DNA of 26,353 nt from IMG/VR virus record IMGVR_UViG_3300020430_000081, positions 1-26,353 of that record; one strand, written 5' to 3'. The notes beneath the pieces were generated by a model, which was not told the DNA's origin, ran no database searches, and was given only the letters and a program-made list of their open reading frames with translations. Position numbers and translations under genes: made by a program. Source of the stretch: a virus. This document shows positions 1 to 26,353 of this stretch, in pieces (within the stretch, counting starts at the first letter, position 1; each line of letters begins with the position of its first letter).

Positions 1-552
1 TAACTTGTCGCCGAGACCGAGAGCTCCAAAGAAACCAGCGATACCAGCACCTATAAGAGTTATTCCTGCAGCTGCTCTTGCGGCTGTACCTACGCCAAAT
101 AAAGCAGCTAGAGCTCCACCAGCTGCCATAAGTCCACCAAGTCTTATCATTCCATCGTTATCTAGTGCACTTAATGCAGTACCAAAATTTGTTAAAAATT
201 TAGCTAGGTTCTCGCCACCACCACTGTTCATCATTTCCATGGCTTTGTCTGACGCTGCTAAAGCTGTAAAGAACGCGGCTATTCCACCACCTACTAGTGC
301 TATTCCAGCTCCGGCAGCGGTTCCTCTACCTATAGTACCAAACAATGCTCCGCCGAGCAACACAGTGCCAAGAGCTTTAAATCCTTTTTCGCTGAAAGCT
401 TCTAAGCCTTGTCCTAAGTTTGTAAGTAATTTTTTAAGATTATCGCCACTGCCAAATTTTTGCATGATGGCTTCGGCTCCAGCAAGTCCAACGAAGAAAG
501 CTCCGATTCCAGCTCCTGCCGCACCTATACCTACTCCAGCTCCTGCTAGTAT
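1..552 (-). repeat. Three tandem Gly/Ala-rich protein repeats in the tape measure
   Basis: Residues 82 to 265 of the tape-measure product contain at least two full units and the start of a third. Each has a hydrophobic Gly/Ala stretch ending in G-I-x-x-F-F, a short acidic linker, and (units 1 and 2) an amphipathic NLxKxLTN segment. FF pairs fall at 100, 175 and 255. The units are diverged at DNA level, so this is a protein repeat. More units may lie outside the window. Confidence 0.6.
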
Positions 553-795
553 ACCTCCTAGTCCGCCAAATCCTCCTAGGTTAAGAAGACTCTTATTTGT
601 AGTACCACCTGCTTTTGCCGTTTTAGCTTTCGTAGTTGTTTTACCGCTTTCTCTACGATCCTCTAATCCAACTCGAGCTTGATCGGCAAAGTATTTACCG
701 AACATATTTTCAAGTCCAGCGATACCAGCGTTAATGTCAACGTTGGTTTGATTATTGGTTTTAAGTTGTTCTACTACATCTGCTAATTTAGCCAT
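1..795 (-). CDS. Tail tape-measure protein, N-terminal part (runs off left edge)
   Basis: The frame is open from an ATG at 795 down to base 1, giving 265 residues with no stop, so the gene continues beyond the window. The N-terminus (1-70) is polar and probably helical. From about residue 82 the protein becomes Gly/Ala-rich and hydrophobic, with three similar units of about 75-80 residues; each has a G-I-G/A-x-F-F block (96-101, 171-176, 251-256), and the first two also have NLxKxLTNxG (119-127, 196-204). Hydrophobic repeats, position after the tube-fold and gp26-type genes, and the small overlapping ORF just upstream fit a tape measure, which sets tail length inside the tube and is ejected on infection. 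The ATG lies inside the end of the preceding ORF (shared ATGGCTAA), so translation is probably coupled. T4 gp29 is the functional counterpart; I see no clear sequence match to it, so no symbol is given. Confidence 0.72.
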   Translation of the reverse strand, partial: MAKLADVVEQLKTNNQTNVDINAGIAGLENMFGKYFADQARVGLEDRRESGKTTTKAKTAKAGGTTNKSLLNLGGFGGLGGILAGAGVGIGAAGAGIGAFFVGLAGAEAIMQKFGSGDNLKKLLTNLGQGLEAFSEKGFKALGTVLLGGALFGTIGRGTAAGAGIALVGGGIAAFFTALAASDKAMEMMNSGGGENLAKFLTNFGTALSALDNDGMIRLGGLMAAGGALAALFGVGTAARAAAGITLIGAGIAGFFGALGLGDKL

Positions 796-979
796 TTGCT
801 TGTCTCTGTCTAAGTTCTTCTTCTTTTATCAAGTCAACTAACATATTAACGTATACTTCTTTTTCCCACGGTATCAAATTGTCTATCTCAGCGAGTGAGT
901 ATTTATGGTGTTGCATCATATCAAAATTAGTCTTGTAATACACCTGCAACGACGTGTGAGATAGACTTATTATAAAAAA
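788..979 (-). CDS. Small ORF in the -1 frame, probable frameshift extension of the gp26-type protein
   Basis: Read in the -1 frame from the slippery run at 979-973, this frame is open for 63 codons to a TAA at 790-788, overlapping the tape-measure start. The product contains NFDMMQHHKYSLAEIDNLIP followed by a Trp and a highly charged helix ending in a Glu/Arg/Gln-rich tail. It looks like a real folded segment rather than random reading. No convincing independent start exists: possible ones are GTG at 943 or ATG at 919, neither with a clear Shine-Dalgarno. The simplest reading is that it is made as a C-terminal extension of the upstream protein by -1 frameshifting, giving a 297-residue fusion. 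Its place directly before the tape measure is where long-tailed phages encode the frameshifted tail-assembly chaperone. Independent translation from GTG 943 remains possible. Confidence 0.68.
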   Translation of the reverse strand, partial: FFIISLSHTSLQVYYKTNFDMMQHHKYSLAEIDNLIPWEKEVYVNMLVDLIKEEELRQRQANG

Positions 980-1680
980 CTTTGCATTCCTTCCAGTAAC
1001 ATTTCATTTTTCGTATTACAATGAGAACAAGTATATTCTACATTGTGAGAAAGCTTTGGAATATTTTCTACGTATCCTCTAATCATACCAAATTGAGCTT
1101 GAGTCATTGATTCTAAAAACTCTTGAAATTCTTCATAACGAGTTTCATTCATTGGTATTCTTTCTTCTTCAGTCATTACGCATACTACAGATTCTTTTAT
1201 TAAAGCAAAAGCTTGTTCTGTAGTATTAGTACCAAGAGCTTTTTCATTTCTCATCATAGAAGAGAAAGTTGGATGCTGCATTTCTACTGTGATGTCATCA
1301 GTAATTTTTATCTGATTATCTTTAGTTTGTCCACTCATCTTAATTTCAGTTAAATCAATATTAACTTCTGTCTCACCTTGACACTTTTCGCATTTTAAGT
1401 TAACTTTAGTTGTTTCTCCAACTGACTTTGCTCTTAATTGCAAGAACAAATATTCTACATCGTATCCGGTTAATTTATCAGTGTCGATATCATCTATGAT
1501 GCAACCTTTTACGGCATCAAGCATAGACATAGCTATTTGTTGGGGGTCTTGAGATTCAAGAGCTATCAATAAAACTTTTTCTTCTTTTACAAGAAAAGGT
1601 CTCACAGTCACTTCTTTATTCAAAGATGGTACTAAGATTTTATACTTTGGTACCGTCGTATTTAATTTAGGCAATGCCAT
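970..1680 (-). CDS. 26: Baseplate hub assembly protein, gp26 type
   Basis: A 236-residue protein of the T4 gp26/gp51-type baseplate assembly group. The ATG at 1680 is chosen over an in-frame ATG at 1713 because AAGGAG lies nine bases before it and the longer form would overlap the upstream gene. N-terminal part (10-90) is predicted mixed alpha/beta. Two CxxC pairs, C97/C100 and C218/C221, could bind one metal ion between them. T4 gp26 is about 208 residues. In T4 such proteins are needed for hub assembly but are not clearly kept in the virion. Its position upstream of the tape measure, with a slippery site on its last codons and an open -1 frame beyond, suggests it works as a tail-assembly chaperone that coats the tape measure. 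The gp26 versus gp51 label is uncertain. Confidence 0.68.
   Translation of the reverse strand: MALPKLNTTVPKYKILVPSLNKEVTVRPFLVKEEKVLLIALESQDPQQIAMSMLDAVKGCIIDDIDTDKLTGYDVEYLFLQLRAKSVGETTKVNLKCEKCQGETEVNIDLTEIKMSGQTKDNQIKITDDITVEMQHPTFSSMMRNEKALGTNTTEQAFALIKESVVCVMTEEERIPMNETRYEEFQEFLESMTQAQFGMIRGYVENIPKLSHNVEYTCSHCNTKNEMLLEGMQSFL
973..979 (-). promoter_or_regulatory. Candidate -1 ribosomal frameshift site (T TTT TTA)
   Basis: On the minus strand the gp26-type gene ends AGT TTT TTA TAA. The seven bases T TTT TTA form a canonical X XXY YYZ slippery heptamer in the correct phase, and the stop codon follows at once, which would favour pausing. After a one-base slip the ribosome reads ATA ATA AGT and continues for 61 codons. 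I see only a weak downstream stem (ACAC/GTGT, about 4 bp), so no strong stimulatory structure is evident by eye. Confidence 0.65.
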
Positions 1681-1689
1681 TATATTGTA

Positions 1690-1695
1690 CTCCTT
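1690..1695 (-). promoter_or_regulatory. Ribosome binding site fixing the gp26-type start
   Basis: AAGGAG on the minus strand, nine bases before the ATG at 1680. It overlaps the stop of the upstream tube-fold gene and supports the 236-residue form over the one starting at 1713. Confidence 0.75.
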
Positions 1696-2347
1696 ATAAT
1701 ATGTCGATTCCACCTAATGGAGTATCTATATCCATGTTGATGAATCCTTGTGTTTTTGACGATCTTCTCCAGTTTGTGTACGCAAAAGTCACAGTCAATT
1801 GCACCAAACCATCGAGGTCATTATTTAATTCAACCGCACTTGTGGCTACAGGGAAAGCTTCTAATAAGTCTACAGAATAAACTGTTCCTCCTCCTATTCC
1901 ACCACTAAACCTTATTGGTCCTACTTGTTTACTAAAACCAGCCAATGGCTGTCTTAGTTGATGTATTGTTACTTGTCTAGCATATTCGTTTTTATATCCT
2001 GATGTCATCGCGCCTTCATCAACGACTACAGATCTCCAAGTATCAAAATATTCTTTTACCCCGTAATCATTCATAAGATAAAATGTCATTGATACGTCGT
2101 CAACGGCATAACCGTAAGCCATTTTTTGAAATTCCATACCAATTCTTCTTTCACTTGTAAGTATGGATTTTGCTGGTAAGGTAGCGTTAGAACATAGAAT
2201 ATTTAGTTCTCTTGGATTAGCACCTTCTGTAAAGAATCCAAATAAACCTCCACCTCCAAAAGATGGTAATGTAACTAAGAATCTATTTGGTCTCGCAAAT
2301 CCTAGTTTGGTATTAGCCAAAGCTTTTAATTCGTCTACACTAGCCAT
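1694..2347 (-). CDS. Tail-tube-fold protein (gp54/gp19-like, likely tube initiator)
   Basis: A 217-residue protein that follows the pattern of T4 gp19: ARPNRFLV near residues 19-26, CSNATLPAKSI at 52-62, a beta strand with VSMTFYLMNDYGVKEYFDTW around 85-104, and a final strand pair ending in FAYTNW about 187-192. This is the tube fold shared by gp19 and the gp48/gp54 initiator ring. T4-like phages normally keep the main gp19 gene with the sheath and head genes, so a tube-fold gene beside the gp26-type and tape-measure genes is more likely the gp54 equivalent on which the tube starts. At 217 residues it is longer than gp19 (about 163) and shorter than T4 gp54 (about 320). It could instead be the main tube protein. 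It overlaps the end of the upstream gene by eight bases. Confidence 0.72.
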   Translation of the reverse strand: MASVDELKALANTKLGFARPNRFLVTLPSFGGGGLFGFFTEGANPRELNILCSNATLPAKSILTSERRIGMEFQKMAYGYAVDDVSMTFYLMNDYGVKEYFDTWRSVVVDEGAMTSGYKNEYARQVTIHQLRQPLAGFSKQVGPIRFSGGIGGGTVYSVDLLEAFPVATSAVELNNDLDGLVQLTVTFAYTNWRRSSKTQGFINMDIDTPLGGIDIL

Positions 2348-2930
2348 TTACTGTTTTCCTCGAATCTGAATATATTCTTCCTGCTGAAGACTTTTCCCAT
2401 TGTGCCGTTGGTAAGAAAGTAGCTATTTCCCATTCAGGCGCTGGCACTTCCGCAAATCTAGACTTTACATGATTTAGTAAATAATGTTTGAAGCAAGGTT
2501 TAAAGTATCTCATATTTCTAGAGCCATTTAATAATTTATAAGTTAAGTTAAATTTAGTTGACTCATCATACTTTTTATTATTTGTAATTCCTAATAAAGC
2601 ATCTAAGAATTTTGCTCTTAGTACCGGTGGCAGATAATGTAAGTTAATTCCACGAAATCCACCCTTTGCCGGTTCAACTGGTATAGTTAACGGAAACCTA
2701 TCATAGTATGGAAGTTTGTCTTTATGCTTTGGATCATAAAAATACATGAACATTCCACCATAACCGTGCGTAGCTCTTCGAGTTACTTCAGGTTCTCTCA
2801 TAAGTTGATCTCGATTAACACGTGTTAATCGTTGAACTCTTTTTCTAAACCATTCACGTGACTCTTGTGTGCGTGGATTGATACCTTTTCTAAAAGCTTC
2901 AAGTTCTAATTTTTGAAATAGATTACTCAT
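2340..2930 (-). CDS. Conserved T4-like phage protein of unknown function
   Basis: A 196-residue, strongly basic protein. The N-terminal 50 residues are Arg-rich and helical (FRKRVQRLTRVNRDQL, 28-43). The middle has YFYDPKHKDKLPYYDRFPL (63-81) and GFRGINLHYLPPVLRAKFLD (91-110), then YFKPCFKHYLLNHVKSRF (142-159) and EWEIATFLPTAQW (166-178). I remember this arrangement in other T4-like phages but cannot attach a proven role. It is translationally packed between the gp4-like and tube-fold genes, so a role in head or tail assembly is likely. A TATAAATA-like string overlaps the stop of the upstream gene only five bases before this ATG, too close for an ordinary leader. No clear Shine-Dalgarno. The DNA-end protector gp2 sits near gene 4 in T4, but I have no sequence basis to equate them. 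Confidence 0.8.
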   Translation of the reverse strand: MSNLFQKLELEAFRKGINPRTQESREWFRKRVQRLTRVNRDQLMREPEVTRRATHGYGGMFMYFYDPKHKDKLPYYDRFPLTIPVEPAKGGFRGINLHYLPPVLRAKFLDALLGITNNKKYDESTKFNLTYKLLNGSRNMRYFKPCFKHYLLNHVKSRFAEVPAPEWEIATFLPTAQWEKSSAGRIYSDSRKTVNG

Positions 2931-2938
2931 GATTCTAT

Positions 2939-3448
2939 TTATAACTTTTTTCTGCGCTTTTTGCGCCTAAATGGTTTAAGCTTTGGCAATGATTTAAGTT
3001 TACCTGGGACTGGTTTTTTCATAAGTTTCATTTCTTGTAGTGTTTTTTCAGTCCACACTTGAAACTCCCATCCTCTGTCTTTTGCGTATTCGTTGGCCGC
3101 TTGCCATTTGTTCATGTTTTTTATATATGTTAAACCTTCAGTAATATATCTCTTAGTTCTTTTTTCTCCAGTAGGTGGCACAGTTTCTTTTTCTGGCTTT
3201 ATTTCTACGAGTACTGTTTTATTGTCATCATAAGTTATTTTCATGTCAACAAAATACCTATGATACTTTTTATCGACCTCATAGTAATACGGAACAACTA
3301 CTTCTTCAGAACTCCAGCTTTTAACTTTAGGATTACCATCGCACCACATAAAAACTGCCTTCTCCCAAAGCGACCTATATACTATATTAGCGACATCTCC
3401 GGTATATTTACTAGGATTTTTGATTGAATATCTGCCTGAATAAACCAT
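2939..3448 (-). CDS. 4: Head-completion protein, gp4-like nuclease fold
   Basis: A 169-residue protein that parallels T4 gp4 (about 150 residues): YSGRY...NPSKYTGD at 3-18, VYRSLWEK at 23-30, NPKVKSWSSEE at 39-49, and RYFVDMK...VEIKPEKE at 64-88. D68, E82 and K84 fit a PD-(D/E)xK nuclease active site, as in other proteins of this TnsA-like fold. In T4 it is needed to finish filled heads before tail joining. The C-terminus is Lys/Arg-rich (from about 145 on), suggesting DNA contact. It is first in the leftward block and divergent from gp48. In T4 gene 4 is followed by gene 53 on the same strand; here gp53 is on the other strand, so the order has been broken. Confidence 0.88.
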   Translation of the reverse strand: MVYSGRYSIKNPSKYTGDVANIVYRSLWEKAVFMWCDGNPKVKSWSSEEVVVPYYYEVDKKYHRYFVDMKITYDDNKTVLVEIKPEKETVPPTGEKRTKRYITEGLTYIKNMNKWQAANEYAKDRGWEFQVWTEKTLQEMKLMKKPVPGKLKSLPKLKPFRRKKRRKKL

Positions 3449-3457
3449 GATATCTGT

Positions 3458-3465
3458 TATAAATA
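3458..3465 (+). promoter_or_regulatory. T4-type late promoter (TATAAATA) upstream of gp48
   Basis: Perfect match to the T4 late -10 consensus, in the 57-base divergent spacer, 40 bases before the gp48 ATG. Transcription would start near 3471. It would drive the long rightward tail operon. In T4 such promoters need the phage sigma factor gp55 and the sliding clamp. Confidence 0.75.
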
Positions 3466-3487
3466 GAAAAATAAAACTTAATAATAC

Positions 3488-3495
3488 TATCTATA
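3488..3495 (-). promoter_or_regulatory. Possible late promoter (TATAGATA) for the leftward block
   Basis: On the minus strand this reads TATAGATA, one base from the late consensus, 39 bases before the gp4-like ATG at 3448. Initiation would fall near 3482. It faces the rightward promoter, so the first bases of the two transcripts would overlap. The leftward block needs some promoter and this is the best candidate in the spacer. Confidence 0.4.
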
Positions 3496-3505
3496 AGGAA
3501 ATGCT

Positions 3506-4909
3506 ATGCCACCATTTAATTTTCCAGCTGTTAAGAGTGGAATACTAAAAAGAGATCCTAGTGGAGAACTAATATCTCATTCAAATGATGCACAAGGTAG
3601 TCTATCTAGGTTAGCTAAAAATATAACTAACAGTTCAGCATCAGAAAGAACAGAAGAAGTACAAGAATCAACTCAGAGTCTTAAAAAAGTTGGACAAACA
3701 TTACAATATCCTGCCGGCACAGGAAATCCAGCATATCAAGCAAGGGTTACTTTTAGAATGTATTCTTTGCAGCCAAATCAACCCGGTACCGATAGCAAGA
3801 GCCACCTTAAAACTTTAGAAGATAATGTTGCTCCAAAAGGAACAAATGCATTTTTTGCGAATGACGCGGAGGCTTCACTTGGTCCGGCTACTACAAGTTC
3901 TGCACTAGAAGGAGATGACGACGAGGCTCTTGAAGTCGCAGAGAGAGCCATTGCTGCTGGAAATGCTAGGATACAAGGAAGTGGTATAGACGGCCCAGAA
4001 CTAGCTGCGATAGCATCTGCTAATACCACAAAAGGCGGAGGTGGTAACACTTCTGCCTTTGGTTTTGTCAAAGAAAGAATTAAAGATAAAGGTTCTGCAC
4101 TTAAAGCTTTTTTCTTAGATAACAACTTTACAAAAGCAGCCGCTAATGTTCTTGAAGGTGGAGTAAAATTTCAGCCTGTTGCGGGAGCTGATATAGTGGA
4201 CATGTACTTTCCTTTACAATTACAGTTTGTAGATAACGCACAGTATGATGGAAACGCGGCATTAGGATTTACCGGAGCGGCCGCAACTGCCGCTGCTGAA
4301 GCTGGATTCGGTGCACTAGGTTCAACTTTAGAGGCTGTAAACGCGGCGACAAATAACGTGTTTGATCTTTTTAAAGGTAACAATAGCTTAGGAGAAGGTG
4401 CTGTAAGGTTAGCATCAGCAAGATTGATAAATGGTATAGGAGCTCTCCCAGGAGCGACTGGAATTAAAAATGCTCTGACTTTACAAAACAGAGTAGTAGT
4501 GAATCCAAACATAAGAGCTTTATTTAGAGGAGTGGCGTTAAGAGAATTTACGTTTCAATTTAAAATGATCGCTGATTCTGCTGCTGAAGCTGAAACTGTA
4601 AGAAATATAGTTAAACATTTTAGATCGCAAATGTACCCTGATACTTTAGCAGCAAATGTTGGAAATGGAGTTTCTGCTGATTTAGGTTTTAAATTTCCTA
4701 ACGCTTTTAAGATAACTTTTAAATACAGAGGCGATGAAAATAAAAAATTACCACAAATAAAATTTTGCTACTTAAGAAATGTAAGTCACACAATAAATCC
4801 AACAGGTGGAACTTTTAGAAGAGATGGTCAAGCCAGTGAAATAGATTTAAATCTTAGTTTTGTAGAATACAAAACACTCACTAAGAAAGATATAAAGGAC
4901 GGTTTTTAA
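3506..4909 (+). CDS. 48: Baseplate tail-tube cap protein, gp48-like
   Basis: A 467-residue protein (T4 gp48 is about 364). The N-terminal 110 residues are Ser/Gln-rich with RVTFRMYSLQP at 81-91. The middle is Ala/Gly-rich. The C-terminal part has the tube-type pattern: NPNIRALFRGVALREFTFQF (about 332-351), then FKITFKYRG (about 402-410) and a closing beta strand, EIDLNLSFVEYKTLT (about 446-460), comparable with the end of T4 gp48. gp48 sits on the hub and nucleates the tail tube with gp54. AAGGA lies six bases before the ATG. An ATG at 3501 is out of frame. Its stop overlaps the gp53 start (TAATG), as expected for coupled translation of co-assembled parts. Confidence 0.78.
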   Translation: MPPFNFPAVKSGILKRDPSGELISHSNDAQGSLSRLAKNITNSSASERTEEVQESTQSLKKVGQTLQYPAGTGNPAYQARVTFRMYSLQPNQPGTDSKSHLKTLEDNVAPKGTNAFFANDAEASLGPATTSSALEGDDDEALEVAERAIAAGNARIQGSGIDGPELAAIASANTTKGGGGNTSAFGFVKERIKDKGSALKAFFLDNNFTKAAANVLEGGVKFQPVAGADIVDMYFPLQLQFVDNAQYDGNAALGFTGAAATAAAEAGFGALGSTLEAVNAATNNVFDLFKGNNSLGEGAVRLASARLINGIGALPGATGIKNALTLQNRVVVNPNIRALFRGVALREFTFQFKMIADSAAEAETVRNIVKHFRSQMYPDTLAANVGNGVSADLGFKFPNAFKITFKYRGDENKKLPQIKFCYLRNVSHTINPTGGTFRRDGQASEIDLNLSFVEYKTLTKKDIKDGF

Positions 4910-5670
4910 TGCAATACTTTTCAGAATTTCAAACTTTACTCTATTCATTTGGTGACGAAGTTGATCCGGTAGTATTTCAAGATATTTCAAGATACGCTGA
5001 TGTCGTAGATCAAATAAAAGATAATTTGTTATTTTATAATTTTCATACTATACAAGAAGGATTCAGACCAGACCAAGTTTCTTTACAATTATATGGTACT
5101 CCATTATATTATTGGACATTTTATATACTGAACGACGATTTAAGAGAACAAGGTTGGCCGCTGACAAGACCAGAACTTGAAGCGTATACAAAAAAGATAT
5201 TTCCAAATACTGTAATACACACTAGAGATAAAATTACTGATAAATTTAAAGTAGGTCAAGTGGTCACAGGTAACTTTTCTGGAGCAAGTGGCACTATAAT
5301 AAGACGTAATTTAAATTTTGGTCAAATTGTTGTAAAAGGTTCTGTTTCTTTTACGTCAACTGGAGAACAGATTCAATCTGTAAATTCTAATGGAGTAACT
5401 GAAAATATCACTGCGATATCTAGTGCTCCAGAATACCAATCTACCAGTCACTATATAAATGAAAGTGGTCAACAAGTCGACTTAGGAATTGATAGTGACG
5501 CTACTTCGCCAACCTTTCAAGGGTTGTTAGCACCGGGAGCTCAATTAACTGAAAGAACCTTTGAAGAAGTTTATCTTAATGTTAATGAAAGTTTAAGAAG
5601 TATTAAGATAATAAAACCATCTTTAATAGGTACACTGATTTCTAGTTATAAAAAAGCCATGAGAGAATAA
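4909..5670 (+). CDS. 53: Baseplate wedge protein, gp53-like
   Basis: A 253-residue protein with T4 gp53 features: an N-terminal region with YNFHTIQEGFRPDQVSLQLY (44-63) and YGTPLYYWTFYILND (63-77), matching the AxxxYGxPxLYWVLLxxND block of gp53, then GWPLTRPE, and a C-terminal helix with LRSIKIIKPSLIGTLISSY (229-247). T4 gp53 has about 196 residues. The extra length is mainly an inserted small beta module at about 112-160 that begins KVGQVVTGNFSGASGTI. gp53 joins neighbouring wedges into the hexagonal baseplate, gripping the hub. It starts on the last base of gp48 and ends two bases before the hub gene. Confidence 0.85.
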   Translation: MQYFSEFQTLLYSFGDEVDPVVFQDISRYADVVDQIKDNLLFYNFHTIQEGFRPDQVSLQLYGTPLYYWTFYILNDDLREQGWPLTRPELEAYTKKIFPNTVIHTRDKITDKFKVGQVVTGNFSGASGTIIRRNLNFGQIVVKGSVSFTSTGEQIQSVNSNGVTENITAISSAPEYQSTSHYINESGQQVDLGIDSDATSPTFQGLLAPGAQLTERTFEEVYLNVNESLRSIKIIKPSLIGTLISSYKKAMRE

Positions 5671-5671
5671 T

Positions 5672-7024
5672 ATGTCTGAATTTACGATTGAGACTCAATC
5701 AGAATTTATCATAAACAAAGCAGAAATCTCTAGTGACAGGTTATCTGTTCTCATAGACATGAGAAACCTTATCACCGATATGGTTCTTTATGAGCACATA
5801 GAAAAGCCGTATGTCACTGCTAGAATATCATTCGTAGACGAATCTAATTTAGTACAAGGAATAGACTTTCAAGGAGGAGAAAAACTAACTTTAGAGTTAA
5901 TTCATGGTGAAGCTAGAAACAGTGGATTTAGCATAAAAAAAGAATTTGTAATAGATCAAATAGAAGGCATAGTAAGATCTGGTGAAAGAGGCGAAGTCGT
6001 ATTGATTAACTGCACAGAATATCACATGTTAGAATCTACTGTTCAAAACGTAAATAAAGCTTACACTGGAGCTCCTTCTAAAATTATCTCATCCATACTA
6101 ACTAGTTTTTTAAAAAAATCAGTGGCAGTTACAGATCAAGATTCTATTACTGATATGAAAGTTATAGTTCCAAACATGCATCCCATTGAAGCTTGCTTGT
6201 GGCTTAGAAGCAGAATGAGTTCTATCGACGGAATGCCTTATTATCTTTTCTCTACAATGGCTCTTGATAACTTAGTTTTAAAAAGTCTTGGAACAATACT
6301 AGACGAAAAAGTTCCAATTAACGTAGATATGCCTTACGTGTACGCTCCTAGCGTTAATTCAGATGCAGATGCTATGAGAAAATTTTACGCAATTCAAGAA
6401 TTTTCATACAAAGATGGAGAGAATTTAGTTAAATTAATTGAAGATGGTTTAGTAGGAGCTCAATATTCTTTTCTTGATACTCTTACTGGATTGCCACAAG
6501 TATCTCATTTTGACGTAGAACTAGATGTTTTTAGAGGACTAGCAAGAGACAATAGATTAGGTGGATCTAACAAAAGACACGTTTACGGAACTGAATATGC
6601 GGTTCAAGGTGACTTGTTAACAAAATACAATTCAAAAGTAAAAACAGAAATATCTTCAAATGGAGCTTATATACAAGGAAGAACTCGAAATAATAGTTAT
6701 GCAAGTGAAACTGATTCTTTTGCGCACAAAAGAAAAGTTATTAGCAAATCTTTAAAAAACTTTTTAGGAAAATCTCCTTTAGAGATAACAGTAAAAAGTA
6801 GAGAATTTTTAACTGGTGATGCAAACTATACGTTAGGAAAACTGATAAGAATAATATTTTTAGATGTTAATCCAATTAAAGAAGAAACTAGGCCTGTTGT
6901 AGATCATAAAAAATCTGGTGACTATATAGTATGTGCGGCAAGACACACGATAACCAGAACTGGAGCTAGCACTAAGTTATTATGCGGTAAGCTAGGTTCT
7001 TTTGGAGGAGAGTTTGAGTTATGA
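5672..7024 (+). CDS. 27: Baseplate central hub protein, gp27-like
   Basis: A 450-residue protein whose N-terminal half follows the T4 gp27 layout: a first tube-like domain with MRNLITDMVLYEHIEKPYVT (about 30-49) and a strand pair FQGGEKLTLELIHG (about 66-79), then a segment around 112-145 that ends in a helix (CTEYHMLESTVQNVNKAY followed by SKIISSILTSF). This is also the pattern of the first half of VgrG and gpD hub proteins. T4 gp27 is about 391 residues. It forms a trimer on which gp5 sits and is the adaptor between the threefold spike and sixfold tube. The following gene starts inside its stop (ATGA), and that gene is the gp5-type protein, the known gp27 partner. Confidence is limited by low conservation of the second half. 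Confidence 0.76.
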   Translation: MSEFTIETQSEFIINKAEISSDRLSVLIDMRNLITDMVLYEHIEKPYVTARISFVDESNLVQGIDFQGGEKLTLELIHGEARNSGFSIKKEFVIDQIEGIVRSGERGEVVLINCTEYHMLESTVQNVNKAYTGAPSKIISSILTSFLKKSVAVTDQDSITDMKVIVPNMHPIEACLWLRSRMSSIDGMPYYLFSTMALDNLVLKSLGTILDEKVPINVDMPYVYAPSVNSDADAMRKFYAIQEFSYKDGENLVKLIEDGLVGAQYSFLDTLTGLPQVSHFDVELDVFRGLARDNRLGGSNKRHVYGTEYAVQGDLLTKYNSKVKTEISSNGAYIQGRTRNNSYASETDSFAHKRKVISKSLKNFLGKSPLEITVKSREFLTGDANYTLGKLIRIIFLDVNPIKEETRPVVDHKKSGDYIVCAARHTITRTGASTKLLCGKLGSFGGEFEL

Positions 7025-7962
7025 TGGATTTTTATGGAGATTCTGTAAGATGGTTTATCGGCGTAATAGTTGATAATAATGATCCTTTACAATTAGACAG
7101 AGTTAGAGTAAGAATACATGGAATACATGGAACTAGTACAGAAGATATTGATACTCCAGATTTGCCATGGGCTCAAGTATCGATACCTGTAACAGAAGGT
7201 GGAAGTTCTGGTATTGGAGCAAACTGCCAATTGAAAGTAAGAGCACAAGTGTTTGGTATATTTTTAGATGGCAAAAATTCTCAGTTGCCGTTAGTTCTTG
7301 GATCTATACCAAAGATAGAAACTTTTAAAAATGAAGTAAACGACGCTGGAGAAACCTCACAAAATAATATACAAAGTGTTGCACTTCAACAAACTGGACT
7401 AGATAATTTAGATTCTGAACTTGTAGGAACTACCAATTTAGAAAAGATATTTAATTTTTTTGTATCAGAAAAAGGCGGTCCATATAAAGAGCATCAAGCC
7501 GCAGCCATGTGTGGCCACTTTTTGCAAGAAGCTGGCAGAACTAAATCTGGTGATATAAAAATAGATGCCGTGTCAGGCACTGATAAAATTAAGCTGGCTG
7601 ATGGCACAGAAATACGAGGCTTTGGAATTGCGCAATGGAATCCACAAGCTAAAGGTGGGTATGATAAGTCTAGGCTTGCAGAACTTATTAATTTTTCTTC
7701 AATGAGAAAATTAGATTATAAATCTTTATATGCACAAGTCCATTTTGTCAAGTTTGAGTTAGCAACTTCAGAAAAGACAGCGAGAAGAAAACTAGAAAGT
7801 ACGTTAACTGTAGAACAAGCTACAAAAGCTTTTGATTATTATGAGAGAGCCGAAGGATTTAAGTTTGAGCCTTATCAACCATCAAAAAGTATTGCCAAAA
7901 GAATAAAAAATGCCGATGAAGTATTTAATAAATTTAAGCATGGCCAGTTGCCGCAGGAGTAA
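7021..7962 (+). CDS. 5: Baseplate hub OB-fold protein with tail lysozyme (gp5 N-terminal part)
   Basis: A 313-residue protein with two parts. Residues 8-97 form a gp5/VgrG OB-fold: RWFIGVIVDNNDPLQLDRVR, later PWAQVSIPVT and PLVLGSIP. Residues about 140-285 look like the phage tail lysozyme domain (Phage_lysozyme2 type): HFLQEAG with E170 as the likely catalytic glutamate, and GFGIAQWN at 200-207 as the usual second motif. The enzyme would open peptidoglycan locally during injection. Unlike T4 gp5 (about 575 residues: OB, lysozyme, beta-helix), there is no beta-helix here; that part lies in the gene at 10068. The start overlaps the hub gene stop; Met2 at 7024 is an equally possible start. Confidence 0.85.
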   Translation: MMDFYGDSVRWFIGVIVDNNDPLQLDRVRVRIHGIHGTSTEDIDTPDLPWAQVSIPVTEGGSSGIGANCQLKVRAQVFGIFLDGKNSQLPLVLGSIPKIETFKNEVNDAGETSQNNIQSVALQQTGLDNLDSELVGTTNLEKIFNFFVSEKGGPYKEHQAAAMCGHFLQEAGRTKSGDIKIDAVSGTDKIKLADGTEIRGFGIAQWNPQAKGGYDKSRLAELINFSSMRKLDYKSLYAQVHFVKFELATSEKTARRKLESTLTVEQATKAFDYYERAEGFKFEPYQPSKSIAKRIKNADEVFNKFKHGQLPQE

Positions 7963-7968
7963 GAAATA

Positions 7969-10059
7969 ATGTCAGATTTTATAAATGGTGCGGGAAAAAC
8001 AGTAAATCTACCAGATGACGCGGGTCCAAATCCTGAAGTTACTAAAGTAGAAGTTAAAGAAAGAGAAAGTTCTTTTGCCTTTACAACTTTAAGAAGAGGA
8101 AAATGGAGTGTTAGTACTTCTTCATCTCCAGCAGGCCCTGTATCTGAAGTAGTACTTGACAGGTTTTATGCTAAAGTAAAAGTCTTTTACACAAGAAACT
8201 CCACGCGAGAAGAAGTAGAAGCTGAACTTGGTAAAGACGTTGCGGACGCCATGGCGGCTCAGTCTTCTCAAATGGAGGCTCAGTCAAAAGCATTAATAAA
8301 AGACTTACAGTTTGACAAGATAAATTTAGAGGGAGTAAGTACTAAAAACTTTGGAGAGGCCGGTGGTTTTAAAGGAATACAAGACTTTGCAAAAAGTTTT
8401 CAAGGCGTAACTAAGAGGCCAATGCTGGCAAAGGCTACTCAAAACTTAGGTGATGGATCTGCAAAAGGAATCTCTAGTCAGTTATCAAGTATAAAAGCTA
8501 TCACTGGAGGTAAGGGAGCTTCTGGATTTCTTAAAAAATTTACTACTCAAATGAATGCGAGTTCAACTAAAAAAATAACAAAGAAAACCTTTCCAACATT
8601 TAGTGATAAAAAGTTAAATACTTTAATTTCAAAAGTAGCATTAAATGCGTCTAAAGCCGAAGTTTCTCTAGAACCTCAAAACGATCCAAAGTTAAAAGCT
8701 AACAATGAAGTTCAAAAAATATATAGAGCTAAAGTAAAAGAAGAATTAAATAACGCTGGAGCTCAGTTAGATCCACTATCTCCTTTTGGCGGAATAGGAA
8801 GGCCTAATGTTAATTTTGGAGCTCAGTTGTTGGCTAAAGCTAAAGGTATATTAGGAACTGGTTCAGGAGACATAACAGAAGTAGTTCAAGGTGCTAAGTT
8901 CAGTCCTGAGAAAGTTAAGAACTTAATCGATAAAGGCTTAAATACTAACATAAGAAGCAACTTAAGTAAAGGAGAAGTGACGTCTGCAGTTCCTACTAAT
9001 GCAGTAAGTTCTTCCACTTCAGCAAGCGGTTTTGCAGGATTCAATACGCCTTCAAGCTATGTTTTTCGAAAGATAGCTTCTCCAGATGAACTGTACAGAA
9101 AATTTAAAAAATGTCCTAGATCTACTAAAAAAGGAGCAGATAAGATAGGGTGTATTATATTTGGTTGGACAAAACACTTAGTTGGCTCACCAAGTAAAGT
9201 AGATGCTGCAGAAGTTCATAGGTTAACTAAAATATTTGATAGAAGTAATCTTGTAGAAACATTAGGGAGCGCTGAAAAAGCTGATGAAAGAATAAGTATT
9301 AAGCCAAGAGAGTTTGGAATACAACCTCATTATGTGGTTTTAAGAAACGGTGATATACAAGAGGGAAGGCCACTAGACGTTACTAGAAACAAAGACTATG
9401 CTCAATATGCTTTATCAGGAGTTAAAGTCGCTTTTGTAGCCAGTGACACAGCACCAGTTACTCCAAAACAAATGGAATCATTTAACATAATAATAAAAGT
9501 GTGGTTGAGAGTTTTTCCAGCTGGTCAAGTTTTTTCTGATTTTGAAGTTGATCCAGAGTACGATGGTCCAGGGTTTAACGCAAAAGAAGTAGTAAAGTCG
9601 ATACATGACGTAGAATTTTTAACTTCATCGCCTTCAGACTTAGAAGAAATGCCAGATCCAAAACAATTAGCTATGACAAAGCCAAACAAGATAGCAAAGT
9701 CAACTCAAGGCGGGTCGTTTCCAATTGATATAGATCAAATAAATACTGATATAGCTCAAAGATTAGAATCAGAAGCTTTTCAAAAAGATGCTGCAAATGC
9801 GCAGAACGTATTTAAAAATGAAACTGGAACTGCAATAAATAACATGAATAGTAAAATAGATGAATTAGATGCAGCTGGTAAGTTACCAGCAGGTATTGGT
9901 AAAGCTCTAAAAGATTCTAAGATAGGAAATTTAGAAAATTTAGTAAAAGGATCTGGTGGAAAGATAGACAGCATAGTAAATTCATTACAAAGCGCACCGG
10001 GTCAAACTTTATCGCAAAAAGAAGGTATAGCAAAAAATTTATTTAGTAAATTCCAGTAG
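7969..10059 (+). CDS. Baseplate-region protein with degenerate amidase-like domain
   Basis: A 696-residue protein I cannot name. AGGAG lies nine bases before the ATG. Residues 100-370 are Lys/Ser/Ala-rich with many short helices. Residues about 390-545 follow the Amidase_2 (N-acetylmuramoyl-L-alanine amidase) pattern: a first strand CIIFGWTKH (395-403), PHYVVLRNGDIQEGRP (453-468), GVKVAFVA (484-491), TPKQMESFN, and SDFEVDPEYDGPGF (523-536). The zinc ligands of active enzymes appear replaced: G399 for the first His, D524 for the second, G533 for the Cys before PGF. So the fold is probably kept without catalysis, for binding or structure. It lies between the lysozyme-hub gene and the spike gene, so it is probably part of the hub or spike assembly. 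The tail (590-696) is helical and polar. Confidence 0.8.
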   Translation: MSDFINGAGKTVNLPDDAGPNPEVTKVEVKERESSFAFTTLRRGKWSVSTSSSPAGPVSEVVLDRFYAKVKVFYTRNSTREEVEAELGKDVADAMAAQSSQMEAQSKALIKDLQFDKINLEGVSTKNFGEAGGFKGIQDFAKSFQGVTKRPMLAKATQNLGDGSAKGISSQLSSIKAITGGKGASGFLKKFTTQMNASSTKKITKKTFPTFSDKKLNTLISKVALNASKAEVSLEPQNDPKLKANNEVQKIYRAKVKEELNNAGAQLDPLSPFGGIGRPNVNFGAQLLAKAKGILGTGSGDITEVVQGAKFSPEKVKNLIDKGLNTNIRSNLSKGEVTSAVPTNAVSSSTSASGFAGFNTPSSYVFRKIASPDELYRKFKKCPRSTKKGADKIGCIIFGWTKHLVGSPSKVDAAEVHRLTKIFDRSNLVETLGSAEKADERISIKPREFGIQPHYVVLRNGDIQEGRPLDVTRNKDYAQYALSGVKVAFVASDTAPVTPKQMESFNIIIKVWLRVFPAGQVFSDFEVDPEYDGPGFNAKEVVKSIHDVEFLTSSPSDLEEMPDPKQLAMTKPNKIAKSTQGGSFPIDIDQINTDIAQRLESEAFQKDAANAQNVFKNETGTAINNMNSKIDELDAAGKLPAGIGKALKDSKIGNLENLVKGSGGKIDSIVNSLQSAPGQTLSQKEGIAKNLFSKFQ
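9151..9576 (+). other. Region coding for the degenerate Amidase_2-like domain
   Basis: Residues 395-536 of the 696-residue protein. The block order (IIFGWT, HYVVLRNGDIQEGRP, VKVAFVA, PKQM, DGPGF) matches Amidase_2, but the three expected zinc ligands are G399, D524 and G533. The alignment was made by eye from memory of the family. Confidence 0.62.
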
Positions 10060-10067
10060 GATAATAA

Positions 10068-11477
10068 ATGGGAAAAGAATTACAAAATCAAGATAAGTTC
10101 ATAGATGATGCGGCATTTCAATCTGCCAGAAAAAATACTGATGGCAGATCTGATCCGGATGGAATATTTCCAAGACCAGAATATGTTGGAACTACTAGTG
10201 TAGGTAACAAAGCCACTGGAGCTAAAGAATCACACGTGTACTTAGGTGGTTCTACTGATGGTATGGACTTAGAACTTAAAACAGAAGCTCCTACTCAATA
10301 CCCGTTAAACCAAGTTAAAGAAACAATATCTGGACATGTAGTTGAATATGACGACACTGCAGGTAGAGAAAGAATGATGTTCAGACATAAGAGTGGTTCT
10401 GGTGTAGAGATGCGAGCTGACGGAACTGTCATTTATAGTTCTACTGAAAATACTATTCGTATAACAGCATCTGACGAAAAAGTAATAGTTGAAGGCGACG
10501 GCGAACTGGTCTACAACGGCAACTTAAAAATGAAAGTTGCCGGTGATTTTGACTTACAAGTTGGTGGCAACTTTACTACTAGCGTTGCAGGTGATATAGA
10601 TGAAATCATAAAAGGAAATAAAGTCACGGACATAGCGAAGAATAAAGATATAGCTGTTCAAGGTAATAATGCTGAAACAGTACTTGGCACAAAGACTGAG
10701 ACTATACTAGGAAACGTTTTTTTAACTCATAAAGGTAATCTTGAGCACGACATTCAAGGAACGTCAGAAGTGTCGGTTGGTGATGAAGCTATCTTAACAG
10801 CTGAAAATGGAATAGTAATATCTTCTCTTGATATAAACATGGCAGCTTCGTCATTAACTGTTATTGGAGATAGTGGTACCGTTGGTGGTGCTAATATAAT
10901 TCATTACGGTCATACTGCGCACATACCAAGAATCAATGCAACTTCAGTTCATGCTTCGCAAGGCGTTATCGCCGCTGTAGGAATGACTGCACCAACATTT
11001 AATGGTAACTTATCAGGTAATGCTAATACTGCTGGTAAAGCAGCCACAGCTGCTGTAGGACCAGCTGCAGGAAGTTCACAAGATGCCGTAACTTTTACAA
11101 CGGCTGCCGATTCAAACCCTGGCCAACCAAATGCCACTGTGATGTTAGATTATTTAAATCAAACTGATTTAGGCATAAGAAGACTAGATATAGATCCTTT
11201 TGATGACTTTAAAAATGCTGTTAACAGAGCAGAAAATTACGGTGGAATATCTTCAGTTGACTTGTCTACAGCATTAGCAAGATCAAAGCTAAGAGATCCT
11301 AATAACTTAAAGAATCAAGCTTTTACTGGAGCATTAGTCACTGAAGGAATAATATCTTCTAACTTTGCAGTGCCAGTGGTGCCAAAATTTGGAAGAGTCG
11401 TAGGTCCAGAGAAGACTCCAAAAAGAGGCACAGAATCTATCGGTAGTCAAGATGGATTTATAAGTTTGTTTACATAA
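10068..11477 (+). CDS. Baseplate central spike, beta-helix (gp5 C-terminal/VgrG-like)
   Basis: A 469-residue protein. Residues about 83-125 read YPLNQVKETISGHVVEYDD followed by RERMMFRHKSGSGVEM and ADGT, the signature that leads from OB-fold into beta-helix in gp5 and VgrG proteins. Residues 125-265 are short repeating strands rich in Gly, Asp, Asn and Val (for example GDFDLQVGGNF), as expected for a triangular intertwined beta-helix. At 275-295 a His cluster (H279, H282, H285, H295) may form a metal-bound tip or turn. Residues 296-469 are an extra Ala/Gly-rich and partly helical domain not seen after the T4 gp5 helix. Its role would be the membrane-puncturing needle. It has no lysozyme domain; that is encoded at 7021. 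AGGA precedes the start. Confidence 0.8.
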   Translation: MGKELQNQDKFIDDAAFQSARKNTDGRSDPDGIFPRPEYVGTTSVGNKATGAKESHVYLGGSTDGMDLELKTEAPTQYPLNQVKETISGHVVEYDDTAGRERMMFRHKSGSGVEMRADGTVIYSSTENTIRITASDEKVIVEGDGELVYNGNLKMKVAGDFDLQVGGNFTTSVAGDIDEIIKGNKVTDIAKNKDIAVQGNNAETVLGTKTETILGNVFLTHKGNLEHDIQGTSEVSVGDEAILTAENGIVISSLDINMAASSLTVIGDSGTVGGANIIHYGHTAHIPRINATSVHASQGVIAAVGMTAPTFNGNLSGNANTAGKAATAAVGPAAGSSQDAVTFTTAADSNPGQPNATVMLDYLNQTDLGIRRLDIDPFDDFKNAVNRAENYGGISSVDLSTALARSKLRDPNNLKNQAFTGALVTEGIISSNFAVPVVPKFGRVVGPEKTPKRGTESIGSQDGFISLFT

Positions 11478-11485
11478 GGAATAAC

Positions 11486-12133
11486 ATGGCAACAATTACA
11501 ACAGATATAGTTCCAAGCGCAAAATTTAATCCGGTTTTTCAAGATAAGATAACAGCAAGAACAAGATTGGCACCAGGGATAACAATGGCAAAATTTTTAG
11601 GTAGCCATGGAGATCCAGTTACTATGCATCATATATTATCCAGTGCTGATAAAAAAACACTTGCAAAACAATATACGTTGCATGCAGAAGCAATGAGAAC
11701 TATAAATGATCCAAAGAGTACAAAAGAATTTCAAGATTTTAGACTTGAAGTTCAAGAAGGCCTATACATTCCAGGGCCTAATGAAAAGTTAGACGTCAGC
11801 ACCGGCGTAAATCATTTTTTAACTAATGGTCAAGGAGTTGTTTATGCTTTAAGAGATATAAACGGAGCTATTGCTTTAGAAAAAACTTTTGATTTAGCTG
11901 TATTTTGGAAAGACCATTTAGATTTTGATAGACTGATTTTAGATTATGATAACTATAATCCAGATGAATCATTACATGCTTGCGTAATATTAATTATGCC
12001 ACAAATAGTTGCGCCTTGGACAGTGACTTATAAAAATGAAGTAGAAACAAGATTTAATAACGCTTCTCAAACCACTAATGAACTTTTAGAAGTAGTAGTT
12101 CCTAATGAAAATTTAGAAACTTTAAATACTTGA
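11486..12133 (+). CDS. Baseplate-region protein of unknown function, possibly a degenerate M15-type fold
   Basis: A 215-residue protein with no sure identification. The order of short motifs resembles the M15A D,D-peptidase fold: GITMAKFLGS (31-40) like the F-T-L-A-E-F opening, a central segment around NGQGVVYAL (114-122) where the metal His and Asp normally lie, FDRLILDYDN (147-156) like FDQLILEY, and SLHACVIL (162-169) like the WVHVS strand with H164 as a possible third ligand. The His and Asp of the SxHxxGxAxD motif are not visible, so catalysis is doubtful. This assignment rests on eye alignment and is weak. It lies between the spike gene and gp25, after AAGGA eight bases upstream of ATG, and before a late promoter, so it ends the first transcription segment of the operon. 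Confidence 0.75.
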   Translation: MATITTDIVPSAKFNPVFQDKITARTRLAPGITMAKFLGSHGDPVTMHHILSSADKKTLAKQYTLHAEAMRTINDPKSTKEFQDFRLEVQEGLYIPGPNEKLDVSTGVNHFLTNGQGVVYALRDINGAIALEKTFDLAVFWKDHLDFDRLILDYDNYNPDESLHACVILIMPQIVAPWTVTYKNEVETRFNNASQTTNELLEVVVPNENLETLNT

Positions 12134-12141
12134 TATAAATA
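12134..12141 (+). promoter_or_regulatory. T4-type late promoter (TATAAATA) upstream of gp25
   Basis: Perfect TATAAATA immediately after the stop of the preceding gene (12131-12133), 17 bases before the gp25 ATG at 12159. Initiation would fall near 12147, giving a very short leader that still contains the AAAGGA ribosome site. Confidence 0.72.
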
Positions 12142-12158
12142 GACAAAAAGGATTTTAA

Positions 12159-12602
12159 ATGCCATCAAGAGCTTTTTCAATTGAAGACGGTAATATAGGT
12201 ACTAAGAACATTCTTACTTCCAGAAGAGAAGAATATTCTGATATAGACCTTTCTTTTGCAAAAAAAGGTTCTGGAGATATATTTAAAAAATCGCATTCGG
12301 CAGCAGTAAAACAAGCGGTAAGAAATTTATTACTAACTAATTTTTCAGAAAAACCATTTTTGCCATTGTTTGGAGCTGATCTAAACTCTATGCTATTTAG
12401 ACTTAGTAGCGATATAGATGATGACACTTTAGAAGATGATATAATAAAAGCAATTGAAACGTTTGAGCCACGCGCAAGAGTTTTAAACATAAAAAATGTT
12501 ATAAGTCCAGATACTAACGAGGTAAAAGTTACTGTGACTTTTCAAGTAATTAACACGTCAGAAGAAGCTTTTGTTGACGTATCGCTAACGAGGTTAAGGT
12601 AA
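12159..12602 (+). CDS. 25: Baseplate wedge protein gp25
   Basis: A 147-residue protein of the gp25-like wedge family (T4 gp25 about 132). It has SFAKKGSGDIFKKSHSAAVK (32-51), the helix AVRNLLLTNFSEKPFLPLFG (53-72) and the family hallmark E103-P104-R105 in FEPRARV. gp25 forms the core of the wedge together with gp6 and nucleates the sheath by donating the first strand of the sheath mesh. AAAGGA lies about ten bases before the ATG. Its stop shares a base with the gp6 start (TAATG), as expected for partners that assemble together. Confidence 0.93.
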   Translation: MPSRAFSIEDGNIGTKNILTSRREEYSDIDLSFAKKGSGDIFKKSHSAAVKQAVRNLLLTNFSEKPFLPLFGADLNSMLFRLSSDIDDDTLEDDIIKAIETFEPRARVLNIKNVISPDTNEVKVTVTFQVINTSEEAFVDVSLTRLR

Positions 12603-14431
12603 TGGCAACGACAATTAAATCAACTCAATTAGATTTTGACTTTATTAAAAATAAGTTAAAAGAAAAATTTAAAGAACAAACAGAGTTTCAAGATTATAAC
12701 TTTGAAGCTTCAGGATTAAATAACTTATTAGACGTTTTAGCACTTAACTCTCATTTTAACGGATTAACTGCTAACTTTGCTTTAAATGAAAGTTTTATAA
12801 ACACAGCTCAGTTAAGAAGTTCTGTAGTAGCTCATGCAGAAACTTTAGGATATGTTCCAACATCATACACCTCTTCTCAAGCCAAATTAAATCTATCAAT
12901 ATTAATAACAACAGAGCCTAGACCTACAAGCGTTACTCTTGAAAGAGGTGCTATATTTACAGCAAGTGTTGATGACGTAAGTTATACTTTTCAAACTAGA
13001 CAAAATTTTGTAGCTTCAGATGATGGCACTGGATCTTATGAGTTTCAAACTAGTGATGGCGTATCTCAAATTCCAGTTTTTGAAGGAACTGAAAAAATCA
13101 AAACTTTTATAGTAGGAGAAAAAGCAGATGCTCAGGTTTATGTAATACCAGATGTCACTATGGATACTTCTACTATAAGAGTAAGAGTCTTTGACACGTT
13201 GACAGGTACTACTTTTACAACTTATACAAACATACAAGATGCTGTAAGAGTTACAGATGATTCTGCTTTATTTCAAATAAAAGAAGTGCCAAACGGATTT
13301 TATGAATTAATATTTGGTGATGGCTTAACCACTGGTAAAACTCCTGTTGCTGGAAATAAAATAGTAGTTGACTATCTATCAACACAAGGAGCTGTAGCAA
13401 ATGGTGCGAAAACTTTTACTACAAGCGTGGCTTTAAGCGTTCTTGGCGTAAACTATCCTCTAACGGCTACAACAAGCTCTGCATCAGCTGGCGGCGCTTT
13501 TAAAGAATCTATAGAATCAATAAGAAGAAATGCGCCTATCGCTTTTAGTTCACAAAAAAGATTAGTAACTGCAGATGATTATAGAGCTCAAATATTAGCT
13601 AACTTTGGAACGTTTTTAGATGATGTAATAGCTTGGGGCGGTCATGACAACGTTCCGCAAATATATGGAAGAGTTTTTGCCGGACTTAAGTTTAAAAGCA
13701 ATATAGACAATTCTACTAGAGAAGACGTTAAAAACCGAATAAAAAATGATTTATCTGAAAATTTAGCTATTATGTCGATAGATTTAGCGTTTGCGGATGC
13801 TATAACTACTAAACTTACGCTGTCTACATTTTTTAATTTAGATCCAGATTTAACATCTTCTACATCCCAATCAGTTGAGAATTTAGTTCAAGGTACTATA
13901 AATTCTTTCTTTTCAACTAACTTAAAAAAGTTTAATAAAGTTTTTAGAAGATCTAATTTATTGACAGCTATTGATGCTTTGGACGTTGCCATTCTTAACT
14001 CTCGTATGGATGTTAAAATGCAAAGAGAGCAGGCGATCGATATAAATCAGTCTGTGACATATTCAATAACTTTTCCAACTACTATAGCAGAACCTGACGA
14101 CGTTAATAGAATTATAACAAGTTCTTTATTTACTCTTAACAGTAGAACTTGTTCCATAAGAAATGCTTTAAACAGTAACAAGTTAGAAGTAGTAGATCAA
14201 GATGGAACTATTCAAGTAGATAACATTGGATCGTATTCGCAAACTCAAGGTTTAGTCACGCTCACTGGATTTGCTCCGTCTGCTATTCAAGGAAATTTTT
14301 TAAAAGTAAACGCTGTTCCAGCAAATCAAGGTACTATAAGACCTTTACGTAATTACGTACTTGATATTGACACCGTTGGTTCAATTTCAACCGCGGTAAT
14401 AGACAACCAAAACACATTAGTAACACTGTAA
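12602..14431 (+). CDS. 6: Baseplate wedge protein gp6
   Basis: A 609-residue protein (T4 gp6 about 660). The N-terminus has FDFIKNKLKEKFKEQTEFQD followed by YNFEASGLNNLLDVLALN and NALNE-type helices, typical of gp6. Around residues 300-335 is RRNAPIAFSSQKRLVTADDY, the block shared with J-type baseplate proteins of other contractile phages. The C-terminal part (about 380-470) forms the helical dimerisation region with VENLVQGTINSFFSTNLKKF. gp6 makes the inner ring of the baseplate and drives the opening of the hexagon on contraction. It overlaps gp25 by one base, with AAGG just upstream. Confidence 0.92.
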   Translation: MATTIKSTQLDFDFIKNKLKEKFKEQTEFQDYNFEASGLNNLLDVLALNSHFNGLTANFALNESFINTAQLRSSVVAHAETLGYVPTSYTSSQAKLNLSILITTEPRPTSVTLERGAIFTASVDDVSYTFQTRQNFVASDDGTGSYEFQTSDGVSQIPVFEGTEKIKTFIVGEKADAQVYVIPDVTMDTSTIRVRVFDTLTGTTFTTYTNIQDAVRVTDDSALFQIKEVPNGFYELIFGDGLTTGKTPVAGNKIVVDYLSTQGAVANGAKTFTTSVALSVLGVNYPLTATTSSASAGGAFKESIESIRRNAPIAFSSQKRLVTADDYRAQILANFGTFLDDVIAWGGHDNVPQIYGRVFAGLKFKSNIDNSTREDVKNRIKNDLSENLAIMSIDLAFADAITTKLTLSTFFNLDPDLTSSTSQSVENLVQGTINSFFSTNLKKFNKVFRRSNLLTAIDALDVAILNSRMDVKMQREQAIDINQSVTYSITFPTTIAEPDDVNRIITSSLFTLNSRTCSIRNALNSNKLEVVDQDGTIQVDNIGSYSQTQGLVTLTGFAPSAIQGNFLKVNAVPANQGTIRPLRNYVLDIDTVGSISTAVIDNQNTLVTL

Positions 14432-14432
14432 G

Positions 14433-15413
14433 ATGCCAATTAATTATCACTATAATCGTCGAAATAGAAACTTTTTAAATAGAAAAGTAAGTGAAGCTTT
14501 ACCTGAGCATATCACTAGTGATTTTACTAAGTTTGTAGACTTTTTAGAAACTTACTACAAACAACTTGATTCTGACGGAACTACATCTTTTGGAAATGAC
14601 ATAAGGCAATTATTTGCGTTGAGAGACGCTGGTGCTACACCGCAGTTAGATAACTTAATATCTGAAGTTTCTGCTGGTTTACCTAATGGTAATAATTTTA
14701 CAGATCCTAGGTATGCAGTCAGAAGACTTGCGGAACTACAAAGAAATAAAGGCACGAGGTTTTCAATTGAAGAATTTTTTAGATTATTTTTTCAAGATAA
14801 GATAGTAGTAGAATATCCAAAAGATGATTTGTTTATCATAGGAGCTGGTGACTCAAACGTTCCAGCTTCATTAATCGGACCTGAATCTTTAAAAGTCATA
14901 CAAAATGGTAAGTTATTTCAGGTTTTTTCTATATTAATAAAAACAGCTTTATCTAGTAATACTTGGGAAGCATTATATAAAAAATTTATTCATCCGGCCG
15001 GTTTCTTTTTTGCAGGAGAAATAACTTCAGACACCCAAGCAATTAATAATATAACAGCTCAAGGTTTTCTTAATGATGAAGATTCTGGTGCGATAACTTT
15101 TATAAGTCAAGCTTCTAATCCACCAGTAGCTCCATTTGTACAATTAACTGCATTGATAGATTCAGACAACAATGGAACGGCTGATTTTAGAATGGGCTTA
15201 GATCAGTTAGTAAGTGTTTATCAAAATCTTACTCCAGCTGAATTAGATAAGTTTTACTCAAGTACTGCACAACTTATTACTCCAAACTCATTTACTTTTG
15301 ACGATAGTAATATTAGAGACAGCGCAGCAAACGCAACACCAGACTTCTCATTGGCTACAGAGACAATGGATAATGAAATATTCGGAAATTACTTAATTGA
15401 CTCAACTTTCTAG
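14433..15413 (+). CDS. 7: Baseplate wedge protein, short gp7-like
   Basis: A 326-residue protein that resembles only the C-terminal third of T4 gp7 (T4 protein about 1032 residues). Shared blocks: an N-terminal FTKFVDFLETYYKQLDSDG (31-49) like the gp7 FEAFCEAYIQYL segment, NKGTRFSIEEFFRLFFQDKI (106-125) like the STKGIEASYKFLF block, EYPKDD, and WEALYKKFIHPAGFFFAGEI (179-198) like the FVHPVGFGF segment. In T4 this region binds gp6 and gp25 in the inner wedge. The outer domains of T4 gp7 are missing, so other proteins, perhaps the DUF4815 protein downstream, must connect to the baseplate rim. It starts one base after the gp6 stop. Tail region (240-326) is acidic and variable. Confidence 0.72.
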   Translation: MPINYHYNRRNRNFLNRKVSEALPEHITSDFTKFVDFLETYYKQLDSDGTTSFGNDIRQLFALRDAGATPQLDNLISEVSAGLPNGNNFTDPRYAVRRLAELQRNKGTRFSIEEFFRLFFQDKIVVEYPKDDLFIIGAGDSNVPASLIGPESLKVIQNGKLFQVFSILIKTALSSNTWEALYKKFIHPAGFFFAGEITSDTQAINNITAQGFLNDEDSGAITFISQASNPPVAPFVQLTALIDSDNNGTADFRMGLDQLVSVYQNLTPAELDKFYSSTAQLITPNSFTFDDSNIRDSAANATPDFSLATETMDNEIFGNYLIDSTF

Positions 15414-15421
15414 TATAAATA
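15414..15421 (+). promoter_or_regulatory. T4-type late promoter (TATAAATA) upstream of the gp10-type gene
   Basis: Perfect TATAAATA starting directly after the gp7-like stop codon (15411-15413), 22 bases before the ATG at 15444. The leader would keep the AGGATA ribosome site. Confidence 0.72.
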
Positions 15422-15443
15422 GAACTATTATTTAGGATAAAAA

Positions 15444-16382
15444 ATGACAAGACAAAATATTAATACAGGCTCATCGGCAAACGACGGTACAGGCGATACT
15501 TTACGCACTGCTGGTGGAAAGATTAATGATAATTTTATAGAACTATATAACTTCTTAGGAGCAGAAGGCGATAGTAGTACTTTGGCTACAAAAGTAAAGC
15601 TTCAAGATAGTTCGGTATTATTTGAAGGAGACACTTTAAATGCGTTCGAAACAAGACTCATAGCCGAAGATCCAACTGCTGACAGAATAGTAACAATACC
15701 TAACGCTACGGGAACTGTAGTTTTTAAAGATACTACTGACACTTTAACAAATAAAACTATAAACCTATCAAGTAATACTTTAACAGGAACTACAGCTCAG
15801 TTTAATACGGCATTGTCAGATAATAACATTACTACATTAACTGGAACAGAAACTCTTACGAATAAAACTTTAACAAGTCCAGTTATAGGTACTTCAATAA
15901 ATGATACCAATGGTAATGAAGTTATAAAAATTACAGCCACTGGAAGCGCTGTAAATGATATAACTATCGCAAATGGAATATTTAATACAGATCCAAAAAT
16001 ATCAGCTACAGGCGATTCTAGTAACGTAAACTTGATGTTAGCTGGAAAAGGTGTAGGATCTGTGGAAATAGCAAAAGCGGCTTACTCTTCATCAACAATT
16101 ACTGCAAATGGAGCAGCTAGCACTGGTCATACTTTTATTATAGGTAACAAAGGATCTGCGTTAGCTGTAAGTTTAGCAGCAGGAACAACAATTGGTGAAC
16201 ATAAAATTTTTAGTAATAAAGGTGCCGGTACTATGACAGTTACTCCGTCACCGTTCGCTAATGGAACGTCATTTGCACTAGTACAAAACAGATCAGCTGA
16301 GTGTATATGGGACGGAACAAATTGGTTTTTATTAGGGTTTGGAATGAGAGACTCATCCGCCGGCGGAATAACAATATCATAG
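15444..16382 (+). CDS. Baseplate wedge/fibre-connector protein with gp9/gp10-like N-terminus
   Basis: A 312-residue protein. Residues 2-35 (RQNINTGSSANDGTGDTLR then GGKINDNFIELY) closely match the start of T4 gp10 and the related start of gp9, the segment by which these trimers attach to the wedge. The middle holds two copies of a TLTNKT motif (100-105 and 137-142), common in phage fibre and appendage proteins. The C-terminal domain (about 200-300) is beta-rich with HKIFSNKGAGTMTVTPS and a final IWDGTNWFLLGFG, a fold often found at the end of phage appendages. T4 gp10 is about 602 residues, so this is a shorter version. It probably forms the trimeric peg between wedge and outer fibres. It is first after a late promoter and is followed by gp8. 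Confidence 0.78.
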   Translation: MTRQNINTGSSANDGTGDTLRTAGGKINDNFIELYNFLGAEGDSSTLATKVKLQDSSVLFEGDTLNAFETRLIAEDPTADRIVTIPNATGTVVFKDTTDTLTNKTINLSSNTLTGTTAQFNTALSDNNITTLTGTETLTNKTLTSPVIGTSINDTNGNEVIKITATGSAVNDITIANGIFNTDPKISATGDSSNVNLMLAGKGVGSVEIAKAAYSSSTITANGAASTGHTFIIGNKGSALAVSLAAGTTIGEHKIFSNKGAGTMTVTPSPFANGTSFALVQNRSAECIWDGTNWFLLGFGMRDSSAGGITIS

Positions 16383-16391
16383 GAATAGAAA

Positions 16392-17786
16392 ATGCCAGCA
16401 ATTATCACAGACGTATTTAAGAAAAAATTAATACAAAAAATATTTACAGACGTGTCAAACGACAGTGATCAGTTTTATATTGGAATAGGAAAATCTGAAC
16501 AGTGGGATTCAGCTGAAAATGTTCCTACACCTAAAGATTCTTTAAGAGACGTAAGACAACTTAGATCTGGTTTACAATCTCTTAAAAAGACTAATGACGT
16601 TTCTTTTACCATTCCGCGTTATAATTGGACACCGGGTATTTACAACGCATTCGATGACAACTTTACAGAGATACCTAATACCAGTTACTACGTACTAACA
16701 GAAGACAATCAAGTTTACATTTGTTTACAACAAAGTAAAGATACCAATGGAAATCCAAACACTTCTACTGTAAAACCAACTGGAACATCTACGAAACCAT
16801 TTAAAACTTCAGATGGATATGTATGGAAGTTTTTATATTCTTTAAGTGCGATAAGAGCTAGTAAATTTTTATCATCTAACTTTGTTCCAGTAGAAAAAGT
16901 TTTAGACTCTTCAGAACTTGGAAGAACCTTGACAACTTCTGAGATCGTACAAGATGCTGTTCAAAATGCGGCATCGCCCGGTCAAATTCTTGGAATACAG
17001 ATGATTAATAACGGAAGTGGATATACCGGAAGTACTGTATCGGTAACAATAACAGGTAATGGAACAGGAGCTACAGCTACAGGAACAGTAAGTGGCGGCG
17101 CAGTAACAAAAATAGAATTAGATTCTTCAACTGATAGCTGTTTAAAATTTGGCCATGGTTATAACTTTGCTGGCATAACCGTTGCTAATCCAGCTAGCGG
17201 GACTAACATTGCAACTGCTCGAGCTGTGATTGGACCAGATAGTGGACTAGGAGCAGATCCTAGAAACGAGCTTTTATCAACTTCACTTATGTTTAATGCT
17301 AAACCTGACGGTACTGAAAGTACTACTCAAGCCGTAAGTGGTGAAACTACAGGAGGTTCATCATTTATTATAGATCAAGATTTTAGACAAGTTGCTATAA
17401 TGAGAAATTTAAAAGATTCTGCTGGAGTAGTAGCTTTTACTGGAACAAGTGGAAAAATATTACAGTACTTAAATTTTACGAGTAATCCAACGTTTTCAAA
17501 AGATGCTATAATTACTGGAGCAAATGGAGCGCAAGCAGTAGTTGATACTACTGATAGTTCGAGAGTTTGGTTTCATCAAAACGATTCAACTGGATTCAAA
17601 CCATTTGCGGGTGGAGAAGTAGTTACAGGAAGCGGTACTTCCGCTACTTTAGATTCTGCCAATGGTTTTTTAAGAAACGGAGACATTGATAAATTTAGTG
17701 GAGAGATTCTATATATAGAAAATAGAGCACCGGTACAAAGAAATAACAACCAGACAGAAGATCTTAAAGTTGTAATAACATTATAA
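16392..17786 (+). CDS. 8: Baseplate wedge protein gp8
   Basis: A 464-residue protein (T4 gp8 about 334). Matching blocks: IGIGKSEQWDSAENVPTPKD (30-49) like the FGRSEPW segment of gp8, IPRYNW (73-78), DGYVWKFLYSL (140-150), FRQVAIM (about 331-337) and, at the end, SGEILYIENRAPVQRNNNQT (about 435-454) like the SGEMIYMENRPP block. The added length comes from an insertion at about 195-287 with GSGYT and repeated Gly/Thr-rich strands, and from two small beta modules near 370-425. gp8 dimers link gp10 and gp7 at the wedge edge. AGGAA lies eight bases before the ATG. Confidence 0.9.
   Translation: MPAIITDVFKKKLIQKIFTDVSNDSDQFYIGIGKSEQWDSAENVPTPKDSLRDVRQLRSGLQSLKKTNDVSFTIPRYNWTPGIYNAFDDNFTEIPNTSYYVLTEDNQVYICLQQSKDTNGNPNTSTVKPTGTSTKPFKTSDGYVWKFLYSLSAIRASKFLSSNFVPVEKVLDSSELGRTLTTSEIVQDAVQNAASPGQILGIQMINNGSGYTGSTVSVTITGNGTGATATGTVSGGAVTKIELDSSTDSCLKFGHGYNFAGITVANPASGTNIATARAVIGPDSGLGADPRNELLSTSLMFNAKPDGTESTTQAVSGETTGGSSFIIDQDFRQVAIMRNLKDSAGVVAFTGTSGKILQYLNFTSNPTFSKDAIITGANGAQAVVDTTDSSRVWFHQNDSTGFKPFAGGEVVTGSGTSATLDSANGFLRNGDIDKFSGEILYIENRAPVQRNNNQTEDLKVVITL
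16974..17252 (+). other. Gly/Thr-rich beta-domain insertion in gp8
   Basis: Residues about 195-287 of gp8, beginning GIQMINNGSGYTG and ending IGPDSGLG, have no counterpart in T4 gp8. The pattern N-G-S-G-Y-T, then VTITGNGTGATATGTVSGG, then G-H-G-Y-N-F, is an internally repeated small beta structure that I recognise as common in tail proteins of marine phages. Boundaries are approximate. Confidence 0.55.
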
Positions 17787-17795
17787 GGTATAAAG

Positions 17796-20700
17796 ATGGC
17801 GACTACATTAACTAGTAATACTTTTTCCTCTACGTATAAAGATGATTTTAGAGATAGTGACAACTATCATAAGATACTATTTAATACTGGAGTAGCTTTA
17901 CAAGCAAGAGAACTAACACAAATACAAACTATTCTTCAAACACAAATTCAACGATTTGGCGATAACATATTTAAAGAAGGAGCAGTTGTAAAACCCGGTG
18001 GAGCTAATCTTCAAGCAAAATACGAGTTTATAAAATTAAATCCATCAACAGACGTGACTAATAACTCAACTTGGATCGGCGCAGTTTTTAATGAAACTGG
18101 TACAAATTTACAAGTAAAAGTTTTAGAATATATAGCAGCAGATGGATCAAAAATTTCTCCTCTTAATGGAGGTTTATCTGACCCAGGTACTGTTTACGTT
18201 CAGTACGTTAATACAGGAACTTCTGGAGGAGCCAACACTATAAGAGTTACCGCAGGAGGAACTTTAACTGGCACAGGAACTGCGCTTGGTCAAACTTTAA
18301 ATGTGCAAACTACTAATACAATTGGAGTAAATCCAGCAGTTGGCGTAGGTATACTTGGAACTTTAAAGTCAGGTGTTTATTATGCTAGAGGTAATTTTGT
18401 ATTTACTCAAGATCAATCAAAAGTTATATCAAAATACACAGATCAGTTAGATGACGTTCTTGGATATAAAGCTGTAGAAGACATAGTCACAGTCACTGAT
18501 GATACAGGATTGTTTGATAATCAAGGTGCTGTTCCAAACACCTCTGCTCCCGGAGCCGATAGATACAGAATTAAATTAACTTTAGCTTTAGAAAGCGAGA
18601 CAGTTGCCAGTGATAACTTTGTTCCAGTGGCTAAAATAGTTGAAGGTGTAATATTTTCTGCTAATGATACCATTGACGCTTTTAACATACCAAACGAAAT
18701 TATAGCAAAGAGAATAGCTGAAAATTCTGGAGACTACATAGTAAAGCCTTACACTGCAAACTTCGAACTAGACTCTGAAAATACTCATATCTTGCTAAAA
18801 GTAAGTGACGGTGTAGCAGTGGTTGATGGATTTAGAGCTGCAAGAAATTTCCCAACTACTATAAGATTAAGAAAACCAATTAACACTAAATTGATTGATA
18901 ACGACGTTGTAGGTGTCAATTATGGAAACTACGTTATAGTTAATCCTGCATTAGACAGCAGCGGTAATACTCCAAACATAACTACACTAGAAAAATTAAA
19001 TTTAAAAGATAGCGCGGTTTTTGCAAGTGGTACTACTATAGGAACTGCAAGAGTTAAAGCTGTAACTGAAGATGGCTCTAAATATCGTTTTCATATGTTT
19101 GACGTAAAGATGAACAGTGGCCAAGCATTTAGAGACGTTCAAAGTATTGGAACTAGTGCAACAAATTATTTTAAGCCAGAAAGAGAAGGTACTCCACCAA
19201 AAACAATATTAAAAGAAACTGATAAAAATACTTCAGTGTTTGCACTATCAAAGCCAAGACCGGCAGCCATATCAAGCATATCTATGACAGTTCAAAGAAG
19301 GCATCAATTAACAGCAACTGGTGGTAGTGTATCACTTCCTACTTTAAGCGGAGCATCTAACGAGACGTATGATAACACAGGTGATTGGATAGTATCTTCA
19401 GTAGATAGTGATATAATAACAAGTGGGTTGACAATAAGCGACGGTGGTAGTACTTCTGCATCTATTTCTGGATTACCAGCATCTACTGGAGTTTATGAAG
19501 TGTTAGCCTACGTTAGAAAAGGCTCAGCGACAATAAAAAATAAAACTTTAACCACTAGAACTATCTCAGTAGCTGGAAGTCTATCTCAAATAAAATTAGG
19601 TAAGCCAGATATTTTTGACGTGACAGCACACGTTAAGCACGATGATAGTAACGTAAGTTTTTTAAACAGATACAGATTAGACAATGGACAAAGAGATAAT
19701 CACTATGACGTTGGAGCTTTAAATCTTATCGCGGGTCAAACAGCTCCAGCAGATAGTTCAACTATTACATTTAGATATTTTGAACATACTGCAGGAGATT
19801 TTTTCTCAGCGCAGTCTTACTCAGATCCTGTTACCTATGATAAGATTCCAAGTTTTAGAAGAAACACTGGTGATGTTATCAGGCTATTTAACGCACTAGA
19901 TTTTAGATCAGTTAAGAGCGGAGTTGACAGTGAGTTTTCGAGCTCTGGAGCTTCTGTACAAGAATTGCCACAACCCGGGACTTCAGTAGAAGCTGATATC
20001 ACATATCACTTAGCTGATTCAGGAAAGTTAGTAATCGATAAACAAGGTATAATTAGATTTGTAAGAGGAACCTCTGCATTTAGTCCAGCGTTTCCAAACA
20101 GACCAGACGAGACTTTAGGCTTATATGATATAAGATTAAACGCAAATACTTTAAATGACTCTGATACTTTTATGAGAAAGATAGAACATAAAAGATTTAC
20201 TATGAAAGACATAGGAGTGCTAGAAAATAGAGTTAGTAAATTAGAAGAATTTGCTTCATTAAGTGCTTTAGAAATAGACACTAGACACTTTCAAGTATTA
20301 GACTCAGCGGGTAACGATAGAACAAAAGCAGGATTTGTCGTCGATAATTTTACAGACCATACTAGATCTGCTACGTTCTTACCAGATTATCGAGCATCTA
20401 TAGATCCAATAGACAAGTGCTTAAGGCCTGCTTTTGTAGATCAAAACGTAAAACTTATTTACGATCAAGCTGCTTCTAATACCGCAAACGGCGGCGTGGC
20501 TAAGACTGTTATAAAAGGTGATAACATCTACATAGCACATGATTCAGCAGCTTACATAAGTCAAACTTTGGCTAGTAAATCAATAGGAGTTAATCCATTT
20601 AGCGTAGTCATATATGACGGCGTTATAACGCTATCTCCAGCTTCTGATGAATGGAGAGACACTAATAGACGTCCAGATAAAATTATATCAGGTGGAACTA

Positions 20701-21533
20701 GATTAAACACTGCTAACGCTTTTAACTGGGGAAATTGGGGTTGGAACTGGGCTGGTATACCAGTAGAAAACTTAAATATAGGTTCTCGAACTGGTCAAAT
20801 AGGCAACGCTGTAAACAGAGTTGTTAGTGAAGAAACTGTATTAGATTTAGTAGAAGATAGAGTATTACAAGTAGCACTATTACATTTTATGAGAGCTCGT
20901 AAAGTATACTTTAAGTGCGAGGGAATGAGACCTAACACAAGAGTGTTTCCTTTTCTCGATGGCGTAAACATATCAGATTTTGCTAGAGAAGAAACTTTCC
21001 AGTTCTACGGTCAAAAAGATGAAGATTTTGGAAATACTTTAAAAAATATTACAACACATCCAGACGGTTCTGGTGTTTTACAAACAGACGCCAATGGAGC
21101 AGTTGAAGGAACCGTTATAATACCAAATAATGCAACTACTAAATTTAGAGTTGGCACAAAAGAATTTAAAATATTAGACATAAGTGTCGACAACGAGAAA
21201 GACGCGGCTTGCATTGCTCGAGCTCCATATACTGCCAAAGGGTGGCTAGACACTAAAGAAGCTACTTACACTTCTACAAGAGTTCTAAACGTTCAAGGAT
21301 TTACAGTAAGTTACAACAGAGGTGGAGACGGTGGTGATGATGGCGGTGATGATGGACCAGATGGATCAAAAACCTCACCAGATACCAATAGCATGTATTC
21401 AAATGACGCTCAAGCTTCAGTTCAAGGTGGCCATGGCCACGTTGGAGGCGGCGGAATGGACATTGGTACCACACCTGACAACACATCTAGTACATCCAAT
21501 GGTAATTCTTTTTCAGATCAAATATCGGTATAA
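17796..21533 (+). CDS. Large virion protein of the DUF4815 type
   Basis: The largest gene, 1245 residues. The N-terminus HKILFNTGVALQARELTQIQ (25-44) and DNIFKEGAVV (56-65) is the hallmark of DUF4815 proteins, known from virions of marine T4-like phages. Further blocks include FELDSENTHILLKVSDG near 325-341, YRLDNGQRDNHYDVGALNLI around 627-646 and DFRSVKSG near 704. It contains no recognisable enzyme domain. The C-terminus is low-complexity: Gly/Asp-rich at 1176-1190 and Gly/His-rich at 1211-1221, then Ser/Thr/Asn-rich. It follows gp8 closely and probably forms the outer baseplate or a fibre base, perhaps replacing the missing outer part of T4 gp7. AAGG precedes the start. Confidence 0.85.
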   Translation: MATTLTSNTFSSTYKDDFRDSDNYHKILFNTGVALQARELTQIQTILQTQIQRFGDNIFKEGAVVKPGGANLQAKYEFIKLNPSTDVTNNSTWIGAVFNETGTNLQVKVLEYIAADGSKISPLNGGLSDPGTVYVQYVNTGTSGGANTIRVTAGGTLTGTGTALGQTLNVQTTNTIGVNPAVGVGILGTLKSGVYYARGNFVFTQDQSKVISKYTDQLDDVLGYKAVEDIVTVTDDTGLFDNQGAVPNTSAPGADRYRIKLTLALESETVASDNFVPVAKIVEGVIFSANDTIDAFNIPNEIIAKRIAENSGDYIVKPYTANFELDSENTHILLKVSDGVAVVDGFRAARNFPTTIRLRKPINTKLIDNDVVGVNYGNYVIVNPALDSSGNTPNITTLEKLNLKDSAVFASGTTIGTARVKAVTEDGSKYRFHMFDVKMNSGQAFRDVQSIGTSATNYFKPEREGTPPKTILKETDKNTSVFALSKPRPAAISSISMTVQRRHQLTATGGSVSLPTLSGASNETYDNTGDWIVSSVDSDIITSGLTISDGGSTSASISGLPASTGVYEVLAYVRKGSATIKNKTLTTRTISVAGSLSQIKLGKPDIFDVTAHVKHDDSNVSFLNRYRLDNGQRDNHYDVGALNLIAGQTAPADSSTITFRYFEHTAGDFFSAQSYSDPVTYDKIPSFRRNTGDVIRLFNALDFRSVKSGVDSEFSSSGASVQELPQPGTSVEADITYHLADSGKLVIDKQGIIRFVRGTSAFSPAFPNRPDETLGLYDIRLNANTLNDSDTFMRKIEHKRFTMKDIGVLENRVSKLEEFASLSALEIDTRHFQVLDSAGNDRTKAGFVVDNFTDHTRSATFLPDYRASIDPIDKCLRPAFVDQNVKLIYDQAASNTANGGVAKTVIKGDNIYIAHDSAAYISQTLASKSIGVNPFSVVIYDGVITLSPASDEWRDTNRRPDKIISGGTRLNTANAFNWGNWGWNWAGIPVENLNIGSRTGQIGNAVNRVVSEETVLDLVEDRVLQVALLHFMRARKVYFKCEGMRPNTRVFPFLDGVNISDFAREETFQFYGQKDEDFGNTLKNITTHPDGSGVLQTDANGAVEGTVIIPNNATTKFRVGTKEFKILDISVDNEKDAACIARAPYTAKGWLDTKEATYTSTRVLNVQGFTVSYNRGGDGGDDGGDDGPDGSKTSPDTNSMYSNDAQASVQGGHGHVGGGGMDIGTTPDNTSSTSNGNSFSDQISV

Positions 21534-21572
21534 TATGAAAATTATAAACAAAATACAAAAAGCGAGTTAAGA

Positions 21573-23180
21573 ATGGCATTAAATTCATTAGGGTATCAAT
21601 TAAATAAGCAACCAATTGCCCAATCATTTTATGTAGATAGAACTAGTGGAATCTACGTTACTTCGGTAGACTTATTTTTTAGTCAAGTTGCAACTGATTT
21701 TCCAATTCAAATACAAATCAGGCCAATGGACAACGGGTTACCATCTTCATCTCAAATAATACCTGGGACTATAAAATTATTAAGTGGTCTTAACAATTCA
21801 GATAATGTATCAGCTGACTGTACTACGTCAGTTAATTTTAAATTTGACGAACCAGTATACTTAAAAGGAAATCAAGATTACGCGTTAGTTGTCACTGCTG
21901 ATTCTAAAGACTATAAGATATTCGTTTCTGAAACAAATGAGTTTGTCATAGGTTCTACAGAAAAAAGAATAAATAAGCAACCTTCACTAGGTAGTTTGTT
22001 CTTCACACAAAACGGAGTTACATTTTCTCCAGCACAGAGCTTAGATCTTGCTTTTAAAATAAATAGAGCTCGATTTCAGCACACTCAAGCCAATGTCATA
22101 TTACATAACGCTTCAATTCCTCCAAGAAGACTAAGAAACGATCCTATTAGCGTTGATAGCGGGTCTACTAAAGTGACAGTACTAGAAAATGGAACTGGAT
22201 TACTTCCCGGTGATAACGTTAAGATAACAGGAGCAACCGCAGTTGGAGGAATTTCAGCAGCTACTTTAAATAAAGCTGCAGGTTACTCGGTAGATTCAGC
22301 TGATTGGACAGGGTTTACTTTTAATGTAGACTCTGCTGGCCTTGGTGCAACTTCGAACGCGATAGGTGGTGGATCTTTAGTACAAGCCACAACTCAGATG
22401 CCATTTAGTATTATACATCCAAACATTATCAACTTAACTCCTAATAGAACGAGCATGACTGGATCAATTAAAGTGACTAACTCTACTTCGTTTGCGGCAA
22501 GAACTGGTACTGAAACTCCTTACACTGGAAAAAATATTGCTCAATTTGTAGGTGTAAAAATAAATGAAGATAACGTAGGTGACGTCTACAATGTAGTAGC
22601 TAATCCAGCGAACGAAACTACTAAGATTGGATCAGGAATAAAATCGTTAGATATGCAATTTGTAATGAGATCCTCTGACTCGGCGGTGTCTCCAATGATA
22701 GACATGCAAAGAGCGTCAATACACTTGATACAAAATATTATAGACAAGCAAGATTCTGCTGGAAATAATTTAGAAGGATTTAACAAGCCACTTACCTTTG
22801 TTAACGAAACTTCTGCTAAAGAAGGAAGTTCAGCAGCCAAGCACATAACAAGAACTGTAGTTTTAGAAAATGACGCAGTTGGTATTAGAGTTCTCTTAAC
22901 TGCAAACAGACCAAAAGGAACAGACTTTCAAGTATTTTTTAGAACAGCCACTGGTGACGAGATAATAGAAGATAAAGACTTCACTTTACAAGCTGAAGAG
23001 ACTAATAATCCTGAAGATAATAGAGTTGGTGTATATAGAGAGTACAGGTATCTGATTGGTGGACTAAATGGTTCTCTAAAATCATTTACAAAGTTTCAAA
23101 TTAAGATAGTAATGAGAAGTGAAAATAATGCGAAAGTTCCAAAGATTAAAGACTTAAGAATGATAGCGCTTTCAGTATAA
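21573..23180 (+). CDS. Virion structural protein, probably outer baseplate or fibre
   Basis: A 535-residue protein that often accompanies DUF4815 proteins in marine T4-like phages. It starts with PIAQSFYVDRTSGIYVTSVD (14-33), followed by IQIQIRPMDNGLPSS (47-61) and a jelly-roll-like set of strands to about residue 170 (YALVVTADSKDYKIFVSETN). The C-terminal half has repeated strands and ends in a second beta domain with FQVFFRTATGDE and EYRYLIGG. No enzymatic motif is visible. It probably forms part of the adsorption apparatus together with the preceding gene. The 39-base gap before it contains only an 11-codon ORF without support. The stop overlaps the next start (TAATG). Confidence 0.82.
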   Translation: MALNSLGYQLNKQPIAQSFYVDRTSGIYVTSVDLFFSQVATDFPIQIQIRPMDNGLPSSSQIIPGTIKLLSGLNNSDNVSADCTTSVNFKFDEPVYLKGNQDYALVVTADSKDYKIFVSETNEFVIGSTEKRINKQPSLGSLFFTQNGVTFSPAQSLDLAFKINRARFQHTQANVILHNASIPPRRLRNDPISVDSGSTKVTVLENGTGLLPGDNVKITGATAVGGISAATLNKAAGYSVDSADWTGFTFNVDSAGLGATSNAIGGGSLVQATTQMPFSIIHPNIINLTPNRTSMTGSIKVTNSTSFAARTGTETPYTGKNIAQFVGVKINEDNVGDVYNVVANPANETTKIGSGIKSLDMQFVMRSSDSAVSPMIDMQRASIHLIQNIIDKQDSAGNNLEGFNKPLTFVNETSAKEGSSAAKHITRTVVLENDAVGIRVLLTANRPKGTDFQVFFRTATGDEIIEDKDFTLQAEETNNPEDNRVGVYREYRYLIGGLNGSLKSFTKFQIKIVMRSENNAKVPKIKDLRMIALSV

Positions 23181-23401
23181 TGAGTTATTTAAAGATTGAA
23201 GGACATGAAGGATACGTTAAAGATCCAAATACTGGTGTGGTCTTGAACGTTAATCAAGAAGAGATAGCCGCGGCTAAGATGAGAAGAGCTTTAAGAAAAC
23301 AACAAGAAGAAGATATAAATAATCTAAAGAATGAAGTAAGTGATATTAAAAACATGTTAGGTAAAATAATAGAGAAACTCGATGGCAGTAACAGTAATTA
23401 A
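23180..23401 (+). CDS. Small coiled-coil protein
   Basis: A 73-residue protein with an N-terminal segment SYLKIEGHEGYVKDPNTGVV (2-21), typical of a small family seen in marine T4-like phages beside structural genes, and a C-terminal heptad-type helix from about residue 27 to 68 with basic (MRRALRKQQEE) then mixed-charge residues (NNLKNEVSDIKNMLGKIIEK). No function is known to me. It starts on the last base of the upstream gene and overlaps the following start by 20 bases, so the three are probably translated as a coupled set. A trimeric or dimeric connector in the fibre or baseplate is a plausible guess. Confidence 0.75.
   Translation: MSYLKIEGHEGYVKDPNTGVVLNVNQEEIAAAKMRRALRKQQEEDINNLKNEVSDIKNMLGKIIEKLDGSNSN
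23314..23321 (+). promoter_or_regulatory. Possible internal late promoter (TATAAATA) within a coding region
   Basis: A perfect TATAAATA inside the 73-residue gene, 60 bases before the ATG at 23382. Unlike the other sites it does not sit between genes, and an AT-rich genome yields such strings by chance. It could boost the distal fibre-type genes. Confidence 0.3.
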
Positions 23402-23954
23402 TCTTTCAGATCCGGTATCAACTTTTGTTACCAAAACAAACACGGTGTCGAGCGACGTCGGTGATAAAGCGGCATTAACTACAACGGCTAAAAGTAATCT
23501 AGTAGTAGCGATAAACGAGATCAACACGCAATTAGATAAAGTTGACTCTGCTGATGTAGTACAACTAATTAAGGCAAGTCTTCAAAAAGATAGTGCAAAT
23601 GGAATAGGTTTTGATTCTGCACAAGGAAGATTTTTTGTACCAATCGGAACCATTAATACTGACATGATAGAGAATCTTGCAGTTACAACTCCTAGAATAG
23701 CCGCGGATGCAGTAGATGGAACTAAGATTGCAGATGATGCTATTAATTCAGAGCACTTTGTTGATGGTTCTATAGATAGCGAACATCTAGCTTCTTTAGT
23801 TATATCGACCGGAAAGATACAAGCAGATGCTATAACAGAGGCTAAGATAGGCGATGACGCTGTAGGCTCAGCTCAACTAAAAACATTATCAACATTACTC
23901 ATAAAAGACTCGGCAGGAAGCACGTTAAAGACGATACACGGCGCAGGAGCCTAG
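23382..23954 (+). CDS. Tail-fibre-like protein with decapeptide repeats
   Basis: A 190-residue protein. Residues 1-60 form a polar N-terminal part with an amphipathic helix (KSNLVVAINEINTQLDKV, 38-55), which resembles fibre attachment segments. Residues 103-172 form seven decapeptides with a large hydrophobic residue every ten positions (I106, I116, F126, L136, I146, I156, L166) and an xDAI/V motif in most. This kind of repeat forms elongated trimeric shafts in phage fibres. The end, DSAGSTLKTIHGAGA, is short and lacks a large receptor-binding tip. It overlaps the small coiled-coil gene by 20 bases and is followed after four bases by another virion-type gene that might supply the tip. No enzymatic motif. 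Confidence 0.78.
   Translation: MAVTVINLSDPVSTFVTKTNTVSSDVGDKAALTTTAKSNLVVAINEINTQLDKVDSADVVQLIKASLQKDSANGIGFDSAQGRFFVPIGTINTDMIENLAVTTPRIAADAVDGTKIADDAINSEHFVDGSIDSEHLASLVISTGKIQADAITEAKIGDDAVGSAQLKTLSTLLIKDSAGSTLKTIHGAGA
23688..23897 (+). repeat. Seven exact-period decapeptide repeats
   Basis: Residues 103-172 of the fibre-like protein. Units such as TPRIAADAVD, GTKIADDAIN, TGKIQADAIT and EAKIGDDAVG keep a hydrophobic residue at position 4 and DA(I/V) at 7-9, with no length change across seven units. The unit SEHFVDGSID and its neighbour deviate most. Confidence 0.8.
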
Positions 23955-23958
23955 TACC

Positions 23959-24918
23959 ATGGCGATAAGAAAGCCACTATATAATGATGGTAATAACCTC
24001 AGAGAAATGACTTCGGCTATGATCACTGCGATACAAAGTCGCTGTGTATTTCTTTTTGCCGGAAACCCGAGCGTAAATCTTGCTGTCGTAAGTAGTGGTG
24101 GATCTCTAGGTTCTATGTCAGACACGAGGTTACAAGCTGGTATCGCACAAGAGAGCTCTGGTGATGGAGATACAACACACGGAGACGCTGGCGACTTTCC
24201 AGCTACTAGTGGTGCACCGCAAGTTACGCCTATAGTTTTTGATAAGATAAATCAAGTCAACGCCAGCTTAAGCGCTCCAACGGACACTAACAATAGGTTA
24301 TATCCAGCTTACTATGATGGTAGTGGCACTATTCAAGCGATGACTGCGACAGACATGTTTGACACTTTTATTACACAAGCCATTGACGACTTAGTTGGTA
24401 ATCACGTTACTAAACATGGAACTTTTACAATAGACACTTCAAGTTCTAAGACAGGTCACACATTAATATCAAGTACTCCAGTTTTTACAGACACTCGAGC
24501 CAACACTGCCGCGTACGCGGCAGGATCTATTCCTGAGACAAGAGATCAACCGCATGACATAAATAATTTTTTCTTGCACTATACAGATCAGACTGGAACT
24601 GCTCCTGCTATTCAAAATCCTGTTAAGATAGATAGTGGAAACAATATAGCTAACTATGAAAAGCCAGCTTTTGATGCCATATTAGCAGCAGAAATACGAC
24701 ATCATGCAGTTAACACCGTTGGTTCTAGAATAAATTATAGCATAAACGGAACTGGAAACAACAGAGGTTCGGGCATGGTTGATACTAGACTAGACGCAGC
24801 TTCACGACAGACGAGAATAGTAGGATCTGTTGGTTCTGCCGTATATCGTGCACAAGACTTCCCAGCCGGTACTGCTCAAACTGTCAATACATATTTTTTA
24901 AGAATTACGAGGAGCTAA
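23959..24918 (+). CDS. Virion structural protein of unknown function
   Basis: A 319-residue protein. The N-terminus has IRKPLYNDGNNLREMTSAMI (3-22), a start motif I recognise from structural genes of marine T4-like phages but cannot name. The middle is Ser/Thr/Asp-rich (67-100), then YPAYYDGSGTIQAMTATDMF (115-134), DTFITQAIDDLV, and a C-terminal half of beta strands and turns ending in NTYFLRI. No signal peptide or membrane segment is evident. AGGAG lies nine bases before the ATG. It sits between the fibre-like gene and a small unknown gene, so a baseplate or fibre-tip role is likely. No catalytic motif visible. Confidence 0.78.
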   Translation: MAIRKPLYNDGNNLREMTSAMITAIQSRCVFLFAGNPSVNLAVVSSGGSLGSMSDTRLQAGIAQESSGDGDTTHGDAGDFPATSGAPQVTPIVFDKINQVNASLSAPTDTNNRLYPAYYDGSGTIQAMTATDMFDTFITQAIDDLVGNHVTKHGTFTIDTSSSKTGHTLISSTPVFTDTRANTAAYAAGSIPETRDQPHDINNFFLHYTDQTGTAPAIQNPVKIDSGNNIANYEKPAFDAILAAEIRHHAVNTVGSRINYSINGTGNNRGSGMVDTRLDAASRQTRIVGSVGSAVYRAQDFPAGTAQTVNTYFLRITRS

Positions 24919-24920
24919 AG

Positions 24921-25409
24921 ATGATACACCCAAAACTTAAATTCTCCAGAGCTCACTTTCTAAATGATGCGAGAACAACAATTGAAGCTTTTTGGACTGA
25001 TGGAAAGCGAGAAAGAGTAGAATACATAGAAGCAAAAGAAGGTGACGTACATTACGAACACTTGTTAAAATTTATAGACATTGATGCCTTACACGAAGCC
25101 ACTTATAAGCATATCAAAGAACAAAACGAAGCGTTTGAAGATTCTGTGATTAAAATTGCTAAAGAAAGAGGAATGGTATATGACTTTAACGAGCAACACA
25201 GTGATGTTCATAAAGCTTTTGCTCAATTTTTATTTGGTGATTTTGATCCCGAAAGAGACAAAGAAAAATTATTTTTATATAAACTAGCTTTGTTTGAAAC
25301 TTCTAGCGTTAAAAGTGAAAGAAAACATTCTAAGAAGAAAGAGCTAAGACAAGCAAAAACTATTAGAGAAGCTACTCAAATCGCTTTGTCTATGGGTAGT
25401 ACGTCATAA
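24921..25409 (+). CDS. Conserved hypothetical protein, last gene of the tail operon
   Basis: A 162-residue, mostly helical and highly charged protein. The first half reads as a compact domain (KFSRAHFLNDARTTIEAFWT at 7-26; EYIEAKEGDVHYEHLLKFID at 34-53). Residues 68-120 are helical with KIAKERGMVYDFNEQ. The C-terminus is Lys/Arg-rich (about 130-150). No motif identifies a function. GAGGAG lies six bases upstream of the ATG, the strongest ribosome site of the distal genes, which argues for substantial expression. A fibre-assembly chaperone or a non-virion helper is possible but is a guess. It overlaps the convergent radical-SAM gene by six bases, both stops included. Confidence 0.8.
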   Translation: MIHPKLKFSRAHFLNDARTTIEAFWTDGKRERVEYIEAKEGDVHYEHLLKFIDIDALHEATYKHIKEQNEAFEDSVIKIAKERGMVYDFNEQHSDVHKAFAQFLFGDFDPERDKEKLFLYKLALFETSSVKSERKHSKKKELRQAKTIREATQIALSMGSTS

Positions 25410-26353
25410 AGATTCTGTAAGCCTAAACTGGCCTTTCTCGTATTTATTAGAGCAACTGTAACTGCAATTTCTTATTGGATTTTCAGATTGTATAACGTAA
25501 GGTAACTCTTTCCACCATAGATTGCTTAATATATCTTTTAAGTTTTTCTCATAAATGTTGTTATTGTAGTTATAGTACTTTCGAGCAAAGGGATGATGTT
25601 CTATCCATTTTTTATTTTCCATTATAGAAGCATTTCCAAAAAAGCAACAAGGCCAGACGTTTCCATCAAAATTTATATTTAGTGTGTTGGTTAAAGACCA
25701 GCCACAAGTTGGCATACTAACCAAACTTGGTATTCCAGTTTTGTTTATTTGAGCTCCTTGTTTTTTAAAGTTATCTGCCCAATCATTAGTTACTTCTTGT
25801 AAGCTAAGTTCAATGTTATTTTCATCATAAAAAGTGTACGTATTATTTTTTCTAAACCTGTCACTTATAACTGATGAATGTTTTTCTGATCCATATTTTT
25901 TACACAAGCTAGTAATTTCTTCTAAATGTTCTTGATTGTGTTTAAATAATACAGTCTGCGTTTCAACTATAACTCTGTCTTTAAATTCTGAGCATATTTT
26001 TACGTGATCTAAAACTTTTTGCAAATCAGTATTTCTTCTGTAAAGACCATGCATTTCTTGATTTATTCCGTCCACTGCAAACACGAGAATTAATCTTCTA
26101 TCATTATATCGTGATTTATATCTTACGGCTAAAGAGCAAAGTTTCCACCAATACAGTTCATCTCTCATACTTCCATTAGTGTTGATAGTAACTATTATTC
26201 TTGGAGCCGAGCTTAAAAAGTGTTCTACAATTTCAAGTGCATGAGGATGCATCATGTGATCTCCCCATGTAGGACAAAGTTGTATGTGATGATAATTAAA
26301 TAACTCTTCTTTAGTAAAAGCGTTTTGTATTTTTTGGAAAGGTACATGCATTA
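25404..26353 (-). CDS. Radical-SAM/SPASM-type enzyme, 5'-truncated by window edge
   Basis: About 315 residues from a Met codon at 26351, but the true start probably lies outside the window, because the CxxxCxxC iron-sulfur motif that opens radical-SAM enzymes is absent. What remains fits the rest of the barrel: CPTWGDHMMHPHALEIVEHF with G-D, TINTNGS, and FAVDGI followed by YRRNTDLQKVLDH. The C-terminal part has a SPASM-like domain: C216 in TCGWSL, FDGNVWPCCFFG with C235 and C236, and NCSYSC with C296 and C300. SPASM enzymes hold extra iron-sulfur clusters and often modify peptides or carry out sugar-related chemistry. Phage versions are known but their substrates are mostly unknown. It is convergent to the tail operon and not obviously part of it. 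Confidence 0.82.
   Translation of the reverse strand, partial: MHVPFQKIQNAFTKEELFNYHHIQLCPTWGDHMMHPHALEIVEHFLSSAPRIIVTINTNGSMRDELYWWKLCSLAVRYKSRYNDRRLILVFAVDGINQEMHGLYRRNTDLQKVLDHVKICSEFKDRVIVETQTVLFKHNQEHLEEITSLCKKYGSEKHSSVISDRFRKNNTYTFYDENNIELSLQEVTNDWADNFKKQGAQINKTGIPSLVSMPTCGWSLTNTLNINFDGNVWPCCFFGNASIMENKKWIEHHPFARKYYNYNNNIYEKNLKDILSNLWWKELPYVIQSENPIRNCSYSCSNKYEKGQFRLTESL

Follow-up and report, generated by a model that had tools for sequence, protein, structure and literature searches.

The window analysed here, meaning the whole stretch of 26,353 nucleotides, is a 26 kb virus record carrying T4-like tail genes. Their order on the minus strand is head closure, DNA end protector, tail tube, a gp26-type gene and a further ORF. 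The gp26-type gene (970 to 1680, minus strand) has a zero-frame product of 236 aa, proposed here as a short tail-assembly chaperone (TAC-N). The zero frame ends ...ATG CAA AGT TTT TTA TAA TAA, and the sequence of the minus strand from 1000 to 965 is GTTACTGGAAGGAATGCAAAGTTTTTTATAATAAGTC. The AGT TTT TTA TAA gene end described in the earlier note was confirmed on this strand: the last two sense codons of gp26 carry the slippery heptamer T TTT TTA (979-973) in phase, and tandem zero-frame stops, TAA TAA, lie 3' to it at 972-970 and 969-967. In the -1 frame, 61 codons follow the slip site, up to a TAA stop at 790-788. This extension (788 to 973, minus strand) would form the C-terminal part of a fused gp26-gp51 product of exactly 297 aa, the proposed TAC-NC, and its end overlaps the start, ATG at 795-793, of the next gene (1 to 795, minus strand), a probable tape measure gene that is truncated by the window edge. 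Elsewhere in the window, beside tail genes, a 315-aa ORF at 25404-26351 on the minus strand carries the cysteine motifs CGWS, CCFF and CSYSC and looks like a radical-SAM/SPASM-type enzyme.

The gp26-type protein matched the Pfam family PF12322 (T4_baseplate) over residues 11-236, with E=8e-56 and 189.6 bits against a curated cut-off of 24.5, and the baseplate hub family phrog_150 with E=1.1e-56. Its AF2 model was confident (pLDDT 92.7) and matched models of viral gp26-type proteins. The extension matched phrog_634, the 'baseplate hub assembly catalyst' (gp51), with E=1.3e-26. It also weakly matched the C-terminal end of phrog_150 (positions 231-276, E=9e-4), an indication that the extension is part of some proteins in that family. 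Between relatives, compared in non-overlapping pairs, substitutions in the -1 frame were distributed 493:198:60 over codon positions 3:1:2. From this third-position bias, the extension appears to be both translated and constrained in the -1 frame.

Conservation of the slippery heptamer

TTTTTTA is not a rare string in this AT-rich window (38 copies compared with 26 expected), and the heptamer alone therefore proves nothing. It is raised above chance by its position, phase and conservation. The earlier note had proposed aligning the junction in related phages, and both the heptamer and the -1 frame were found to be kept. In all 80 of the nearest IMG/VR relatives an in-phase TTTTTTN lies 0 to 3 codons ahead of the stop, and the -1 frame encodes gp51. 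When distant relatives were included, T TTT TTN was present no more than 9 codons from the stop in 195 of 198 loci. These wider loci span phages of Rhizobium, Sinorhizobium, Stenotrophomonas, Aeromonas, Cronobacter, Caulobacter, Pseudomonas and Pelagibacter, together with KVP40-like Vibrio phages. Reduction of the set at 80% protein identity gave 100 non-redundant representatives, 97 of which keep the in-phase run. In the wider relatives the extension is always between 54 and 70 aa long.

Codon choice at the gene end is strongly biased. All 97 representatives with F-F or F-L near the C-terminus use the spelling T|TTT|TTN there, compared with 11 of 198 for these dipeptides at other places in the genes (P=5e-66, with shared ancestry uncorrected among representatives that are at most about 80% identical). 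The codon preceding the run ends in T in all 97, where about 58 would be predicted from usage. Elsewhere in the gp26 genes, in-phase XXXYYYZ occurs at 0.56% per codon. In three loci (L159, L171 and L174) the zero frame continues 8 codons beyond the heptamer, so that the short product has a short divergent tail.

Some lineages do not have the heptamer. Ackermannviridae and the Vibrio phages K448 and K364 lack X XXY YYZ, yet have a gp51-like frame in -1. Since these phages are without it and T4 uses two genes, frameshifting is not a requirement across the wider family. In Serratia phage 3M the end of gp26 reads G GTT TTC, the site of T7 gene 10, and the junction is without an ATG; gp51 in this phage may still need a weaker, T7-like frameshift. 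The remaining phages without the heptamer have N NTT TTY, apart from phage YC, which has G GCT TTC. A weaker slip site may be used in these phages. Runs of the N NTT TTY type, or similar, are seen at the gp26 gene ends of Ackermannviridae among loci L243, L244, L245 and L097. With the Vibrio K448 protein as query, IMG/VR yielded no relatives.

Predicted stimulatory elements and possible alternative origins of gp51

An SD-like sequence, GGAAGGA, is located at 988 to 994 on the minus strand, ending 8 nt before the heptamer, and its predicted duplex in the window is about -5.7 kcal/mol. In the relatives the SD-like core mostly ends 8-10 nt 5' to the heptamer; the published spacing for stimulation of -1 frameshifting by such a site is 9-14 nt (PMC5009743). 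Across the family, the potential for pairing with the 3' end of 16S rRNA peaks just 5' to the heptamer, with a z of about -11 relative to synonymous-codon shuffles. Excess folding relative to synonymous shuffles is strongest, again family-wide, in windows starting 0-6 nt 3' to the heptamer (z about -16). It should be noted that smaller folding peaks occur elsewhere and that the make-up of the shuffle pool accounts for part of the z values; where the peak lies therefore matters more than how high it is. Stems of 10-13 bp beginning 2-5 nt 3' to the heptamer are found in P-SSM2-like phages; the stems of other lineages differ but are similarly placed. In P-SSM2 itself (L002) a nearly perfect stem-loop of 13 bp lies 5 nt 3' to T TTT TTC, and related phages show paired changes in this stem. 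In the window taken by itself the SD-like site is good and the 3' stem is weak: the possible stem-loop AGTCT/AGACT (929 to 967, minus strand), 5 nt after the heptamer, has a predicted energy of -7.3 kcal/mol and a z of -0.4, which is not significant in this phage alone. Taken family-wide, the predicted SD-like site and 3' folding support programmed ribosomal frameshifting.

An SD-like sequence 5' to a stop codon can also promote translational coupling (PMC5009743), and gp51 is listed as its own CDS in public records. It might accordingly be made as a separate small protein, as annotated in databases, by reinitiation or coupling after the gp26 stop; TAATG or TGATG is indeed found in the -1 frame at the junction of some relatives, with none in the window. 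The possible starts in the window are TTG, GTG, ATG and ATG at codons 9, 11, 19 and 20 of the -1 frame, with no SD pairing better than -0.7 kcal/mol, and the conserved extension starts well 5' to the first ATG. Among the relatives, 50 of the 97 lack ATG, GTG and TTG in the first 12 codons of the -1 frame, and 36 lack ATG in the first 20. The earlier description of the extension as having no clear start is borne out by these results. The same note held that relatives with an RBS and ATG for the small ORF would speak against frameshifting; where an ATG is present, a reasonable RBS (SD pairing of -4.4 or better) was found in only 9%, compared with 58% for the gp26 start. The SD-like site lies about 25 nt 5' to the earliest typical ATG, too distant for gp51 initiation, and coupling leaves the invariant in-phase T TTT TTN unexplained. 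An independent gp51 start was rejected on this start-codon and RBS survey of 97 relatives, and we consider separate synthesis of gp51 very unlikely.

Every case has a homopolymer run, as would also be expected if RNA polymerase, instead of the ribosome, slipped on the poly-T tract to give heterogeneous mRNAs. Polymerase slippage usually requires longer pure runs. Here the run is only 6 T, or 7 T in 28 of the 97 representatives; it is ended by C in 66 of them and is never preceded by T. Moreover, polymerase slippage predicts no fixed codon phase and no SD-like or 3' folding signals, and we regard it as a most improbable source of the long form. From the sequence evidence, a conserved -1 programmed ribosomal frameshift at the end of gp26 is very likely.

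Relation to T4 gp26 and gp51

In T4, gp26 (208 aa, on the opposite strand) and gp51 (249 aa) are encoded by separate genes, whereas in this phage both forms would come from one frameshift locus. A profile of the fused product aligned with T4-type gp51 over 235 columns, through the junction, with a probability of 99.3 and E=2e-20, and gp26 alone also matched the N-terminal part of gp51. By this alignment, the predicted frameshift product has its counterpart in T4 gp51, which is encoded as a single ORF. In one IMG/VR isolate record (L211:2501-3246) a T4-type gp51 is split mid-domain across two frames, for which a sequencing or assembly error is more likely than recoding.

The collinearity of the fused product with T4 gp51 bears on a remark made in 2010 that the gp51 of cyanophages and marine vibriophages is without the first ~200 residues (PMC3037559). 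Since the two are collinear, cyanophage gp51 would not be truncated; its N-terminal part is gp26. The puzzle thus appears to be resolved, the ~200 'missing' residues being those of gp26, joined by frameshifting. The records of P-SSM2 and of the Methylophilales phage Melnitz list this frame as a small gp51 gene of its own, and in other cyanophages it is left unannotated. No joined gp26-gp51 CDS was found in the public records examined (P-SSM2, Melnitz and other cyanophages). In these marine phage records gp51 is therefore recorded as a separate gene or missed altogether.

Probable chaperone function and proposed mechanism

Phage lambda slips at G GGA AAG, not at U UUU UUN, and the heptamer of E. 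coli dnaX is A AAA AAG. Both systems are among the closest known to the present one. As proposed for gp26, lambda makes its short and long chaperones, gpG and gpGT, by slipping into the -1 frame shortly before the first ORF ends (PMC5009743), but the two pairs have no known sequence similarity. At dnaX, too, an SD-like stimulator precedes the heptamer and a stem-loop follows it (PMC5009743), but the gene and product are different, and here slippage would yield the longer product. At the TAC locus of Pakpunavirus and Andersonviridae (phage Adele), GTTTTT is conserved at the end of TAC-N and the -1 extension is routinely mis-annotated, as it is here (PMC12846349); this is another phage group, and no SD-like stimulator is reported in the relevant section of that paper.

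The earlier note had treated such chaperone pairs as known in other phage groups. T4-like chaperone genes too were described in 2022: passages of PMC10885494 and PMC12846349 cite Vladimirov, Gautam and Davidson (Virology 566:9-15) for them. A passage of PMC12846349, citing the 2022 study, names poly-T runs as known -1 signals in T4-like TAC-N genes, and one in PMC10885494 states that some T4-like phages have separate short and fused-long chaperone genes. Judged from these citing passages and from the comparison with T4, the T4-like chaperone genes of 2022 are very probably the gp26 and gp51 families. Because T4-like chaperones with poly-T slip sites have, according to the citing passages, already been reported, the present locus adds to a known type and the general principle is not new. 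What is added here is the evidence for stimulators, the breadth of the survey and the gap in annotation.

The earlier note also called the next gene a tape measure gene. The 61-codon -1 ORF, with a stop overlapping the next ATG, stands as it was described; the tape measure label is probable, from position, and ORF 795-1, truncated by the window edge, matched neither Pfam nor PHROG families. In Caulobacter phage Cr30 the ORF at the corresponding place matched the tape measure family phrog_794 with E=3.5e-9, and for the equivalent in pf16 a tape measure identity is weakly supported. The next long ORF adjoins or overlaps the extension in 70 of the 97 relatives.

For gp26, the PDB fold match of best probability was the HK97 tail assembly chaperone gp13 (2ob9_A), a sub-threshold match (prob 0.30, E=0.76, TM 0.39 by target length). 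The PDB searched by sequence profile gave no match, and a fold search with T4-type gp51 gave no match to a known chaperone. The names of T4 gp26 and gp51 refer to the baseplate hub, the PF12322 family is named for the baseplate, and the resemblance in fold to a known chaperone is weak. It is conceivable, then, that the long form does arise by -1 frameshifting but that the proteins act in baseplate hub assembly and not as tape measure chaperones. However, two nested products would be made by -1 frameshift, the long next ORF is directly adjacent in most relatives, and T4-like chaperone genes are named in the 2022 study, as the citing papers relate. We therefore think a role restricted to the hub unlikely. 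The two roles may overlap, because T4 gp29, the tape measure, is also counted among the hub subunits. A chaperone function is likely from gene anatomy, in which the short and extended forms share an N-terminal domain, from synteny and from the literature, together with the sub-threshold match to HK97 gp13. The chaperone in forms of 236 and about 297 aa that the earlier note proposed is thus supported, with the conserved slip site and the collinearity with T4 gp51 now added; its functional side draws on the evidence just listed.

In our reading, to which we assign a probability of roughly 0.88, the locus is one tail-assembly-chaperone gene that gives two products by a -1 slip at U UUU UUA, like lambda gpG/gpGT. 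The evidence is drawn from sequence: the heptamer with its phase and conservation, the family-wide stimulators, the coding extension and the collinearity with T4 gp51. From it we infer actual slippage, the slip rate and the chaperone function. Most ribosomes would read gp26 to the TAA and stop there, giving the 236-aa protein. The minority that slip would do so at U UUU UUA, moving back by one base while tRNA-Phe is on UUU and tRNA-Leu on UUA; this would be assisted by pairing of GGAAGGA with the 3' end of 16S rRNA and, in many relatives, by a stem-loop just 3' to the heptamer. These ribosomes would translate 61 further codons to give the 297-aa protein with gp51 as its C-terminal domain. If the pair works like lambda gpG/gpGT, the tape measure protein would be coated by many copies of the short form, and a small number of long ones would recruit tail-tube subunits. 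On the same analogy, we propose that the slip rate fixes their ratio.

More tentatively, the chaperone ratio in the T4 superfamily may be set by a dnaX-like cassette (internal SD, U UUU UUN and 3' stem) under selection at synonymous sites. T4 and its near relatives would have switched to two full-length genes, and Ackermannviridae may use the weaker, T7-like N NUU UUY. To our knowledge, the stimulators and the switching between frameshifting and two genes have never been described together. The family would offer a clear comparative case in which the same protein pair is fixed by frameshifting or by two separate genes in related phages.
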